64,000 nucleotides of DNA from Actinomadura chibensis NBRC 106107. Its GTDB lineage: Bacteria; Actinomycetota; Actinomycetes; Streptosporangiales; Streptosporangiaceae. Where the stretch lies: positions 1 to 64,000 of the forward strand of contig NZ_BCQP01000054.1 of assembly GCF_001552135.1 (NCBI RefSeq), in the 5' to 3' direction. The position numbers were made by a program, and so were the translations under genes. Shown piece after piece: positions 1-64,000 of this stretch. The notes below the pieces were generated by a model, which saw only the letters and a list, made by a program, of their open reading frames with translations, made no database searches and was not told where the DNA came from. Each line of letters starts with the position of its first letter. Positions within the stretch are counted from its first letter, which is position 1.

Positions 1-6
1 CGCGGC

Positions 7-53
7 AGGTCGTGCGACCTCCGGCGCCTGGGGCGCCTCCGGTCGCACGACCT
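7..53. repeat. Inverted repeat downstream of AIM24 gene
   Basis: Perfect 13-bp arms AGGTCGTGCGACC (7-19) and GGTCGCACGACCT (41-53) enclose a loop that can pair again through two GGCGCC blocks (23-28 and 32-37). It lies past the end of the minus-strand AIM24 gene. There is no T-tract on either strand, so it may be a GC-rich transcription end or a bidirectional barrier between the AIM24 gene and whatever lies left of the window. Confidence 0.55.
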
Positions 54-117
54 GTTGCCTCGCTTCTGTCCCGTCCAGGGAGGTTCCGTCCTGGAGGGAG
101 GTGATGTTCCCGGGGGA

Positions 118-789
118 TCAGTGGCTGTGCTGGGGGACGGTGGGGCCCTCGCTGGCCTGGATCAGGACGAAGCCCTGGCCCTGGTAGGCGAGCTGCATGG
201 CCTCGCCGCTGCCGCGGCCGATGAGGGCGCCGGCCTTGAAGGTGCGGTTCACGCCCACCTGGAGGCTCTGGCTCCAGGCCACGGCGGACTGGCCGTCCGC
301 GAAGGTGGGGGCGCGGCCGCAGTCGAGCATGACGGGGGTGCCGTGCGTGGTGAGGGCGACCCAGCCGGTGCCGGTGAGGGTGGTGTTGAACAGGCCGCCC
401 GCGGCGATCCCCGCGCCCTGGACGCGCTGGATGTCCCACTGGAGGTGGGAGTCGAAGGCGAGGATGTTCTTGCCGTTGACGGTGATGCCCTCGTTCTCAA
501 GGTAGAAGAGGTGGATGTCGTCGGCGTCGTTCGCGACGAACAGCAGGCCCTGGCCCTTGACGCGCATCAGCGGGACGCCCTCGCCGGTCAGCGCCTTCTT
601 CATGAACTTGCCGATGCCGCCCGAACCCTCGTAGTCGAACTCCATCTGGCCTTGGAAGGCCACCATGGAGCCCTGCCGGGCGAGGACGTCGCCGTTCAGG
701 TGGACCCGGAGCATCTTGGAGTTCTGAAGCGCGAAGTGACCGGGGAGCTGCTGTCCCTGGTCCATGTTTCCGAAGAACTGGCTGCGCAT
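118..789 (-). CDS. AIM24 family protein
   Basis: A 223-residue protein of the AIM24/TIGR00266-like family, a compact all-beta fold found across bacteria and yeast with no settled biochemical role in bacteria. The sequence is rich in Gly-bounded beta strands (for example residues 90-110 and 165-210) and has no signal peptide or membrane segment, so it is probably cytoplasmic. The ATG at 789 is the only good start. It is followed 60 bp away by the end of the next minus-strand gene and could be cotranscribed with it. Family assignment is firm; function is unknown. Confidence 0.8.
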   Translation of the reverse strand: MRSQFFGNMDQGQQLPGHFALQNSKMLRVHLNGDVLARQGSMVAFQGQMEFDYEGSGGIGKFMKKALTGEGVPLMRVKGQGLLFVANDADDIHLFYLENEGITVNGKNILAFDSHLQWDIQRVQGAGIAAGGLFNTTLTGTGWVALTTHGTPVMLDCGRAPTFADGQSAVAWSQSLQVGVNRTFKAGALIGRGSGEAMQLAYQGQGFVLIQASEGPTVPQHSH

Positions 790-850
790 GGTCGGGTGGT
801 GCCTCTCATGGTGATTACTGGAGAACCGCCAGCATAACGACGGTATGGGA

Positions 851-1759
851 TCAGCGTTCCCGGTTGTGCGCGGTCGTCCAGTCGATGCTCGGGCCCTTGG
901 GCACGATGCCGGTGGGGTTGATGTTGCGGTGCGTCACGTAGTAGTGGCGCTTGATGTGGTCGAAATTCGTCGTCTCGCCGAAAGCGGGGATCGAGTAGAG
1001 GTCGCGTGCGTACGCCCAGAGGTTGGGGTAGTCGGTGATCCGGCGCTGGTTGCACTTGAAGTGCGAGTAGTAGACGGCGTCGAAGCGGGCGAGCGTGGGG
1101 TAGAGGCGGACGTCTGATTCCGTGATCTCGTCGCCGAAGAGGTAGCGGGAGCCTGCCAGGCGCTCTTCCAGGTGGTCGAGGGTGGCGAAGAGGGCGTCGA
1201 AGGCGTCCTCGTAGGCGTCCTGGGAGGTGGCGAAGCCCGCTTTGTAGACGCCGTTGTTGATCGCGGTGTACAGCAGGTCGTTCATCTCGTCGATCTCGGG
1301 ACGCATCGCCTCGGGGTACAGGTCGGGCGCGTCCGGCTTCTGGAAGGCGGTGAACTCCGTCTCCAGCATCGTGGTGATGTTCGGGAAGTCGTTGGTGACC
1401 AGGCGCTCGGTCTCGGTGTCCCAGATGCAGGGGACGGTGTAGCGGCCCGTGAAGCCGGGGTCGCTGCGGAGGTACAGCTCGGAGAGGAACTCGGCGTTCG
1501 TCACCGGGTCGCGGTCGGGGAAGCGCCAGCCGCGCTCGTCCCGGATGGGGTCCACGACGCCGACGCCGATCGTCTCCTCCAGGCCGAGCAGCCGCCGGAC
1601 GATCAGGCTGCGGTGCGCCCACGGGCACGCGTACGACACGAACAGCCGGTACCGGCCGGGCTCGGCGCGCAGGCCGCTCGACCCGTCCGCCGTGATCCGC
1701 TCGGTGAACCGGTTCGGCTGCCGGACGAACCGGCCTCCCTCGACCTCCTGTGCGGTCAT
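851..1759 (-). CDS. Glutathionyl-hydroquinone reductase-like (Xi-class GST)
   Basis: 302 residues. The N-terminal thioredoxin-like half contains Y-A-C-P-W-A-H-R near residue 50, the CPWA active-site motif of Xi-class (ECM4/YqjG) S-glutathionyl-hydroquinone reductases. The C-terminal helical GST domain carries the family YLFGDEITESDVRLY stretch. Characterised members use glutathione to reduce glutathionyl-quinones through the active-site Cys. Actinomycetes generally make mycothiol and, here, ergothioneine, so the natural thiol substrate is probably not glutathione (inference). Length matches the family, about 300-320. ATG at 1759. The stretch 1760-1882 is a short divergent promoter region shared with the DedA gene. 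Confidence 0.85.
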   Translation of the reverse strand: MTAQEVEGGRFVRQPNRFTERITADGSSGLRAEPGRYRLFVSYACPWAHRSLIVRRLLGLEETIGVGVVDPIRDERGWRFPDRDPVTNAEFLSELYLRSDPGFTGRYTVPCIWDTETERLVTNDFPNITTMLETEFTAFQKPDAPDLYPEAMRPEIDEMNDLLYTAINNGVYKAGFATSQDAYEDAFDALFATLDHLEERLAGSRYLFGDEITESDVRLYPTLARFDAVYYSHFKCNQRRITDYPNLWAYARDLYSIPAFGETTNFDHIKRHYYVTHRNINPTGIVPKGPSIDWTTAHNRER

Positions 1760-1882
1760 GCCGGGCTCCTCCCGAAGTCGCCTTGCCCGCCCGCGGGCGT
1801 AGTCCGCGCGGAGGATTCGTAGCCCCGGGCCCCATGGCTACGATAGACCGTCGAATGCTCGGCCGGACGATCGCGGGGACCC

Positions 1883-2560
1883 ATGCTTGAGCAGTTCAAC
1901 GCCCTGGTGGACGGGCTTCCACCTGGGATGATCTACCTGATCATCGCCGCTCTGGTGTTCGCCGAGGCGGCGCTGTTCGTCGGGTTCGTGTTCCCCGGCG
2001 AGACGGCGATCGTGGTCGGCGGCGTCCTCGCCCAGCAGGGCACGCTGTCGCTGCCCCTGCTGCTCGTCATCGCGGTGATCGCGGCGGTGGTCGGCGACTC
2101 GGTGGGCTACGAGATCGGCCGCCGGTACGGGCCCCGGCTCCTGGACGTCAAGGCGATGCGGAAGCACCGGGCCAAGGTCGCCTCGGCGCAGGGGCTGATC
2201 CGCAGGCGCGGCGCGTTCGCGGTGTTCATCGGCCGCTTCACCGCGCTGCTGCGGGCGCTGATGCCCGCGCTCGCCGGGAGCTCGCGGCTGCCGTATCCGA
2301 AGTTCCTCGTGTTCAACATCATCGGCGGCGTGACGTGGGTGGTGACGTTCACGCTCGGCGGCTACTTCGCGGGCGCGGCGTTCGAGCACACCGCGCAGCT
2401 CGCCGGGCGCGGCCTCGCGATCGGGCTCGCGGTCGCCGCCGTCGTCGCGCTGGCGGTGTGGGGCGTCCGCAAGCACCGGCGCGAGGCCCGCGAAGAGGAG
2501 CAGGCCGAGGCGGAGCTCGGCGCGGGCGACGAGCCGGAGCCCGCGCGCACCCGGCCCTGA
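1883..2560 (+). CDS. DedA family membrane protein
   Basis: 225 residues with hydrophobic segments at about 15-60, 70-85, 130-160 and 175-195. It has the DedA/VTT signature features: F-P-G-E near residue 47, G-D-S-V-G-Y-E-I-G-R-R-Y-G near 72, and G-R-F-T-A-L-L-R near 115. DedA proteins act in membrane homeostasis, and some are lipid flippases or scramblases for undecaprenyl phosphate or phosphatidylethanolamine. The C-terminal 30 residues are charged and cytosolic. The gene is transcribed alone and ends 5 bp before the converging reductase gene. Which lipid it handles cannot be told. Confidence 0.85.
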   Translation: MLEQFNALVDGLPPGMIYLIIAALVFAEAALFVGFVFPGETAIVVGGVLAQQGTLSLPLLLVIAVIAAVVGDSVGYEIGRRYGPRLLDVKAMRKHRAKVASAQGLIRRRGAFAVFIGRFTALLRALMPALAGSSRLPYPKFLVFNIIGGVTWVVTFTLGGYFAGAAFEHTAQLAGRGLAIGLAVAAVVALAVWGVRKHRREAREEEQAEAELGAGDEPEPARTRP

Positions 2561-2564
2561 GCGC

Positions 2565-3644
2565 TCAGCGCCGCATCCGGCCGCTGATCGTCGGCAGGTC
2601 CAGGCCGGTGCGGATGCCGGGGTCGGCCGCGCAGACGGCCGGGACGGAGTTCAGCGCGTGCGCGGCCGCCGCCGTGATCGGGTCGGACACCCAGTCCTCG
2701 CCCGCGGCGAGCGCGACGGACGGGCTCCCGTTCACGCGGAGCGAGTAGCCGGGGCCGCCCCACTCGGGCGGCATCCGCGCCGCGTCGGCCTTGTGCACCA
2801 CCTCGATGGTGATCACCGGGCGGCCGGCGGCGAGGCCGCTGAACGTCCAGCGGGCCGCCGCGACCGTGCCGCGCGGGATCGGCCCGGCGGCGGTGACGAG
2901 GTCGGTGCGGGCGAGGCGGTGCTCGACGTCCATGTCGACCTCGTCCAGGTCGACGCCGAGCCCGGCCGCGATGAGGTGCAGGCTCTCGGAGTAGAGCGCC
3001 CGCATCGCGGTGCGCGCGGGCCGCAGCGCCCGCAGGTACGCCTCCTCGGGCTTGCCGAAGCCGATCATGCGGTGGACCATCTCCCACGACGGGTACCGCG
3101 AGAAGTCCGCGCACTCCCGGACGTAGACGTGCCCGATCCGGCTGGACAGCCGGGTCAGCACCAGCGGCAGGAGGTCGGCCATGAAGCCGCCGCTGATCCC
3201 GCTGCCGTGCACGGACGTGCCGCCGTGCTTGCACGCCTGCTCCAGCTCGTTCACGTACTGCGGGCCGTGCGCCTGCGGGTAGACGAACCCGTTGAGCGAG
3301 ATCAGGTTCTTGCCGGAGGCGAGCAGCGCGCAGACGACCTCCAGCTCGGCGAACCGGTCGAGGCCGGGACGCGGGGCGTAGACGACGCAGTCGGCTTCGA
3401 GGTCGAGGATCTCGTCCAGGTCGCGGGTCGCGCGGACCCCGACGGGCGCGCGGCCCGCGATGGCGCCCGCGTCGACGCCCGCCTTGGCGGGGGAGTGGAC
3501 CCAGGCACCGGCGAGTTCGAGGTCGTCCCGGTCGAGCACGGCCCTGATCACGCTGCGTCCGACGGCACCGGTCGCCCACTGCACGACGCGGTACGGACGG
3601 GGGCCGGGCGAGTACGCGGGCGGGTACGCGTCGGCGGGGCTCAT
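2565..3644 (-). CDS. DHDPR-like NAD(P)-dependent reductase
   Basis: 359 residues. The N-terminus (residues 15-45) has a Rossmann pattern, V-V-Q-W-A-T-G-A-V-G-R-S, like dihydrodipicolinate reductase-related and 2,4-diaminopentanoate dehydrogenase-like proteins common in mycobacteria and other actinomycetes. These are typically annotated as dihydrodipicolinate reductase, but lysine synthesis is unlikely because the protein is longer than DapB and sits next to beta-oxidation genes. ATG at 3644 is chosen because GGAGG lies 8-12 bp upstream; the open frame extends further but has no other ribosome site. It is divergent from the SDR/crotonase pair, which suggests a shared regulator and a lipid or steroid substrate (inference). 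Confidence 0.7.
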   Translation of the reverse strand: MSPADAYPPAYSPGPRPYRVVQWATGAVGRSVIRAVLDRDDLELAGAWVHSPAKAGVDAGAIAGRAPVGVRATRDLDEILDLEADCVVYAPRPGLDRFAELEVVCALLASGKNLISLNGFVYPQAHGPQYVNELEQACKHGGTSVHGSGISGGFMADLLPLVLTRLSSRIGHVYVRECADFSRYPSWEMVHRMIGFGKPEEAYLRALRPARTAMRALYSESLHLIAAGLGVDLDEVDMDVEHRLARTDLVTAAGPIPRGTVAAARWTFSGLAAGRPVITIEVVHKADAARMPPEWGGPGYSLRVNGSPSVALAAGEDWVSDPITAAAAHALNSVPAVCAADPGIRTGLDLPTISGRMRR

Positions 3645-3854
3645 CGATGCGGGACCTCCGTTGCTCGTCGCGAGGAGAGTACGCCGTGGCACCGGGCGAA
3701 AAGCGGCATTCTGCGCAATTCTCTGCCGCCTCCCATGGTACGCCCGGCGGAAACCGGGGCCCGCTCCCGAGCGCGGTTCGGTTTGGTGGTACCACTGGGT
3801 AACCCCTGGATGATTACCTGGGGGCGTAGCCGCTCGCACGTGAGGAGACGCAAG
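3645..3854. promoter_or_regulatory. Divergent promoter region with palindrome
   Basis: The 210 bp between the reductase and the SDR gene must hold both promoters. A perfect 10-bp palindrome GTGGTACCAC lies at 3786-3795, followed by GGGTAACCC (3798-3806), symmetric except for its centre base, and by a GATTACCTGG segment. These are candidate operator elements. No KstR-type TAGAAC box is present here. Confidence 0.4.
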
Positions 3855-4757
3855 ATGTCGGAACTGCGCTACGACGGCCGGGTCGCGGTCGTGACCGGGG
3901 CCGGGCACGGCCTCGGCCGGCGGCACGCGCTGGAGCTGGCCGCGCGCGGCGCCAAGGTCGTCGTCAACGACCTCGGCGGCGACCGGGCCGGGGTCGGCGC
4001 CTCCGCCGGCCCCGCGCAGCAGGTCGTGGACGAGATCACGAAGGCCGGCGGGGAGGCGGTCGCGAACCCCGACGACGTCGCGACGCCGGAGGGCGCGCAG
4101 GCCGTGGTCCAGGCCGCGCTCGACGCCTTCGGCAAGGTCGACATCGTGATCAACAACGCGGGCATCCTGCGCGACCGGTCGTTCAAGAACATGACGGTCG
4201 ACGAGTTCGACGCGGTCATCGCCGTCCACCTGCGCGGCTCGTTCCTCGTCTCCAGCGCCGCGTGGCCGCACCTGCGCGAGAACGGCCACGGGCGGATCGT
4301 GAACACCTCGTCCCCGGCCGGGCTGTTCGGCAACTTCGGCCAGGCCAACTACGCCACCGCCAAGATGGGCCTCGTCGGGTTCACGAAGACGCTCGCGCAC
4401 GAGGGCGCCAAGTACGACATCAAGGCCAACGCGATCGCCCCCGTCGCCTGGACGCGCATGACCGAGGACCTGCTGCCCGCCGACTTCGCGGACAAGCTCG
4501 GCGTCGAGCAGGTGACCCCGCTCGTCGCCTACCTCGCCCACGAGTCCAACCAGGACACCGGCGAGGTCTACACCGTCGGCGGCGGCCGGATCGCGAAGAT
4601 CTTCGTCGCGGAGGGCCCCGGCTACGGGCAGAAGGAGACCTTCACGGTGGAGGACGTGCGCGACAACTGGGCGGCGATCAGCGCGGCGGAGCCGCTGACC
4701 GTCCACAAGAACGCGATGGACCAGATGGGCCCGCTGATCCAGCAGCTCAGCGGCTGA
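3855..4757 (+). CDS. MFE-2-type 3-hydroxyacyl-CoA dehydrogenase (SDR)
   Basis: 300 residues, classical SDR. Cofactor motif T-G-A-G-H-G-L-G at 14-21, N-N-A-G near 97, and catalytic Ser in N-T-S-S-P and Y-A-T-A-K near 160-164. The N-D-L-G-G-D motif after strand 2 and the C-terminal region beyond residue 250 resemble the dehydrogenase domain of peroxisomal multifunctional enzyme 2 (HSD17B4), which oxidises (R)-3-hydroxyacyl-CoA with NAD+. ATG 3855 follows AGGAG. The next gene begins 4 bp after the stop, so the two form an operon. A steroid or branched acyl-CoA substrate is possible given steroid genes elsewhere in the window, but is not proven. Confidence 0.8.
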   Translation: MSELRYDGRVAVVTGAGHGLGRRHALELAARGAKVVVNDLGGDRAGVGASAGPAQQVVDEITKAGGEAVANPDDVATPEGAQAVVQAALDAFGKVDIVINNAGILRDRSFKNMTVDEFDAVIAVHLRGSFLVSSAAWPHLRENGHGRIVNTSSPAGLFGNFGQANYATAKMGLVGFTKTLAHEGAKYDIKANAIAPVAWTRMTEDLLPADFADKLGVEQVTPLVAYLAHESNQDTGEVYTVGGGRIAKIFVAEGPGYGQKETFTVEDVRDNWAAISAAEPLTVHKNAMDQMGPLIQQLSG

Positions 4758-4761
4758 TCCG

Positions 4762-5562
4762 TTGAGCGGGATAGAGCTCGACCGGCGGGACGGGGTGCTC
4801 ACGATCGCCCTGTCCCGCCCGGAGCGCCTCAACGCGGTCGACAACGCCATGACCGAGGAGCTGCTCGACGTCCTCAACGAGCTGATGCGCGACCCCGACA
4901 CGCGGGTCGTCGTCCTCACCGGGAAGGGGCGCGGGTTCAGCTCGGGCATGGACGTCCAGGAGGGCGACCCGGGCGGCGCCGGGACGGCGGAGGGGCGCGC
5001 CCAGCGGCTCTACCGGGCCGTCGCCCGCGGCGGCGAGGTCACCGCGCGGCTGCGGGAGATCCCGCAGCCGGTGATCGCGGCGCTGCACGGCCCCGTCGCG
5101 GGGGTCGGGGTGTCCTGGGCGCTGGCCTGCGACCTGCGGGTCGCCGACGAGTCGACCCGGTTCGTGGTGCCGTTCACCGACCTCGGGCTGTCGGCGGGGG
5201 ACTGCGGCCTGTCGTGGCTGCTGCCCCGGCTCGTCGGCCCGGCGCGGGCCGCGGAGATCGCCTACCGGGGCCCGCGGCTGGACGTCCGGCGCGCCGACGC
5301 GCTCGGCCTGATCACCGAGGCCGTCCCCGCGGGGGCGGACCTGGCGGCGGCGCACGCCCTCGCGGGCGAGCTGCTCGGCAAGTCCCCGTACGGGCTGCGG
5401 CGGACGAAGGAGCTGCTCAACGCGTCCCTGGACGCGCCCGGCCTGCGCGCGCACCTCGCCACCGAGACGGCCGTCCAGACCCTCGCCTTCTTCACCGAGG
5501 ACCTGGCCGAGGGCATGGCCGCCGCCCGGGAGAAGCGTCCCCCCAGCTTCAAGAACCGCTAG
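4762..5562 (+). CDS. Enoyl-CoA hydratase/isomerase family protein
   Basis: 266 residues, crotonase fold. The oxyanion-hole segment G-F-S-S-G-M-D is near residue 57 and G-P-V-A-G-V-G near 112. The two glutamates used by true enoyl-CoA hydratases are not at their usual places: the first aligns with Ser in GVGVSWALACD. The segment ending G-L-S-W-L-L-P-R-L-V-G carries an Asp, as in PaaG-type isomerases. An isomerase role is therefore as likely as hydration. The start is TTG at 4762, without a clear Shine-Dalgarno, 4 bp after the SDR stop, suggesting translational coupling. Probably acts with the SDR in a beta-oxidation cycle. Confidence 0.75.
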   Translation: MSGIELDRRDGVLTIALSRPERLNAVDNAMTEELLDVLNELMRDPDTRVVVLTGKGRGFSSGMDVQEGDPGGAGTAEGRAQRLYRAVARGGEVTARLREIPQPVIAALHGPVAGVGVSWALACDLRVADESTRFVVPFTDLGLSAGDCGLSWLLPRLVGPARAAEIAYRGPRLDVRRADALGLITEAVPAGADLAAAHALAGELLGKSPYGLRRTKELLNASLDAPGLRAHLATETAVQTLAFFTEDLAEGMAAAREKRPPSFKNR

Positions 5563-5572
5563 CCGGGGACCC

Positions 5573-6424
5573 TCAGTCGGCCAGGGCCAGCGACAGGGCC
5601 TCCACGTAGCGCAGCGCGGCCAGGCGGGCCAGGGCCGGGTGGGCACCCAGCGGGGTGGACGCGGCGGCGCCGACGGAGGCGGCGGCCGGCGCGGCGAGCG
5701 CGGCCTCCGGCTCCGGGCCGATCAGGTGCGGCGCGAGCGCGATGGACGCGGCCCCGGCGGCGCGCAACTGCTCGGTGGCGGCCTTGACCGACGACTCGTC
5801 GTTCAGCGAGGCGGTGAAGACGGGCGCGGCGAGGCGCGAGGCGAGCAGCACGCCGGTGACCTCGGCCTGCCGGACGGCCGTCGCGTCGCCGGGGGTGGCG
5901 ACGATCACGCCGGACGCGGCCGTCACCATCGTCATCAGCCGGATCCGGTCGGCGCGGGCGAGCCCGGCGTCGGCGAGCCGGTCGTGCAGCGCCTCGGCGA
6001 TGAGGGGGTGCGGCCCGAGCGGCTCGGCGGCGACGGCGTGCACCGGCGCGGCGGACACGGCGGCGTGCAGGGCGGCGTCCATCCTCGGGTCGGGTCCTGT
6101 CGACAGCGGGACGACGACCGCCGCCAGTTCGTCCTCCTCGGCGCGCAGCCCGGCGAGCACCGCGGTCAGGCTCGCCTCGTCGCCCTCCAGGTGGCCGACG
6201 CGGGCGGGCTGCCCGGTGTGCTCGATCTCGACGAGCCGGGCCAGCTCGGCGGCGATCACGGTGGCGGCGTGCCGGGCGGGGCCGGGCACGGCCAAAACGA
6301 GCGTTGGGGAATTGGGGGGAAGCAGGAAGGACTCGTCGCCGCGGTGCCGGCCGCCGCGGGGGGCGCGGCGCCGTCGCGACGGCAGTGCCTCGGGTGCCTG
6401 GCTCTCGGGACTCACGGCGGGCAT
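5573..6424 (-). CDS. Degenerate CbiX/sirohydrochlorin chelatase-like protein
   Basis: 283 residues with the two-repeat layout of long CbiX/class II chelatases: repeat one about 50-150, repeat two about 165-265. The active-site His in the usual H-G-S-R motif of the first strand is replaced by P-G-P-A-R. His residues occur only later (G-P-H-P near 140, A-P-H-L-I near 235, G-A-H-P near 262). Many actinomycetes carry such chelatase-like proteins outside cobalamin loci, so metal insertion is uncertain. ATG 6424 is favoured by GGAGAG 9-14 bp upstream. The N-terminal 45 residues are Arg/Gly-rich. It converges on the crotonase gene with a 10-bp gap. Confidence 0.65.
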   Translation of the reverse strand: MPAVSPESQAPEALPSRRRRAPRGGRHRGDESFLLPPNSPTLVLAVPGPARHAATVIAAELARLVEIEHTGQPARVGHLEGDEASLTAVLAGLRAEEDELAAVVVPLSTGPDPRMDAALHAAVSAAPVHAVAAEPLGPHPLIAEALHDRLADAGLARADRIRLMTMVTAASGVIVATPGDATAVRQAEVTGVLLASRLAAPVFTASLNDESSVKAATEQLRAAGAASIALAPHLIGPEPEAALAAPAAASVGAAASTPLGAHPALARLAALRYVEALSLALAD

Positions 6425-6792
6425 CGTAACGCTCTCCGGCCGGGGAGTCGGCCTCCCGGCCCGGCCGCCGTCGTTGCCTGTATGAATCGCGGTGCTCCTT
6501 CCGTGCCGGTCGCGACGCCCGCGGGGGATGAAGAAGCAGAGTATGGCGGAATGTCCCCCGGCGACAGAGGGAAATGAAGTAAATTGTCCTGATTTGCCGC
6601 TATCTCCTTGCGATCGGTTCGCCGCGCCCCGCCCTGATGACGGACATACCAGCAGGTGATGAGGAATGGCGGCAATGACGTCGAAAGGCGGCAAAGGGGT
6701 TGCGGCCGCGTCACGGACGGCCTTTATGATCCAGGGACCTTCCGCGCCGGAACGCCCGGGGCCCGCTGGAATCGGAGGACGAGGGAACCCGC
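6425..6792. promoter_or_regulatory. Intergenic region with conservon promoter
   Basis: This 368-bp gap separates the chelatase-like gene (minus) from the conservon (plus). It is AT-richer than its surroundings near 6560-6620. The best promoter for the conservon is TTGCGG (6700-6705), a 19-bp spacer and TATGAT (6725-6730), leaving a leader of about 55 nt before the GGAGGACGAGGG ribosome site of the first gene. No gene was found in the gap, and the minus-strand promoter could not be placed. Confidence 0.45.
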
Positions 6793-7251
6793 ATGATGCA
6801 CAACACCGCGACCGGCGAGCTGAACTGGCTGCTCAACGACTTCGCCGAGCGGGTGACGACCGTGCGGCAGGCGGTGATCCTGTCCCGGGACGGCCTCGCC
6901 GTCGCCGCGTCCAGCGAGCTGGGCCGCGAGGACGCCGAGCACCTGTCCGCGCTGGCGTCCGGGGTGCAGAGCCTCGCCCGCGGCGCCGGCCGCCATTTCG
7001 CGGGCGGGAACGTCCGGCAGACGATCATCGAGATGGACGCCCTGCTGCTGTTCGTCACCGCCGCCGGCGACGGCACCTGCCTCGCCGTCGTCGCCGAGGC
7101 GGACGCGGACGCCGGGCTCGTCGCCTATGAGATGGCGGTGCTGGTCAAGCGGGTCGGCCAGCACCTGCAGGCGGCGCCGCGGTTCGCTTCCGGACCGGGC
7201 GGCGGCGGGGGCCTCGGAGCCGCCGGAGGGAGCGCGCCGCGCGGCTTCTGA
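6793..7251 (+). CDS. cvnB: Roadblock/LC7 domain protein (extra CvnB)
   Basis: 152 residues; Roadblock/LC7 fold at about 8-120 beginning E-L-N-W-L-L and ending V-G-Q-H-L, then a Gly/Ala-rich tail. In conservons the Roadblock protein CvnB sits between a membrane sensor kinase and a small GTPase in a complex resembling eukaryotic G-protein signalling. It is clearly paralogous to the second Roadblock gene at 10020-10466: both share E-L-N-W-L-L, Q-S-L-A-R-G-A-G and V-R-Q-T-I. It lies upstream of cvnA, where conservons normally have none. ATG ATG tandem start preceded by GGAGGACGAGGG. Confidence 0.85.
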   Translation: MMHNTATGELNWLLNDFAERVTTVRQAVILSRDGLAVAASSELGREDAEHLSALASGVQSLARGAGRHFAGGNVRQTIIEMDALLLFVTAAGDGTCLAVVAEADADAGLVAYEMAVLVKRVGQHLQAAPRFASGPGGGGGLGAAGGSAPRGF

Positions 7252-7381
7252 GCCGGTCGGACGCGTCCGGCGGCCGAGCGGCCGCGCAAACGTCCGCCGC
7301 CGGTGGACCCGCGACGCGGTAGGCGACGTAGTAGGCTCCCGCACACCCCTTACTCCCACGCATCGGGAGGATTCCCCCGCA

Positions 7382-7411
7382 ATGTCCCGCCTCCGGACGC
7401 CGAAGCCGTGA
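7382..7411 (+). CDS. Short upstream reading frame before cvnA
   Basis: Nine codons (MSRLRTPKP, stop TGA 7409-7411) with a good ribosome site (GGGAGGATT, about 7 bp before ATG 7382). The stop overlaps the GTG start of cvnA (GTGA at 7408-7411), while that GTG has no Shine-Dalgarno of its own. The short frame therefore probably couples translation into cvnA. A frameshifted true N-terminus is the alternative. Confidence 0.45.
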   Translation: MSRLRTPKP

Positions 7412-10023
7412 CGATCCCCAGTCTCTCCTCCATCCGGGCGAGGATCACCCTGCTGGTCCTCGTCCCGCTGCTGGCGCTGGCCGCGCTGTGGGCGTTCCTC
7501 ACCGGCATGACCTACGGCGACGCGCACCAGCTGCTGCAGGCCCGCAAGTTCCAGAACGAGATGGTGCTGCCCACGCAGCGGCTCATCGACGCGCTGCAGA
7601 AGGAGCGGCGGCTGTCGATGGCCGAGCTCGGCGGCGCCCGCGCGGCCGACCCGGGCGTGATGCGGACGCAGCGCCAGACCGCCGACGCGGCGGCCGAGGA
7701 GGTCCGCGCGGGCAGCCGGGACGGCGGCCTGCGCCGGGCGATCCAGCCCGAGATCGTCCAGCGGATGGACACCTTCGTCCGCCGCCTCGGCGACCTCCAG
7801 GACCTCCGCCGCGGCGTCGACCAGCGGGTCGCCGCCCGCGGCGACGCGCTGCGCGGGTACAGCGAGCTGATCGACGCGGGCTTCGCCGTCTACAACGCGA
7901 CGACGCCGGGGGACGGCTCCATCACCGCGCACGCCCGCACGCTCATCGCGTTCGGCCGCGCCCGCGAGTTCATGGCCCGCGAGGACGCCCTGCTGACCGG
8001 CGCGCTCGCCGCCGGGCACATCACGGTCACCGAGCGCGGCCAGTTCGCGCAGCTCGTCGGCGCGCAGCGGCTGCTGTACGGGGACACCGTGCCGAACCTG
8101 CCGGCCGACGACCGCGTCCGCTACGCCAAGCTCGTCGCCACCGACCCGTTCACCCGGCTCCGCACGATGGAGGACCAGGTCGTCCGGGGCGCCGAGCCCG
8201 CCACGGCCGAGTCGCGGCGGGCCCAGCAGGGGCCGGGCGCCGTCCCCGGGGCGGCGGGCCGCGAGGCCGCGCGCGGCCCGGTCATCGACCCGGCGGTGTG
8301 GCGGACGGTCGCCGACTCCGCGAACGGCGGCCTGTACACGCTGGAGAACAAGGTCCTGGACGACGTCACCATGCACGCGCGGCACATCGCGGTCGGGACG
8401 TTCCTGCGGCTGGCGTTCGCGGGCGGGCTCGGCCTCGTCGCGATCGTGCTGTCCGCGGTGATCGCCACGCGGGTGTCGCGGCGGCTGCTGCGCGAGTGCC
8501 GGACGCTCGCCGCCGGCGTCGTCGAGTTCACCCGCGACCGGCTGCCGCGCCTCGCCGAGGGCATCCGGGCGGGGCGGCCCGCCGAGCCCGGGCCCGTCCC
8601 GGACGCCGGGTACCGCATCGACGAGATCCGGCAGATCGCCGAGTCGTTCGACCGCACCCGCGAGGCCGTGGTGCGCGCCGCCGAGGGCGAGGTCGCGGCG
8701 CGGCGCGGCATCAACGAGGTCTTCGTCAACCTCGCCCGCCGCAACCAGGCGCTGCTGCACCGGCAGCTCAGCCTGCTCGACACGATGGAGCGCCGCACCG
8801 AGGACCCGTCCGAGCTGTCGGACCTGTTCCGCCTCGACCACCTCGCGACCCGGATGCGGCGGCACGCCGAGGGCCTCGTGATCCTCGCGGGCAAGTCGGC
8901 TGGCCGCGGCTGGCGCCGTCCCGTCCCGCTGGTGGACGTGGTGCGCGGCGCCGTCGCCGAGGTCGAGGACTACCCGCGCGTCCGGGTGCAGCCGCTGCCC
9001 CGGGTCGCGCTGCTCGGCTCCGCGGTCGCCGACGTCATCCACCTGCTCGCCGAGGTCGTGGAGAACGCGACGACGTTCTCGCCGCCGCAGTCGCCGGTCC
9101 GGGTCAGCGGGCAGGCGGTCGCGTCCGGCTTCGCGATCGAGGTCGAGGACCGCGGGCTCGGCATGACCGAGGAGGCGCTGCGCGCCGCCAACGAGCGGCT
9201 CGCGCACCCGCCGGAGTTCGACCCGTCCGACAGCGCGCAGCTCGGCCTGTTCGTCGTGGCGCGCCTCGCCCTGCGGCACGACATCCAGGTGACGCTCCGC
9301 CCGTCCCCCTACGGCGGGACGACCGCGATCGCGCTGATCCCGAGCTCGCTGGTCGTCGAGGCCGCCGAGCCGGACGCCGCCGTCCGCCGCGCGACCGGGC
9401 CGATCCAGTCGCCGCCGGACGCGGCCGTCGCGCTGCCCGCGTCCGCGCGTCCCGCCGTGCAGGCGGGCCCGCGGGCGGACACCGCCGAGCGGCCGGACGC
9501 GGCGAGCGGGCTGATGCGGCTCGTCGCCGAGGCCGGGCCGCTCACGCCGCCGCGGCCCGCCGCCGCCGAGCCGGAGCCGTCCGTTCCGGCGAAGCGGGAC
9601 GCCGAGCAGGACGCGCCGCCGCCGGGGGAACTGCCGAAGCGCAGGCGGCAGCAGCACCTCGCGCCCCAGCTCAAGGAACGGGTGGACGCTCGCCTCGCCG
9701 CCCAGAACCGTCCCCCCGCGGCCGCGGAGCCCGAGCCGGAGGCGGCCGGGACGACGCCGCTGTCCGCGCCCGTCCCGATGGACCCCACTCCCGAACCCGC
9801 CCCGCCCGCTCCCACCGAGACCGCTCCCGAGACCGCTCCCGAGACCTCGGACGGCGCGCCACCGGCGGCCGCCGACGAGAACCCGGAGCGCTCGCCCGAG
9901 GCGTTGCGCTCGATGATGTCCGCCATGCAACGCGGCTGGCAGCGCGGCCGGAAGGACTCGGCCGACGCCGAGCCGGCGCGGGAGGATCCCGCGCGGGAGG
10001 ACGAGGAGGACGACACCCGATGA
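7408..10023 (+). CDS. cvnA: CvnA-type sensor histidine kinase with NIT domain
   Basis: 871 residues. A first membrane segment at about 12-32 is followed by an extracytoplasmic nitrate/nitrite-sensing (NIT)-type helical domain to about 325, a second membrane segment (about 333-355) and HAMP. Next comes a kinase core: the helix N-L-A-R-R-N-Q-A-L-L-H-R-Q and a HATPase with N box E-V-V-E-N-A-T-T-F-S-P and G1 box D-R-G-L-G-M near 590. A 250-residue Pro/Glu/Ala-rich C-terminal tail follows. CvnA kinases are thought to signal through the downstream Roadblock, DUF742 and GTPase partners. GTG 7408 overlaps a 9-codon leader frame, and the stop overlaps cvnB (ATGA). Confidence 0.85.
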   Translation: MTIPSLSSIRARITLLVLVPLLALAALWAFLTGMTYGDAHQLLQARKFQNEMVLPTQRLIDALQKERRLSMAELGGARAADPGVMRTQRQTADAAAEEVRAGSRDGGLRRAIQPEIVQRMDTFVRRLGDLQDLRRGVDQRVAARGDALRGYSELIDAGFAVYNATTPGDGSITAHARTLIAFGRAREFMAREDALLTGALAAGHITVTERGQFAQLVGAQRLLYGDTVPNLPADDRVRYAKLVATDPFTRLRTMEDQVVRGAEPATAESRRAQQGPGAVPGAAGREAARGPVIDPAVWRTVADSANGGLYTLENKVLDDVTMHARHIAVGTFLRLAFAGGLGLVAIVLSAVIATRVSRRLLRECRTLAAGVVEFTRDRLPRLAEGIRAGRPAEPGPVPDAGYRIDEIRQIAESFDRTREAVVRAAEGEVAARRGINEVFVNLARRNQALLHRQLSLLDTMERRTEDPSELSDLFRLDHLATRMRRHAEGLVILAGKSAGRGWRRPVPLVDVVRGAVAEVEDYPRVRVQPLPRVALLGSAVADVIHLLAEVVENATTFSPPQSPVRVSGQAVASGFAIEVEDRGLGMTEEALRAANERLAHPPEFDPSDSAQLGLFVVARLALRHDIQVTLRPSPYGGTTAIALIPSSLVVEAAEPDAAVRRATGPIQSPPDAAVALPASARPAVQAGPRADTAERPDAASGLMRLVAEAGPLTPPRPAAAEPEPSVPAKRDAEQDAPPPGELPKRRRQQHLAPQLKERVDARLAAQNRPPAAAEPEPEAAGTTPLSAPVPMDPTPEPAPPAPTETAPETAPETSDGAPPAAADENPERSPEALRSMMSAMQRGWQRGRKDSADAEPAREDPAREDEEDDTR

Positions 10024-10466
10024 CAGAAGCCGAGCACTCCGGCGGGGAGGTCCCGGGCGGCGCCGGGGGCGAGCTGAACTGGCTGCTGGACAGCCTGGTC
10101 GAACGCGTCGCCCCGGTGCGCAACGCGGTCGTGCTGTCGAGCGACGGGCTGCGGATCGCCGCGTCCAAGGGGCTCGCCAGGGAGGAGTCGGACCACCTGT
10201 CCGCCGTCGCCGCGAGCTTCCAGAGCCTCGCGCGCGGGGCGGGCGAGTCGTTCGGCGGCGGGCCCGTCCGGCAGACGATCGTGGAGATGGAGTCGGCGTT
10301 CCTGTTCGTCACCGCCGCCGGGGACGGCGCGTGCCTCGCCGTCCTGTCCGAGGCGAACGCCGACCTGGGGCTGATCGCCTACGAGATGGCGATGCTCGTG
10401 ACCCGCGTCGGACGGCACCTGTCGGCGAACCCGCGGGCCGCCCTGAGCGAACCGGGCGGCGGGTGA
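10020..10466 (+). CDS. cvnB: CvnB, Roadblock/LC7 domain protein
   Basis: 148 residues, Roadblock/LC7 domain from about 18 to 130. It is the canonical conservon CvnB position, directly after the kinase with an ATGA overlap and 4 bp before cvnC. CvnB proteins are scaffold or GTPase-interacting partners at the membrane. It differs from the upstream paralogue mainly at the N-terminus (an acidic Gly-rich leader) and in the alpha-1 helix, so the two may form heterodimers (inference). Confidence 0.88.
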   Translation: MTEAEHSGGEVPGGAGGELNWLLDSLVERVAPVRNAVVLSSDGLRIAASKGLAREESDHLSAVAASFQSLARGAGESFGGGPVRQTIVEMESAFLFVTAAGDGACLAVLSEANADLGLIAYEMAMLVTRVGRHLSANPRAALSEPGGG

Positions 10467-10470
10467 GGCC

Positions 10471-10845
10471 ATGGCGGACGGTGCCTGGTACGACGACGCC
10501 GCGGGGCCGGTGGTGCGCCCGTACGCGCTCACCGGCGGCCGGACGCACTACACGGGCGAGGATTTCGACCTCGTCGCCCTGATCGCGGCCGTCGAGCCCC
10601 CCGCGGCCGAGGCGCCCGCGTGGGCGCCCGGACCGGAACATCACATGATCTTGGAGCTTTGCCGCACACCGCTGTCGGTCGCCGAGATAGCGTCGGATCT
10701 GGAACTTCCCCTCGGGGTCGTCCGTGTCCTGCTCGGCGATCTGCTCGACCGCTCGTTGATACAGGTCCGGCGCCCCGCGCCGGTGGCGCAGTTCCCCAGC
10801 GAGCGCGTACTCAAGGAAGTGATCGATGGAATCCGTGCGCTCTGA
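10471..10845 (+). CDS. cvnC: CvnC, DUF742 protein
   Basis: 124 residues. The N-terminal V-R-P-Y-A-L-T-G-G-R-T and the winged-helix-like middle (P-L-S-V-A-E-I-A-S-D-L-E-L-P-L-G-V-V-R-V-L-L-G-D-L) are diagnostic of DUF742, the third conservon member. The role is a presumed adaptor or DNA-binding-like protein. It starts 4 bp after cvnB and overlaps cvnD by 20 bp, so translation is coupled. Confidence 0.9.
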   Translation: MADGAWYDDAAGPVVRPYALTGGRTHYTGEDFDLVALIAAVEPPAAEAPAWAPGPEHHMILELCRTPLSVAEIASDLELPLGVVRVLLGDLLDRSLIQVRRPAPVAQFPSERVLKEVIDGIRAL

Positions 10846-11431
10846 CGCGGCCGCCGCACCCGGCGACTCCGCGCTGACGGTCAAGATCCTCGTGGCCGGC
10901 GGCTTCGGCGTCGGCAAGACGACCCTGGTGAGCGCGGTGAGCGAGATCCGCCCGCTGCGCACCGAGGAGGCCCTGACCGAGAAGAGCATCGGGATCGACG
11001 ACACCTCGGCCGTCGCGAACAAGACGACGACGACCGTGGCGATGGACTTCGGGCGGATCACGCTGCCGAACGGCCTCGTGCTGTTCGTCTTCGGCACCCC
11101 CGGGCAGGACCGCTTCTGGTTCATGTGGGACGAGCTGGCGAAGGGCGCGCTCGGCGCGGTCGTCCTGGTGGACACCCGGCGCCTCGCCGACTGCTTCGCC
11201 TCGGTCGACTACTTCGAGCGGCGCGGCGTCCCGTTCATCATCGGGGTCAACAAGTTCGACGGGGCCGGACGGCACTCGCCGGACCAGGTCCGCGACGCCC
11301 TCGACCTGTCGCCCGACATCCCGGTCATCACCTGCGACGTGCGCGACCGGGAGGACGCCAAGCGCGTCCTCATCACGCTCGTCGAGCACATCATGCGGAC
11401 GATGAGCGCCCGCCAGACGATCAGCTACTAG
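10826..11431 (+). CDS. cvnD: CvnD, small Ras-like GTPase
   Basis: 201 residues; ATP/GTP-binding family of conservon GTPases. Walker A-like G-G-F-G-V-G-K-T-T near 30, switch segment with T-T-T-T-V-A-M-D-F-G, G3-type G-T-P-G-Q-D-R-F near 92, and N-K-F-D (G4) near 141. It would cycle between GTP and GDP states as output or regulator of the kinase/Roadblock complex at the membrane. Start ATG 10826 lies inside cvnC; the operon ends here at a strong stem-loop. Confidence 0.92.
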   Translation: MESVRSDAAAAPGDSALTVKILVAGGFGVGKTTLVSAVSEIRPLRTEEALTEKSIGIDDTSAVANKTTTTVAMDFGRITLPNGLVLFVFGTPGQDRFWFMWDELAKGALGAVVLVDTRRLADCFASVDYFERRGVPFIIGVNKFDGAGRHSPDQVRDALDLSPDIPVITCDVRDREDAKRVLITLVEHIMRTMSARQTISY

Positions 11432-11490
11432 GCCGGCTACCAGGCGGCCGCCACGGCGTCCGCCGCCCGGACGCCGCACGGACGCCGCCC

Positions 11491-11519
11491 GGCCCCCGCC
11501 CGCTCGCCGGGCGGGGGCC
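11491..11519. terminator. Convergent stem-loop terminator
   Basis: Perfect 12-bp stem GGCCCCCGCCCG (11491-11502) and its complement (11508-11519) with a 5-nt loop, between the convergent cvnD and cupin genes. Only two T residues follow on the plus strand, the usual weak-tail type in high-GC actinomycetes. Probably serves both strands. Confidence 0.7.
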
Positions 11520-11536
11520 TTCGCGTCGTCCGGGCG

Positions 11537-12244
11537 TCAGGCGCGGAAGTCGGCGAAGTCGAAGCCCGGCGCGACCACGCAGCTCACGAGCACCTCGTCC
11601 GGCCCGGCGGGGCGCGCCGCCTGCCAGTGGCCCGGCGGGACGAGCGCCTGCGGGACCTGGCCGTCCGCCACGTCCGGGCCGAGCGTGACCCGCTCCGGCT
11701 CCGCGCCCGGACGGTCGCCGTCCCCGCCGAGGAGCAGCGCCAGCGGGCCGCCCCGGTGCCACAGCCACAGCTCCGCCGACCGGACGGCGTGCCACATCGA
11801 CTCCTCGCCCGGCGGCAGCAGGAAGTAGATGGCGGTGGCGGCGGCGCGCTCGCCCGGGTAGCCGTCCGGGACGAACGACACGTCCGACCGCCACGTCTCC
11901 CGGTACCAGCCGCCCTCGGGATGGGGGAGGAGGTCCAGGGCCTCGGCGGTGGCGGGGCGGTCCAGCAGCGCGACGTGCCGCCCGTCCGGGGCGCGCCGCA
12001 GGTAGCGGACGCGGGACGCCGCCGTCCGGTCGATCACCCCGCGCGCCGGGACCGCGCCTGGCGGCGGGTCGAGCGTGACGGCGACGACCTGCCCGCCGTT
12101 CCCGGACGCGTCGGCGAAGACGTCGTCGGCGACGGCCAGGGCGCCGGGCTCGTCGTCGGGCGCCCACACCGCCCCCGCCTCGGAGAGCGCGAACCTCGGG
12201 CCGGGCTGGGCGCGCCAGCCGTCGAGCGTCGTCAGGAGCAGCAC
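11537..12244 (-). CDS. Cupin_5 (DUF985) protein with N-terminal extension
   Basis: 235 residues. The C-terminal 140 residues are a complete Cupin_5/DUF985 domain: P-H-P-E-G-G-W-Y-R-E-T, A-I-Y-F-L-L, S-M-W-H-A-V, E-L-W-L-W-H, P-Q-A-L-V-P-P-G-H-W-Q-A-A and P-G-F-D-F-A-D-F. The two His/Glu clusters could bind a metal. The N-terminal 95 residues resemble a DUF952-like small domain (T-T-L-D-G-W near 5, D-V-F-A-D-A-S-G-N near 45), but only loosely. No substrate is known. It is 10 bp from the next minus-strand gene and probably cotranscribed with it. Confidence 0.75.
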   Translation of the reverse strand: MLLLTTLDGWRAQPGPRFALSEAGAVWAPDDEPGALAVADDVFADASGNGGQVVAVTLDPPPGAVPARGVIDRTAASRVRYLRRAPDGRHVALLDRPATAEALDLLPHPEGGWYRETWRSDVSFVPDGYPGERAAATAIYFLLPPGEESMWHAVRSAELWLWHRGGPLALLLGGDGDRPGAEPERVTLGPDVADGQVPQALVPPGHWQAARPAGPDEVLVSCVVAPGFDFADFRA

Positions 12245-12254
12245 GCGCCCGAGC

Positions 12255-13196
12255 CTAGTCCCCCGCGGTGAGGACGATCTTGCCGGAGACCCGGCCGGTC
12301 TCGCCCCGCTCGTGCGCCTTCGCCGCCTCCGCCAGCGGGAACACCGAGTCGATCTCCGCGCGGAGCGCGCCGGACGCGGCCAGGCCGGCGATCCGCGTCA
12401 GCGCGTGGTGGTCGGGCTCGACGAGCAGCGACTCGGCCCGGACGCCCGCCGCCGCGGCGTCCATCTCGGCGGGACGGCTGAGCACCAGCGACACGAGCAC
12501 GCCGCCCGGGCGCAGGACGCGCAGCGACCGGGGCCCGTAGTCGCCGCCGATGGTGTCGATGACGACGTCCACGTCCTGGACGGTCTCGGCGAAGTCGGAT
12601 TCGCGGTAGTCGACGGGCTCGTCCACGCCGATGCGGCGTAGGAAGTCGTGCTTGGGCCCGCTCGCCGTCCCGATGACGTACGCGCCGTGCGCCTTCGCGA
12701 TCTGCACGGCCAGGTGCCCGACGCCCCCGGCCGCCGCGTGGATGAGGACGCGCTGCCCGTCCCGTACCCGCGCCGTGTCGACGAGCGCCTGCCAGGCCGT
12801 GAGCGCGGCCAGCGGCAGCGCCCCGGCCTGCACGTGGTCGATCCCGGCGGGCTTCGCGGCGAACGTCCGGGACGGCGCCGCGACGTACTCGGCGTGCGAG
12901 CCGCCGCCGAACGGGTAGCGCAGCATCCCGAACACCTCGTCGCCCGGCTTGTGCAGCGCCACGCCGACGCCGGTCGCCTCCACGACGCCGGACACGTCCC
13001 AGCCGAGGACGAACGGCGGCCGGCCGAGGAACCCGCCGTTCGCCCGGTGCTTCCAGTCGGTCGGGTTCACCCCGGCGGCGCGCACCCTGACGAGCACCTC
13101 CGTGGGCCCCGGCTCCGGCCGCTCGACCTCCACGAGCCTCAGCACCTCGGGCCCGCCGAGGGCGTCCTGCCTGACCGCGCGCATCGTCTCCGCCAT
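12255..13196 (-). CDS. Zinc-independent NADP-dependent quinone-type oxidoreductase
   Basis: 313 residues; medium-chain dehydrogenase/reductase, quinone oxidoreductase branch. Starts M-R-A-V-R-Q-D-A-L-G-G-P-E-V-L, has G-V-N-P-T-D-W-K near 45 and the NADPH motif A-A-A-G-G-V-G near 153-159. It lacks the Cys ligands of zinc alcohol dehydrogenases. Likely reduces quinones or enones with NADPH. Downstream of it on the same strand is the cupin gene (10-bp gap). Confidence 0.85.
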   Translation of the reverse strand: MAETMRAVRQDALGGPEVLRLVEVERPEPGPTEVLVRVRAAGVNPTDWKHRANGGFLGRPPFVLGWDVSGVVEATGVGVALHKPGDEVFGMLRYPFGGGSHAEYVAAPSRTFAAKPAGIDHVQAGALPLAALTAWQALVDTARVRDGQRVLIHAAAGGVGHLAVQIAKAHGAYVIGTASGPKHDFLRRIGVDEPVDYRESDFAETVQDVDVVIDTIGGDYGPRSLRVLRPGGVLVSLVLSRPAEMDAAAAGVRAESLLVEPDHHALTRIAGLAASGALRAEIDSVFPLAEAAKAHERGETGRVSGKIVLTAGD

Positions 13197-13320
13197 GTGT
13201 CCTCCCCTGTGCGTGCCCTGTGCGTGGTCGTCCTGCGGTCAGCCTTCCCGGCCCGGCCGGGCCGGACGAGTGGCGAGATCGCCATCCTCCGCAAGGATCC
13301 GGTCAGCCGCGGGGCGGGCG

Positions 13321-13905
13321 TCAGTCCATCTCGGAGAGGCGGACGGGGTCGAACGCCATGGGGAACGGCCGGTCGAGCACGACCGTCTCGCCGGAGCGCG
13401 CCTTGCCCGCGAGCTCGTAGCGGCCGTCCGCCAGTTCGAGCATCGTGATCAGCGGACGGGGTTCGAGGTCGACGATCCAGTAGTGCGGGATGCCGGTGGC
13501 GGCGTACTCGTCCACCTTGTGGACGCGGTCGATCCGCTCGTTCACCGTGCGGGGCGTGACGACCTCGGCGACCAGGATGAGGTCGGGGCCGTAGTAGGTG
13601 CGGGTCCGGCGCTCCAGGGCGGCGCGGGCGACGTCGCGGCTCACGGCGAACACGTCCGGCTTGCGGACGCCCGCCGGGGTGGTGACGTCCTGCGGGGCCC
13701 CGGCGACGTGGACGTCGGCGTCCGCCTGCCGGGCCGCGTCCTTCAGGATGCCCCGGAGCTGCTCGGCGGCGTGGTCGTGCCACAGGTCGCCGGGCAGCTC
13801 GTGCAGCCAGCCGTCGGCGAGCTCGTGGCGGCGGCCGTCCTCGGGGAGCGCGTCGAGGTCGTACAGCGTGTACGGACCGTGCGCGCGGCCGAGCGTCCCG
13901 CCCAT
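13321..13905 (-). CDS. Uma2 family (DUF820) PD-(D/E)XK-fold protein
   Basis: 194 residues from ATG 13905, which has a GGGGGGA ribosome site. It has the Uma2/DUF820 restriction-endonuclease-like core: R-K-P-D-V-F-A-V near 110 (catalytic Asp), L-I-L-V-A-E-V-V-T-P near 137 (catalytic Glu), and a later Y-W-I-V-D-L-E strand. These proteins are abundant in cyanobacteria and actinomycetes. A nuclease activity is inferred from the fold, and targets are unknown. No partner toxin/antitoxin or mobile genes adjoin it. Confidence 0.8.
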   Translation of the reverse strand: MGGTLGRAHGPYTLYDLDALPEDGRRHELADGWLHELPGDLWHDHAAEQLRGILKDAARQADADVHVAGAPQDVTTPAGVRKPDVFAVSRDVARAALERRTRTYYGPDLILVAEVVTPRTVNERIDRVHKVDEYAATGIPHYWIVDLEPRPLITMLELADGRYELAGKARSGETVVLDRPFPMAFDPVRLSEMD

Positions 13906-14249
13906 GATTCGTCCCCCCTCGGTCTGGGCCTTTTCCGAATCTAGCGGACGGACGTCCGGCCGGGCGGCAGGCGTGATCGCGCGTCGGGATGCGGGCAATG
14001 TCGCGAAACCGGGGGCGGCCGGGCGCGGCGGAGCGGGCGGGGCGGACGGGTGCGCGCGGGCGCCTGCAAGTCGTCCAAATCCGGGGTTATGCCTACAAGC
14101 GGGTGATCGAGGCAAAAGATCGGATACGTCGCCCTTGAAGTGATAGAACGCTCCCGCGGCCCCACCGGCCGCCGTTCACCCGGTTGTCCGTGCGGACACC
14201 CGCGTGGCGCGATTTGATGGTGGTCCGACAGGACCGTGAAGGAGCGCGT
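13906..14249. promoter_or_regulatory. Intergenic region with two palindromes
   Basis: This 344-bp gap lies between the Uma2 gene (minus) and the beta-propeller gene (plus). No gene is seen. Two palindromes lie close to the downstream start: TGTCCG-TG-CGGACA (14185-14198) and GGTCC-GACA-GGACC (14222-14235), the latter ending 14 bp before the GTG start. They could be operators for the downstream gene. The stretch 14080-14150 is AT-richer and may hold the promoter, but no clear -35/-10 pair was found. Confidence 0.35.
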
Positions 14250-16757
14250 GTGACGGCGAGGACCCCGGAGCAGGACGAGGCCCCGCGGGCCGCCGACGAG
14301 GACCCCGGCGGCTCCCGCCGGGTCCGGCGGCGGCTGACCTTCGGCGTCGCCGGTGACCTCGCCGACATGCCCGCGGCGCTGTCGCCCTGGCAGCGCGCCT
14401 ACGAGGCGTGGCGCGCCGCCGGGCTGTCCTGGGGCCACGGCGGGCCGCCGCGCGAGCCCGCCGCCGCCCGTCCGCGCGCCCCGGAGCGGCGCCCCGCCGT
14501 CCCGTCCGCGAAACCCGCGAAACCGGCCGGGAAGGCCGCTGGGAAGCCCGCTGGGAAGCCCGCTGGGAAGCCGAGGCGGGGCGCGGCGGTGTCCGAGCCG
14601 GGGGACGTGCTGGTGGCCGGGCCGCCGCGTCCGCCGAGGCCGCCGCTGATGCGGCGGCTGCGCTTCCGCGCCGCGATCGGCGCGACGCTCGTGCTGGGCG
14701 CCGCCTTCGTGGTCGTCGCCGTGTCCCAGGGGGAGGACGACGCCGCCCCCGCGCGTCCCGGCCTCCCGGCCCCGGTCGAGGCGGACGCGCTGTTCGCCGC
14801 CGACCCGGCGGCGGCGACGGACGGGCTCGTCCAGAGCCTCGCCGCCGTGGCCGCCGACGCCGGGACGCTGGTCGCCGCGGGCGCCGAGGGCGACCCCGAC
14901 CCGGGCCGGGAGCGCCCGCAGTTCCTCGTCTCCGCGGACGCGGGCAGGACCTGGTCGCTCGCCCGGATCCGCACGCAGGACGGCGCGGCGCCCCCGCTCG
15001 GCGAGATCCCGTCCCACGTCGCGGGCGGCGGCGGCCGGTGGATGGCGGTGGGACGGACGCCGAGCGGCGCCACCGTCGCCTGGACCAGCGAGGACGCCAA
15101 GACCTGGACCCGGCGCCAGCCGTCGGCCGCCTTCAAGCCGGCCGACCGGGTGAGCGGCCTCGCCCGCGCTGGCGGCGGCTTCGTCGCGGTGGGCGGCACG
15201 GTGGGCGGCCGGGCCGTCGTCTGGACCTCCTCGGACGGCCAGACCTGGCAGCGAAACGAGAGCCTCGCGGGGATCGTCGGCCTCGACCGGGTGGCGTCGT
15301 CCGGCGGCGTGCTGGTCGCGCACGGGACGCGGGCGCGGAAGGTGACTACGCGGAAGGGCCGGAGGAAGGTCACCCGCACCGTGCGCGCCGAGGGGCTCTG
15401 GCGGTCCGCAGACGGGGGCCGCACCTGGACGGGCGTGAACGTCCCGCAGGGGCAGGGCTCGTACGGGGAGACCAGGGGCCTCGCGGCCGGGCCGGGCGGC
15501 GGGTTCGCGACCGTCCGCGAGGGCAGGCGGACGACCGGCCCGAAGAAGCGCCGCAAGACGGTCCGCTTCGGCGTCCTGTTCACCTCGCCGGACGGGCAGC
15601 GCTGGCAGGCCGTCAGCCGGTTCGACGGCGGCGGCGTCGAGCGGTTCGGCGGGACGCCGTCGGGTCTGGCCGCGGTCGTCCGCGCCGCGAAGGGGTTCAC
15701 CGTCCTGCGCAGCGGCGACGGGCGCACTTGGCAGCCGGGCGGGTCCGTGCCCGCCGGGGTCCGGCCGAGCGCCGTCACGGTCGCGTCCGGCGGCGCGGTC
15801 GCGGTCGCGGGACGGCAGGGCGACGACGCCTACCTGTCGGGCGTGGACCTGCGGGGCGTGGCGGGCGCGGTCCGCGCGGAGCGGGCCGTCCGGGCGCTCG
15901 CCGCCGGTCCCGGCCGCGCGGTCGCGGTGGGCAGCACGAACGGCGGGGCGGCGATCTGGTCCGCGCCGGACGGGCGCGCCTGGACGCGGGCCGGGTTCCC
16001 CGCCGCCGGCGGACGGCTCGCCGACGTCGTCCACGGCCCGAAGGGCTGGGTCGCGCTGGGCCGCACCGCCGCGTCCGGGCCGCTCGCGATGACGTCCCAG
16101 GACGGCGCGGCCTGGCAGAAGGCGGCCTTCCCCGCCGGACCGGCGCCCGCGGCGGTGGCGGCGGGACCGTCCGGCTACGTCGCGGTCGGCGCGCGGGCGG
16201 CGTGGCGCTCGTCCGACCTCACCGCCTGGACGCCCGCGCGCCTCGACGGCGTCGCCACCGCCGTGACGGCGACCGCGGGCAAGTACGTGGCGGTCGGCGG
16301 CAAGGGCCCCGGGCCCGCCGCGTGGACGTCACCCGACGGCCGCGCCTGGACCCCGGCAAGACTCCCGCAGGGCCTCACCGGCCGCCTGACCGGGGTCGCC
16401 GCGCGCGGCGGCGTCCTCGTGGCGATCGGCGCGGGCTACGCGCCGCTCGTCTCCGCCGACGGCGGGACGACCTGGACCCCGCAGGTCCTCGGCGCGGGTC
16501 TCGCCCCCACGGCCGTCACCGCGGCGCCGGGCGGGTTCGTCGCCGCCGCGTCCACGGCGGAGGGGGACGCGGCGGTGCTGGCGTCCGCGGAGGGCGTGTC
16601 CTGGCGCCGCCTCCAGGTGCCCGGCCTGTCCGGTCCGGGCGACCGGCGGCTCACCGCCCTGACGGCGACGGACGCGGGCGTGCTGGCCACCGGGACGACG
16701 ACGGACGGCGGGCGCACGGAGGCGCCGATGCTCTGGCAGGCGCGCGTCCCGGGCTAG
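14250..16757 (+). CDS. Membrane-anchored BNR/beta-propeller-like repeat protein
   Basis: 835 residues from GTG 14250 (AAGGAG 6-11 bp upstream). Residues 1-130 are a cytoplasmic, Arg/Lys/Ala/Pro-rich region, with one membrane segment at about 140-160. The remaining 670 residues are repeats of about 40-50 residues with a recurring W-T-S-x-D-G-x-x-W-x pattern typical of BNR/sialidase-like propeller blades. The topology puts the propeller outside the cell. No Asp-box hydrolase catalytic residues were recognised, so a binding or scaffolding role on the cell surface is more likely than catalysis. It appears monocistronic. Function unknown. Confidence 0.65.
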   Translation: MTARTPEQDEAPRAADEDPGGSRRVRRRLTFGVAGDLADMPAALSPWQRAYEAWRAAGLSWGHGGPPREPAAARPRAPERRPAVPSAKPAKPAGKAAGKPAGKPAGKPRRGAAVSEPGDVLVAGPPRPPRPPLMRRLRFRAAIGATLVLGAAFVVVAVSQGEDDAAPARPGLPAPVEADALFAADPAAATDGLVQSLAAVAADAGTLVAAGAEGDPDPGRERPQFLVSADAGRTWSLARIRTQDGAAPPLGEIPSHVAGGGGRWMAVGRTPSGATVAWTSEDAKTWTRRQPSAAFKPADRVSGLARAGGGFVAVGGTVGGRAVVWTSSDGQTWQRNESLAGIVGLDRVASSGGVLVAHGTRARKVTTRKGRRKVTRTVRAEGLWRSADGGRTWTGVNVPQGQGSYGETRGLAAGPGGGFATVREGRRTTGPKKRRKTVRFGVLFTSPDGQRWQAVSRFDGGGVERFGGTPSGLAAVVRAAKGFTVLRSGDGRTWQPGGSVPAGVRPSAVTVASGGAVAVAGRQGDDAYLSGVDLRGVAGAVRAERAVRALAAGPGRAVAVGSTNGGAAIWSAPDGRAWTRAGFPAAGGRLADVVHGPKGWVALGRTAASGPLAMTSQDGAAWQKAAFPAGPAPAAVAAGPSGYVAVGARAAWRSSDLTAWTPARLDGVATAVTATAGKYVAVGGKGPGPAAWTSPDGRAWTPARLPQGLTGRLTGVAARGGVLVAIGAGYAPLVSADGGTTWTPQVLGAGLAPTAVTAAPGGFVAAASTAEGDAAVLASAEGVSWRRLQVPGLSGPGDRRLTALTATDAGVLATGTTTDGGRTEAPMLWQARVPG
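14529..14572 (+). repeat. 12-bp tandem repeat inside beta-propeller gene
   Basis: Almost four copies of GGGAAGCCCGCT (the first with one change) encode G-K-(A/P)-A repeats in the cytoplasmic Lys/Pro-rich linker. Such repeats may vary in number between strains. Confidence 0.8.
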
Positions 16758-16760
16758 CGG

Positions 16761-16841
16761 TCAGCCGTTGCAGCCGCAGGAGCAGCCCTTCGGGCACGAG
16801 CAGCCGTTGCCATGTCCGCAACTACAGTCTTTTTTCATCAT
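16761..16841 (-). CDS. 26-residue seven-cysteine metallothionein-like peptide
   Basis: A short frame from ATG 16841 to TGA 16761. The product begins M-M-K-K-D and then has seven Cys and one His in 21 residues, arranged as C-S-C-G-H, C-S-C-P-K, C-S-C-G-C. Tandem C-x-C motifs separated by Gly/Asn are the hallmark of small copper metallothioneins; the 25-residue Neurospora protein also has seven Cys. There is no signal peptide. AT-rich codons at the start (ATG ATG AAA AAA) differ from neighbouring genes. The ribosome site is weak (GAGG about 12 nt upstream). A palindrome lies directly upstream. Metal binding is inferred from composition; expression is not shown by sequence. Confidence 0.55.
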   Translation of the reverse strand: MMKKDCSCGHGNGCSCPKGCSCGCNG

Positions 16842-16853
16842 GGGCGGAAAGTA

Positions 16854-16874
16854 ACCTCAATCGCACTTTGAGGT
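16854..16874. promoter_or_regulatory. Palindromic operator candidate
   Basis: Seven-bp arms ACCTCAA (16854-16860) and TTGAGGT (16868-16874) around a 7-bp spacer, starting 13 bp upstream of the Cys-rich peptide's ATG on the minus strand. The position fits a repressor site that would respond to metal, if the peptide is a metallothionein (inference). Confidence 0.4.
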
Positions 16875-16963
16875 CTATGCCCGGTGGCGCGACGGGGACC
16901 TGTCGCAGGGGACACGGACCGCCCCGGGGCGGGGAGTCGGGACGGCCCGTGACCTGCCCACGG

Positions 16964-17149
16964 CTAGGCGCGGATGTGGAGGTCCACGCCCAGCAGGACC
17001 AGGAACCAGAGGAATATGGCGAGCAGCGCGCTGCCCACGTGCCGGATCAGGCTCGCGTTGACGTATCCGCGGTCCCAGGCGACGAACAAGCCGATGATGA
17101 TGTATATGAGGCCGACCAAGCTGATGTGCGGCCGGTATCGGGTCGCCAT
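16964..17149 (-). CDS. Small two-helix membrane protein
   Basis: 61 residues with two hydrophobic helices (about 10-25 and 38-55) and a short loop, D-R-G-Y-V-N-A. The ATG at 17149 has a strong GGGAGGAG ribosome site. Similar small DUF-type membrane proteins are common in actinomycetes, and no function is known. It lies 126 bp downstream of the exonuclease-like gene on the same strand. Confidence 0.7.
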   Translation of the reverse strand: MATRYRPHISLVGLIYIIIGLFVAWDRGYVNASLIRHVGSALLAIFLWFLVLLGVDLHIRA

Positions 17150-17275
17150 AACGGCGCTCCTCCCGTCGGGGGGTGCGACGACCGCTGGGTGCCCGGCCCG
17201 CCGGCAGGAAAACGCGAGCCTTATTCAGGACCGGGCCTTGATGTCGTTTAGGGTGCGACCGAAATTCGGGAGCCC

Positions 17276-19138
17276 CTATTTCCCGTCCATGTCGATGCGG
17301 ACGACGGTGGGGTCGTGGTCGTCGGCCCGGTCGGCGAACTCGGCGGCGCGGTGCACGATGTCGAACTCGTGCGGGCGCTCGCGCAGCGCCGGGCTGAGCA
17401 GGACGTGGTCGAGCGTCTCGGACCCGCCGGGCGTCACCGCCGTGTACCGGTCGCCCGCGGGCAGCCCCGCCGGGAGGTCGGTCAGCCCGGTGCCGGACGT
17501 CAGCGTCCGCACCGGCGCGGACGCCTCCGCGTCGTTCAGCTCGCCCGCGACGATCACCATCGCGTTCGGGTCCGCCCGCCGGACGGACCGCACGAACCCC
17601 GCCACCACCCGGGCCTGCGCCTCGCGCCGCCACGCCGTCGGCCGGGACGGCGGCTGCCGGCGGCCGAACGCCGGGTCGTCGTCGGCCGTCCGCGGGTACC
17701 ACTGGTTCGCGATCACGATGAGGGGGCGGCCCCGCCACCGCAGCTCCCCGGCGAGCGGCTTGCGGGCGCCCGCCCACGCGGGGTCCCCGGGCGCGATCCG
17801 GCCGGGGCTGAGCGACAGCGCGGCCGCGCCGTCCCGCCGGACGGCCGCGACCGGCGTGACGGCCGGGTCGGGCCCGGCGGGCGGCGGGTCGGCGGGCAGC
17901 GGCTCGGCCGGGGCCGGGCGGTCCACGAACGCGAGCCCCCGGTCGGCGCGGAACAGGAACCCGAGCCGCCGGTTGTCGCCCTCCGCGCCGCCGTCGGCGT
18001 TGTCGCGCGGGGTCACCGAGCGCCAGTCGTAGGCGGGGCCGCCCGCCGCGCTGATCGCGGTGATGAGCTGCGCGACGGTCTGGTCGGCGGCGACGGTGCC
18101 GTCGTCGTCCGGGCCGCTGTTGTCGCCGAGCCCGCCCGCCACGACGAGGTCGGGGGAGCGCAGGCCGTCCACGATGTCGGCGGCGAGGGCGGCGAACCGG
18201 TCGGGCGGCGAGTCGGGGTTCAGGCCGCCGAGCCCGACCGTGCCGACGGCGAGCTCGCCGGGGCGCTGCGCCCGCGTCGTCTCGCGCGGCGGCCCGGCGG
18301 CGGCCCGCCGCGGGGTCGCGGTGAGCAGCAGGTGGTAGTCGCCGAACGCGTAGTCGAGGACCCCGCCGTTCGGGCCGGGCAGTCGGTCGCCGACGTCCAT
18401 CGCGGGCAGCGGGGCGAGCGCGTCGTCGAGGACGATCCGCGCCGGGTTCGCGCCGCCGTCGCGGACCGGGACGCCGCCGCGCGCGGTCCGCGGCCCGGCG
18501 CCCGCGCCCGCCGCGGGCAGCACCGGGACCTCGCCGGCGCGGGACGGCCCGGCCGCCACCGCGTCGCGTACCTCGACCCGCATGCCTTCGAGGGACTCGT
18601 AGAAGTCGAGCGCCGCGCGGCGCGGGTCGAGCGCGCCGCCCTTCTCCACGTCGCCGCGCGGCCCGTCGACCACGCGGCCCGGCGGGCGCCGCCCGCCCGG
18701 GCCGAGCACGACGGGCGCGGGCAGTGGCACGCCGCGCGCGGTGACGGCGGTGGCCGAGGCGTCGATCTCGGTGCGGGTCAGCCCGCGGGACGCGGCGCCG
18801 CCGGGACGGAACTCGGCGACCCGCCCGTCCACCCGGACGGCGTCGCCGACCGCCGCGCCGGGCCGCGTCCTGGTGAACACGAACACGCCCTCGGACGTCG
18901 CGTCGCTCCGGTCGGGGCGCGGGTCCTGCATCCAGAACCCGTTGCCGGTCACCGCGGTCACGACGCCCGGCACCCCGGCGACGGCCGAGCCGGTCAGCGG
19001 GGAGAGGTGGGCCGCGCCCTGGACGTCCCGGATCCGGACGGTGCGCGGCGGGGCGGGGGCGGCGGCCGCGACGGGCGCCGCGATCAGCGGCGCGGCGAGC
19101 GCGGCGGCGGCGAGGACCGTCCCGAGACCGTGCACCAC
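17276..19138 (-). CDS. Secreted endonuclease/exonuclease/phosphatase-fold protein, probably inactive
   Basis: 620 residues with an N-terminal signal peptide (about 1-27), an OB-like nuclease-associated domain (about 35-250) and an EEP (ExeM/NucH-like) domain (about 285-615). The fold is clear from A-D-Q-T-V-A-Q-L, D-N-A-D-G-G, A-L-S-L-S-P-G-R and D-H-V-L-L-S-P. However, key positions have changed. The F-N of the first strand is replaced by G residues, the metal-binding Glu of the L-Q-E strand by Gly (V-A-G-G-L-G-D-N), the His of N-H-F by Gln (N-Q-W-Y), and the Asp of G-D-L-N-D by Glu. Only the final D-D-H-D-P is intact. It is probably a secreted non-catalytic relative. Confidence 0.75.
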   Translation of the reverse strand: MVHGLGTVLAAAALAAPLIAAPVAAAAPAPPRTVRIRDVQGAAHLSPLTGSAVAGVPGVVTAVTGNGFWMQDPRPDRSDATSEGVFVFTRTRPGAAVGDAVRVDGRVAEFRPGGAASRGLTRTEIDASATAVTARGVPLPAPVVLGPGGRRPPGRVVDGPRGDVEKGGALDPRRAALDFYESLEGMRVEVRDAVAAGPSRAGEVPVLPAAGAGAGPRTARGGVPVRDGGANPARIVLDDALAPLPAMDVGDRLPGPNGGVLDYAFGDYHLLLTATPRRAAAGPPRETTRAQRPGELAVGTVGLGGLNPDSPPDRFAALAADIVDGLRSPDLVVAGGLGDNSGPDDDGTVAADQTVAQLITAISAAGGPAYDWRSVTPRDNADGGAEGDNRRLGFLFRADRGLAFVDRPAPAEPLPADPPPAGPDPAVTPVAAVRRDGAAALSLSPGRIAPGDPAWAGARKPLAGELRWRGRPLIVIANQWYPRTADDDPAFGRRQPPSRPTAWRREAQARVVAGFVRSVRRADPNAMVIVAGELNDAEASAPVRTLTSGTGLTDLPAGLPAGDRYTAVTPGGSETLDHVLLSPALRERPHEFDIVHRAAEFADRADDHDPTVVRIDMDGK

Positions 19139-19210
19139 CCGCGCTCCATGACCACCTCGGACTCCGACAGGACGAGAAGGATGATACGCGCGGGCGGGCC
19201 GGTGGGCGGG

Positions 19211-19402
19211 CTACTCGTCGAGTGTCAGCGCGGCCTTCGGGCACGACCGGACGGCGTGGCGGACGCGGTCGGCGTCCTCGGGCGGGACGTCCGGCCGCAG
19301 GATCTGGAGCTCGTCCTCGTCGTCGAGGTCGAAGACGTCGGGCGCGAGCCCGACGCACACGGCGTTCGCCTCGCACACCAGCGGGTCGACCCGTACTCTC
19401 AT
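19211..19402 (-). CDS. Ferredoxin with variant cluster ligand
   Basis: 63 residues, P450-type single-cluster ferredoxin. The motif C-E-A-N-A-V-C (residues 10-16) and the later C-P (near 54) give three Cys. The fourth position, Cys in [4Fe-4S] proteins and often His in actinomycete 3Fe-4S proteins, is Asn (residue 13). It would pass electrons to a P450. The KstR box in its promoter (19479-19492) and the CYP125-like gene 4 kb away make that P450 its likely partner (inference). Confidence 0.85.
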   Translation of the reverse strand: MRVRVDPLVCEANAVCVGLAPDVFDLDDEDELQILRPDVPPEDADRVRHAVRSCPKAALTLDE

Positions 19403-19478
19403 CGCCTTCTCCGTTCCCGGGGCACCGTGACCGCCAACCTACCGAACCAGGTTCGGGGCCGCGTTCCGACCGCAAAAG

Positions 19479-20270
<792 letters not shown>

Positions 20271-20278
20271 AACGGTCG

Positions 20279-21406
20279 CTAGAGCCGCGTCCGGACCGCG
20301 TCGGCCACCGAGACCAGCGCGCACCCGCAGGCGACCGGGTCGGACGCCTCGCACGGCCCGAGCGGGCGCCCGGCGATCTCCTTGAACAGCCGCGCCCCGG
20401 GCGAGGCGTCGGCCAGCGCGTCCGCCGCGAGGACGACCGCCGCCGCCGTGTAGGTGGAACGGTCCCCGGGGAAGTGGCGGCGGTTCTCGAACTGCCAGCC
20501 CGTCCAGTAGGAGCCGTCCTCGTGCCGCAGGTGCTGGATCGTCGCGAACAGCTCCAGGGCGCGGTCGCGGTCGCCCGCCGCGTCCAGCGCGAGCACCAGC
20601 TCGCAGCTCTCCGCCGCCGTCACCCACGGCTGGTCGGACACGCACCGGCAGCCGAGCCCGGGGACGACGAACGCGTCCCACCGCTCGGCGAACCGGCGCG
20701 CCGCGTCCGCGCCCCGGACGGGCCCGCCGAGCACCGGGTAGTACCAGTCCATCGACCAGCGGCTCTTGTCGGCGAACGCCTCCGGGTGCGCGGCCACCAC
20801 GTGGCCGAGCTGGTCGGCGGCGAGCTCCCATTCCGGCTCCGGCTCGCCGAGGTGCTCGGCCAGCGCCACCGCGCAGCGCAGCGACTGGTAGATCGACGAG
20901 CAGCCGGTCAGCAGCGCGTGGTCGGACGGCGCGCCGTCCTCGCGCCGGATCCAGATGACCTCGCCGCGCCGGGTCTGCAGGCCGAGCGTGAAGTCGATCG
21001 CCCGCCGCACCGCGGGCCACATCCGGCGCGCGAAGTCCTCGTCGCCGGTCGTCAGCAGCTCGTGCCAGACGCCGACCGCGACGTAGGCGGCGTGGTTGGA
21101 CTCGCCGCCCGGCTCCGTCACCGCGCCGAGGACCCATTTCGCGGGCCACGAGCCGTCCGGCCGCTGGACGCCGCGCAGCCACTCGTACGCCCGCCGCGCG
21201 TGCTCGCCGAGCCCGGCGACGCGCAGCGCCATCGCCGCCTCGACGTGGTTCCAGGCGTCCACGTGCCCGGGGACGCCCGCGGTCGGCGCGAACCACGGGA
21301 TCGCGCCGGACGGCTCCTGCTGCGCCGCGATGCTGCGGGCCGTCGCGACGACGTCGTCGCGCGACAGGACCCCGGGGACCGCGGGCGGGCCGGGCTCAGC
21401 CCGCAT
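20279..21406 (-). CDS. Alpha/alpha-toroid (prenyltransferase/squalene-cyclase-like) protein
   Basis: 375 residues of repeated helix pairs in the terpenoid cyclase/prenyltransferase-like toroid fold: repeats with W-N-H-V-E-A-A-M-A-L, Q-R-P-D-G-S-W-P and H-E-D-G-S-Y-W-T-G-W. The D-x-D-D protonation motif of squalene cyclases is not present, and no prenyltransferase zinc site is apparent. The residue pattern also recalls glycoside-processing toroids. It overlaps the upstream methyltransferase by 11 bp, so the two are coupled. Annotated elsewhere only as prenyltransferase-like; real activity unknown. Confidence 0.65.
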   Translation of the reverse strand: MRAEPGPPAVPGVLSRDDVVATARSIAAQQEPSGAIPWFAPTAGVPGHVDAWNHVEAAMALRVAGLGEHARRAYEWLRGVQRPDGSWPAKWVLGAVTEPGGESNHAAYVAVGVWHELLTTGDEDFARRMWPAVRRAIDFTLGLQTRRGEVIWIRREDGAPSDHALLTGCSSIYQSLRCAVALAEHLGEPEPEWELAADQLGHVVAAHPEAFADKSRWSMDWYYPVLGGPVRGADAARRFAERWDAFVVPGLGCRCVSDQPWVTAAESCELVLALDAAGDRDRALELFATIQHLRHEDGSYWTGWQFENRRHFPGDRSTYTAAAVVLAADALADASPGARLFKEIAGRPLGPCEASDPVACGCALVSVADAVRTRL

Positions 21407-22148
21407 CCGCCGTCTCCCTGGCCTGGCCCGCGGCCGTCCCCGGCCCCGCGGGCTTCGCGAAGTAGACGACGACGCTCTTGCCGATCAGCGGGTTCAGCGC
21501 GCGCTCGGCCAGCCGGGTGGCGCGCGGGCGCTTCATGATGTCCCAGACGAGGAGCTTGTGGTAGGCCCTGGCGAGCGGGTGCGCGTCGTCGTTCACGCCG
21601 ACCGCGCACTTGATCCACCAGTAGGGCGCGTGCAGGCCGTGCGCGTGGTGGTGGCCGCCGACCCGGAACCCGACCGACTTCAGCTTGGCCTCCAGCTCGG
21701 CGCGCGTGTAGATCCGCACGTGGCCGCCGGGGGCGGTGTGGTAGTCCTCCGACAGGGCCCAGCAGACCCGCTCGGGCAGCCAGCTCGGCACCGTCACCGC
21801 GAGCTTGCCGCCGGGCCTGAGGACGCGCAGCAGCTCGCGCATCGCGCGCATGTCGTCCGGGATGTGCTCCAGCACCTCCGAGGCGACGATCGCGTCGAAG
21901 TGGTCGTCGGGGAACGGCAGGTCGAGCGCGTCGCCCTGGACCGTCTCGGCGGACGCCTCCGCCGGGACCTCGCCTTCGAGGCGCATCGCCCCGAACATCT
22001 TCTCCACGCCGGACAGCTCGCCTGCGTCCTGGTCGAAGGCCACGACGTGCGCACCCCTGCGGTACAGCTCGAAGGCGTGCCGCCCGGCGCCGCATCCCAT
22101 GTCGAGGACGCGGTCTCCGGGGGTGACGCGGAACCGCTGGAAATCCAC
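21396..22148 (-). CDS. Class I SAM-dependent methyltransferase (Methyltransf_11)
   Basis: 250 residues from GTG 22148. Motif I is V-L-D-M-G-C-G-A-G-R-H near 14; V-A-F-D-Q-D and D-A-I-V-A-S-E-V-L-E-H-I follow. The ribosome site AAGGAG (22165-22170) is too far from this GTG but lies 7 nt before an in-frame CTG at 22157, which would add three residues (L-L-T) before the V encoded by the GTG. A CTG start is therefore likely. It is the middle gene of the GT4-methyltransferase-toroid operon and probably modifies a lipid-linked or cell-surface glycan. Confidence 0.8.
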   Translation of the reverse strand: MDFQRFRVTPGDRVLDMGCGAGRHAFELYRRGAHVVAFDQDAGELSGVEKMFGAMRLEGEVPAEASAETVQGDALDLPFPDDHFDAIVASEVLEHIPDDMRAMRELLRVLRPGGKLAVTVPSWLPERVCWALSEDYHTAPGGHVRIYTRAELEAKLKSVGFRVGGHHHAHGLHAPYWWIKCAVGVNDDAHPLARAYHKLLVWDIMKRPRATRLAERALNPLIGKSVVVYFAKPAGPGTAAGQARETADAG

Positions 22149-22209
22149 GGTCAGCAGGGTCGTGCTCCTTCCGTGCCGGGGCGCCGAGGCGGCGTCCCCT
22201 CCCTTGCCG

Positions 22210-23505
22210 TCACTCGGCTTCGCGCGCGAGCCGCAGGTAGTTCGCCTGGGCGATGGCGGCCCGGTAGTGCTCGACGGTGGCCTTCGCCACGGCCGGCCAC
22301 GCGAACCGCTCCTGGACGCGGGCGAGCCCCGCGGCGCTCACCCGGGCCCGCTCGGCCGCGTCGTCGTGCAGCCGCCGCAGCGTCGCGGCCAGCTCTTCGG
22401 CGTCGCCCGGCTGGACGAGCACGCCCGCGTCGCCGACGACCTCGGGCAGCGCCCCGGCGCGGCTCGCGACGAGCGGCGTCCCGGACGCCATGTGCTCGAC
22501 GGCGGGCAGCGAGAAGCCCTCGTACCGGGACGGCACCACGGCGATCTCCGCCGACGCCATCAGCTCGCCGAGCTCGTCGTCGCTGATCCCGCTGACGAAC
22601 CGGACGCGCTCGCCGAGCGCCAGCTCGCGCACGAGCTTCTCGGTCGGGCCGTCCTTCCGCGGGCGGCTGACGACGATGACGTGCACGTCGCGCTCGGTGG
22701 CGAGCTTGGCGACCGCGCGCAGCAGCACGTCCACGCCCTTGATCGGCGCGTCCGCGCTCGCCATCGCGACGATCCGGCCCGGCACGCGCTCGCCGCGCGG
22801 GTGGAAGATCCGGGTGTCGACGCCGAGCGGCAGGATGTCGATGTCGCGCGGGTCGACCTTGAAGTCCTTCACGATGTCGACCTTGGACGACTCCGACACC
22901 GTCAGCACCGGTCCGATCCGCCGCGACACCTGCGACTGCATCGCGACGAAGCCGTACCAGCGGCGCTTGCCGAGCTTCTGCTTGACGCCCCGCGCCGCCT
23001 GGATGTCGATCCGCCGGTCGACGCTGATCGGGTGGTGGATGCTCGTGACGAGCGGCAGCCCGAGCCGGGGGATGCCGAGGTTGCCGAGCCCGAGGACCTG
23101 GTTGTCGTGGACGACGTCGAAGTCGCGGCGCCGCCGCCGCAGCTCGCGCAGCGCCCGCAGGCTGAACGTCAGCGGCTCGGGGAAGCCGCCGGTCTTCATG
23201 TGCGCGAACTCCAGGACGTCCACCCAGTCGCGGAACTCGCCGAGGGACGGGGTGCGGAACGGGTCCTCGTCCCGGTACAGGTCGAGGCTCGGGATCTTGG
23301 TGAGGACGATGCCGTCGCGGTCGAGCTCGGGGTACGGCTGCCCGGACAGCACCTCCACCGCGTGCCCGAGGTCGGCCAGCTCGCGGCTCAGATGCCGGAG
23401 GTAGACGCCCTGGCCGCCGCAGTGCGGCTTGCTCCGGTACGACAGCAGGGCCACCCTCAGCGGTCCGCCCGGCTCGCCCGCCCCGTCCACGTCGGTCCCC
23501 CGCAC
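22210..23505 (-). CDS. GT4 family glycosyltransferase
   Basis: 431 residues; GT-B fold. The N-terminal Gly loop (C-G-G-Q-G-V-Y near 28) and C-terminal donor site P-S-R-Y-E-G-F-S-L-P-A-V-E-H-M-A-S-G-T-P near 335 (E-x7-E motif) are intact. A retaining glycosyltransferase using an NDP-sugar or GDP-sugar donor is expected. GTG 23505 with GGGAG upstream. First gene of the minus-strand operon with the methyltransferase and the toroid protein. Confidence 0.85.
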   Translation of the reverse strand: MRGTDVDGAGEPGGPLRVALLSYRSKPHCGGQGVYLRHLSRELADLGHAVEVLSGQPYPELDRDGIVLTKIPSLDLYRDEDPFRTPSLGEFRDWVDVLEFAHMKTGGFPEPLTFSLRALRELRRRRRDFDVVHDNQVLGLGNLGIPRLGLPLVTSIHHPISVDRRIDIQAARGVKQKLGKRRWYGFVAMQSQVSRRIGPVLTVSESSKVDIVKDFKVDPRDIDILPLGVDTRIFHPRGERVPGRIVAMASADAPIKGVDVLLRAVAKLATERDVHVIVVSRPRKDGPTEKLVRELALGERVRFVSGISDDELGELMASAEIAVVPSRYEGFSLPAVEHMASGTPLVASRAGALPEVVGDAGVLVQPGDAEELAATLRRLHDDAAERARVSAAGLARVQERFAWPAVAKATVEHYRAAIAQANYLRLAREAE

Positions 23506-23606
23506 GCACCGCTCCCGTCAGTCGAGGGACGCCGGGGCGCGCGCGCACCGGCCTCACCCTGATGCCGTTGATGAAACTAGACCTTAGCCACCGTACGTTA
23601 CCGCCG

Positions 23607-23640
23607 AGTCAATATTGGGCGGTGCGTCCAAGAGTGTTCC
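23607..23640 (-). promoter_or_regulatory. Candidate promoter region for GT4 operon
   Basis: On the minus strand TTGACT (23612 to 23607) stands about 105 bp upstream of the GT4 start within an AT-richer stretch. A TAAGGT follows at a long 20-bp spacing, so the -10 assignment is weak. The rest of 23506-23681 shows nothing else of note. Confidence 0.25.
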
Positions 23641-23681
23641 GAAGAGCACACCGCGCCTGACTCTCTCCCTTTAGGCCCCCT

Positions 23682-24941
23682 TTAGGACGGGGTGAAGCGG
23701 ACCGGCAGCTCTTTCAGGCCGTTGACGAAGTTCGACCGGAGCCGCCGGGGCTCGCCCGCCGGGCCGATGTCGGGCATCCGGTCCAGGATCGTCTCAAAGA
23801 TGATCTTCAGGTTCATTCGGGCGAGGTGGGTGCCGAGGCAGAAGTGCGGGCCGCCGCCGCCGAACCCGAGGTGCGGGTTGGGGTCGCGGCCGACGTCGAA
23901 GGAGAACGGGTCGTCGAACACGCGCTCGTCGCGGTTGGCCGAGCCGTAGAACAGCACGACCTTGTCGCCCGCCTTGATCTCCTTGCCGCCGAGCTCGACG
24001 TCGGACAGGGCCGTCCGGCGGAACTGGTTGATCGGGCTCACCCAGCGGACGATCTCCTCGACCGCCGTCGGCAGCAGGCTCCGGTCGGCGCGCAGCCGCT
24101 CCCACTGGTCGGGGCGCTCGAAGAACGCCTGCATGCCGCCCGCCGTCGCGGTCCGGGTCGTCTCGTTCCCGGCGATGCCCAGCATGATCACGAAGAGCGC
24201 GAACTCCTCCTCGCTGATCCGGTTGCCGTCCGCGTCCGGGGTGAGGAGCTTGGTCACGATGTCGTCGCGCGGCGTGGACTCGCGGGCGCGGGCCAGCTCG
24301 CCCGCCCAGCCCGCGAACTCGGCGGCGCAGAGCTGCGACTCCGTCCGGTCGCCGATGTAGTCGGGGTCGTTGAACGCGACCAGCTTGTTCGACCAGTGGA
24401 AGACCTTCGCGCGGTCCTCAAGGGGGGCGCCGAGCAGCTCGCAGATCGTGTAGAGCGGCAGCGGGGCGGCGAAGTGCTCGACGAAGTCGCACTCGCCGAG
24501 CGGCGCCGCCTCGTCGATGAGCTTGTCGCAGATCTCGCGGATGTGGTCCTGGAGCTTCCCGATCATGCGGGGGGTGAAGCCCTTGTTGACCATGGAGCGC
24601 AGGCGGGTGTGGTCGGGCGGGTCCTGGAACAGCATCATCTGGCCGTAGAGGGCGATGTCCTCGTCGGTGAACTCCTCGAACATCGCCGTCCGCGCGTGGG
24701 AGGAGTACGGGTCGGCGCGCCGCGACACCTGCACCACGTCCTCGTGCCGGGTGATCGCCCAGAACCCCGGCACGCCCTCGTTCGGGTCCTGGTGCCAGTG
24801 GACGGGGTCGTTGTCGCGCAGCCACTGGAACTGCCGGTGCGGGATCCCGCCGCGCTCGTAGACCCCCGGGTCGATGACGTCGATCTCGGGAGCGCGGAAC
24901 GGCCGCGCGGCGGAGGCGGTGGACGTGGCGACAGCAGCCAT
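23682..24941 (-). CDS. cyp125: CYP125-like steroid C26-monooxygenase (P450)
   Basis: 419 residues. I-helix A-G-N-E-T-T near 245, E-I-V-R (ExxR) near 290, heme loop F-G-G-G-G-P-H-F-C-L-G. Similarity to mycobacterial CYP125 runs the whole length (H-T-R-L-R then G-F-T-P-R; L-F/V-F-H-W-S-N; F-V-I-M-L-G-I-A-G-N-E-T-T-R; D-P-F-S-F-D-V-G-R-D-P-N-P-H). CYP125 oxidises the terminal side-chain methyl of cholest-4-en-3-one, starting side-chain degradation. ATG 24941 with GAAGGG. A perfect KstR box lies 75 bp upstream. Unlike the mycobacterial igr operon, no fadE28/29 or chsH genes follow. Confidence 0.82.
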   Translation of the reverse strand: MAAVATSTASAARPFRAPEIDVIDPGVYERGGIPHRQFQWLRDNDPVHWHQDPNEGVPGFWAITRHEDVVQVSRRADPYSSHARTAMFEEFTDEDIALYGQMMLFQDPPDHTRLRSMVNKGFTPRMIGKLQDHIREICDKLIDEAAPLGECDFVEHFAAPLPLYTICELLGAPLEDRAKVFHWSNKLVAFNDPDYIGDRTESQLCAAEFAGWAGELARARESTPRDDIVTKLLTPDADGNRISEEEFALFVIMLGIAGNETTRTATAGGMQAFFERPDQWERLRADRSLLPTAVEEIVRWVSPINQFRRTALSDVELGGKEIKAGDKVVLFYGSANRDERVFDDPFSFDVGRDPNPHLGFGGGGPHFCLGTHLARMNLKIIFETILDRMPDIGPAGEPRRLRSNFVNGLKELPVRFTPS

Positions 24942-24986
24942 GGAAGACCCTTCGTGCCGGGGTGGGGGACCGCGCGCCGGTCTTTG

Positions 24987-25000
24987 ACTGAGCGCTTGCT
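24987..25000. promoter_or_regulatory. Second palindrome, KstR2-like
   Basis: Read on the minus strand, AGCAAG-CG-CTCAGT resembles the KstR2 consensus (AnCAAGnnCTTGnT) at 8 of 10 fixed positions. It lies between the KstR box and the P450 start. It may be a second control site or chance. Confidence 0.25.
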
Positions 25001-25015
25001 CGGTCCCCGCGGACC

Positions 25016-25029
25016 TAGAACAGGTTCTA
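25016..25029. promoter_or_regulatory. Perfect KstR box upstream of cyp125
   Basis: TAGAAC-AG-GTTCTA, perfect 6-bp arms, identical to the mycobacterial KstR operator architecture. It lies 75 bp upstream of the CYP125-like start and 89 bp from the end of the MBL gene on the same strand. Confidence 0.8.
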
Positions 25030-25117
25030 ACATGAGACTGGGGTCTCATCAAGGGTCCAGCGGCCCGAGTGACCCGGGTCGCACCCGTCTCTCACCCCGC
25101 CGTCCGGGACGAGCCGG

Positions 25118-26107
25118 TCAGCGCAGGACGTACCGGAGCGGGTCGTCGGTCCCGTCGCGGCGCGCGATCCCGCGCGTCTCCAGCGTGCGGAGGTGCGCGG
25201 CGGCCTCGGCGGCGGCCATCCGGCGGGCCTGCTGCGACATGTCCGCCCACGGGTGCCGCCAGGTCAGCCCGGCGGTGAGGTCCCACAGCGTGACCGGACG
25301 GGCCGACAGCAGCGCCGCCACCTCCGCGAGCCGCTCCTCGTGGTGGGCGATGATCTCCCGGGCGCGTCCGGCGAGGCCGGTGAAGCGGTACTGGTGGGCG
25401 GGCAGGACCTCGTCCGCGGACATCGCGGAGACCTTGTCGAGCGAGCCGAGGAAGTCGCCCAGCGGGTCGACGTCCGGGAAGTCGTAGGGGTAGAGGCCGA
25501 TGTGCGGGGTGATGCGCGGCAGGACGTGGTCGCCGGTGAAGATCCGGTCGCCGTCCTCCAGGTGGAGGCAGATGTGGCCGGGGGAGTGGCCGGGCGTCCA
25601 GATGACGCGGAGCCTGCGGCCGGGCAGGTCGACGAGGTCGCCGTCGGAGACCTCGCGGTCCGGCAGCGCGGGCGGGGAGACGCGCGGGCCGTCGCCCCGG
25701 GCGCCGAGCTCCGACTCGGCGGCCCCGGCGCGGCGCAGCGCGGTCAGCTCGAACTCGCGCCGCCCGCCCTGCCCGGCGGACCGGAACAGCTTGACGATCC
25801 CGGCGTCCGCCGGGTGCATGGCGATCCAGGCGCCGGACGCCTCGCGGACGCGTCCCGCGAGCCCCGCGTGGTCGGGGTGGTAGTGCGTGACGACCACGCC
25901 GCGCACGTCGGCGACGTCGATCCCGAACGCGGCGAGCCCGCCGCGCAGGGCGCTCCAGGCGTCCTCGTGCTGCCAGCCCGCGTCGATCAGGACGGGCCCG
26001 CGCGGGCTCTCCAGCGCGTACACGAGCGTGTAGGCGAGCGGGTTGTCCGGGATGGGGACTGGAACGCTCCAGAGTCCGCCGCCGAGGTCTTCGGGTTCCG
26101 GCTGCAA
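25118..26107 (-). CDS. MBL-fold metallohydrolase with C-terminal helical domain
   Basis: 329 residues. Metallo-beta-lactamase core with T-H-Y-H-P-D-H-A-G near 83, a third His in G-H-S-P-G-H and F-T-G-D-H-V-L-P near 200, all metal ligands present. A winged-helix-like tail (about 250-329) is typical of glyoxalase II-type and lactonase-type proteins such as LACTB2. TTG start at 26107 with AAAGGCGG upstream. It lies between fadA5 and cyp125 on the same strand, so a thioester- or lactone-hydrolysing role in steroid or lipid catabolism is plausible but unproven. Confidence 0.78.
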   Translation of the reverse strand: MQPEPEDLGGGLWSVPVPIPDNPLAYTLVYALESPRGPVLIDAGWQHEDAWSALRGGLAAFGIDVADVRGVVVTHYHPDHAGLAGRVREASGAWIAMHPADAGIVKLFRSAGQGGRREFELTALRRAGAAESELGARGDGPRVSPPALPDREVSDGDLVDLPGRRLRVIWTPGHSPGHICLHLEDGDRIFTGDHVLPRITPHIGLYPYDFPDVDPLGDFLGSLDKVSAMSADEVLPAHQYRFTGLAGRAREIIAHHEERLAEVAALLSARPVTLWDLTAGLTWRHPWADMSQQARRMAAAEAAAHLRTLETRGIARRDGTDDPLRYVLR

Positions 26108-26183
26108 GGAGACCGCCTTTCGCGCCGCGGGCGGCGGCGCCGGTGGGATCGGGGCCCCGGTGACCTTACCCGGAGCGCGGACG

Positions 26184-26212
26184 GGGCCCAGGGGGCGCGT
26201 CCCCCTGGGCCC
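26184..26212. terminator. Stem-loop downstream of fadA5
   Basis: Perfect 12-bp stem GGGCCCAGGGGG (26184-26195) paired with 26201-26212 and a 5-nt loop, just beyond the end of the minus-strand thiolase gene. No T-tract. Probable terminator or mRNA 3-prime protector. Confidence 0.6.
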
Positions 26213-26234
26213 GGCGCGGGTCCGACGCGGCGCG

Positions 26235-27963
<1,729 letters not shown>

Positions 27964-27996
27964 GCCGCACCCGCCGCTGACCGGGGGCGATGCCCT

Positions 27997-28032
27997 ATAT
28001 GGCTCATATGGGATGAGTGGTAGTACTCACTC
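27997..28032. promoter_or_regulatory. Palindromes upstream of ole-like operon
   Basis: Two adjacent symmetric elements in an unusually AT-rich patch: ATATG-GCT-CATAT (27997-28009) and GAGTG-N8-CACTC (28015-28032, with AGTACT at its core). They lie 130-165 bp before the OleA-like start and are the best operator candidates for the operon. No convincing -35/-10 pair was identified. Confidence 0.35.
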
Positions 28033-28134
28033 CAAAGTCGGGTACAACGCCCGTCCCCGGTTCCGTAGGGTCGCCCTGTCCGGGGGCGTCGCGGGTCGGC
28101 GAGGCTGGCCGTCCACGGAGCACGAGGAACCGGG

Positions 28135-28164
28135 GAGAGCCCAGCCATGAGAGCCCAGCCATGA
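28135..28164 (+). repeat. Tandem 14-bp duplication creating a 5-codon leader frame
   Basis: GAGAGCCCAGCCAT occurs twice head to tail (28135-28148, 28149-28162). The first ATG (28147) has the good ribosome site (GGGGAGAG) and encodes only MRAQP before TGA at 28162-28164. That stop overlaps the second ATG (28161), the in-frame start of the OleA-like gene. Translation of the operon is thus probably by re-initiation. Confidence 0.65.
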
Positions 28165-29162
28165 GGGCACGCATCACCGCCGTCGCGGCGCACCTGCCCG
28201 CGCGGACGGTCACGAGCGCCGAGGTCGAGGCGCGGGTCGCGGCCGAGAGCGGCGGCTACCGGCCGCGCCCGACGATCGTCGAGCGGATGACCGGCATCCG
28301 GGCGCGGCACGTCATGGCGGACGGCGAGCAGGCGTCCGACCTCGCCGTCGCGGCGGCCCGGCGGGCGCTCGCCGAGCGCGGGACGCGGCCCGAGGGCCTC
28401 GACCTGATCGTCTTCGCGTCCGCGTCGCAGGACCTGATCGAGCCCGCCACCGCCCACATCGTCGCCGCGAAGCTCGGCGCGTCCTGCCCGGTGTTCGACG
28501 TCAAGAACGCCTGCAACAGCTTCCTCAACGGGCTGCAGGTGGCGGACGCGCTGATCCGCACCGGGCAGCACGAGCGGGTGCTCGTGTGCACGGGGGAGAG
28601 CCCGTCGCGCGCGGTCCGGTGGAAGGTGCGCGACCGGGCGCAGTTCGCGGACGCCTTCGCGGGCTACACGCTGTCCGACGCCGGGGCCGCGATGCTCGTC
28701 GAGGCGTCCCCGGACGGCGGGATCTTCTACCGCGACTTCGCCGCCGTCTCCACCGCCTGGCCGGTCGGGACGCTCCCGGCGGGCGGCTCGATGCGCCCCC
28801 GCGACCCCGACGCCGGCTACTTCAGCGGGGACGGGCGGCGGCTCCGCGACGTGTTCGTCGCCGCGGGCCCGGAGATCTTCACGACCGCGCTGCACAAGAC
28901 CGGCCTGGCCTGGGACGACTTCGCCGTCGTCGCCGTCCACCAGGTGACGGTGCCGTATCTGGAGGTGCTGCGGACGGTCCTCGGCGTCCCCGCCGACCGG
29001 CTCGTCGTGACGCTGCCCGAGCACGGCAACACGGCGTCGGCGAGCCTGCCGCTGCAGCTCGCCACCGCCCGGGCGGCCGGGCGCTGCGGCCCCGGCGACC
29101 GGGTCGCGCTGATCGGGCTGGCGGGCGGCGTCAGCCTCGGCGTCGTGTTCGCGGAGCTGTGA
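28161..29162 (+). CDS. oleA: OleA-like thiolase-fold condensing enzyme
   Basis: 333 residues, KAS III/thiolase fold with complete triad: Cys in V-K-N-A-C-N-S-F near 116, His in V-A-V-H-Q-V near 256, Asn in E-H-G-N-T near 287. It resembles OleA more than FabH: D-L-I-E-P-A-T-A-H-I-V, C-T-G-E-S-P-S-R-A-V, A-F-A-G-Y-T-L and H-Q-V-T-V-P-Y replace FabH's H-Q-A-N. OleA joins two fatty acyl-CoAs head to head into a 2-alkyl-3-ketoacid. It is the first gene of a five-gene operon with OleC- and OleD-like enzymes. Alternative: a related KAS III making another beta-keto product. Confidence 0.78.
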   Translation: MRARITAVAAHLPARTVTSAEVEARVAAESGGYRPRPTIVERMTGIRARHVMADGEQASDLAVAAARRALAERGTRPEGLDLIVFASASQDLIEPATAHIVAAKLGASCPVFDVKNACNSFLNGLQVADALIRTGQHERVLVCTGESPSRAVRWKVRDRAQFADAFAGYTLSDAGAAMLVEASPDGGIFYRDFAAVSTAWPVGTLPAGGSMRPRDPDAGYFSGDGRRLRDVFVAAGPEIFTTALHKTGLAWDDFAVVAVHQVTVPYLEVLRTVLGVPADRLVVTLPEHGNTASASLPLQLATARAAGRCGPGDRVALIGLAGGVSLGVVFAEL

Positions 29163-29164
29163 GC

Positions 29165-29917
29165 ATGCGGCTGTGGGTCGTCGTCCCCGCCTACGACGAG
29201 GAGCGCTCGATCGGCGCGACGCTGCGCCGCCTCGCCGAGCAGACCGACACCGCGTTCACGCTGGTCGTGGTCGACAACGGCAGCACGGACGGGACGGCGC
29301 GGGTGGTCAAGGAGTTCGCCGCCGGGGACGTTCCGTTCGACGTCCGGATCGTCCACGAGCCGGAGAAGGGGACGGGCGCCGCCGCCGACACCGGCGTCCG
29401 GCACGCGATCGCCGCCGGGGCGACGCACGTCGCGCGCACCGACGCCGACTGCCTCCCGGACCGGGGCTGGGTCGCGGCGGTGAAGCGCGCGTTCGGCGAC
29501 GGCCTCGAGCTGGTGTCGGGCCCGCTGCTGCCCCGGACCGACGAGTTCCCGCTGAAGTTCTGGGAGCGCCGCCTGCTGCCCGCCGTGATCCGGGTCGCCG
29601 CGCTGTTCGGACGGTTCCGCCCCGGCAATCAGGACCCGCTCTACCTCGGCCCCTACGTGATGATGCCGGGCTGCAACCTCGCCATCACCGCCGACCTGTA
29701 CGAGCGGTCGGGCGGGTTCCCGCGCACGCGGATCGAGGACGTCCACGAGGACCGCGCGCTGGTCAACCGCGTCCGCTACCTGACCGCCGCCTACGGGCTG
29801 CGCGACGACGTCACCGTGTACGGGTCGGTCCGGCGGCTGCGGGCGTACGGCCTGGTCAGGACGCTCGGCTGGTACGCCGACCACCGCTACCGCCCGCCCG
29901 TCGTGGACATCCGGTGA
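29165..29917 (+). CDS. GT2 family glycosyltransferase
   Basis: 250 residues, GT-A fold: V-V-P-A-Y-D-E-E-R-S near 6, V-V-V-D-N-G-S-T-D-G near 35, metal-binding T-D-A-D near 92, and the acceptor-side I-E-D-V-H-E-D near 190. No membrane segments. It starts 2 bp after oleA and overlaps the P450 by GTGA. In this setting it could glycosylate the condensed lipid or its oxidised derivative; characterised ole and beta-lactone operons have no such gene (inference). Confidence 0.82.
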   Translation: MRLWVVVPAYDEERSIGATLRRLAEQTDTAFTLVVVDNGSTDGTARVVKEFAAGDVPFDVRIVHEPEKGTGAAADTGVRHAIAAGATHVARTDADCLPDRGWVAAVKRAFGDGLELVSGPLLPRTDEFPLKFWERRLLPAVIRVAALFGRFRPGNQDPLYLGPYVMMPGCNLAITADLYERSGGFPRTRIEDVHEDRALVNRVRYLTAAYGLRDDVTVYGSVRRLRAYGLVRTLGWYADHRYRPPVVDIR

Positions 29918-31074
29918 GGGCCCCGGACTGGGAGCGCCGCCTCTACCTGGCCGCGCATCCGTTCGCGTACCCGCTGCTGCGCGCGGCGGCCCGGCGCGGG
30001 CCGATCGTCCGCGTGCCGGGCGTCGGGGTCGTCGTGAACGACGCCGCGCCGGCGCGCGCGATCCTCATGGACGGCGGGACGTTCCGCAAGGACGGGCCCG
30101 GCTCGCCCGGCGAGCTGTGGACGCCGGTGCTGGGGCCGTCCGTCCTGCTCAACATGGAGGGGGACGCGCACCGGGCGCTGCGGCGGCGGCTCACCGAGCT
30201 GTTCGTCCCGTCCTACACCGAGGCGCTGTGCGCCCGCGTCCTGGACGGGCCGCTCGACCGGCTCGCGGGCCGCCTCCGGAGCGGCGGCGGCGTCGACCTC
30301 GTGGACGCCGCCCGCGTCATGGCGGGCGCCGTGATCGGCGAGGTCATCGGCCTGGACACGCGGACCGACGCCTCCTACCGCGACCTGTTCGAGCAGGGCG
30401 AGCGCGTCGTGTCGGCGGTGTCGCTGCGGACGCGGCGGCTCTCCCCGTCCCAGGTGCGGCGGGCCCGCGCGGTGCTCGACCCGCTGGGCGACATCGCGGC
30501 GAAGGCGTACGCGGCGGGCGACGAGTCCACGGTGATGGGACGCATGCGGGCCCTCGGCCTGTCCGAGGACGAGGCGCGCGGCGCCGCCGGGGCGTTCTTC
30601 CTGACCGGCACCGAGACCGTCGCGACGCTGCTGCCCCGCCTGTTCGCCCTGCTCATCGACCACGGGCAGCTCGCGCGCGTGGCCGCCGAGCCGGGCCTGC
30701 TCGACCGGGCGATCGAGGAGGCGATGCGGGTGGCGACGCCGACGCCGGTCATGCTGCGGAGCGTGCACCGCCCGGCGGCGGTCGGGGGCGTGGCGATCCG
30801 GCCGGGGGAGCGGGTGCTGATCGCGACGCACAACTGCTGCCGCGCGCTCGGTCCGTTCGACCTCGACCGCCCGCACCCGCCGGAGCTGCGGCGGCTGTGG
30901 TTCGGCGCCGGGCCGCACTTCTGCATCGGATACCCGCTGGCCATGGCCCAGATCCGGCGGGTCGCCCGGACGCTGCTCGCCGCCGCGCCGCTCGTCGTCA
31001 CCCGCCGCGCGGCGGCACGCGGCGTCCTCATCCCGACCTACCGGGAACTGGTCGTGCGGAGGGGGTCCGCGTGA
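29914..31074 (+). CDS. Cytochrome P450 of the ole-like operon
   Basis: 386 residues from GTG 29914, slightly short for a P450. I-helix F-L-T-G-T-E-T, E-A-M-R (ExxR) near 273, heme loop W-F-G-A-G-P-H-F-C-I-G. The N-terminal region up to the C helix is compact. It is distinct from the CYP125-like protein. Likely hydroxylates a lipid intermediate or the final product. Overlaps both neighbours by GTGA, so expression is stoichiometric with the ole enzymes. No ferredoxin lies in this operon. Confidence 0.85.
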   Translation: MRAPDWERRLYLAAHPFAYPLLRAAARRGPIVRVPGVGVVVNDAAPARAILMDGGTFRKDGPGSPGELWTPVLGPSVLLNMEGDAHRALRRRLTELFVPSYTEALCARVLDGPLDRLAGRLRSGGGVDLVDAARVMAGAVIGEVIGLDTRTDASYRDLFEQGERVVSAVSLRTRRLSPSQVRRARAVLDPLGDIAAKAYAAGDESTVMGRMRALGLSEDEARGAAGAFFLTGTETVATLLPRLFALLIDHGQLARVAAEPGLLDRAIEEAMRVATPTPVMLRSVHRPAAVGGVAIRPGERVLIATHNCCRALGPFDLDRPHPPELRRLWFGAGPHFCIGYPLAMAQIRRVARTLLAAAPLVVTRRAAARGVLIPTYRELVVRRGSA

Positions 31075-32579
31075 CGCTCGTCCGGCGGCTGCTCGACCAG
31101 GGCGCGCGGACGCCGCGCGCCGTCGCGCTCGTCTCCGGGGACGGGACGCGGCTCACCTACGGCGAGCTGCGGCGGCGGGTGCTGGCCGTCCGGCACGGGC
31201 TGCTGGCGCGCGGGCTCGCGGAAGGGGACGCGGTGCTGTTCTCGGTGCGGCCGTCGCCGGAGGCGCTCGTCCTGGCGCTCGGCACGGTCGCGGCCGGGGG
31301 CGTCGTCGTGTTCGCCGACCCGGGGGCCGGGCCCGAGATGTTCGCCGCGCGGCTGCGGCTCGCGCGTCCGCGCTGGTCGGCGGCCGAGTCGGTGCTCTAC
31401 GCGGGGAGCCGGCTGCGTCCCGTCCGGGCGTACGCGCGGCGGCGCGGGCTGCTGCTGCCGAACCTCGCCGCTTTGCACGGGCCCGATGAGAACGCGATGC
31501 GGCACGTGTACGTCGGTCGCCGCCTGCCCGGCGTGCCGCGCGGCGCGGTGCCGTTCGCGCGGCTGGCGCGCGGCCCCGCGCCGGAGCCGGACCGCGACCC
31601 CGACCCCGGCGCGCCCGCCGCCGTGATCTTCACGTCGGGGACGACGGCCGCGCCGCGCGCCGTCGTCCACACGCAGGCGTCGCTCGCGGCGGCGCTCGAC
31701 CTGTTCCGGACCCGGCTGCCGCTCGGGCCCGGCGACGTCGTCCACACCGACCAGCTCATGCTCGGCCTGCCGACGCTGATCGCGGGCGCGCGCTGGTCGA
31801 TGCCGCCGCTGGCGTGCCCGCCCGCCGAGTTCGCGCGGCTGATGGCGGAGCGGGGCGCGACCCACACGTTCTGCGTTCCCGTCCATCTCGCGGAGATCCT
31901 GGACGCCGTGCCGCGACTGCCCGAGTCGCTCCGGTACGTGCTGCTCGGGGCCGCGCCCGCGCCCGCCGCGATCCTGCGGCGGGCGCTGCGGGCCGCGCCG
32001 TTCGCCGAGGTCCTGTCGGTGTACGCGATGACGGAGATCCTGCCGGTGGCGATCGCGTCGGCGGAGGAGAAGCTCGCGCACACCGGCCCCGGCGACCCGG
32101 TCGGCGCGCCGCTGCCCGGCGTCGGCGCGCGGCTCGCGGGCGACGGCGAACTCCTGCTGTCCGGCCCGAACCTGTGCCGCGGCTACCTCGGCGCGGGCCC
32201 CCTCGCCGAGCTGCCGACCGGCGACCTCGCCCGGCTGGACGGCGGCCGACTCGTCCTCACCGGACGCAAGAAGGACATGCTGATCCGCGGCGAGTTCAAC
32301 CTCTACCCCGGCCTGTACGAGCCGTCGATCGCCGCGCTGCCGGGCGTCGCCGAGGCCGCGATCGTCGGCGTCCCCGACCCGCGCACCGGGGACGAGGAGG
32401 TCGTCCTCGCCGTCGTCGGCGACCCCGGCGACCTGCCGGACCGGCTCCGCCGCGCCCTCCCCGGCGTCATCGACCACGACGCCCTCCCGGACCGGATCGT
32501 CGTCCTGCGCGCCCTGCCGCGCTCCGGCCGCACCCGCAAGCTCGACCGCGACCGCCTCCGCGAACTGGTGCGGCCGTGA
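31071..32579 (+). CDS. oleC: OleC-like AMP-forming enzyme (candidate beta-lactone synthetase)
   Basis: 502 residues from GTG 31071. ANL superfamily: P-loop F-T-S-G-T-T-A-A-P-R near 184, Y-A-M-T-E-I-L-P-V-A near 321, T-G-D-L near 383, and a C-terminal R-K-L-D-R-D-R-L near 492. The T-E-x-L-P-V-A stretch matches OleC, which adenylates a 2-alkyl-3-hydroxyacid and closes it to a beta-lactone rather than a CoA ester. With OleA- and OleD-like partners, beta-lactone synthesis is the best reading. An ordinary fatty-acyl-CoA or AMP ligase is the alternative. Confidence 0.72.
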   Translation: MTLVRRLLDQGARTPRAVALVSGDGTRLTYGELRRRVLAVRHGLLARGLAEGDAVLFSVRPSPEALVLALGTVAAGGVVVFADPGAGPEMFAARLRLARPRWSAAESVLYAGSRLRPVRAYARRRGLLLPNLAALHGPDENAMRHVYVGRRLPGVPRGAVPFARLARGPAPEPDRDPDPGAPAAVIFTSGTTAAPRAVVHTQASLAAALDLFRTRLPLGPGDVVHTDQLMLGLPTLIAGARWSMPPLACPPAEFARLMAERGATHTFCVPVHLAEILDAVPRLPESLRYVLLGAAPAPAAILRRALRAAPFAEVLSVYAMTEILPVAIASAEEKLAHTGPGDPVGAPLPGVGARLAGDGELLLSGPNLCRGYLGAGPLAELPTGDLARLDGGRLVLTGRKKDMLIRGEFNLYPGLYEPSIAALPGVAEAAIVGVPDPRTGDEEVVLAVVGDPGDLPDRLRRALPGVIDHDALPDRIVVLRALPRSGRTRKLDRDRLRELVRP

Positions 32580-33502
32580 GGATCGCGGTGACCGGGGCGT
32601 CCGGGTTCGTCGGCGGGACGGTGTGCCGCGTGCTCGTCGCCGAAGGTGCCACGGCGTTCGCGTTCGGCCGCCGCCCCGCCGTGGACCCGGCGCACGTCGC
32701 CGGCGCGGCCTACCGTTCGTGGGATCTCACGCGCGGCCCGCTCCGCGACGCGCCGGAGGTGGACGCGGTGATCCACTGCGCCGGGAGCGTCACCGACTGG
32801 GGCCCGCCCGCCGGGCTGTTCGCCGCCAACCTGACCGGCACCCGGCACGCGCTCGCCTCCTTCCCCGGCGCGCGGTTCGTCCACGTCAGCACGGCCAGCG
32901 TGTACGACCCGTCCCGGCCGAGCGTGCTCGCCGCCGAGGACGAGGCGCCGGTCGCCCGCTACCCGACCGCCTACGCCGCGTCGAAGGCCGCCGCCGAGCG
33001 GGCCGCCGCGGCGCGCGGCGCGGTCGTGCTGCGGCCGCACGCGGTGTACGGGCCGGGCGACACGACGCTGCTGCCGCGCGTCCTCGCGGCGGTGCGCGGC
33101 CCGCTCCTGCCCGCCGCCGGGACGGGCCGCCAGCGCGTCAGCCTCACCTCCGTCGGCAACCTCGCCCGCGCCTGCCTGCTCGCCGCGGCCGGGCCGGTGG
33201 ACTCGGGCGTCTTCAACGTCGCGGACGCGGCCCCGGTCACGATCGACGGCGCGCTCCGGGAGATCCTGCGCGAGCGGGGCGTCCGGGCGCGTCCGGTGTA
33301 CGTGCCCGCCGGGCTCGCCCGGCCGCTCGCCGCCGTGGCCGAAGGCGTGTTCCTGCTCGCGCGCCGTCCCGACCCGCCGCGCCTCACCCGGTACGCGGTC
33401 GGCCACCTGGCCCTGGAGCGCACGCTCGACATCACGGCCGCGAGGACGGTCCTCGGGTACGACCCCGCGCCCACGTCGTTCGCCGGAGCGGCCGACTGGT
33501 GA
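32576..33502 (+). CDS. oleD: OleD-like NAD(P)-dependent reductase (extended SDR)
   Basis: 308 residues from GTG 32576. Extended SDR/3-beta-HSD type: G-A-S-G-F-V-G-G near 8, catalytic Ser in H-V-S-T-A-S near 103, and Y-A-A-S-K near 133. The C-terminal P-P-R-L-T-R-Y-A-V-G-H-L and T-V-L-G-Y-D-P motifs resemble OleD, which reduces the OleA 3-keto product to the 3-hydroxyacid used by OleC. Last gene of the operon; its stop lies within the first operator of the next gene. Confidence 0.75.
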   Translation: MRIAVTGASGFVGGTVCRVLVAEGATAFAFGRRPAVDPAHVAGAAYRSWDLTRGPLRDAPEVDAVIHCAGSVTDWGPPAGLFAANLTGTRHALASFPGARFVHVSTASVYDPSRPSVLAAEDEAPVARYPTAYAASKAAAERAAAARGAVVLRPHAVYGPGDTTLLPRVLAAVRGPLLPAAGTGRQRVSLTSVGNLARACLLAAAGPVDSGVFNVADAAPVTIDGALREILRERGVRARPVYVPAGLARPLAAVAEGVFLLARRPDPPRLTRYAVGHLALERTLDITAARTVLGYDPAPTSFAGAADW

Positions 33503-33552
33503 TCGTCAACCTCGGGTTGACGATCGAGGGCGCGTCAACCTATGGTTGACGC
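33501..33552. promoter_or_regulatory. Two perfect tandem palindromes overlapping a leaderless promoter
   Basis: Operator 1: GATCGTCAACC-TCG-GGTTGACGATC halves at 33501-33511 and 33515-33525. Operator 2: GCGTCAACC-TAT-GGTTGACGC at 33532-33552, ending directly at the ATG. They share the core GTCAACC-N3-GGTTGAC with centres 29 bp apart. TTGACG (33517-33522) and TATGGT (33541-33546), 18 bp apart, form a near-ideal promoter inside them. The predicted transcript start falls at the ATG at 33553, and no Shine-Dalgarno exists, so the mRNA is probably leaderless. Confidence 0.8.
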
Positions 33553-34296
33553 ATGACGGAATCCACCGAATCCACCGGACCCGCGCAGCCCGTCCAGATC
33601 CGCCTGGACGACCTGATCAACACGATCAAGAAGGTCCACTCCGACGCGCTCGAACAGCTCACCAGCGCCGTGCTCGCCGCCGAGCACCTCGGCGAGGTCG
33701 CCGACCACCTCATCGGCCACTTCGTCGACCAGGCCCGCCGGTCCGGCGCGTCCTGGACCGACATCGGCAAGAGCATGGGCGTGAGCAAGCAGGCCGCGCA
33801 GAAGCGGTTCGTCCCGAAGGGCGAGAGCTCGGACCTGGACCCCTCGCAGGGCTTCTCCCGCTACACCGCCCGCGCCCGCGAGGTGGTCATGGGGTCGATG
33901 AACGAGGCCCGCGCCGCCGGGAACGCCCTGATCACGCCCGCGCACCTCGTCCTCGCGCTGCTCGCCCACCCGACCGCGGTCGGACCCAAGGCGATCACCG
34001 CGCAGGGCGTCCTGCTGGACACCGTCCGCCAGGTCGCGACCGCCGCGCTCCCGCCCGGGGCGGAGGACGTCCCGGACATGATCCCCTTCGACCAGGCCGC
34101 GAAGAAGGTCCTGGAGCTGACGTTCCGCGAGGCCCTCCGCCTCGGCCACAACTACATCGGGACGGAGCACATCGTCCTCGCGCTGCTGGAGTACGAGGAC
34201 GGCACGGGCGTCCTGTCCGAGTCGGGCGTCGACAAGGCGGCGGCGGAGGAGACCATCGCGGCGGAACTGAAGAAACTCGCCGACATGGAGGGATGA
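33553..34296 (+). CDS. ClpN-domain protein with N-terminal DNA-binding-like region
   Basis: 247 residues. Residues 18-85 contain a helix-turn-helix-like stretch (S-W-T-D-I-G-K-S-M-G-V-S-K-Q-A-A-Q-K-R near 60-78). Residues 95-245 hold two Clp N-terminal repeats (L-I-T-P-A-H-L-V-L-A-L-L and Y-I-G-T-E-H-I-V-L-A-L-L) like those of ClpC/ClpA, without any ATPase module. Such proteins may be regulators or adaptors for Clp protease. The tandem palindromes over its promoter suggest it represses its own gene (inference). Translation appears leaderless. Confidence 0.8.
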   Translation: MTESTESTGPAQPVQIRLDDLINTIKKVHSDALEQLTSAVLAAEHLGEVADHLIGHFVDQARRSGASWTDIGKSMGVSKQAAQKRFVPKGESSDLDPSQGFSRYTARAREVVMGSMNEARAAGNALITPAHLVLALLAHPTAVGPKAITAQGVLLDTVRQVATAALPPGAEDVPDMIPFDQAAKKVLELTFREALRLGHNYIGTEHIVLALLEYEDGTGVLSESGVDKAAAEETIAAELKKLADMEG

Positions 34297-34326
34297 TTTC
34301 CGGGCGCCCGCGCGGTCTGCACCCGT

Positions 34327-35187
34327 ATGGAGAGAATCATCGAGGCCAACGGGGTCGAGCTGTGCGCCGAGACGTTCGGGGACGCCGCCGACGCCCCCGT
34401 CCTGCTCATCGGCAACACCATGCTCACCTGGCCGGACGAGCTCTGCGCGCGCCTCGCCGCGCTGCGCAGGCTCGTCGTCAGGTACGACCTGCGTGGCACG
34501 GGGCGGTCCGCGGCCGCCGACCCCGAGGCCCCCGGCTACACGCTGCGCGACCTCGTCGCGGACGCGGCCGGCGTCCTCGACGCGCACGGGCTGCCGTCCG
34601 CGCACGTCGCGGGGTTCGGGGTCGGCGGCTGGATCGCCCAGCTCCTCGCGCTTGACCACCCGTCCCGCGTCCGCACCCTCACGCTCGTCGGGACCCGTCC
34701 GACCGCGCCCGGCCCCGCCGACGCCGACCTGCCCGAGCACGCGCCCGCGCTGATGGCCCACATCATGAACCCGCCCGAGGTCGACTGGGCCGACCGGGCG
34801 TCGGTGGTCGCGTTCATGGTGGAGAGCGCGCGGCACCTCGCCGGGCCGTCCTTCGACGAGGCCGAGGCGCGGAGGACCATCGAGCGGATCTACGACCGGA
34901 CCCCGGTGAAGGGCGACCCCGGCAAGGCGCACCGCGCGAACCAGATGGCGGCCGCGTTCGCCGCGCTCGACGCCGGGCCGCGCTGGCGGGAGCGGCTCGG
35001 CGGGATCACCGCGCCGACCCTGGTGATCCACGGCGAGGACGACCCGTTCTTCCCGCTCGGCAACGGCCGCGCCCTCGCCGCCGAGATCCCCGGCGCCGAG
35101 CTGCTCACGCTGCCCGGCACCGGGAACGAGCTGCCGCGCCGCGTCTGGGACGAGGTCGTCCCGGCGCTGCTGCGGCACACGTCCTGA
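34327..35187 (+). CDS. Alpha/beta-hydrolase-fold protein lacking nucleophile and His
   Basis: 286 residues with the complete alpha/beta-hydrolase fold (L-L-I-G-N-T-M oxyanion region near 27, Y-D-L-R-G-T-G-R-S near 56, I-H-G-E-D-D-P near 236). The nucleophile elbow reads G-F-G-V-G-G instead of G-x-S-x-G-G, so Ser is Gly. The catalytic His of the usual G-H-E-L-P is Asn (G-N-E-L-P near 261). Only the Asp remains. It is thus probably a non-hydrolytic paralogue or binding protein. It is not an OleB: no Asp nucleophile. No Shine-Dalgarno is visible before ATG 34327. Confidence 0.75.
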   Translation: MERIIEANGVELCAETFGDAADAPVLLIGNTMLTWPDELCARLAALRRLVVRYDLRGTGRSAAADPEAPGYTLRDLVADAAGVLDAHGLPSAHVAGFGVGGWIAQLLALDHPSRVRTLTLVGTRPTAPGPADADLPEHAPALMAHIMNPPEVDWADRASVVAFMVESARHLAGPSFDEAEARRTIERIYDRTPVKGDPGKAHRANQMAAAFAALDAGPRWRERLGGITAPTLVIHGEDDPFFPLGNGRALAAEIPGAELLTLPGTGNELPRRVWDEVVPALLRHTS

Positions 35188-35195
35188 GCCGCCGG

Positions 35196-36638
35196 TCAGC
35201 CGACCTGGAGGGCCAGGAAGAAGTCGACCCGGTCCTCCGGGCGGGACAGGTCGCGGCCGGTCAGCTCCTCGATCCGCCGGATCCGGTACCGGACGGAGTT
35301 GACGTGCAGGTGCAGCTCGGCGGCGCAGCGCGTCCACGAGCCGGAGCAGCGCAGGTACGTCTCCAGCGTCCGGACGAGGTCGGCGCCGTGCGCCCGGTCG
35401 TAGGCGTGCAGCGGGCCGAGCAGGCGGCGCCGGAACATCCGCCGGACGTCGTCCGGGACGCTCGCCAGCAGCAGCACGTGCGTGGCCAGCTCGTCGTGCC
35501 GGACGACCCGCACCGGCCCCGGCCGGGTCGCCGCGAGCCGCCGCGCGTACCGGGCCTCCTCCACCGCGCCGCGCAGCCCGGCGGCGGGCACGACGTCGCT
35601 GATCCCGGCCGCGATCCCGGCGGCGGGCAGGCCGGGGGCGAGCGCGCCGAGGCCGTCTCGCACGCCGGCCGCGACGTCGCGGCCATCGGACGGCACGAGC
35701 GCCAGGGCCTCGCCGTCCAGGAACCCCACCGCCGGACGTGAGCCGGAGAGGATCTCGACGAGCACGGCGCGCAGGTCGTCCGGGCCCAGCCCGCCCGACG
35801 CGGCGACCGCGACGAGGCCGGGGCCCGCGTCCAGCCCGGCGCGCTCCAGCGGCGGCGCGTCCCCGGTGGCCGCCGCCGTCACGACCTCCTGCGCGAGCCG
35901 GGCGTCCAGGCCCCGCCGGGACCGCTCCAGCGCGACGATCGCGGCCAGCTCGGAGATCAGCGTGCGGCGCTCGGCGGGCCAGTCGGCGGCGTCGCCCTCG
36001 GACGCGACGAACCAGTCCGCCGCGCGCGGCCCGCCCGCGACCGGGACGAGCGACAGGTCGTGGGCGCGCACGTGGTGCGGCAGGCGCGGCGCGGTGAGGA
36101 ACGCCCGCGCGAGGCCCGCCGGGTCGGGCGGCGGCGGCCCGGCGACGACCCGCCCGGTCGCGGCCAGGACGTGGCAGTGCCCGACCAGGTCGAGGACGGC
36201 GTCGAGGCCCGTCCCCTCGACGAGGCGGCGGTGCCGGTCCAGGACGTCGGCGAGGTCGGCGGCGCGGGCCCGCGACAGCAGCCGGACGACCTCCTCGGTG
36301 ATCGTCGCGAACGCCACGTCCTCGGGGACCTTGAACAGCGGGAGGCGGTGCCGGCGGCACGCCTCGACCAGGTCGTCCGGGATGGCGCCGAGCGTGAGGT
36401 CCCACGCGGCGAGGCCGGACACGCCCGCGTCCGCGAGCGCCCGCGCGAACGTCTCGGAGTCGGCCGGGCCCGTCCGCCACACGAGCCCGGTCAGGACGAG
36501 CTCCCCGCCGCGCAGGTAGCGGCCGGGGTCGAGCAGGTCGGTGGTGACGACCCAGCGGATCGGGCGGTCCAGCTCGTCCGCCCCGGTCACGACCTCCAGC
36601 CGCAGTCCGGGCATCGCGAGCAGGGCGCGCAGCCTCAT
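35196..36638 (-). CDS. pucR: PucR family transcriptional regulator
   Basis: 480 residues. N-terminal PucR ligand-binding domain (M-R-L-R-A-L-L start, G-G-E-L-V-L-T near 46), a middle GGDEF-like region (about 270-370), and a C-terminal PucR-type helix-turn-helix (L-R-C-S-G-S-W-T-R-C-A-A-E-L-H-L-H-V-N-S-V near 435-455). PucR regulators control purine or allantoin catabolic genes. It stands divergent from the urate operon across a 96-bp gap. ATG 36638 lacks a clear Shine-Dalgarno and is preceded 7 nt upstream by TAGATT, so a leaderless start is possible. Confidence 0.85.
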   Translation of the reverse strand: MRLRALLAMPGLRLEVVTGADELDRPIRWVVTTDLLDPGRYLRGGELVLTGLVWRTGPADSETFARALADAGVSGLAAWDLTLGAIPDDLVEACRRHRLPLFKVPEDVAFATITEEVVRLLSRARAADLADVLDRHRRLVEGTGLDAVLDLVGHCHVLAATGRVVAGPPPPDPAGLARAFLTAPRLPHHVRAHDLSLVPVAGGPRAADWFVASEGDAADWPAERRTLISELAAIVALERSRRGLDARLAQEVVTAAATGDAPPLERAGLDAGPGLVAVAASGGLGPDDLRAVLVEILSGSRPAVGFLDGEALALVPSDGRDVAAGVRDGLGALAPGLPAAGIAAGISDVVPAAGLRGAVEEARYARRLAATRPGPVRVVRHDELATHVLLLASVPDDVRRMFRRRLLGPLHAYDRAHGADLVRTLETYLRCSGSWTRCAAELHLHVNSVRYRIRRIEELTGRDLSRPEDRVDFFLALQVG

Positions 36639-36734
36639 ATGGAGGAATCTACAAAAGGGAGCGGCGGGCGGGGGACACAGTTCGGACGTCCTGCGTCTCG
36701 ACCTGCCCCGGCGCGGCTGTGTGTACTGCATGCG

Positions 36735-37202
36735 ATGAGGGATGAACGGGTGGTGTTCACGGAGGCGGAGCTGTCCGCGTGCTGCGCGTCGCGCCGGTGG
36801 GTCGCGGCGGTCGCGGGCCGCTCGTACGCGGGAGCGGCCGAGCTGCGCGCGGCGGGTGCCGCCGCGCTGGCCGAGCTGACCTGGGCCGACATCGAGGAGG
36901 CGCTCGCCGCGCACCCGCGCGTCGGCGACCGGGCGGCGGGCTGGTCGCGGGCCGAGCAGGCCGGGATGGACGGGGCCGCGCCGGACGTGCGTGCCGCGCT
37001 CGCCGCCGGGAACCGTGCCTACGAGGACCGCTTCGGCCACGTGTTCCTGATCCGCGCCACCGGCCGCACCGCCGAGGAGATGCTCGCCTGCCTGCGGGAA
37101 CGCCTCGGGAACGACCCGGAGACCGAACGCGCGGCCGTCCGCCGGGAACTGGCCGGGATCGTCGATCTGCGGCTGGCGAGGTTGGTAGGAGGCGCGCCAT
37201 GA
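36735..37202 (+). CDS. uraD: OHCU decarboxylase
   Basis: 155 residues. Decarboxylates 2-oxo-4-hydroxy-4-carboxy-5-ureidoimidazoline to (S)-allantoin, the last step of the urate oxidase pathway. Catalytic A-H-P-R-V-G near 57-62 and F-G-H-V-F-L-I-R-A-T-G-R near 96 are intact. ATG 36735 is chosen; an ATG 5 bp earlier is out of frame and stops at once. First gene of the purine operon; its stop overlaps the ATG that opens the repeat cassette at 37199. Confidence 0.88.
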   Translation: MRDERVVFTEAELSACCASRRWVAAVAGRSYAGAAELRAAGAAALAELTWADIEEALAAHPRVGDRAAGWSRAEQAGMDGAAPDVRAALAAGNRAYEDRFGHVFLIRATGRTAEEMLACLRERLGNDPETERAAVRRELAGIVDLRLARLVGGAP

Positions 37203-37279
37203 CCGGAGCGAAGCGAGGATCCTGGCGCGCCCGCCTCGGGGGTCTGGGGGTCGCCCCCCAGAAAGGTAGGGATGCGTGA
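37199..37279 (+). repeat. Intercistronic hairpin/RBS cassette, copy A
   Basis: Copy A (37199-37270) shares two nearly identical blocks with copy B at 39809: ATGACCGnAGCGAAGCGAGG at the left and GGGGTC-N-GGGGG...GCCCCCCAGAAAGGnAGG at the right. The right block forms a GC hairpin, and its AAAGGTAGGG is the ribosome site for uraH. An in-frame 26-codon peptide (37199-37279, M-T-G-A-K-R-G-S start) overlaps the uraD stop (ATGA) and the uraH start (GTGA), linking the two genes by translation. Confidence 0.7.
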
Positions 37280-37590
37280 GTCTCTCGACGCACGTGCTGG
37301 ACGCGGCCAAGGGGCTGCCCGCGGTGGGGGTCGGCGTCCGGTTGGAGCGCCGGGCGGCGGACGGCGGCTGGGCGCCGCTCGCCGAGGCCCGCACCGACGC
37401 GGACGGCCGGATCAGGGATTGGGACGCCGAACCGGGCGCCGGAATTCACCGGCTGGTTTTCGACACCGCCGGGCTGTCGGAGTTCTATCCCGAGGTCGCG
37501 GTGGCGTTCACCGTCACCGACCCGGAAGGGCATGTGCACGTGCCCCTGCTGATCAGCCCGTTCGCCTATTCGACGTACCGAGGGAGCTAG
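37276..37590 (+). CDS. uraH: 5-hydroxyisourate hydrolase
   Basis: 104 residues, transthyretin-like. It hydrolyses 5-hydroxyisourate made by uricase to OHCU. Active-site His (S-T-H-V-L-D near 7), Arg (G-R-I-R-D-W near 46) and the C-terminal Y-R-G-S signature are present. GTG start 37276 is served by the ribosome site at the end of repeat copy A. It precedes uricase by 5 bp. Confidence 0.92.
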   Translation: MSLSTHVLDAAKGLPAVGVGVRLERRAADGGWAPLAEARTDADGRIRDWDAEPGAGIHRLVFDTAGLSEFYPEVAVAFTVTDPEGHVHVPLLISPFAYSTYRGS

Positions 37591-37595
37591 CGGCG

Positions 37596-38459
37596 ATGGC
37601 GACAGTTCTCGGCCCCAATCGCTACGGGAAGGCGGAGACGCGGGTCGTCCGCGTCACTAGGGACGGCGAGGTCCACCACGTCAAGGACGTCAACGTCAGC
37701 GTCTCCCTGTCGGGCGCGATGGACGAGGTCCATCTGAGCGGCGACAACGCGGCCGTCCTGCCGACCGACAGCCAGAAGAACACCGTGTTCGCGTTCGCGA
37801 AGAAGCACGGGATCGCGGCCGTCGAGGAATTCGGGCTGCTCCTGGCGCGGCATTTCGTGGACTCGCAGCCGACCGTCCACCACGCGCGCGTCGAGATCCA
37901 CGAATACGCGTGGGAGCGGATCGAGGGCGGGCATTCGTTCGTCCGGAACGGCGGGGAGACGCGGACGGCGCTGGTGCACAGCGACGGCACCGGCGGGGCC
38001 GAGTCGGTCGTGTCGGGGCTGCGGGACATGGTCGTCCTCAACACGACCGGAAGCGAATTCCATGGGTTCGTCCAGGACCAGTACACGACGCTCGAACCCA
38101 CCGAGGACCGGATGCTCGCGACCGCCGTGACCGCCCGCTGGCGCCACCGCGGAACCGCCGCCTGGGACGACTCCTACCGCGCCGCCCGCGACCGCCTGCT
38201 GCGCGCCTTCGCCGAGACCTACAGCCTCTCCCTCCAGCAGACCCTTTACGCGATGGGCCGCCGTGTGCTCGACGAATGCGCGGGGATCTGCGAAATACGG
38301 CTCTCGATGCCCAACAAGCACCATTTCCTGGTCGATCTGGAGCCGTTCGGCATGGACAACGACAACGAGGTCTACTTCGCGGCGGACCGGCCGTACGGGC
38401 TCATCGAGGGCACGGTGCTCGACGACGCCGCGCCCGCCGTCCCGTCCGCGTGGAACTGA
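37596..38459 (+). CDS. uox: Urate oxidase
   Basis: 287 residues, cofactorless uricase with two T-fold halves. It oxidises urate to 5-hydroxyisourate with O2. Active-site features visible: Lys in R-Y-G-K-A-E-T-R-V near 11, Thr-Asp in L-P-T-D-S-Q-K-N-T near 57, Gln in L-Q-Q-T-L near 216, and Asn/His in P-N-K-H-H near 243. Strong GGGAG ribosome site. Centre of the uraD-uraH-uox triad. Confidence 0.93.
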   Translation: MATVLGPNRYGKAETRVVRVTRDGEVHHVKDVNVSVSLSGAMDEVHLSGDNAAVLPTDSQKNTVFAFAKKHGIAAVEEFGLLLARHFVDSQPTVHHARVEIHEYAWERIEGGHSFVRNGGETRTALVHSDGTGGAESVVSGLRDMVVLNTTGSEFHGFVQDQYTTLEPTEDRMLATAVTARWRHRGTAAWDDSYRAARDRLLRAFAETYSLSLQQTLYAMGRRVLDECAGICEIRLSMPNKHHFLVDLEPFGMDNDNEVYFAADRPYGLIEGTVLDDAAPAVPSAWN

Positions 38460-38466
38460 GAGGGCC

Positions 38467-39339
38467 ATGGACTTCCTACGACCCGCGACCTGGGACGAAG
38501 CGCTCGCCGCCAAGGCGGAGCTGCCCGGCGCGCTGCCCGTCCAGGGCGGCACCGACGTCATGGTCGAGATCAACTTCGCCGCGCGGCGGCCGGAGGCGCT
38601 GCTCGACCTCACCCGGATCGGCGCGCTCGCCGACTGGGACACGGTGGACGGACGGCTCCGCGTCGGCGCGGGCGTCACCTACGCGCGGCTGATCGCCGAG
38701 CTGGGCGGGCGGCTGCCCGGCCTCGCGCAGGCGTCCCGGACGGTCGGCTCGCCGCAGATCCGCAACCGGGGCACGGTCGGCGGCAACCTCGGCGCCGCCT
38801 CGCCCGCCGGGGACGGCCACCCGCCGCTGCTGGCCGGGGACGCGGTGGTCGAGGCGGAGTCGGCGGCGCGGGGCGTGCGGATGATCCCGGCCGCCGAGTT
38901 CTTCACCGGCGTGAAGCGCAACGCCCTCGCCCCGGACGAGCTGATCCGCGCGTTCTGGACGGCGCCCGCGTCCGGCCCGCAGTACTTCGCCAAGATCGGC
39001 ACCCGGAACGCGATGGTGATCGCCGTGTGCTCGTTCGCGATCGCGCTGCACCCGGCGGAGCGGCGGGTCGGGACGGGCCTCGGCTCGGCCGCCCCGACCC
39101 CGCGCCGCGCGCCGGAGGCCGAGGAGTTCATCGCCGCCGAACTCGACTGGGACGGCCGCGGCCCGCTCTCCGAACCGGCCCGGCGGCGGTTCGGCGAGCT
39201 GGTCGCGGCCGCGTCCGCCCCGATCGACGACGTGCGCGGGACGGGCGCCTACCGCGCGCACGCCCTGGCCGTCCTCGCGCGCCGGACGCTCGCCTGGGCC
39301 TGGAACGACCACCGGAAGGAGGCCCGCCGATGCGCGTGA
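38467..39339 (+). CDS. Xanthine dehydrogenase, FAD-binding subunit
   Basis: 290 residues. FAD motifs V-Q-G-G-T-D-V-M near 24 and I-R-N-R-G-T-V-G-G-N-L-G near 99, then the CO-dehydrogenase flavoprotein C-terminal domain. Equivalent to PucC of Bacillus or XdhB of E. coli. It accepts electrons from the Fe-S subunit and passes them to NAD+ or another acceptor. It overlaps the Fe-S subunit gene by 10 bp. Confidence 0.9.
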   Translation: MDFLRPATWDEALAAKAELPGALPVQGGTDVMVEINFAARRPEALLDLTRIGALADWDTVDGRLRVGAGVTYARLIAELGGRLPGLAQASRTVGSPQIRNRGTVGGNLGAASPAGDGHPPLLAGDAVVEAESAARGVRMIPAAEFFTGVKRNALAPDELIRAFWTAPASGPQYFAKIGTRNAMVIAVCSFAIALHPAERRVGTGLGSAAPTPRRAPEAEEFIAAELDWDGRGPLSEPARRRFGELVAAASAPIDDVRGTGAYRAHALAVLARRTLAWAWNDHRKEARRCA

Positions 39340-39812
39340 ACCTGACCGTGAACGGCGCGGCCCAGGCCGTGGACGACGTGTGGGAAGGCGAGAGCCTGCT
39401 CTACACGCTCCGCGAGCGGATTGGCCTGGCGGGCTCGAAGAACGCCTGCGAGCAGGGCGAATGCGGCTCCTGCACCGTCTACCTGGACGGCGTCCCGGTC
39501 TGCGCGTGCCTGGTCGCGGCCGGGCAGGCGGAGGGCCGCGACGTCCGCACCGTCGAGGGCCTCGCGGCGGGGACGCCCGGCGACGAGCGGCTCGACCCGG
39601 TCCAGGAGGCGTTCGCCGAGGCGGGGGCCGTGCAGTGCGGGTTCTGCACGCCGGGCCTGATCGTCCAGTCGCACGACCTGCTCGAACGCAATCCCGCGCC
39701 GACCGACGCCGAGATCCGCGAGGCGCTCGCGGGCAACCTGTGCCGCTGCACCGGCTACGAGAAGATCCTCGACGCGGTCCGCCTGGCGGCCGCACGGAAG
39801 GCGACCCGATGA
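39330..39812 (+). CDS. Xanthine dehydrogenase, 2Fe-2S subunit
   Basis: 160 residues. Plant-type [2Fe-2S] cluster C-E-Q-G-E-C-G-S-C...C (near 40-60) and the second, helical cluster C-G-F-C-T-P-G...C-R-C-T-G (near 102-140). Carries electrons from the molybdenum site to FAD. Stop overlaps ATG of repeat copy B. Confidence 0.92.
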
Positions 39813-39878
39813 CCGCAGCGAAGCGAGGATCATCGGGTCCCTCTCGGGGGTCCGGGGGGCGCCCCCCAGAAAGGCAGG
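39809..39878 (+). repeat. Intercistronic hairpin/RBS cassette, copy B
   Basis: Second copy of the element at 37199. The left block begins with the ATGA that closes the Fe-S gene. The right block contains the perfect palindrome GGGGGGC-GCCCCCC and ends in AAAGGCAGG, the ribosome site for the deaminase. Here the copy is in frame with the deaminase and could be read as a 25-residue Arg/Gly/Ser-rich extension if ATG 39809 were used. Confidence 0.7.
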
Positions 39879-39883
39879 ACCCG

Positions 39884-41227
39884 TTGATCATTGAGAACGC
39901 GCACGTCGTCACCGTCTCCGGGGACGAGTACCCGGACGGTCACATCGTCATCGAGGGCGACCGCATCACGGCCGTCGGCCCTGGCAAGGCACTCGTCCAG
40001 GAGGGGGAGCGCATCGACGGCACCGGGTGCCTCGCCACGCCCGGGCTCGTCAACGCGCACCACCACCTCTACCAGTGGGCGAGCCAGGGCATGGCCGTCG
40101 ACAGCACCCTCTTCGACTGGCTGACCACGCTCTACAAGCCGTGGTCGAAGATGGACGCCGAGGTCGTCGCGGGCGCGGCGACGGCGGGACTCGGGTGGCT
40201 CGCCAAGTCGGGGTGCACGACGTCCGCCGACCACCACTACCTGTTCCCGGCGGGGCGCGGCGACCTGTTCGCGGCCGGGATCGAGGCGGCGCGGGAGGTC
40301 GGCGTCCGGTTCCACCCGTGCCGGGGGTCGATGGACCGGGGCGAGTCGCAGGGCGGCCTGCCGCCGGACGAGGTGGTCGAGGACCTCGACACGATCCTCG
40401 CCGAGACGGCGGCGGCGATCGACCGCCACCACGACCCGTCGCCCGGCTCGATGCTGCGCGTCGGCGTCGCGCCCTGCTCGCCGTTCTCCGTCACCCGCGA
40501 CCTGATGGTCGAGTCCGCGCGGCTGGCGCGCGACAAGGGCGTCCGGCTGCACACCCACCTCGCCGAGACGCTCGACGAGGAGGAGCACACGACCGAGCAG
40601 TTCGGCATGACCCCGGCCGAGTACATGGACTCGATCGGCTGGCTCGGCCCGGACGTGTGGCTCGCGCACTGCGTCCACCTGCGCGACACCGACGTCAAGC
40701 GGCTCGCCGAGACCGGCACCGGCACGGCGCACTGCCCGAGCTCCAACGCCCGCCTCGGCGCCGGGATCGCCCGCGTCGCGGACCTGCTGAAGGAGGGCGC
40801 GCCGGTCGGGCTCGGCGTGGACGGCCCGGCGTCGGCGGAGTTCGTCCCGCTCGCCGGGGAGCTGCGGCAGGCGATCTACATGCAGCGCGCCCGGTACGGG
40901 CCGACCGCGCTGACCGCCCGGCAGGCGCTGGAGATGGCGACGCTCGGCGGCGCCCGCTGCCTCGGCCGGGACGCCGACCTCGGCGCCCTCGAACCCGGCA
41001 AGCTCGCCGACGTCGCGCTCTGGCGGATGGACGGGTTCCGCGCCGCCGTCGACGACCCCGTCGTCGCGTTCGCGTTCGGGCCGGTGCCGCCGCTCGCCCG
41101 CCTCCTCGTCGGCGGCCGGACGGTCGTGGACGCCGACACGCTCGTCACCGTCCCGCAGGACGAGGCCGCGCGGCGCGGCGCCGACGCCCACCGCCGCCTG
41201 CTGAGACTCGCCGAGGAGGTGCTCTGA
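39884..41227 (+). CDS. 8-oxoguanine deaminase-like amidohydrolase
   Basis: 447 residues from TTG 39884. Amidohydrolase with N-A-H-H-H-L-Y-Q near 48 (metal and 8-oxoguanine deaminase signature), H-T-H-L-A-E-T near 222, A-H-C-V-H near 260 and G-V-D-G-P-A-S near 310 (catalytic Asp). 8-Oxoguanine deaminase gives urate directly, and the other subfamily members act on guanine-like or triazine substrates. Its place inside the XDH gene set, between the Fe-S and molybdenum subunits, fits a second route into urate. TTG is preferred to the upstream ATG 39809 because AAAGGCAGG precedes it. Confidence 0.82.
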   Translation: MIIENAHVVTVSGDEYPDGHIVIEGDRITAVGPGKALVQEGERIDGTGCLATPGLVNAHHHLYQWASQGMAVDSTLFDWLTTLYKPWSKMDAEVVAGAATAGLGWLAKSGCTTSADHHYLFPAGRGDLFAAGIEAAREVGVRFHPCRGSMDRGESQGGLPPDEVVEDLDTILAETAAAIDRHHDPSPGSMLRVGVAPCSPFSVTRDLMVESARLARDKGVRLHTHLAETLDEEEHTTEQFGMTPAEYMDSIGWLGPDVWLAHCVHLRDTDVKRLAETGTGTAHCPSSNARLGAGIARVADLLKEGAPVGLGVDGPASAEFVPLAGELRQAIYMQRARYGPTALTARQALEMATLGGARCLGRDADLGALEPGKLADVALWRMDGFRAAVDDPVVAFAFGPVPPLARLLVGGRTVVDADTLVTVPQDEAARRGADAHRRLLRLAEEVL

Positions 41228-41228
41228 C

Positions 41229-43541
41229 ATGACGTCGTCGCCGGTGCGCAGCCCCGGCCATGTCGCCGCGCCGGGCATCGGCGGGGTCGGGGAGAGCCCG
41301 CTCCGCCCGGACGGCACGCTCAAGGTCGCCGGGGAGTTCGCCTACGCGTCCGACCTGTGGATGGACGGCATGCTGTGGGGCGCGACGCTCCGCAGCCCGC
41401 ACGCCCGCGCGCTGATCCGGTCGGTCGACATCGGGCCCGCGCTGGCGGTGCCGGGCGTCCGCGCGGTGCTGACGCACGCGGACGTCCCCGGCCGCGCGAT
41501 GTTCGGCATCGACGGCACCGAGGACCAGCCCGTCCTGGCGATCGACCAGGTCAGGTACCAGGGCGAGCCGGTCGCGCTCGTCGCCGCCGACGATCCGGAG
41601 ACCGCGCGGCGCGCGCTGGAGAAGATCGTCGTGGGCTACGAGCCGCTCGCGCCGATCACCGACCCGCGCGCCGTGATCGCCGACCCGGAGGGGCTGAAGG
41701 TCCAGCGCTTGGGCGGCATCACCCGGTACCAGCCCGTCCGGGTCGGGGACGTGGACGCCGCGAGGGCCGAGGCGGCGGTCGTCGTGTCGGGCGAGTACGA
41801 GGTCGGCATCCAGGACCAGGCGTTCCTCGGGCCGGAGGCCGGGCTTGCCGTCCCGTCCGAGGACGGCGGCGTCGACCTGTACGTCTCGACGCAGTGGATA
41901 CACAACGACCTGAAGCAGATCGCGCCCTGCCTCGGGCTCTCCGCCGACCAGATCCACATGACGCTCGCGGGCGTGGGCGGCGCGTTCGGCGGGCGCGAAG
42001 ACCTGTCCATGCAGCTCCACGCCGCGATGCTCGCGCTGCACACCGGGCGTCCGGTGAAGATGTCCTACAACAGGTACGAGTCGTTCTTCGGGCACGTCCA
42101 CCGGCATCCCGCGCAGATGCGGTACGAGTACGGCGCCGACGCCGACGGGCGCCTCCGCTACGCCGACGTCGAGATCGTGCTCGACGGCGGTGCGTACACA
42201 TCGTCCACGAAGAACGTCGTCGGAAACGCGGCCTCGCTCGGGGTCGGGCCGTACGAGATCCCGAACATTCGTATCGACGCCTACGGCGTGTACACCAACA
42301 ACCCGCCGTGCGGCGCGATGCGCGGGTTCGGGGCCGTCCAGGCGTGCTTCGCCTACGAGTCGATGATGGACAGGCTCGGCGCCGCCTGCGGGCTCGGCCC
42401 GCTGGAGATCCGCCGCCGCAACGCCGTGTCGCAGGGGTCGCGGCTCGCGACCGGGCAGGTCGTCGAGTCGCCCGCGCCGCTCGCCGCGATGCTCTCCCGG
42501 CTGGAGGCGGTCCCGGAGCCGCCGCCGCTCGACCCGTCCGACCTGCGGAACCTGCCGGGCGGGGTGTCGCAGGCGACGCGCGGCGAGGGCGTCGTGCGGG
42601 GCGTCGGGTACGGCGTCGGGCTGAAGAACATCTGCTTCTCCGAGGGGTTCGACGACTACTCCACGGCGCGCGTCCGGCTGGAGGTCATCGGCGGGGAGGC
42701 GACCGCGCTCGTGCACACCGCCGCCGCCGAGGTCGGGCAGGGGCTCGTCACGGTCCAGGCGCAGGTGGCGCGGACAGAGCTCGGCGTCCAGAAGGTCGTC
42801 ATCGCGCCCGCCGACAACCAGGTCGGGGACGCCGGGTCGTCCAGCGCGTCCCGCCAGTCGTACATGTCGGGCGGCGCGGTCAAGGCGGCCTGCGAGGCGG
42901 TCCGCGCGGAGCTGCTCGCGCTCGCCGCGCGCCGGCTGGGCCGCGCCGACCTGAGCCTGGTCGGCGGGAAGGTCGTGTCGCGGGCGGACGGCGCGCTCGG
43001 CACGATCGAGGACGTCCTCGGCGACGCCGTCATCGACGAGACCCGCGAGTACCGGCACCGGCCGACCGTCCCGATGGACCCGGTCACCGGGCAGGGGCGC
43101 AGCCACGTCCAGCTCGCGCTGTGCGTCCACCGCGCCGTCGTCGACGTCGACGTGGACCTCGGGCTCGTCAAGGTCGTCGAGCTCGCCGCCGTCCAGGACG
43201 TCGGCAAGATCATCAACCGGATCGCCCTGGAGGGGCAGATCCACGGCGGGTCCGCGCAGGGCCTCGGCCTCGCCGTGATGGAGGAGATCGTGGTGGCGGA
43301 CGGGCTCGTCCGCAACCCGTCCTTCACCGACTACCTCATCCCGACCATCCTGGACATGCCGCCGATGCGGCTCGACATCCTGGAGATCCCCGACCCGGAC
43401 GCCCCGTACGGGCTGCGCGGCGCGGGGGAGCCGCCGACGCTGTCGTCCACGCCCGCGATCGTCGCCGCGATCCGGGACGCCACCGGGCGGGCGCTGACCC
43501 GCGTCCCGGTCCGTCCCGAGCACATCGTGCACGGGGCCTGA
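41229..43541 (+). CDS. Xanthine dehydrogenase, molybdenum-binding subunit
   Basis: 770 residues, aldehyde oxidase/xanthine dehydrogenase family. Molybdopterin-binding [11 protein letters not shown] near 250, A-M-R-G-F-G near 360, V-G-Q-G near 500, and the catalytic Glu in G-A-G-E-P-P near 733. It hydroxylates hypoxanthine/xanthine to urate with the two electron-transfer subunits upstream. It starts 1 bp after the deaminase stop and precedes allB by 1 bp. Confidence 0.92.
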
Positions 43542-43542
43542 C

Positions 43543-44844
43543 GTGGACGACCTCGTGATCCGGTCGCGGCGGGCCGTGCTGCCGGACGGCGAACGCCCCG
43601 CCGCCGTCTCCGTCGCCTCCGGGCGCATCACGGCCGTCGCCCCGTTCGACGCCGCCCCGCCCGCCGCCGTCACCGTCGACCTCGGCGACGTCGCGCTGCT
43701 GCCCGGGCTGGTCGACACGCACGTCCACGTCAACGAGCCGGGCCGCACCGAATGGGAGGGGTTCGCGTCGGCGACCCGCGCCGCCGCGTCCGGCGGCGTC
43801 ACCACGCTGATCGACATGCCGCTCAACGCGCTGCCGCCCACCGTCGACCCGGCCGCGCTCGCCGCCAAGCGCTCCGCCGCCGAAGGGGCGTGCGCGGTGG
43901 ACGTCGGTTTCTGGGGCGGCGCCGTCCCCGGGAACCTCGCGTCGCTGCGTCCGCTCCACGAGCTGGGCGTCTTCGGGTTCAAGTGCTTCACGGCCGACTC
44001 CGGCGTGCCGGAGTTCCCGCCGCTCGACGCCGCCGGGATGCGCGCGGCGTTCCGCGAGATCGCCTCGTTCGGCGGGCTCGTCATCGTCCACGCCGAGGAC
44101 CCGGCGTCGCTGTCGGCGCCGTCCGGCGGCGGGTACGCGGACTTCCTGGCGTCGCGGCCGCCGTCCGCCGAACGGACCGCCGTCGAACAGGTCGTGCGGC
44201 TGGCCGAGGAGACCGGGGTGCGCGCGCACATCCTGCACCTGTCGGCCGCCGACTGCCTGGACGTCCTGGCGAAGGCCCAGGCGGACGGCCTCCCCGTCAC
44301 CGCCGAGACCTGCCCCCACTACCTGACCCTCTCCGCCGCCGACGCCACCGGCACGGCCTTCAAGTGCTGCCCGCCCATCCGCGATGCCGCGAACCGCGAA
44401 CGCCTCTGGGACGGCCTCGCGTCCGGCGTCGTCTCCTGCGTCGTCACCGACCACTCGCCGTGCGCGCCCGACCTGAAGCGCGGCGACTTCGCCACCGCGT
44501 GGGGCGGGATCTCGTCGCTGCAACTCGGGCTGCCCGCCGTCTGGACGGCCGCCCGCGAACGCGGCCACGACCTCGCCGCCGTCGTCGGCTGGATGGCCGC
44601 GGCGCCCGCCGCGCTCGCCGCCGTCCCCGGCAAGGGCGCGATCGTCCCCGGCGGCGACGCCGACCTCGTCGCGTTCGCCGCCGACGAGACCTTCACCGTC
44701 GACCCCGCCGCGCTCCGCCACCGCCACCCCGTCACCCCCTACGCGGGACGGACGCTGACCGGCGTCGTCCAGGCCACCTGGCTGCGCGGACGGCGCACCG
44801 GCGGCCCGCCCGCCGGACGCCTCCTCACCCCGGAGCCCCGATGA
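43543..44844 (+). CDS. allB: Allantoinase
   Basis: 433 residues from GTG 43543. Cyclic amidohydrolase with [10 protein letters not shown] near 58, bridging Lys in G-F-G-F-K-C-F near 147, H-A-E-D near 184, H-I-L-H-L near 230 and T-D-H-S-P near 300. It hydrolyses allantoin to allantoate. The stop overlaps the alc start (ATGA). Confidence 0.92.
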
Positions 44845-45866
44845 CCGACTTCACCGCCCTGCCCGACCTGGCCGTCCGCACCCTCGGCGGCTCCGTCGCC
44901 GCCGCCAGCGACGAGTCCTTCGCCGCGAAGGAGAACCTCCTCAACCCGTGGGCGCCCGCCTTCACCCCGGCGACGTTCGGGCCGAAGGGCCAGGTCTACG
45001 ACGGCTGGGAGACCGCGCGCCGCCGGGGGCCGGGGCACGACTGGGCGCTCGTCCGGCTCGGCCTGCCCGGCGTCGTCCGCGGCGTCGTGATCGACACCGC
45101 CTGGTTCAAGGGCAACTACCCGCCGCACGCCTCGGTGGACGCCTGCTTCGTGGACGGGCCGTCCGCCGACCTCTCCGGGGCCCGCTGGCTGGAGATCGTC
45201 CCGAAGACCCCCCTGGACGGCGACACCGCGCACGCCTTCCCGGTGAGCGCGGAGCGGCTGTTCACGCACGTCCGGCTGAACATCCACCCGGACGGGGGAG
45301 TCGCGCGGCTCCGCGTCCACGGCGACGTCGTCCCCGACCCGCGCCTCCTCACCGGCCTCACCGTCGACCTCGCCGCCCTGGAGAACGGCGCCCGCGTCAT
45401 CGCCTGCTCGGACAGGTTCTACTCCGCGCCCGACAACATGCTCTTCCCCGGCCTCGCCCGCGACCAGTCCGAGGGCTGGGAGACGGCCCGCCGCCGCGAC
45501 GGCGGCAACGACTGGGCGGTGATCCGCCTCGCCGCCCCCGGCTCGATCCGGCTCGCCGAACTCGACACCACGAACCTCAAGCACAACGCCCCGGCCGAGG
45601 CCGCCCTGCACGGCCTGGACGCCCGCACGTCCTCACCGGACGACCCGTCCGCCTGGCGTCCGCTGCTGCCGCGCACGGCCCTCGTCCCCGACGCCCGGCA
45701 CCGCTTCCGCCTCTCGACACCCGAGGTCACCCACGTCCGCCTGGACATCCACCCCGACGGCGGCCTGGCCCGCCTCCGCCTCCACGGCCCCCTGACCCCG
45801 ACCGCCGAACAAACCCTCACCACCCACTGGCAAACCCTCACCAACATAAGGACTAACAAGGAGTGA
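44841..45866 (+). CDS. alc: Allantoicase
   Basis: 341 residues made of two allantoicase repeats, each with G-W-E-T-A-R-R-R-x-G-x-x-x-D-W and H-V-R-L-x-I-H-P-D-G-G (near 55/145 and 208/300). It hydrolyses allantoate to (S)-ureidoglycolate and urea. Last gene of the operon; no ureidoglycolate lyase or urease gene lies in the window, so urea and ureidoglycolate must be handled elsewhere. Confidence 0.93.
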
Positions 45867-45984
45867 CGGACTTCGCGCGGAGAGTCATTAGATAGTGGGG
45901 GCATCTAAGCAGACCGCGCGAGCCCCCGCGCTCAGCAACCTCGGGGCGCTGGCTCGCATCTCGCCGCCCACCAGGGAGGAACTC

Positions 45985-46206
45985 GTGTCCACCGGAAGCA
46001 CCGAGTACAAGTTCAAGAGCGAGATCTTCCTTCGCCACCAGGCCATCGGGGAGGCGGAGGCGGTGCTGAAGGTTCTCGCCACGCGGCAGGTTCCGGTGTC
46101 GGACGAGGTCCGTGAGCGGATCCTCGAGTGCAGGGACAGGGAGCAGTTGGACGAGTGGCTCTCCCGCGCCGTCACGGCGGAGACCGTCGACGAGCTGTTC
46201 GACTGA
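45985..46206 (+). CDS. Free-standing Rpn C-terminal domain protein
   Basis: 73 residues from GTG 45985, which has a very strong GGGAGGA ribosome site 5 nt upstream. The sequence (E-G-x-A-E-A-V-L-K-V-L-A-T-R, then R-I-L-E-C-R-D-R-E-Q-L-D-E-W-L-S-R-A-V-T-A-x-T-V-D-E-L-F) matches only the C-terminal tail of Rpn family recombination-promoting nuclease/transposase-like proteins. No nuclease domain is upstream: the in-frame 30 residues back to 45895 are unrelated. In E. coli the Rpn C-terminal fragment (RpnS) is an antitoxin against full-length Rpn. Here it could be an orphan antitoxin or a remnant. Confidence 0.6.
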   Translation: MSTGSTEYKFKSEIFLRHQAIGEAEAVLKVLATRQVPVSDEVRERILECRDREQLDEWLSRAVTAETVDELFD

Positions 46207-46220
46207 GGCGTAGGTACGCG

Positions 46221-46256
46221 AACGCGCCCCCGGCCCTTGGGTCGGGGGCGCGTTTT
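46221..46256. terminator. Strong bidirectional rho-independent terminator
   Basis: Perfect 12-bp stem AACGCGCCCCCG (46221-46232) with 46243-46254, an inner CCC/GGG pairing, and a TTTT tail (46253-46256) on the plus strand; AA pairs at the base serve the minus strand. Located between the converging Rpn-tail and DUF397 genes. It is the clearest intrinsic terminator of the window. Confidence 0.88.
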
Positions 46257-46262
46257 CGGTGG

Positions 46263-46496
46263 TCAGGGGGTCTCGGTGGGGTCTTCGAGGAGGTCGTCGA
46301 ACTCGCCGTCCTTGACGCCGGCTATGAAGGCGTCCCACTCGGCCTCGGTGAAGTAGAGGATCGGGCCCTCGGGGTTCTTGGCGTCGCGCATGACGACGGC
46401 CCGCTCACCGAAGTCCTTGTGCTGGACGGGGACGTCCTTGCCATCGACGAACTCGATGATGACCCCGTCGCTGAGGATCGGTTCCTGCTCGGTCAC
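46263..46496 (-). CDS. DUF397 family protein
   Basis: 77 residues from GTG 46496 (GAAGG upstream). The C-terminal half (A-V-V-M-R-D-A-K-N-P-E-G-P-I-L-Y-F-T-E-A-E-W-D-A-F-I-A-G-V-K-D-G-E-F-D) is a clear DUF397 domain. The N-terminal W-x-K-S-S and C-V-E-V segments are replaced by other residues. DUF397 proteins usually pair with an XRE-type regulator in actinomycete developmental modules, but no such partner adjoins it. Converges on the Rpn-tail gene at a shared terminator. Confidence 0.75.
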   Translation of the reverse strand: MTEQEPILSDGVIIEFVDGKDVPVQHKDFGERAVVMRDAKNPEGPILYFTEAEWDAFIAGVKDGEFDDLLEDPTETP

Positions 46497-46612
46497 TGGC
46501 ACACCTTCTCGGTCCTGGCGGTTGTCGGGTCCAAGGCTAGTCGGGAAGGCGTGCGGGCCACATGGGAAAGCACCCCGGCCGCCCAATTGGGGAGGGGCGG
46601 CCGGGGCGGTCC

Positions 46613-48055
46613 TTACGGGCGGCTGAACCCGAACGTGTACTCGCCGGAGCCGCTGTAGGCGTGGACGCGGTACCGGTAGGTGCCGGGGGCGCCGTTGTAG
46701 GTGATGGTCTCGTCGGGGGTGGGGCTGATCGACTGGGCGACCGTCTGCCAGGTGGAGCCGTTCAGCTTCTGGAGGTAGAGGTCGAAGTCGACGCCGTCGG
46801 GGCCGTCCAGGCAGGCGGTGTGCGCGCCGGAGACGGTGGTGGTGTAGTCGCCGCTCGGCTGGTAGCTGCTGGACCCGGAGGCCAGCGAGCCGGTCAGCCT
46901 CGTGTCGTAGTCGCCGCACGCGCTCGGGCCGGGGCCGCCGCCCTCGGTGACGAGTCCGCGCCCCTGCTGCGCGAGGATCTGCAGGACCTCGCCGACCGGC
47001 TGGAAGTACGTCGTGTCGCCGGAGCCCTGGCCGTCGTTGCAGGTGCCGGACGTCCCGGACGTGATGCCCTGCGCCTGCCCCGCCTCGGTGAACAGCGCGC
47101 CGCCGGAGTCGCCCGGGTCGGCGCAGATGTTCGCCTGGATGAGGCCGCTGACGGCGCCCTCCTGGTAGTTGACGGTCACGTTGCGCTGCTGGATCGGTCC
47201 GCACCAGATCTGGGTGCTGGTGGTGCCGCCCGAGCGGCAGACCCGGCTGCCGACCGGCGCCTCCACCGCGCCCTGGATCGTCTGGTAGGTGCCGTTGTAC
47301 TTGTTGACCTTCGGTGTGGGCGTCCACTGGCTGTTGACGTCCACCCAGGCGTAGTCGTCGCCGGGGAAGGACGAGCCGCCGAACGTGCCCTGCGCGACCT
47401 GGTTGGCGCCCTTCGTCTGCTCGCCCTTCTTCCCGCAGTGCCCGGCGGTGACGAACCCGCCCTGCACGGCGAACGCGACGGAGCAGCCGTACTGCGTCGT
47501 CCAGTACCGCTCGCCGCCGACGATGTCGTAGACGAGGCGCGGCTTCGCCGCCGACCGGACGTACCTGACCTGCGCGGCGTCCACTCCGCTGGCCTTCGCG
47601 AACCGCTACGCGGCCGCCTTCGACGACGCCTGGACGACGACCCGGTTCGTCGCGGCGTCGACATACCAGGACGTCTCGGATTTCGGCGCGGCCTTCACAT
47701 TCCGGTTCAACTTCGCCTGCGCGGCGTCAAGGTCGCGGGCGTCGTACTCCACGATCTTCGGTGTCGCGCCGGCCGCCCTGATCTCGGCGGCGGACGCGGC
47801 GTCGGTGGTCGCGACGACGATCCGGGTCCCGCTCTCGACCCAGGCGCCGCCGAACTTCGAACCGAGCGACATCTTCAGTTGCTTCTGAACGCCGGCGGCG
47901 CGGTCCGCCGGTCCGGGGACGGGTGCCGTGTGCGCCGGCCGCTTCGCCGCGGGCGCGTCGTACGAGCCGTACGACCCCGCGTGGGCCGGGGTCGCCGGCG
48001 CCACGACGAGGCTGGACGCGGCCGCGATGCCCAGCACAATGTTTTTTCGTGCCAT
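46613..48055 (-). pseudogene. Streptogrisin-like S1 protease gene interrupted by TAG
   Basis: Two same-frame segments, 47606-48055 (signal peptide about 1-26 and alpha-lytic-type prodomain) and 46613-47605 (end of prodomain, mature chymotrypsin-like protease, C-terminal PPC-like domain), are separated only by TAG at 47606-47608. Around it the reading is S-K-A-A-A-stop-R-F-A-K-A-S-G-V-D-A, exactly continuous with streptogrisin prodomains. The mature enzyme is intact: T-A-G-H-C-G, D-D-Y-A-W-V-D and G-D-S-G-G. It is therefore a recent nonsense mutation, sequencing error or read-through. GGAG ribosome site before ATG 48055. Confidence 0.8.
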
Positions 48056-48114
48056 TCGGGCTCTCCAGGGGGTGGGGAGAAAGGGAGGGGGTCACCCCGA
48101 TGCCCGAAATAGTG

Positions 48115-48126
48115 GACCACCTGGTC
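48115..48126. promoter_or_regulatory. Palindrome in S1 protease promoter
   Basis: GACCA-CC-TGGTC lies about 60 bp upstream of the protease ATG, between a possible minus-strand -35 (TTGTCG) and -10 (CACTAT). A regulator could bind here. The rest of 48056-48215 is AT-richer and also contains the end of the kstR transcript; no clear terminator was found. Confidence 0.35.
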
Positions 48127-48215
48127 ATTAGCCGACAATCGATCGCACTAAAGTGGTTTTTCAGTGTGGATTCCGTTCTCATCGAACGGCCCCGAGCGGC
48201 GCCGGGCGGCGCTGG

Positions 48216-48863
48216 TCAGGGGTCGATGAGCAGCCGCGCGGCGGAGATCTCCAGCCGCGCCTGGATCTCCTCGGCGGTGGCGTTGCCGCGCAGCATCTCG
48301 ATCATCTCCATGGTCCAGATGCCCGCCAGCGCGCGGGCGACGAGCCGGCGCGGGTCGTCGGCGGGGACGGCGGCGGAGTCGCCGGTCGCGGCGGCGCGCA
48401 GCAGCAGCCCGGTCATCCGCTCGCCGAAGTCGGTCTTGACGTCGGAGAGGAGCAGCGACCTGATCAGCGCCTCGGCCAGTTCGGGCTCGCGCATCAGCCC
48501 CCGGGTGGCGCGCATCAGCACCTCGACGGCGCGCTGCGGCGGGTCGCCCGCGCGGGGCGGGCGGCGCTCGATGCTGCCTTCGAGGAGGTCGAGCTCCTCG
48601 CTGACCACGGCGACGACCAGGTCCATCTTGGACGGGAAGTACCGGTAGAGCGTGCCCAGCGCGACCCCCGCCCGCTCGGACACGGTGCGCATCTGCATCG
48701 CCTCGATGCCGCCCCGCGACGCCAGCGCCGCCGCGGCCTGGACGATACGCTTGCGCCGCTGGTGCTGGCTCCGGGAGCGCACGCCCTGGCCCTGCGGCCC
48801 GGACGCGCCGCCCGCGGGCCGCCCCCGGGTCTCGTCCTCGGTCGCCGTCGGCTCTGCGGTCAC
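48216..48863 (-). CDS. kstR: KstR, TetR-family repressor of steroid catabolism
   Basis: 215 residues from GTG 48863 (AAGGGA 8 bp upstream); an in-frame GTG at 48923 would add 20 residues but would overlap the operator. The DNA-binding region Q-R-R-K-R-I, A-L-A-S-R-G-G-I-E-A-M-Q-M-R-T-V, G-V-A-L-G-T-L-Y-R-Y-F-P-S-K matches mycobacterial KstR closely, and the C-terminal half shows W-T-M-E-M and L-E-I-S-A-A-R-L-L-I. KstR represses cholesterol genes and is released by a steroid CoA thioester. A KstR box overlaps its upstream region, so autoregulation is expected. Confidence 0.85.
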   Translation of the reverse strand: MTAEPTATEDETRGRPAGGASGPQGQGVRSRSQHQRRKRIVQAAAALASRGGIEAMQMRTVSERAGVALGTLYRYFPSKMDLVVAVVSEELDLLEGSIERRPPRAGDPPQRAVEVLMRATRGLMREPELAEALIRSLLLSDVKTDFGERMTGLLLRAAATGDSAAVPADDPRRLVARALAGIWTMEMIEMLRGNATAEEIQARLEISAARLLIDP

Positions 48864-48923
48864 GGTCGGTCCCTTCTTCGCGGGCGCGGTCGCCCGGCGC
48901 GTCCCCCAGGATACAACCCGCAC

Positions 48924-48937
48924 GAGAACGTGTTATC
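48924..48937. promoter_or_regulatory. KstR box upstream of kstR
   Basis: Read on the minus strand, GATAAC-AC-GTTCTC keeps the AAC-N2-GTT core and 9 of 12 arm positions of the KstR consensus. It is 61 bp before the kstR start, as expected for autorepression. Confidence 0.6.
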
Positions 48938-49047
48938 TGATCCGCCGCGGCCAGGGCGTGTCACACGGTCCGGCGTCTCGTCAAGAACCCTGACTCGCTA
49001 GGTGAATCCCGTCGCGCGCGGAGACGACCACGCCACTGGACACTTAC

Positions 49048-49061
49048 TAGAATCTGTTCTA
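49048..49061. promoter_or_regulatory. KstR box upstream of fadE28-fadE29
   Basis: TAGAAT-CT-GTTCTA: a KstR operator with one arm mismatch, 46 bp before the fadE28 GTG. About 110 bp from the kstR box, so the two divergent units can be controlled together. Confidence 0.75.
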
Positions 49062-49107
49062 CTTTCAGCTCGGTGGCCGGGGCACGGCCCGGGAGGAGAG
49101 CGGCGCG

Positions 49108-50274
49108 GTGGACTTCAACCTCGACGAGACCCAGCGGGAGCTCCAGGGCCTCGCCGCGGGCGTGCTCGCCCGCGAGGCGGCGCGCGAGCGGCTGGAGGCG
49201 TTCGAGCGGGACGGCGCCCCCTACGACGCCGCGGCCTGGCGGGCGCTCGCGTCGGCGGGCGTGCTCGGGGCCGTCCTGCCGGAGGACGCGGGCGGCGCGG
49301 GCCTCGGCCCGGTCGAGCTGGCGGTCGTCCTGCGGGAGGCGGGCGCGCGGGTCGCGCCCGTCCCGCTGTACGCGTCGCTGGCGCTCGCGGGCGTCCCGCT
49401 CGGCCGGCACGGCACCCCCGCCCAGCGCGCGCTGCTCGCCCCGCTGGCGGCGGGCGAGACGGTCCTGACCGGCGCGTACCGCGAGGTCGGCCCCACCGGA
49501 CGGGTCGCGGCGACCGCGCGCCGGGACGGCGGCGGCTTCGTCCTCGACGGCGTGAAGACGTTCGTGCCGTACGCGCGGGAGGCGGCCCGGATCCTCGTAC
49601 CGGCCCGCGTGGACGGCGCGGGCGTCGGCGTGTTCCTCGTCGAGCCCGCCGCCGCGGCGATCAGCCCGCAGCCGTCCGCGACGTCCGAGCCGCTGTCGCG
49701 GGTCGCGCTCGGCGGCGTCCGCGTCGGGCCGGACGCCCTGCTCGGCGGCGCCGCGGACGGCGCCGCCTGGGACACGCTGCGCCGCACCGCCGTCGCCGGG
49801 GCGGTGGCCGTCGCGTCCGGCGTGGTCGACGGCGCGCTGGAGCTGACCAAGGAGTACGTCAGGACGCGCGAGCAGTTCGGCCGGGCGCTCGCGCAGTTCC
49901 AGGCCGTCACCATGCAGATCGGTGACGTCTACATCGCCAAACGCGCCCTGGATGTGGCGGTCTGGGCAGGCGTGTGGCGGCTCGCCGAAGGCGCGCCCGA
50001 CACCGACGAGGTCCTCGCCGTCGCCGCCTACAACGCCTGCGGCCCCGTCGTGGAGGCCCTCTACACGTGCCAGCACCTGCACGGCGGCATCGGCCTGGAC
50101 GTCACCTACCCGCTGCACCGCCACTTCGCCTGGGGCAAGCAGTGCGCGCACCTCCTCGGCGGCGCGGACGACCCCCTCGACTCGCTCGGCGACCTGCTCG
50201 CCGCCGGCGCCCCGGACGCCCCGGACGTCCCGGACGCCCCCCGGGACGGCGTCCTCCAGGAAGGCAGGGTGTGA
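49108..50274 (+). CDS. fadE28: FadE28-like acyl-CoA dehydrogenase subunit (ChsE1)
   Basis: 388 residues from GTG 49108 (GGGAGGAGAG). Acyl-CoA dehydrogenase fold with poorly conserved middle domain, resembling FadE28/ChsE1: Y-V-R-T-R-E-Q-F-G near 250, Q-H-L-H-G-G-I-G-L-D-V-T-Y-P-L-H-R near 325. In Mycobacterium FadE28 and FadE29 form an alpha2-beta2 enzyme that dehydrogenates the 3-carbon side chain of pregnene-20-carboxyl-CoA. The C-terminal Ala/Asp/Pro stretch is extra. Its TGA shares one base with the next ATG. Confidence 0.83.
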   Translation: MDFNLDETQRELQGLAAGVLAREAARERLEAFERDGAPYDAAAWRALASAGVLGAVLPEDAGGAGLGPVELAVVLREAGARVAPVPLYASLALAGVPLGRHGTPAQRALLAPLAAGETVLTGAYREVGPTGRVAATARRDGGGFVLDGVKTFVPYAREAARILVPARVDGAGVGVFLVEPAAAAISPQPSATSEPLSRVALGGVRVGPDALLGGAADGAAWDTLRRTAVAGAVAVASGVVDGALELTKEYVRTREQFGRALAQFQAVTMQIGDVYIAKRALDVAVWAGVWRLAEGAPDTDEVLAVAAYNACGPVVEALYTCQHLHGGIGLDVTYPLHRHFAWGKQCAHLLGGADDPLDSLGDLLAAGAPDAPDVPDAPRDGVLQEGRV

Positions 50275-51446
50275 TGTTCATCGATCTGACCGGCGAGCAG
50301 AAGAGGCTCCGCGCCGAGCTGCGCGAGTACTTCGAGAACTGCCTCACCGCGGAGCAGCGCGCCGCCATCCTGGACGACCCGTTCGGCCCCGAGTACCTGG
50401 CGCACTGCAGGCGCCTCGGACGCGACGGCATGCTCGGCGTCGCGCTGCCCGCGGAGTACGGCGGCCGCGGCTACGGCCCGGTCGAGCAGACGATCTTCGC
50501 CAACGAGATCGCCCGCGCGGAGGTCACCTACCCGCTGATCACGCTGAACTCGGTGGCGCCGACGATCCTGCAGTACGGCTCGGACGCCCACAAGGAGTTC
50601 TTCATCCCGCGCATCCTCGCGGGCGAGTGCCACTTCGCGGTCGGCTACAGCGAGCCGGGCGCGGGCACCGACCTCGCCGCGCTGCGCACCACCGCCGTCC
50701 GCGACGGCGGCGACTACGTCGTCAACGGCCAGAAGGTCTTCACGTCCGGCGCGCACACCAGCGACTACGTGTGGCTCGCCGCCCGCACCGACCCGGACGC
50801 GAAGAAGCACAAGGGCATCTCGATGTTCATCGTCGACTGCCGCGACCCCGGCTTCTCCTGGACGCCGATCACCACGATGGACGGCCGCCACCACACCAAC
50901 GCGACCTACTTCCAGGACGTCCGCGTCCCGGCGGACATGCTGATCGGCGAGGAGAACAAGGGCTGGGACCTCATCGTCAACCAGCTCAACCACGAGCGGG
51001 TCACGCTCGGCCCGGCGGGCAACATCGGGCACGTGCACGTCCGGCTCGACCGCTGGGCCCGCACCACTTCCGGCCCGGACGGGCGGCCGCTGATCGAGCA
51101 GCCCGCCGTCCGCCGCGCGGTCGCCCGCGTGTACGCCTACCTGCGCGTCAACGAGCTGCTCAACTGGCAGGTCGCGGCCAACCAGGACCTCGGCTGGCTC
51201 GGCGCGCCGGACGCGTCCGCCACCAAGGTCTACGCGTCGGAGCGGGTGCAGGAGGTCGGCCGGATCGTCGGCGACGTCCTCGCCCGGTTCGGCGACCCGG
51301 GCGACCCGGCGACCGCCGAGTTCGCGGCGGCGGCCGACCGGCTGGCGAAGGGCGCGCTCGTGCTGACGTTCGGCGGCGGCGTCAACGAGGTCCAGCGCGA
51401 GCTGATCGCGATGATCGGCCTCGGCCTCCCGCGGGCGCCTCGCTGA
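50274..51446 (+). CDS. fadE29: FadE29-like acyl-CoA dehydrogenase subunit (ChsE2)
   Basis: 390 residues. The M-F-I-D-L-T start, G-R-D-G-M-L-G-V, Y-S-E-P-G-A-G-T-D-L-A, N-G-Q-K-V-F-T-S-G-A-H and T-F-G-G-G-V-N-E-V near the C-terminus match FadE29/ChsE2. It should form the heterotetramer with FadE28. The chsH1-chsH2-ltp2 genes that follow in the mycobacterial igr operon are absent. Its last 65 bp overlap the 3-prime end of gadB on the other strand. Confidence 0.88.
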   Translation: MFIDLTGEQKRLRAELREYFENCLTAEQRAAILDDPFGPEYLAHCRRLGRDGMLGVALPAEYGGRGYGPVEQTIFANEIARAEVTYPLITLNSVAPTILQYGSDAHKEFFIPRILAGECHFAVGYSEPGAGTDLAALRTTAVRDGGDYVVNGQKVFTSGAHTSDYVWLAARTDPDAKKHKGISMFIVDCRDPGFSWTPITTMDGRHHTNATYFQDVRVPADMLIGEENKGWDLIVNQLNHERVTLGPAGNIGHVHVRLDRWARTTSGPDGRPLIEQPAVRRAVARVYAYLRVNELLNWQVAANQDLGWLGAPDASATKVYASERVQEVGRIVGDVLARFGDPGDPATAEFAAAADRLAKGALVLTFGGGVNEVQRELIAMIGLGLPRAPR

Positions 51447-52881
51447 CGTCCTGCTTCTTCCCGCCGACCGGGGTCCGCTTCGGCTCGGTGCCGTGCGCGA
51501 AGCCCGCGTCGGCGGCCGCGTCGTGCTGCGGCTCGCGCTGCGCCTCCAGCCGGGGCACGACGCGGCGGAGGTCGTCCAGGAGCATGTCGGCGAGGTCGTG
51601 GCTGAACCCGTTGCGGACGACGACGCGCAGCACGGCGAGGTCGGTCCGGTTCGCGGGGAAGGTGTAGGCGGGGACGAGCCAGCCCCGCTCGCGCAGCGCG
51701 GCGGACACGTCGAACACGTTGAACGGGGCGTCGCCGTCCTTCACCCGGAACGCGAACACCGGGAGGTCGGCGCCGTCGGTGAGCAGCGCGAACGGGCCGA
51801 GCGTGCCGATCGCGGACGCGAGCCGGACGGCGGTGTCCCGGCACGTCCGCTGGACGCGCTGGTACCCGGCGAAGCCGAGCCGCAGGAAGTTGTAGTACTG
51901 GGCGACGACCTGCGCGCCGGGGCGGGAGAAGTTCAGCGCGAACGTCGGCATGTCGCCGCCGAGGTAGTTCACCCGGAACACGAGGTCCTCGGGGAGGGCG
52001 CTCTCGTCCCGCCACACCGCCCAGCCGACGCCGGGCATGACCAGCCCGTACTTGTGCCCGGAGGTGTTGACCGACGCGACCCGCGGCAGCCGGAAGTCCC
52101 AGCGCAGGTCGGGGTCGAGGAAGGGGGCGACCATCGCGCCGGACGCGCCGTCCACGTGGATCGGGACGTCGACGCCCGTCCGCCGCTCCAGGTCGTCGAG
52201 CGCTTCGGCGATCTCGGCGACCGGCTCGTAGCTGCCGTCGAAGGTGGACCCGAGGACGGCGACGACGCCGATCGTGTTCTCGTCGCACAGTTCGACCGCC
52301 TCGGCCGCGCCGAGGTGGAACCGGTCGCCCTCCATCGGCACGTACCGGGGTTCGACCTCGAAGTAGTCGGCGAACTTCTCCCAGCAGATCTGCACGTTGA
52401 CGCCCATGACGATGTTCGGCCGGTCGGCCGGCTCCCCGGCCGCGCGCCGCCGGTGCCGCCAGCGCCGCTTCAGCGCGAGCCCGCCGAGCATCGCCGCCTC
52501 GCTGGACCCGGTCGTGGAGCAGCCGACGGCGCGGCGCGGGTCGGGGGCGTGCCAGAGCCGGGCGAGCATGTGGACGCAGCGCAGCTCCAGCTCGGCCGTC
52601 CGCGGGTACTCGTCCTTGTCGATCATGTTCTTGGCGGCGCACTCGGCCATCAGCGTCCCCGACTCCGGCTCCGCCCAGGTGGACACGAACGTGGCGAGGT
52701 TCAGCCGCGCGTTGCCGTCCAGCATCAGCTCGTCGTGGACGATCTGGTACGCCGTCCCCGGCTCCATCTCGCCGGCGGGCAGCGCGTACCGGGGGACGGT
52801 CAGCGGCTCCCGGCTGAAGATCGGGTTGATCTCGAGGTCGTGGCCGCCCCGCCCGTCCCGCCGGGGATGTCTCGGTGGCAT
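51382..52881 (-). CDS. gadB: Glutamate decarboxylase
   Basis: 499 residues from ATG 52881. PLP-dependent group II decarboxylase of the GadA/GadB type: I-H-V-D-G-A-S-G-A near 228, PLP Lys in N-T-S-G-H-K-Y-G near 259, and R-V-N-Y-L-G-G-D-M near 292. It converts glutamate to GABA with uptake of a proton. Usual Gad proteins end near residue 460; this one has about 40 extra charged residues that run into the antisense end of fadE29. A perfect stem-loop lies over the upstream region next to its ribosome site. No Gad antiporter is adjacent. Confidence 0.9.
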
Positions 52882-52893
52882 GCCCGCGTCCCC

Positions 52894-52919
52894 CTCCCTG
52901 CGCTCGCTCGCGCAGGGAG
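52894..52919. promoter_or_regulatory. Stem-loop over gadB leader
   Basis: Perfect 10-bp stem CTCCCTGCGC (52894-52903) and GCGCAGGGAG (52910-52919), 6-nt loop. On the minus strand its 3-prime arm contains GGGAG adjoining the gadB ribosome site, 13 bp from the ATG. It could hide the ribosome site in the mRNA, or end transcription from the TetR gene upstream. Confidence 0.5.
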
Positions 52920-52980
52920 TACCCGCGGCGGCGCGTCCCACACCGGGAGTCTCCGCAGGTCGGCGCAGGTCAGCGGTGGG

Positions 52981-53652
52981 TCAGGACGGGGCGCGCGGCG
53001 GCTGGTTCAGGCCGTTCTCCAGGACGGCGAAGGCCCGGTCGATGGTCTCCGACAGCGAGCCGAACGCCTCCGGGTGGTGGCGGACGGCGTCGGCGGCGGC
53101 CTGGAACCCGCACGTCGCCGCGGCCGCGATGATGTGCGGCAGCAGCTCGTTGGCCGGGTCGAGGCCGAGCCGCTCGGCGATGACCTCGGTCAGCAGGGCC
53201 TGCTTCTTGCGCGCGTGCTCCATGCTGCGCGCCATCATGGCCGGGCTGTCGCTCGTCATCGTCAGCATGCACTCGAAGCGCTCGGTGTCGAAGCCGAGCT
53301 CGCCGCGCTCGCAGGCGCGGGCGATGCCGACGACCGTCCGGCGCAGCGCCGTCATGATCGGTTCCTCGGCCGGACGCTCGCGCAGCGCCGCGAAGACGGC
53401 GCGCATCTGCTCCTCCTGGAAGGTGAGCGCGACGTCCTCCTTCGAGGCGAAGTAGCGGAAGAACGTGCGGGACGAGACGTCGACGGCGTCGGCGATCTCC
53501 TCGACGGTGGTGGCGTCGAACCCCTTCTCGGCGAAGAGGGCGAACGCCGCGTCGACGAGGGCCTCGCGGGTGCGCTGCTTCTTGCGTTCGCGCCTGCCCG
53601 GGGGCTGGGAACCGGAACAGGCTACGCCGGTCTCGGGGGCGGTCGCGGTCAT
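52981..53652 (-). CDS. TetR family transcriptional regulator
   Basis: 223 residues. TetR N-terminal domain at 20-70 (K-Q-R-T-R-E-A-L-V-D-A-A, E-K-G-F-D-A-T-T-V-E-E-I-A-D-A-V-D-V-S-S-R-T-F-F-R-Y-F-A-S-K). The C-terminal domain is of the MftR/TetR_C-like kind common near drug exporters. Divergent from the MFS exporter with a clear palindrome between them, so it probably represses the exporter until a ligand binds. Confidence 0.88.
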   Translation of the reverse strand: MTATAPETGVACSGSQPPGRRERKKQRTREALVDAAFALFAEKGFDATTVEEIADAVDVSSRTFFRYFASKEDVALTFQEEQMRAVFAALRERPAEEPIMTALRRTVVGIARACERGELGFDTERFECMLTMTSDSPAMMARSMEHARKKQALLTEVIAERLGLDPANELLPHIIAAAATCGFQAAADAVRHHPEAFGSLSETIDRAFAVLENGLNQPPRAPS

Positions 53653-53753
53653 GTGCGAAGTGTAGCCACCCGCCGACCCCGAGCCAAGCGACAGTTACTG
53701 ACCGATGTCGTGAGATGAATCATGTCTCAGCGCGACTTTCGGCGGTTGACGCC

Positions 53754-53774
53754 AACTGTCACAGCATGACAGTT
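53754..53774. promoter_or_regulatory. TetR-type operator at MFS promoter
   Basis: Perfect 8-bp arms AACTGTCA (53754-53761) and TGACAGTT (53767-53774) around CAGCA. It begins 4 bp after a TTGACG (53744-53749) -35 and covers the spacer, so binding would block the MFS promoter. A related half-site ACAGTTACTG lies at 53691-53700, close to the TetR gene. Confidence 0.7.
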
Positions 53775-53803
53775 TGAGGGCCTGTCCACACCGGAGGTCG
53801 TTC

Positions 53804-55426
53804 ATGACTCAGTTCCAGGGCGCCGAGAGGATCGACTCCGGCGCCGTCCGCGTACCGCCGCCGAGGGACCAGGCGCGCGGGCGTCCGGCGAGGCCGGGGC
53901 ACGGCCATCCATGGCTCACGCTCGTCGCCGTCGCGCTCGGCGTGATGATGGTCGGCCTCGACGCGACCGTCGTGTCCATCGCCAACCCCGCGATCGCCCG
54001 CGACCTCGGCGCGAGCCTGTCCGGGCTCCAGTGGGTCACCAACGCCTACCTGCTGGCGCTCGCCGTCACGCTGATCCCGGCCGGGAAGATCGCCGACCGG
54101 TTCGGCCGCAAGCGGACGTTCCTCGCGGGCGTGGTCGGGTTCGCCGTCTCCTCGCTGCTGATCGGACTGTCCGGCGGGCTCGGGATGGTCATCTTCTGGC
54201 GCGTCGTGCAGGGGTTCGCGGGGGCGCTCCTGCAGCCCGCCAGCCTCGCCATCCTGCGCAACACCTTCCCCGCCGAGCGGCTGAACGCGGCCATCGGCAT
54301 CTGGGGGTCCACGGTCGGCATCTCCATCGCGGGCGGTCCGATCGTCGCCGGACTCCTCGTCGAGAACGTCAACTGGGAGTCGGTCTTCTTCCTGAACGCG
54401 CCGCTGGGCGTCGTCGCGCTGCTCGTCGGCCTCTGGGTGATCCGCGAGTCCAAGGACGAGGACGCCGCGGGCTCGTTCGACCTGTCCGGCGTCGCGACGC
54501 TCACCGGCGCGCTGTTCGCGCTGGTCTGGGGCCTGATCAAGGCGGGCGAGCACGGCTTCGGGGACGGCGTCCCGCTCCTCTCGTTCGCCGCGGCGGCCGT
54601 CCTGTTCGCCGCGTTCGTCGTGAACGAGCTGCGGGTGGAGCGCCCGCTGCTGCCGCTCGGGCTGTTCCGCTCGGTGTCGCTGTCGGCGGCGACCGGGCTC
54701 ATCGTCCTCGGCTTCTTCGGGATGTTCGGGACGATCTTCTTCATCACCCTCTACCTGCAGCAGGTGCACGGCATGAGCCCGGTGGACGCGGGCGTCCGGA
54801 TGCTGCCGATGACCGGCGTGTTCATCGTCGCGTCCCCGCTCGCGGGCGCGCTGACCAGCCGGTTCGGGCCGCGGCTGCCGCTCGTCCTCGGGATGGCGTT
54901 CACCGCGACCGCCATGTTCGGCCTGTCGCGGATCGGGGTGGACGCCCCCTACGTCCAGCTCTGGCCGTGGTTCGTGCTCGTCGGGCTGGCGTTCGGGATG
55001 GTGATCGTGGCGGGCACGGAGGCCATCGTCGGCAACGCGCCCGCGCACCTCGCGGGCGTCGCGGGCGGGCTCCAGCAGACGGCCGCGCAGGTCGGCGGCG
55101 TGCTCGGCACGTCGGTGCTCGGCGTGCTGCTGTCCACGAAGGTCGGGGACGTGCTGTTCGGACGCCTCACCGAGGCCGGGGTGCCCGGTTCGACGGCGGA
55201 GCAGGTCGCCGGCCAGGGCGGGATCGTCTCGCAGGGCGTGGCGCCCGTCCCGCCGGGGTCGTCGGCGCGGACCGCCGACGCCATCACGACCGGCAGCCAC
55301 CTCGCGTTCATGGACGGCTTCCAGAACGCGCTGACGGTCGCCGGGGCGGTCGCCGTGGTCGCGGTCCTCGCGGCGCTGCTCGTCCGGCGGGGGAGCACCC
55401 CGGTGGACGGCGCAGCGGCCGCGTGA
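53804..55426 (+). CDS. MFS drug efflux transporter (DHA2, 14-TM)
   Basis: 540 residues from ATG 53804 (GGAGGTCG). Multiple hydrophobic segments, 14-TM DHA2/QacA-EmrB type: L-D-A-T-V-V-S-I-A-N-P-A-I near 50, W-V-T-N-A-Y-L-L near 75, D-R-F-G-R-K-R near 98 and the motif C region G-G-P-I-V-A-G near 180. Proton-coupled export of drugs or metabolites from the cytoplasm is expected. Controlled by the divergent TetR regulator. Confidence 0.88.
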   Translation: MTQFQGAERIDSGAVRVPPPRDQARGRPARPGHGHPWLTLVAVALGVMMVGLDATVVSIANPAIARDLGASLSGLQWVTNAYLLALAVTLIPAGKIADRFGRKRTFLAGVVGFAVSSLLIGLSGGLGMVIFWRVVQGFAGALLQPASLAILRNTFPAERLNAAIGIWGSTVGISIAGGPIVAGLLVENVNWESVFFLNAPLGVVALLVGLWVIRESKDEDAAGSFDLSGVATLTGALFALVWGLIKAGEHGFGDGVPLLSFAAAAVLFAAFVVNELRVERPLLPLGLFRSVSLSAATGLIVLGFFGMFGTIFFITLYLQQVHGMSPVDAGVRMLPMTGVFIVASPLAGALTSRFGPRLPLVLGMAFTATAMFGLSRIGVDAPYVQLWPWFVLVGLAFGMVIVAGTEAIVGNAPAHLAGVAGGLQQTAAQVGGVLGTSVLGVLLSTKVGDVLFGRLTEAGVPGSTAEQVAGQGGIVSQGVAPVPPGSSARTADAITTGSHLAFMDGFQNALTVAGAVAVVAVLAALLVRRGSTPVDGAAAA

Positions 55427-55435
55427 CGCCCCTGG

Positions 55436-56692
55436 TCAGCCGCCCTGCCCGGCGTCGGGGGACGGGGTCGGGTTGGACGTCGGGCTCGGCGACGGCGTCC
55501 CCGGCCCCTCCACCGGCGGGTCGGTGGGGGTCCCGGTCGGCGGCGTCGTCGGGTCGGTCGGCCCGCCGGTGGGCGGGGTCGACGGGTCGCCGGGGCTGGG
55601 CGGGGGAGTGGTCGGCGTCCCGCTCCCGGGCGGGGTCGACGGGTCGCCGGGGTCGGTCGGCGCCCGCGACGGGTCCTTCCCGGGCGACGGCGAGCCGGAC
55701 GGGTCGTCGGACGGGGTCGGCGACGGCGTCCCGTGCGGCGTCCCGCGCTCCTGCCGGGGGTCGCCGAAGACGACGCTCTTCGGCGGGTGCTCGGAGGCCC
55801 GCTCCGTCCCGGTGAGGCCGGGGCGCGGGTTCTCCAGGACGCCGTTCGTCCGCGTCGAGGCCGGGTTCGTCTCGCCGGTGCTCGCCGTCGGCACCAGCGA
55901 GGCGGCCCCGTCGCCCTTCCCGGACGACGGCCAGGACGCGAGCAGCCCGACGACGGCGGCCGCGGCCGCGGCGAGCCCCGCGGCGGCGCCGAGCCCCTTC
56001 GACAGCGGGCCGGCGGGCGCGTCCGGCCCGGAGCGGCCGGGGCGGCCCTGCTCGGAGCCGATCACGACGAGCGGGGTCGGGGCGGCGACGGTCGGCAGCG
56101 GCCGGCTCGCCTCGGCCTCGCACGCGGCGAGGACGCGGTGGCGCAGCTCGCGCGGCGCGCCGGACGGCGCCCGCCGGGCGAGCAGCTGCGGCAGCCGCCC
56201 CTTCTCGAACGCGGAGATGAGGTCGAGGCGCGGCTCGGTCGTGCCGCGCATGAGGAAGTCGAGGACGGCCCGTTCGAGCCGGGTCCGGGCCGCGTTGAGG
56301 AGCTGGGCGACCGTGTCGGGCGCGATGCCGAGGACGAGCGCGATGTCGTGCGGTTCGAGCCATTCGCCCGCCCACAGCAGCAGCACCTCGCGGTGGTCGG
56401 AGCGCAGCCCCGCGGCGGCGCGCAGCAGCGGGTCCGAGGCCGCGAACAGGGGCTCGTCCCGGCGCCCGGCGGGGCGCCCGGCCGGGCCGGTGAACGCGCC
56501 GCGCTCGGCGCACGCGGACCGGGCCAGCGAGTACAGCCAGAGGACGCGGTCGCCGCGCGGCGGGTGGTGGACGGCGGCGGCGAACGCGTCGCCGACGGCC
56601 GCCGGGGCGTCCCGGTCGCCGAGCAGCGACCAGCAGTAGGCGTACAGACGGTCGGCATGGGCGTCGTACAGCGAGCTCATCTCCACGCCCAT
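55436..56692 (-). CDS. Membrane-tethered ECF sigma-factor-like protein
   Basis: 418 residues from ATG 56692 (GGAGGG). Residues 8-70 resemble sigma region 2 (L-Y-D-A-H-A-D-R-L-Y-A-Y-C-W), 92-150 resemble region 4 (S-D-H-R-E-V-L-L-L-W, H-D-I-A-L-V-L-G-I-A-P-D-T-V), 150-195 are Arg/Leu-rich helices, and one membrane segment lies at about 235-257. A 160-residue Pro/Thr/Ser/Gly tail with repeated G-D-P-S-T-P-P units would be outside. It may act as an anchored sigma factor or as a fused sigma/anti-sigma sensor. No separate anti-sigma gene adjoins it. Confidence 0.7.
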   Translation of the reverse strand: MGVEMSSLYDAHADRLYAYCWSLLGDRDAPAAVGDAFAAAVHHPPRGDRVLWLYSLARSACAERGAFTGPAGRPAGRRDEPLFAASDPLLRAAAGLRSDHREVLLLWAGEWLEPHDIALVLGIAPDTVAQLLNAARTRLERAVLDFLMRGTTEPRLDLISAFEKGRLPQLLARRAPSGAPRELRHRVLAACEAEASRPLPTVAAPTPLVVIGSEQGRPGRSGPDAPAGPLSKGLGAAAGLAAAAAAVVGLLASWPSSGKGDGAASLVPTASTGETNPASTRTNGVLENPRPGLTGTERASEHPPKSVVFGDPRQERGTPHGTPSPTPSDDPSGSPSPGKDPSRAPTDPGDPSTPPGSGTPTTPPPSPGDPSTPPTGGPTDPTTPPTGTPTDPPVEGPGTPSPSPTSNPTPSPDAGQGG

Positions 56693-56859
56693 GTGGCCCT
56701 CCTCACAAATGGTGCATACCGCCGGACGACGGGACTCTAGCGCCTCCGGTTGATGTCTGAGAAGTCCGCGATTGGGCGAAACGTCGAATAGTACGGAAGG
56801 TGATCGTTTCGGCAGCGGACGGTCACGTACACGGAGATTTAAGGAAGTTCACGAAATTT

Positions 56860-56905
56860 ACCGGATTTCTGATCCGGTTCAGCGGGGAAGGTCTCGAACC
56901 CGCTG
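56860..56905 (+). promoter_or_regulatory. Two stem-loops in egt operon leader
   Basis: ACCGGAT-TTCTG-ATCCGGT (56860-56878) is followed after 1 nt by CAGCGGG (56880-56886) pairing with CCCGCTG (56899-56905). They end 15 bp before the egtA GTG. The surrounding 56760-56870 is AT-rich and probably carries the promoter. The first element may be a protein operator; together they could form a leader RNA switch. Confidence 0.45.
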
Positions 56906-56920
56906 TCGAATTACGCGGGG

Positions 56921-58210
56921 GTGGTCGTGACCAGGCTCACCGTAGACGACGTCTACCAGCACATTCGCGGGGTCTGCTTCAAGACGGGACCGCCCGGGAC
57001 GGTCGGCGCCGAGACCGAATGGCTCGTTGTCGACACGTCCGATCCGACCGCGCACGTCCCGGGCGACCGGGTCCGGTCACTCGTCGCGGACGCCGGTCCG
57101 CCGTCCGGCGGGAGCCGGGTGACCTACGAGCCGGGCGGCCAGATCGAGCTCAGCTCCGCGCCGTTCGCCGGGCTCGGCGCGCTGCACGCGGCCCTCGGCG
57201 GGGACATCGCGCACGTGCGGGACGCGCTCGCGCCGGACGGGCTCGCGCTCGTCGGGCACGGCGTCGACCCCGTCCGGCGGCCGGTGTTCCAGGCCGAGCA
57301 TCCGCGCTACGCCTGCATGCGCGACTACTTCCTCGCGGGCGGCTTCACGGACGCGGGCCTCGCGATGATGTGCTCGACGGCGTCCGTCCAGGTGAACCTG
57401 GACATCGGCGCCGACGGCCGGGACGCGGTGCGGCGCTGGCGGCTCGCCCACGCGCTCGGCCCGGTGCTCGTCGCCGCGTTCGCGAACTCGCCGCTGCGCG
57501 CCGGGCGGCGCACCGGGATGCGCTCGTCCAGGCAGGGCATCTGGACCGAGCTCGACCCGTGCCGCACGCTGCCCGTCCTGCGGGACGGCGAGGACGGCGA
57601 CCCCGCCGAGGCGTGGACGCGGTACGCGCTCGACGCCCGGGTGATGCTCGTCCACACCGCGACGGGCGAGTGGGTCACCGACCCGGGCATGTCGTTCCTG
57701 GAGTGGCTCGCCAAGGGCGAGCCCGACGAGCGCGACCTGACCTACCACCTCACCACGCTGTTCCCGCCCGTCCGGCCACGGGGCTGGCTGGAGCTGCGGA
57801 TGATCGACGCGCTGCCCGCCCGGTACTGGCCGGTGCCGGTGGCCGTCGCCGCCGCGCTGCTGGACGACCCGGCCGCCGCGCGGCTCGCCGAGGCCGCGAC
57901 CGAGCCGGTCGCGCGCCGCTGGGCGGAGGCCGCCCGGCACGGGCTGTCCGACCCGTGCCTCGCGGTCGCCGCGCGGGCCTGCTTCGCCGCGGCCGCCGAC
58001 GCGCTGCCGCGGCTCGGCGCGTCCGGCCTCGTCCCGCTGGTGGAGGAGTACGCCCTGCGGTACGTCGAGCGGGGGCGCAGCCCCGCCGACGACGTCGCGG
58101 CGCCGCCGCCGGTCACGCCGTTCGCCGCGCCCGTCACCACGCCCCTCTCCACGCCGCCCCTGCCCACGCCGACCCCGTCCACGCCGACCGAGGAAGAGGA
58201 CCCGACATGA
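56921..58210 (+). CDS. egtA: EgtA, glutamate-cysteine ligase
   Basis: 429 residues; GCS2-like ligase making gamma-glutamylcysteine, the sulfur donor for ergothioneine in actinobacteria. G-A-E-T-E-W near 29-34, E-P-G-G-Q-I-E-L-S near 67-75, and R-M-I-D-A-L-P near 285. GTG 56921 or the in-frame GTG 56927 (giving T-R-L-T-V-D-D-V) may be used. Stop overlaps egtB (ATGA). The C-terminal 30 residues are Pro/Thr-rich. Confidence 0.9.
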
Positions 58211-59556
58211 CCGCGACGAGCTTCCGCGGCCCGCGCGCCGAGGACGACCTGAAGGAGCTGATCGCCGCCGAGCTCGGCGCGGTGCGGGACCGGAGCTTCG
58301 GCCTCACCACCGACGTCCTCGCCGAGCACGACCTGACCGCGCAGGTGTCGCCGCTGATGTCGCCGCTCGTGTGGGACCTCGCGCACGTCGGCAACTACGA
58401 GGAGCTGTGGCTGCTGCGCGAGGCCGCGGGCGTGGAGGCGATGCGCCCCGAGATCGACGACCTGTACGACGCGTTCGAGCACCCGCGCGCCGAACGGCCG
58501 TCGCTGCCGCTGCTGTCGCCGGAGGAGGCGCGTTCCTACATCGCCACCGTCCGGGCCAAGGTGCTCGACTCGCTCGCGTCGGTGCGGTTCGACACGCCCG
58601 ACCCCCTGACCGCGGACGGATTCGTGTACCGGATGGTCGTGCAGCACGAGCACATGCACGACGAGACCATGCTCGCCACCCACCAACTCCGCAAGGGCGT
58701 CCCCGCGCTCCTCGACTCCCCGGCCGAAACCCTGGAAAAGGGCGCCGAGATCTCCGCGACGGGCGAAGTGCTGATCGAAGCGGGCCCATTCCAGATGGGC
58801 ACTTCGGACGACCCGTGGGCGTACGACAACGAGCGCCCGGCGCACATGGTGGACCTACCCGCGTACTACATCGACGTAGAACCGGTGACCAACGCCGCCT
58901 ACATCGCCTTCGTCGAATCCGGCGGATACGCCGACCCGCGCTGGTGGCACCCGGCCGGCTGGGAATGGCGCAACGCGAGCGGCAGGCGCGCCCCCGCGTT
59001 CTGGTCGCGCGAGGGCAGGCAGTGGCTGCGGCGCCGGTTCGGCCGGACGGAGATCGTCCCGCCGGGCGAGCCCGTCCAGCACGTGTGCTGGTACGAGGCC
59101 GACGCCTACGCGCGGTGGGCGGGCAAGCGGCTGCCGACCGAGGCGGAGTGGGAGAAGGCCGCCCGGTGGGACCCGTCCGCCGAGCGTTCCCGCACCTACC
59201 CCTGGGGCGACGCCTACGAGGAGGGGCGCGCCAACCTGGGGCAGCGGATGCTCCGTCCGGCCGAGACGGGGTCGTACGCGGCGGGCGCGTCGGCGTACGG
59301 GGTGCGGCGGATGATCGGCGACGTGTGGGAGTGGACGTCGTCCGACTTCCACGGCTACCCCGGATTCCGGTCGTTCCCTTACCGCGAGTACTCGGAGGTC
59401 TTCTTCGGCCCCGAGTACAAGGTGCTGCGCGGCGGCTCGTGGGCGACGCACCCGCTCGCCGTCCGCGGGTCGTTCCGCAATTGGGACTTCCCCATCCGGA
59501 GGCAGATCTTCGCGGGCTTCCGGTGTGCGCGCTCCGCGGACGGGGAGGGCCGCTGA
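58207..59556 (+). CDS. egtB: EgtB, hercynine sulfoxide synthase
   Basis: 449 residues. DinB-like N-terminal domain with iron His ligands (W-D-L-A-H-V-G-N near 59, H-E-H-M-H-D-E near 145) and a C-terminal FGE-sulfatase domain (M-G-T-S near 198, W-E-W-T-S, L-R-G-G-S-W-A near 420). Non-heme iron enzyme joining gamma-glutamylcysteine to hercynine with O2. Stop codon touches the egtC start. Confidence 0.93.
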
Positions 59557-60291
59557 ATGTGCCGCCATATCGGCTACCTCGGGCCCGGCCGGACGCTGGA
59601 GTCGCTCGTCTACGGCGGCGAGCACTCCCTGGAGACCCAGGCGTACGCGCCGCGCATGACGCAGGGGAACCTGCTCAACGCGGACGGGTTCGGCGTCGGC
59701 TGGTACCAGGAGGGGCGTCCCGTCCGGTTCCGCCGGGCGCAACCGCTGTGGACCGACCAGTCCTTCCGGGAGGTGGCGGGGGCCGTGCGCGCGTCGTGCG
59801 CGGTCGCCGCGATCCGGTCGGCGACGGTCGGCTTCCCGGTGGACGAGTCGTGCGCCCAGCCGTTCCGCGCCGGGACGTGGCTGTTCAGCCACAACGGGAA
59901 GATCGAGGGGTACGACGGCGTCGAGGCCAAGCTCCGCGAGCTGGCCGGGGACGTCGCCGGGGTGCCGGACGCGCGCGCCCCGGTCGACTCCGCGCCGCTG
60001 TTCGCGCTCGCCGTCCGGCACTGGCGGGAGGGCCGCCCGCTCGGCGACGGCCTCGCCGCGGTCGTCGCCGCCGTCGCCGCGCTCGCGCCGGGACGCTACA
60101 ACCTGCTCGCCTCGGACGGGACGTCCCTGGCGGCCACGACGTGGGGCGACTCGCTGTTCGTCCGGGAGGGGGACGGCGAGGTCCGGATCGCGTCCGAGCC
60201 GCTCGACGACGGCCCGGAGTGGCGGCTCGTGCCCGACCGCTCGCTCGTCACGGCCGGTCTCGCGTCCGGCGTCTCCATCGACCCGCTCTGA
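59557..60291 (+). CDS. egtC: EgtC, gamma-glutamyl hydrolase (class II amidotransferase fold)
   Basis: 244 residues. N-terminal nucleophile Cys2 (M-C-R-H-I-G-Y), N-A-D-G-F-G-V-G-W near 48, F-S-H-N-G-K-I-E-G near 111. Removes glutamate from the gamma-glutamyl hercynylcysteine sulfoxide. Directly follows egtB. Confidence 0.93.
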
Positions 60292-60349
60292 AGCCGACCG
60301 CTCTGAGTCCGACCGTCCCGAAGCCGACCGTCCTGAAGCCGACCGCTGT
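60290..60349 (+). repeat. Four 15-bp tandem repeats between egtC and egtD
   Basis: Four copies of GAAGCCGACCGnnnn fill most of the gap, beginning at the egtC stop. In the egtD frame they read as K-P-T-(A/V)-L-type pentapeptides without a stop. The egtD ribosome site (GAAGGAG) follows immediately. Copy number is likely variable. Confidence 0.8.
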
Positions 60350-60362
60350 GAAGGAGAACCAC

Positions 60363-61319
60363 GTGGACCGGTTCCTGACCGCCGACGACCTCGCCAAGAC
60401 GCTCCGCCGCGACGTCCGCGAGGGGCTGGCGGGGACGCCGAAGACCCTGCCGCCCAAGTGGTTCTACGACGAGCGCGGCAGCGCGCTCTTCGAGGAGATC
60501 ACGAAACTGGAGGAGTACTACCCGACCCGCCGCGAGCGGGAGATCCTCGTCGCGCGGGCGCCCGCGATCGCCGCGGCGACCGGCGCCCGCACGCTCGTGG
60601 AGCTCGGCGCCGGGTCGGGCGAGAAGACCCGGCTGCTGCTCGGCGCGCTGTCCGGGACGCTGCGCGGCTACGTCCCGGTGGACGTCAGCGGCGAGTTCCT
60701 GGAGGAGGCCGCCGCCGGGATCGCGGCCGACCATCCGGGCCTCGCCGTCCGGACCGTCGTCGCCGACTACGAGCAGCACCTGCACCTGCTGCCCGGCGGC
60801 GAGCGGCGGCTGATCGCCTTCCTCGGCGGGACGATCGGCAACATGCCGCCCGCCGAGCGCGTCGGGTTCCTCGGCGGCCTGCGCGCCACCATGGGCGACG
60901 GCGACTTCCTCCTGCTCGGCGCCGACCTCGTCAAGGACAAGGGGCGGCTCGTCCGCGCCTACGACGACGAGGCCGGGGTCACCGCGGAGTTCAACCGGAA
61001 CGTCCTGCGGGTCATCAACCGGGAGCTGGACGCCGACTTCGACCCGGACGCGTTCGAGCACGTCGCCGTCTGGGACGAGGCGGAGGAGTGGATCGAGATG
61101 CGGCTGCGGTCCGTCCGCGACCAGGACGTGCGCGTCCGCGGCCTGGACCTCGCCGTGTCGTTCGCGGCGGGGGAGGAGATGCGCACCGAGGTCTCCGCCA
61201 AGTTCCGGCGGGAGCGGCTGGAGGCGGAGCTCGGCGCGGCCGGGCTGCGGCTCGCCGAGTTCTGGACGGACGCGGCGGGCGACTTCTCCCTCAGCCTCGC
61301 CGCCCCGGCGGGGGCCTAG
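60363..61319 (+). CDS. egtD: EgtD, histidine N-alpha-methyltransferase
   Basis: 318 residues from GTG 60363 (GAAGGAG). SAM motif [12 protein letters not shown] near 80; [13 protein letters not shown] near 36 and F-L-G-G-T-I-G-N near 154 are EgtD hallmarks. Trimethylates histidine to hercynine, the first step of the pathway although the gene is last. No egtE C-S lyase is in the window. Its last 4 bp overlap the convergent SGNH gene. Confidence 0.94.
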
Positions 61320-62089
61320 TCCTTCCGGACGGGCCGGTCGAGCCCCAGCCGCTTCAGGTCGGCGGCGAGGCGGGTCGCGAGGTACCGGTGGCCCGCCTCG
61401 TTCGGATGGGTGCGGTCGTGCTTGATGAACTGGGCGGCGTTGCCGGTGCCGGTCAGCCGGTCGCCGGTGATCCACCGCTCGCCGATCGGGTCGACGAACG
61501 GGATGCCGAGCTGCCCGGCGAGGTTCTTCAGCGCGCCCTGGACGGCGACCGCGCCGGGCGGCGGGGCGTCCGTCCCCCACAGCGGGCCGACGAGCACGAT
61601 GTGGGTGCCGGGCCAGCGCTGCCGCGCGCGTTCGAGCAGCAGGTGCGCCGCCGCCGCGACCTGCGGCGCCGGGTACCGCCAGTCGTTGTGGCCGCCGGAG
61701 ACGATCAGCATGTCCGGCGCGGGCCGCCAGCCGAGCTGGTTCTCGAAGTGCCCGAGGAAGGAGTGCGGGCCGCCGCCCCGCGCGACGAACCCGGTGCCGC
61801 CGCGCCCCCCGACGATGACCTGCCAGCCGAGCAGCCGCCCGGTCGCCGACGCGTACGTGGTCTCCGGCCCGACGCCACGGTCGCCGACGGTGTAGCTGTC
61901 GCCGAGGAACATCACCACCGACGGGCTCCGGCGCGGCTCGGCCGGGGCGGCGCGCCCCGGGCCGTCCGCCGCGGCCGACCGGTGGACCTGCCCGCCGAAC
62001 GCGGAGCACCCGGTCGCGGACGCGGCCGCCACGAGGCCCAGGCACAGCGCGAGGATCGCCGCGCCGCGGCGGGCGCGGCGAGATGTCAT
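61316..62089 (-). CDS. SGNH/GDSL hydrolase, probable lipoprotein
   Basis: 257 residues from ATG 62089. N-terminal signal with A-T-G-C near residue 28, a plausible lipobox. Catalytic blocks present: F-L-G-D-S-Y-T (Ser) near 58, G near 90, S-G-G-H-N-D (Asn) near 126, and D-x-T-H-P-N (Asp/His) near 230. Likely a cell-surface esterase or acetylhydrolase. Divergent from the OafA-type acyltransferase, hinting at opposing acyl modification of a surface glycan (inference). Confidence 0.82.
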
Positions 62090-62289
62090 CGAGGGACCAC
62101 CTAATCGTCGAGGACCGCGGAGGTCTCGGAGGGTCACGGGCATCTTACTGATCCGGAGCGCGGCCGGGGGCGAGTCGCGCGGTGTCGTGGCGGTACGGGC
62201 GGATGCGTACGGGGAATCGCGGCTTCTCCTACACCCTCCGTTCACGTCGCGGCTCTCGCCGGGAAACCTGACGCCGAGAGGGTTCCGCG

Positions 62290-63492
62290 GTGACTCGACG
62301 GGAAACCCCGCGTACGGGACGTCTGCGCGAACTCGACCTGCTGCGCTTCGCCGCCGCGCTCGCCGTGGTGCTGTACCACTTCACCGGGTTCGGCGGGCCG
62401 GGGCCGTGGCCGTCGGCCGCGCGCAAGGTGTTCCCCGAGGTCGCGGACGTCACCCGGTTCGGCTACCTGGGCGTCGACCTCTTCTTCGTCATCAGCGGCT
62501 TCGTGATCCTGATGAGCGCGTGGGGACGCGGGCCGGGGGAGTTCGGAGTGTCGCGGCTCGTCCGGCTGATGCCCGCGTACTGGGTGAGCGTGCTGCTGGG
62601 CGCGGTCGTGTACGCGGTGTTCGAGCAGGGGAACGGTGTGTCGGGGGTGGTCGTCCCCAACCTGACGATGCTGCAGGGCGGGCTCGGGGTCCGGAACCTC
62701 GACGCCGTCTACTGGACGCTCTGGGTCGAGCTCCATTTCTACGTCCTGATGGCCGTCCTCGCGGGCATCGGCATCACGTACCGCTCCTGCCTCATCTTCA
62801 TGGCGGCCTGGCTGTTCGGCGGCCTCTACGCGGACGAGGCCGGGAACAAGCTGCTTCAGGTCATGCTGGTGCCGACGTGGAGCGCCTACTTCATCGCGGG
62901 CATGGCCCTCTTCCTGATCCACCGGTTCGGGCCGACGCTGCTGCTGTGGGGCTACGTCGCCGTCTCGTACCTGCTGGCGCTGCGCTGGGGCGCCTGGCGC
63001 GCGGAGAACGCCTTCCACGGCGCGGACAAGGTCGTGGTCAGCGCCGTCATCACCGCCGTCTTCGCCGTGATGATCCTCGTCGCGACCGGACGGCTGGGGT
63101 GGGTGCGGTGGCCGGGGCTCACCGTCCTTGGGGCGCTGACGTACCCGCTGTACCTCGTCCATTCGCAGCTCGCGCTCCCGCTGCTGGACGCGATCTACCC
63201 CGGGCTCAACCGGTGGGCCGCGCTGGGCGTGGTGATCGGCGCGTCGCTGGCGGCGGCCTACGCGGTGCACCGGCTGGTGGAGCGTCCGGGGGCGGCCTGG
63301 ATGCGGGCGCGGCTGCGCGCCTCGCTTGAGCCGATGCGGGCGTCCCAGCCGTTCGCCGAGCTGACCCGCCGGGGCGCGAAGGGCGACGCCCAGCTCGACC
63401 CTGGCGCAGCTCAGCTCAACAACGGGGAGGCTCAGCTCAACGGCGGTGGGGAGCCGCGGCTCCGCGCCCCGGCCGACGCCGCGCGCGGCTGA
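62290..63492 (+). CDS. Acyltransferase family 3 (OafA-like) membrane protein
   Basis: 400 residues from GTG 62290, with about ten membrane helices. The family motifs R-x-x-E-L-D-L-L-R-F-A-A-A near 14, L-Y-H-F near 27 (catalytic His) and G-V-D-L-F-F-V-I-S-G-F near 60 are present. Acyl (often acetyl) transfer from CoA across the membrane to a sugar. The C-terminal tail carries A-Q-L-x-x-G repeats from a DNA repeat around GCTCAGCTCAAC (63400-63440). The 200 bp upstream (62090-62289) holds both divergent promoters; none could be placed. Confidence 0.85.
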   Translation: MTRRETPRTGRLRELDLLRFAAALAVVLYHFTGFGGPGPWPSAARKVFPEVADVTRFGYLGVDLFFVISGFVILMSAWGRGPGEFGVSRLVRLMPAYWVSVLLGAVVYAVFEQGNGVSGVVVPNLTMLQGGLGVRNLDAVYWTLWVELHFYVLMAVLAGIGITYRSCLIFMAAWLFGGLYADEAGNKLLQVMLVPTWSAYFIAGMALFLIHRFGPTLLLWGYVAVSYLLALRWGAWRAENAFHGADKVVVSAVITAVFAVMILVATGRLGWVRWPGLTVLGALTYPLYLVHSQLALPLLDAIYPGLNRWAALGVVIGASLAAAYAVHRLVERPGAAWMRARLRASLEPMRASQPFAELTRRGAKGDAQLDPGAAQLNNGEAQLNGGGEPRLRAPADAARG

Positions 63493-63580
63493 GACGCGGG
63501 GGTGTGACACGTTCCCGGCCCGGCGCGCTGAAGGAAGTGTGAGCGTCCGGCCGACGTGAGCGGGCTTCGGCCGGGCGCCG

Positions 63581-63621
63581 CCTCCGGTGGGCTCGTCACC
63601 CCCGGTCGGGCCCACCGGAGG
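63581..63621. terminator. Inverted repeat between OafA-like and dioxygenase genes
   Basis: CCTCCGGTGGGC (63581-63592) and GCCCACCGGAGG (63610-63621), perfect 12-bp arms with a 17-nt loop; a third partial copy CTCCGGTGG follows at 63629. It lies between convergent genes, so a bidirectional terminator is likely despite the absence of a T-tract. Confidence 0.55.
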
Positions 63622-63659
63622 TTCCAGCTCCGGTGGCCCCCCGACCTGCCCGAGCCCGG

Positions 63660-64000
63660 TCAGGCCTCCTGGCCCGGCGGGCGCAGCTCCTCGGTGTAGT
63701 CGACCGTCAGGCGGCGCATCACGCCCGACTCGTCGACGGAGTACTGGCCGAGGCGGTTCAGCGGCGGCGAATAGGCGTGGATGGAGACGGACGAGTCGTC
63801 CACTCCGGTGAGCCGGTGGATGTGGTCCGGGCCGAAGGAGAACGACGTCCCCTCGGCGACGACCGTCCGGACGGGCTCGCCGCCCATGCGCGGGTTGTTC
63901 TCCTCGATCGCCCCGGCGACGACCCGGACGGCGCCGGACGAGACGTCGTGGTCGTGCCACCCGGTGTCGTTCGCGGGCGTCCAGCAGAGCAGCCAGACGT
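63660..64000 (-). CDS. Cysteine dioxygenase-like cupin (partial)
   Basis: The reading frame stays open from the stop at 63660 to the window edge; the start lies beyond 64000. At least 113 residues are visible. Cupin metal-binding pattern G-W-H-D-H-D near residues 14-19 of the visible part and F-G-P-D-H-I-H-R near 57-64, with the D-x-S-x-G-A-V stretch of cysteine dioxygenase type I relatives. Expected to oxidise cysteine or a related thiol with O2 and iron. Thiol context of the ergothioneine operon nearby may be coincidental. Confidence 0.75.
   Translation of the reverse strand, partial: VWLLCWTPANDTGWHDHDVSSGAVRVVAGAIEENNPRMGGEPVRTVVAEGTSFSFGPDHIHRLTGVDDSSVSIHAYSPPLNRLGQYSVDESGVMRRLTVDYTEELRPPGQEA

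Follow-up and report, generated by a model that had tools for sequence, protein, structure and literature searches.

What does an operon make that combines relatives of OleA, OleC, and OleD, but not OleB, with a family 2 glycosyltransferase (GT2) and a cytochrome P450? This question is raised by a locus of Actinomadura chibensis NBRC 106107, located on contig NZ_BCQP01000054.1 (assembly GCF_001552135.1), of which positions 1 to 64,000 were analyzed and are referred to here as the window.

Organization and conservation of the operon

Five intact reading frames occupy positions 28161 to 33502, with the spacing given in the initial annotation: the OleA-like and GT2 genes are separated by 2 bp, and each of the other three junctions is a 4-nucleotide GTGA overlap (Table 1).

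Table 1. Genes of the operon and an adjacent hydrolase gene, with positions in the window
Predicted product	Position	Strand	Start codon	Length (aa)	Pfam match
OleA-like condensing enzyme (thiolase superfamily)	28161-29162	+	ATG	333	ACP_syn_III domains
GT2 (family 2 glycosyltransferase)	29165-29917	+		250	Glycos_transf_2 (5.6e-22)
Cytochrome P450	29914-31074	+	GTG	386	p450 (5e-11)
OleC-like AMP-forming ligase	31071-32579	+	GTG	502	AMP-binding (2.3e-51)
OleD-like NAD(P)-dependent reductase	32576-33502	+	GTG	308	
Alpha/beta-hydrolase, near the operon	34327-35187				

The synteny comparison covered 80 named loci, which are the best 80 of 515 matches ranked by OleA similarity and thus biased to close relatives. 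As 73 of the 80 keep the five-gene order on one strand, a chance arrangement was dismissed. Catalytic residues are preserved throughout the window operon and, with few exceptions, in these relatives. No extra neighbor gene kept across families, such as an acyltransferase, was detected in 17 loci by a crude search that itself missed some core genes. Candidate neighbor families F3, F4, F5, and F11 run antisense to cluster genes and were taken as shadow frames.

OleA-like condensing enzyme

Residues E94, C118, H260, and N290 of the condensing enzyme align with E117, C143, H285, and N315 of X. campestris OleA (alignment to 3fk5, with an offset of 20 between 3fk5 and literature numbering derived in this analysis), and all four are kept in 80/80 named relatives. 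We take Cys143, His285, and Asn315 to be the numbering in use for the X. campestris enzyme. The position of the OleA Glu is occupied by Phe in the FabH entries 4ryb and 4dfe. Grouping with FabH or PqsD had been named as an outcome that would speak against an OleA assignment. In a tree with five FabH-like sequences from the same genome for comparison, and no PqsD, the protein clustered with OleA and apart from the FabH-like sequences (support 100/99).

Profile scores gave a different picture. The protein scored 188.8 bits on the FabH model PRK09352 and 172 bits on the OleA-type model PRK09258, for which the cut-off is 285 bits. Control OleAs from two oleABCD clusters scored 100 to 110 bits on PRK09352 and 399 to 426 bits on PRK09258, passing the cut-off, while a control OleA from an oleACDB cluster fell below it (165 bits) yet had PRK09258 as its best model. 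Likewise, the top solved structures were FabH enzymes (128.9 and 125 bits), compared with 121.6 bits for OleA. Judged by profile scores, the condensing enzyme is no clear OleA and fits FabH models slightly better. Since PRK09258 is neither its best model nor passed at the cut-off, we refer to the protein encoded at 28161 as OleA-like.

OleC-like ligase

The ligase was placed with OleC both in a tree with 15 other adenylate-forming enzymes from its own genome (100/99) and in a quick-method tree with 34 such enzymes (SH-aLRT 98), the 34 being a subset of the 76 other own-genome matches; of 20 ligases added for this tree, one (L254) was omitted as too short. It forms a deep clade of its own, apart from the OleC of oleABCD and oleACDB clusters (100/100), and shares with OleC the motif TE-x-LPV-A. 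However, its best model was the acyl-CoA ligase model PRK06187 (146.5 bits), followed by models at 121.9 bits and 111.8 bits (PRK09274), and it reached 71.9 bits on the OleC model NF045786. In all four comparison OleCs, PRK09274 ranked best (335 to 567 bits), followed by the two OleC models, and PRK06187 scored only 150 to 179 bits. OleC-type models were thus not top scoring for the window ligase, in contrast to the order seen in 4/4 comparison OleCs, which counts against its identity as OleC; it was therefore filed as OleC-like. That it misses the 900-bit cut-off of NF045786 says little, because all four comparison OleCs (267 to 538 bits) miss it too.

The A8 motif of the ligase is close to the form found in CoA ligases, in which a glycine is needed for thioester formation. 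Of 77 named loci, 18 have D or N at this position (RDGV in 10, RDGF in 7, RNGV in 1). The structure model has an ordinary adenylate-forming fold, which does not discriminate between lactone-forming and CoA-forming enzymes.

Reductase, glycosyltransferase, and P450

For the OleD-like reductase, the NCBIfam models with the highest scores were those for OleD, NF042422 (113.9 bits) and NF042423 (101.7 bits), with the next at 51.8 bits. Its 113.9 bits compare with an OleD cut-off of 580 bits that was reached in 0/296 genomes of the phylum, including those with oleABCD clusters. The catalytic Y is present in 75/75 and the K in 73/75 loci with a match. Taken together, the assignment of the three enzymes to OleA, OleC, and OleD in the initial annotation is borne out in part: the OleA and OleC trees and the best family of the reductase agree with it, while the profile scores leave neither OleA nor OleC clear.

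GT2 was found at 77/80 named loci, with D93, D95, and D196 conserved in all 77. Its AF2 model (pLDDT 88.5) best matched solved glycosyltransferases, a fold that reveals neither donor nor acceptor. In the P450, the heme Cys, the I-helix Glu-Thr, and the Arg of the ExxR motif are conserved in 77/77 loci with a match, and the ExxR Glu in 74, the remaining three having D. GT2 and the ligase form a single open frame at three loci (L080, L163, and L225), perhaps through one event in one lineage, and GT2 and the P450 do so at another (L148). A second P450 was detected at 42 of the 80 named relatives. In four genomes the cluster is split, the second locus consisting of P450b and GT2-P450-OleD, and all parts are retained. 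On the basis of the fusions, the second P450, and this split yet complete lineage, we consider that GT2 and the P450 belong with the Ole genes.

We considered whether the window GT2 is left over from a cluster that once had two such genes. In the GT2 tree (quick method, midpoint root), however, the two-GT2 states of the Hamadaea family and of the split lineage sit apart, so that separate duplications would be an equally likely explanation. An in-frame GTG at 29159 is a possible alternative start of the GT2 gene.

Absence of OleB

As the initial annotation had proposed, oleB appears to be absent: an OleB query returned no match at an E value of ≤1e-8 in the genome itself (98.11% complete; 61 candidates scored), including outside the operon. 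The same search recovered OleB-like genes at 40 to 42% in five relatives and at 47% and 56% in two controls. In ten named cluster carriers, no OleB match was above 36% or better than 4e-17, and OleB was not found in three further carriers (G042, G114, and G234). Three other genomes (G002, G126, and G178) carry this cluster plus a second cluster with the composition OleA-OleC-OleD-OleB, and OleB-level genes in carriers sit in that other cluster (in G178 judged from position only). The alpha/beta-hydrolase near the operon has Gly at the nucleophile elbow, as first described, and this Gly recurs in all 25 loci with a hydrolase among the 80 named loci.

Relation to described clusters

The gene arrangement was initially thought to be undescribed, but the same gene set and the same predicted product are already in print. 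Smith et al. 2020 (PMC7064751) describe an OleA-glycosyltransferase-OleC-P450-OleD cluster in Actinoplanes atraurantiacus, a member of the Micromonosporaceae (the Hamadaea family) whose genome lacks oleB, and propose a hydroxylated, glycosylated beta-lactone as its product. By that account, the OleA of A. atraurantiacus was active on p-nitrophenyl hexanoate and condensed none of the acyl-CoAs tried, the protein being scarce. The two clusters share the five gene types (OleA and OleC being designated -like here), the absence of a genomic oleB, and the predicted product, but OleC precedes the P450 in A. atraurantiacus, whereas the P450 precedes the ligase in the window. The published order was present in 7 of 20 loci read (out of 102 matches) in the Hamadaea family, with 10 more having an extra GT2. 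We infer gene-by-gene orthology to the A. atraurantiacus genes from these loci of its family, not from its own sequence.

The window operon is therefore a further member of an already published cluster type that lacks a characterized product, and the Actinoplanes-type description precedes ours. No described product for this type was found in the literature searched, in which PMC7064751 was the sole paper on this cluster type and a term search of PMC10262491 gave nothing relevant; a description elsewhere is possible. New here relative to the 2020 paper are the GT2-ligase and GT2-P450 fusions, the second P450, and the split but complete lineage.

Olefin-forming oleABCD clusters (L071 to L077) share homologues of OleA, OleC, and OleD with the window (26 to 38% identity over BLAST pieces). 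In contrast to them, the window has no OleB, GT2 and the P450 are added, and the ligase has its own clade and a non-OleC profile. In oleACDB clusters of the window's family (L086 to L089), OleA is 44 to 47% identical and nested near the window clade; an OleB-like gene is present, without a detected GT2 or P450 next to it, and the ligase clusters with oleABCD OleC. To our knowledge, the nocardiolactone and lipstatin clusters, which produce beta-lactones, each encode a pair of OleA-type subunits, and neither combines a GT2 with a P450. Like the window, both are described as containing OleA, OleC, and OleD types without OleB, and lipstatin has two OleA-type subunits, LstA and LstB, according to PMC7064751.

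Proposed pathway and alternative explanations

The operon is likely to couple two fatty acids, giving a long-chain lipid that would then be oxidized and glycosylated. Our preferred reading, to which we assign a probability of about 0.5, is a five- to six-gene actinobacterial lipid pathway leading to an oxidized, glycosylated long-chain beta-lactone. OleA would form a 2-alkyl-3-oxo acid by condensing two fatty acyl-CoAs, and OleD would reduce this acid to a 2-alkyl-3-hydroxy acid. The OleC-like ligase may then adenylate the carboxylate, upon which the hydroxyl would close the beta-lactone; the P450 would hydroxylate a chain, and GT2 would add a sugar to the new hydroxyl. As the genome has no OleB, the lactone would not be converted to an olefin. 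The evidence consists of homology, intact catalytic residues, undetectable OleB, conserved gene linkage, and fusions; the individual reactions and their sequence, the site of oxidation, and the sugar are all inferred.

A tentative alternative, which we consider clearly less probable, is a mycolate-like glycolipid, in which OleA and OleD make the 2-alkyl-3-hydroxy acid and the ligase activates it. A sugar handled by GT2 would then be esterified with the acyl group or linked glycosidically to the hydroxyl, and the end product would be no lactone. The distinct clade and OleC-unlike profile of the ligase, its fusion to GT2, and the near-constant presence of GT2 would all fit such a product. Furthermore, within the genus of the window the ligase was present in 55 of 60 genomes sampled, a distribution no less suited to a cell lipid than to a secreted inhibitor, and functionalized hydroxy acids are given as a third OleA outcome in the Fig. 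1 legend of PMC7064751. However, the ligase still clusters with OleC over 34 other adenylate-forming enzymes of its genome and shares the TE-x-LPV-A motif, and the crude look at 17 loci revealed no acyltransferase-like gene kept beside the cluster across families. More speculatively still, the ligase clade, beside and sometimes fused to GT2, might be a functionally distinct branch next to OleC, with the operon leading to a sugar-bearing 2-alkyl-3-hydroxy lipid or lactone, near-universal in the genus, as a mycolate-like glycolipid. Mycolate production is not known from these bacteria.

A conventional CoA ligase, supplying unusual acyl-CoAs to OleA, is an unlikely reading of the ligase; the product would in that case be a ketone or derived from an oxo or hydroxy acid. 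The best profiles of the ligase, which unlike those of the OleC controls are acyl-CoA ligases, and the A8 motif in the window agree with this role, but its tree position with OleC, the inconstant A8 glycine, and the retention of OleD even after the cluster was split argue against it. Least probable by far is olefin formation by the Ole-like genes together with an unlinked decarboxylase. The three genomes with an additional OleA-OleC-OleD-OleB cluster could be cited in its favor; however, OleB there sits in the other cluster, and it was not found in the window's own genome, in the three further carriers or, at OleB level, in the ten named ones.

The pathway is nearly universal in the genus, and its OleA was also detected in one third of the 300 genomes sampled from another family. 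With no described product found, the pathway would make either an actinobacterial lipid that has gone unnoticed or beta-lactone enzyme inhibitors of an overlooked class. Split versions, fused versions, and OleB-free genomes offer clean comparisons for deciding between lipid and inhibitor.

Operon architecture and linkage of GT2 and P450

The five genes of the operon were arranged as initially annotated, with 2 bp between the genes for the OleA-like protein and the GT2 glycosyltransferase followed by three GTGA overlaps. The annotated gene identities also stood: Pfam assigned a condensing enzyme, a GT2, a P450, an AMP-binding ligase, and an NAD-dependent epimerase/reductase. Among the best 80 loci of 515 OleA relatives, 73 carried the full set in the same order on a single strand; the exceptions were L201, L206, L225, L230 (ligase inverted), L232, L236, and L246. 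GT2 and ligase formed a single open frame in L080, L163, and L225 (three genomes, one lineage), as did GT2 and P450 in L148. Four genomes, those of Thermomonospora catenispora, A. craniellae, and two others, had split clusters: one locus comprised OleA and the ligase, in three cases with GT2 fused, and another comprised GT2, P450, and OleD together with a divergent second P450. On the basis of the conserved order, the fusions, and these split clusters, the GT2 and P450 belong to the Ole-type pathway.

A second P450 (35 to 42% identity to the operon P450) lay divergently upstream of OleA in at least 42 of the same 80 loci, a lower bound because some loci end close upstream, and within 364 bp of OleA in 40 of these 42. 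No second P450 was detected in the genome under study at an E value of ≤1e-40. As outer flanks varied between families in 17 loci (crude gene call), the unit was taken as five to six genes.

Affiliation of the condensing enzyme and ligase

Profiles slightly favored FabH over the OleA-type model for the condensing enzyme (188.8 versus 172 bits), as did solved-structure matches (FabH, 128.9 and 125; OleA, 121.6). Two OleAs from oleABCD clusters scored 399 and 426 on the OleA-type model versus 101 and 110 on FabH. In the tree, the protein nevertheless clustered with the OleAs of oleABCD and oleACDB loci and was separated from five FabH-like proteins encoded in the same genome (support, 100/99), in line with its original assignment. 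A glutamate is key to OleA condensation according to the title of a reference cited in PMC7064751; the OleA-type Glu, mapped by alignment, was kept in 80 of the 80 best relatives (of 515).

The ligase grouped with OleC against 15 (100/99) and 34 (SH-aLRT 98) adenylate-forming enzymes drawn from 76 others in the genome, and within this grouping formed its own clade (100/100). Ligase and OleC shared a TE-x-LPV-A motif. Among the ligases of 77 named loci, it read TEILPVA (47), TEALPIA (14), TEMLPVA (7), TEIVPVA (3), TEALPIS (3), or single variants (3); in remoter ligase orthologues (L150, L151, L153, L154, and L156), it had changed to TELFPAA or TEAFPVA. The top profiles of the ligase were acyl-CoA ligase models, unlike those of four comparison OleCs (PRK09274, then OleC models); neither these four nor the ligase reached the 900-bit OleC cutoff. 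PRK09274 was also top for L150, yet with just 103 bits. Tree and profiles indicate a clade that is sister to OleC but differs from it in its profile matches.

OleB, distribution, and the published cluster

A search with the OleB portion of an OleBC fusion found no match at an E value of ≤1e-8 in the genome (98.11% complete, 5.92% contamination), as had been predicted; identity was 100% in the query's own genome and 56 and 47% in two control genomes. Among ten cluster-carrying genomes, six had no match and four had matches of 29 to 36% identity, none better than 4e-17. OleB-like matches of 40 to 42% occurred in five relatives, in four (L086 to L089) beside a second cluster, OleA-OleC-OleD-OleB, and in G178 near its second OleA. 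In L155 (family f20), this OleB-containing cluster type had the order OleA-OleB-OleC-OleD. Genomes G002 and G126, and probably G178, carry an OleB-containing cluster alongside the GT2/P450 type.

The closest named relative of the OleA-like protein among the matches listed was from Actinomadura syzygii (97% identity), on which basis the genus was taken as Actinomadura. The ligase was found (E ≤ 1e-60) in 55 of 60 genomes of the genus, this one included, and in none of 39 from other families in the same 99-genome search. OleA-like proteins were present in 66 of 200 genomes and 24 of 68 genera of the family (E ≤ 1e-40), forming two groups, one of orthologues sharing at least about 65% identity and another at about 41 to 49%. 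Across the class, 31 of 394 genomes had a match (E ≤ 1e-60, both groups counted). Hamadaea's own copy retrieved the OleA-like protein from 102 of 300 genomes of its family.

The arrangement had been regarded as undescribed, but Smith et al. (2020, PMC7064751) had already presented the same gene set, without oleB, from Actinoplanes atraurantiacus and proposed a hydroxylated, glycosylated β-lactone as its product, a prediction that the initial annotation unknowingly repeated. In that study, the Actinoplanes atraurantiacus OleA acted on p-nitrophenyl hexanoate, but it precipitated, and the tested acyl-CoAs gave no reaction. New here are the taxonomic spread, the evidence that the genes are linked, the additional P450, and the placement of the ligase as a clade sister to OleC that scores differently on profiles. 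Of 20 Hamadaea-family loci selected from the 102 matches, weakest included, seven had the published order (OleA-glycosyltransferase-OleC-P450-OleD) and one had the order of the window; one met a contig end and one lacked a GT2 match. The published order also occurred in L150, L153, and L156 of family f20, with L151 short only of an OleD match. The other ten Hamadaea-family loci (within L290 to L303) had the published order plus a second GT2 between ligase and P450, which could mean two sugars.

Neighboring genes

Features of the operon region
Feature	Position	Strand	Assignment
P450, MBL-fold hydrolase, thiolase	23682-27410	minus	just upstream of operon
Five-gene operon	28161-33502		
α/β-Hydrolase	34327-35187		macrolide esterase models closest, 232.8 bits (cutoff, 420)
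Purine breakdown genes	37272-43541		profile models

Gly occupies the nucleophile position at the elbow of the α/β-hydrolase, and it does so in all 25 named loci where this protein was found; the protein is conserved but may have lost esterase chemistry. For purine breakdown, the products assigned as urate oxidase and 8-oxoguanine deaminase scored above their cutoffs and the xanthine dehydrogenase-like subunits below (pucD by 0.05 bits). The thiolase passed a steroid 3-ketoacyl-CoA thiolase model (643.1 versus 515 bits). Relatives of this thiolase and the adjacent P450 lay near the cluster in L168, L185, L213, and L215, joined in three of these by relatives of the MBL protein.
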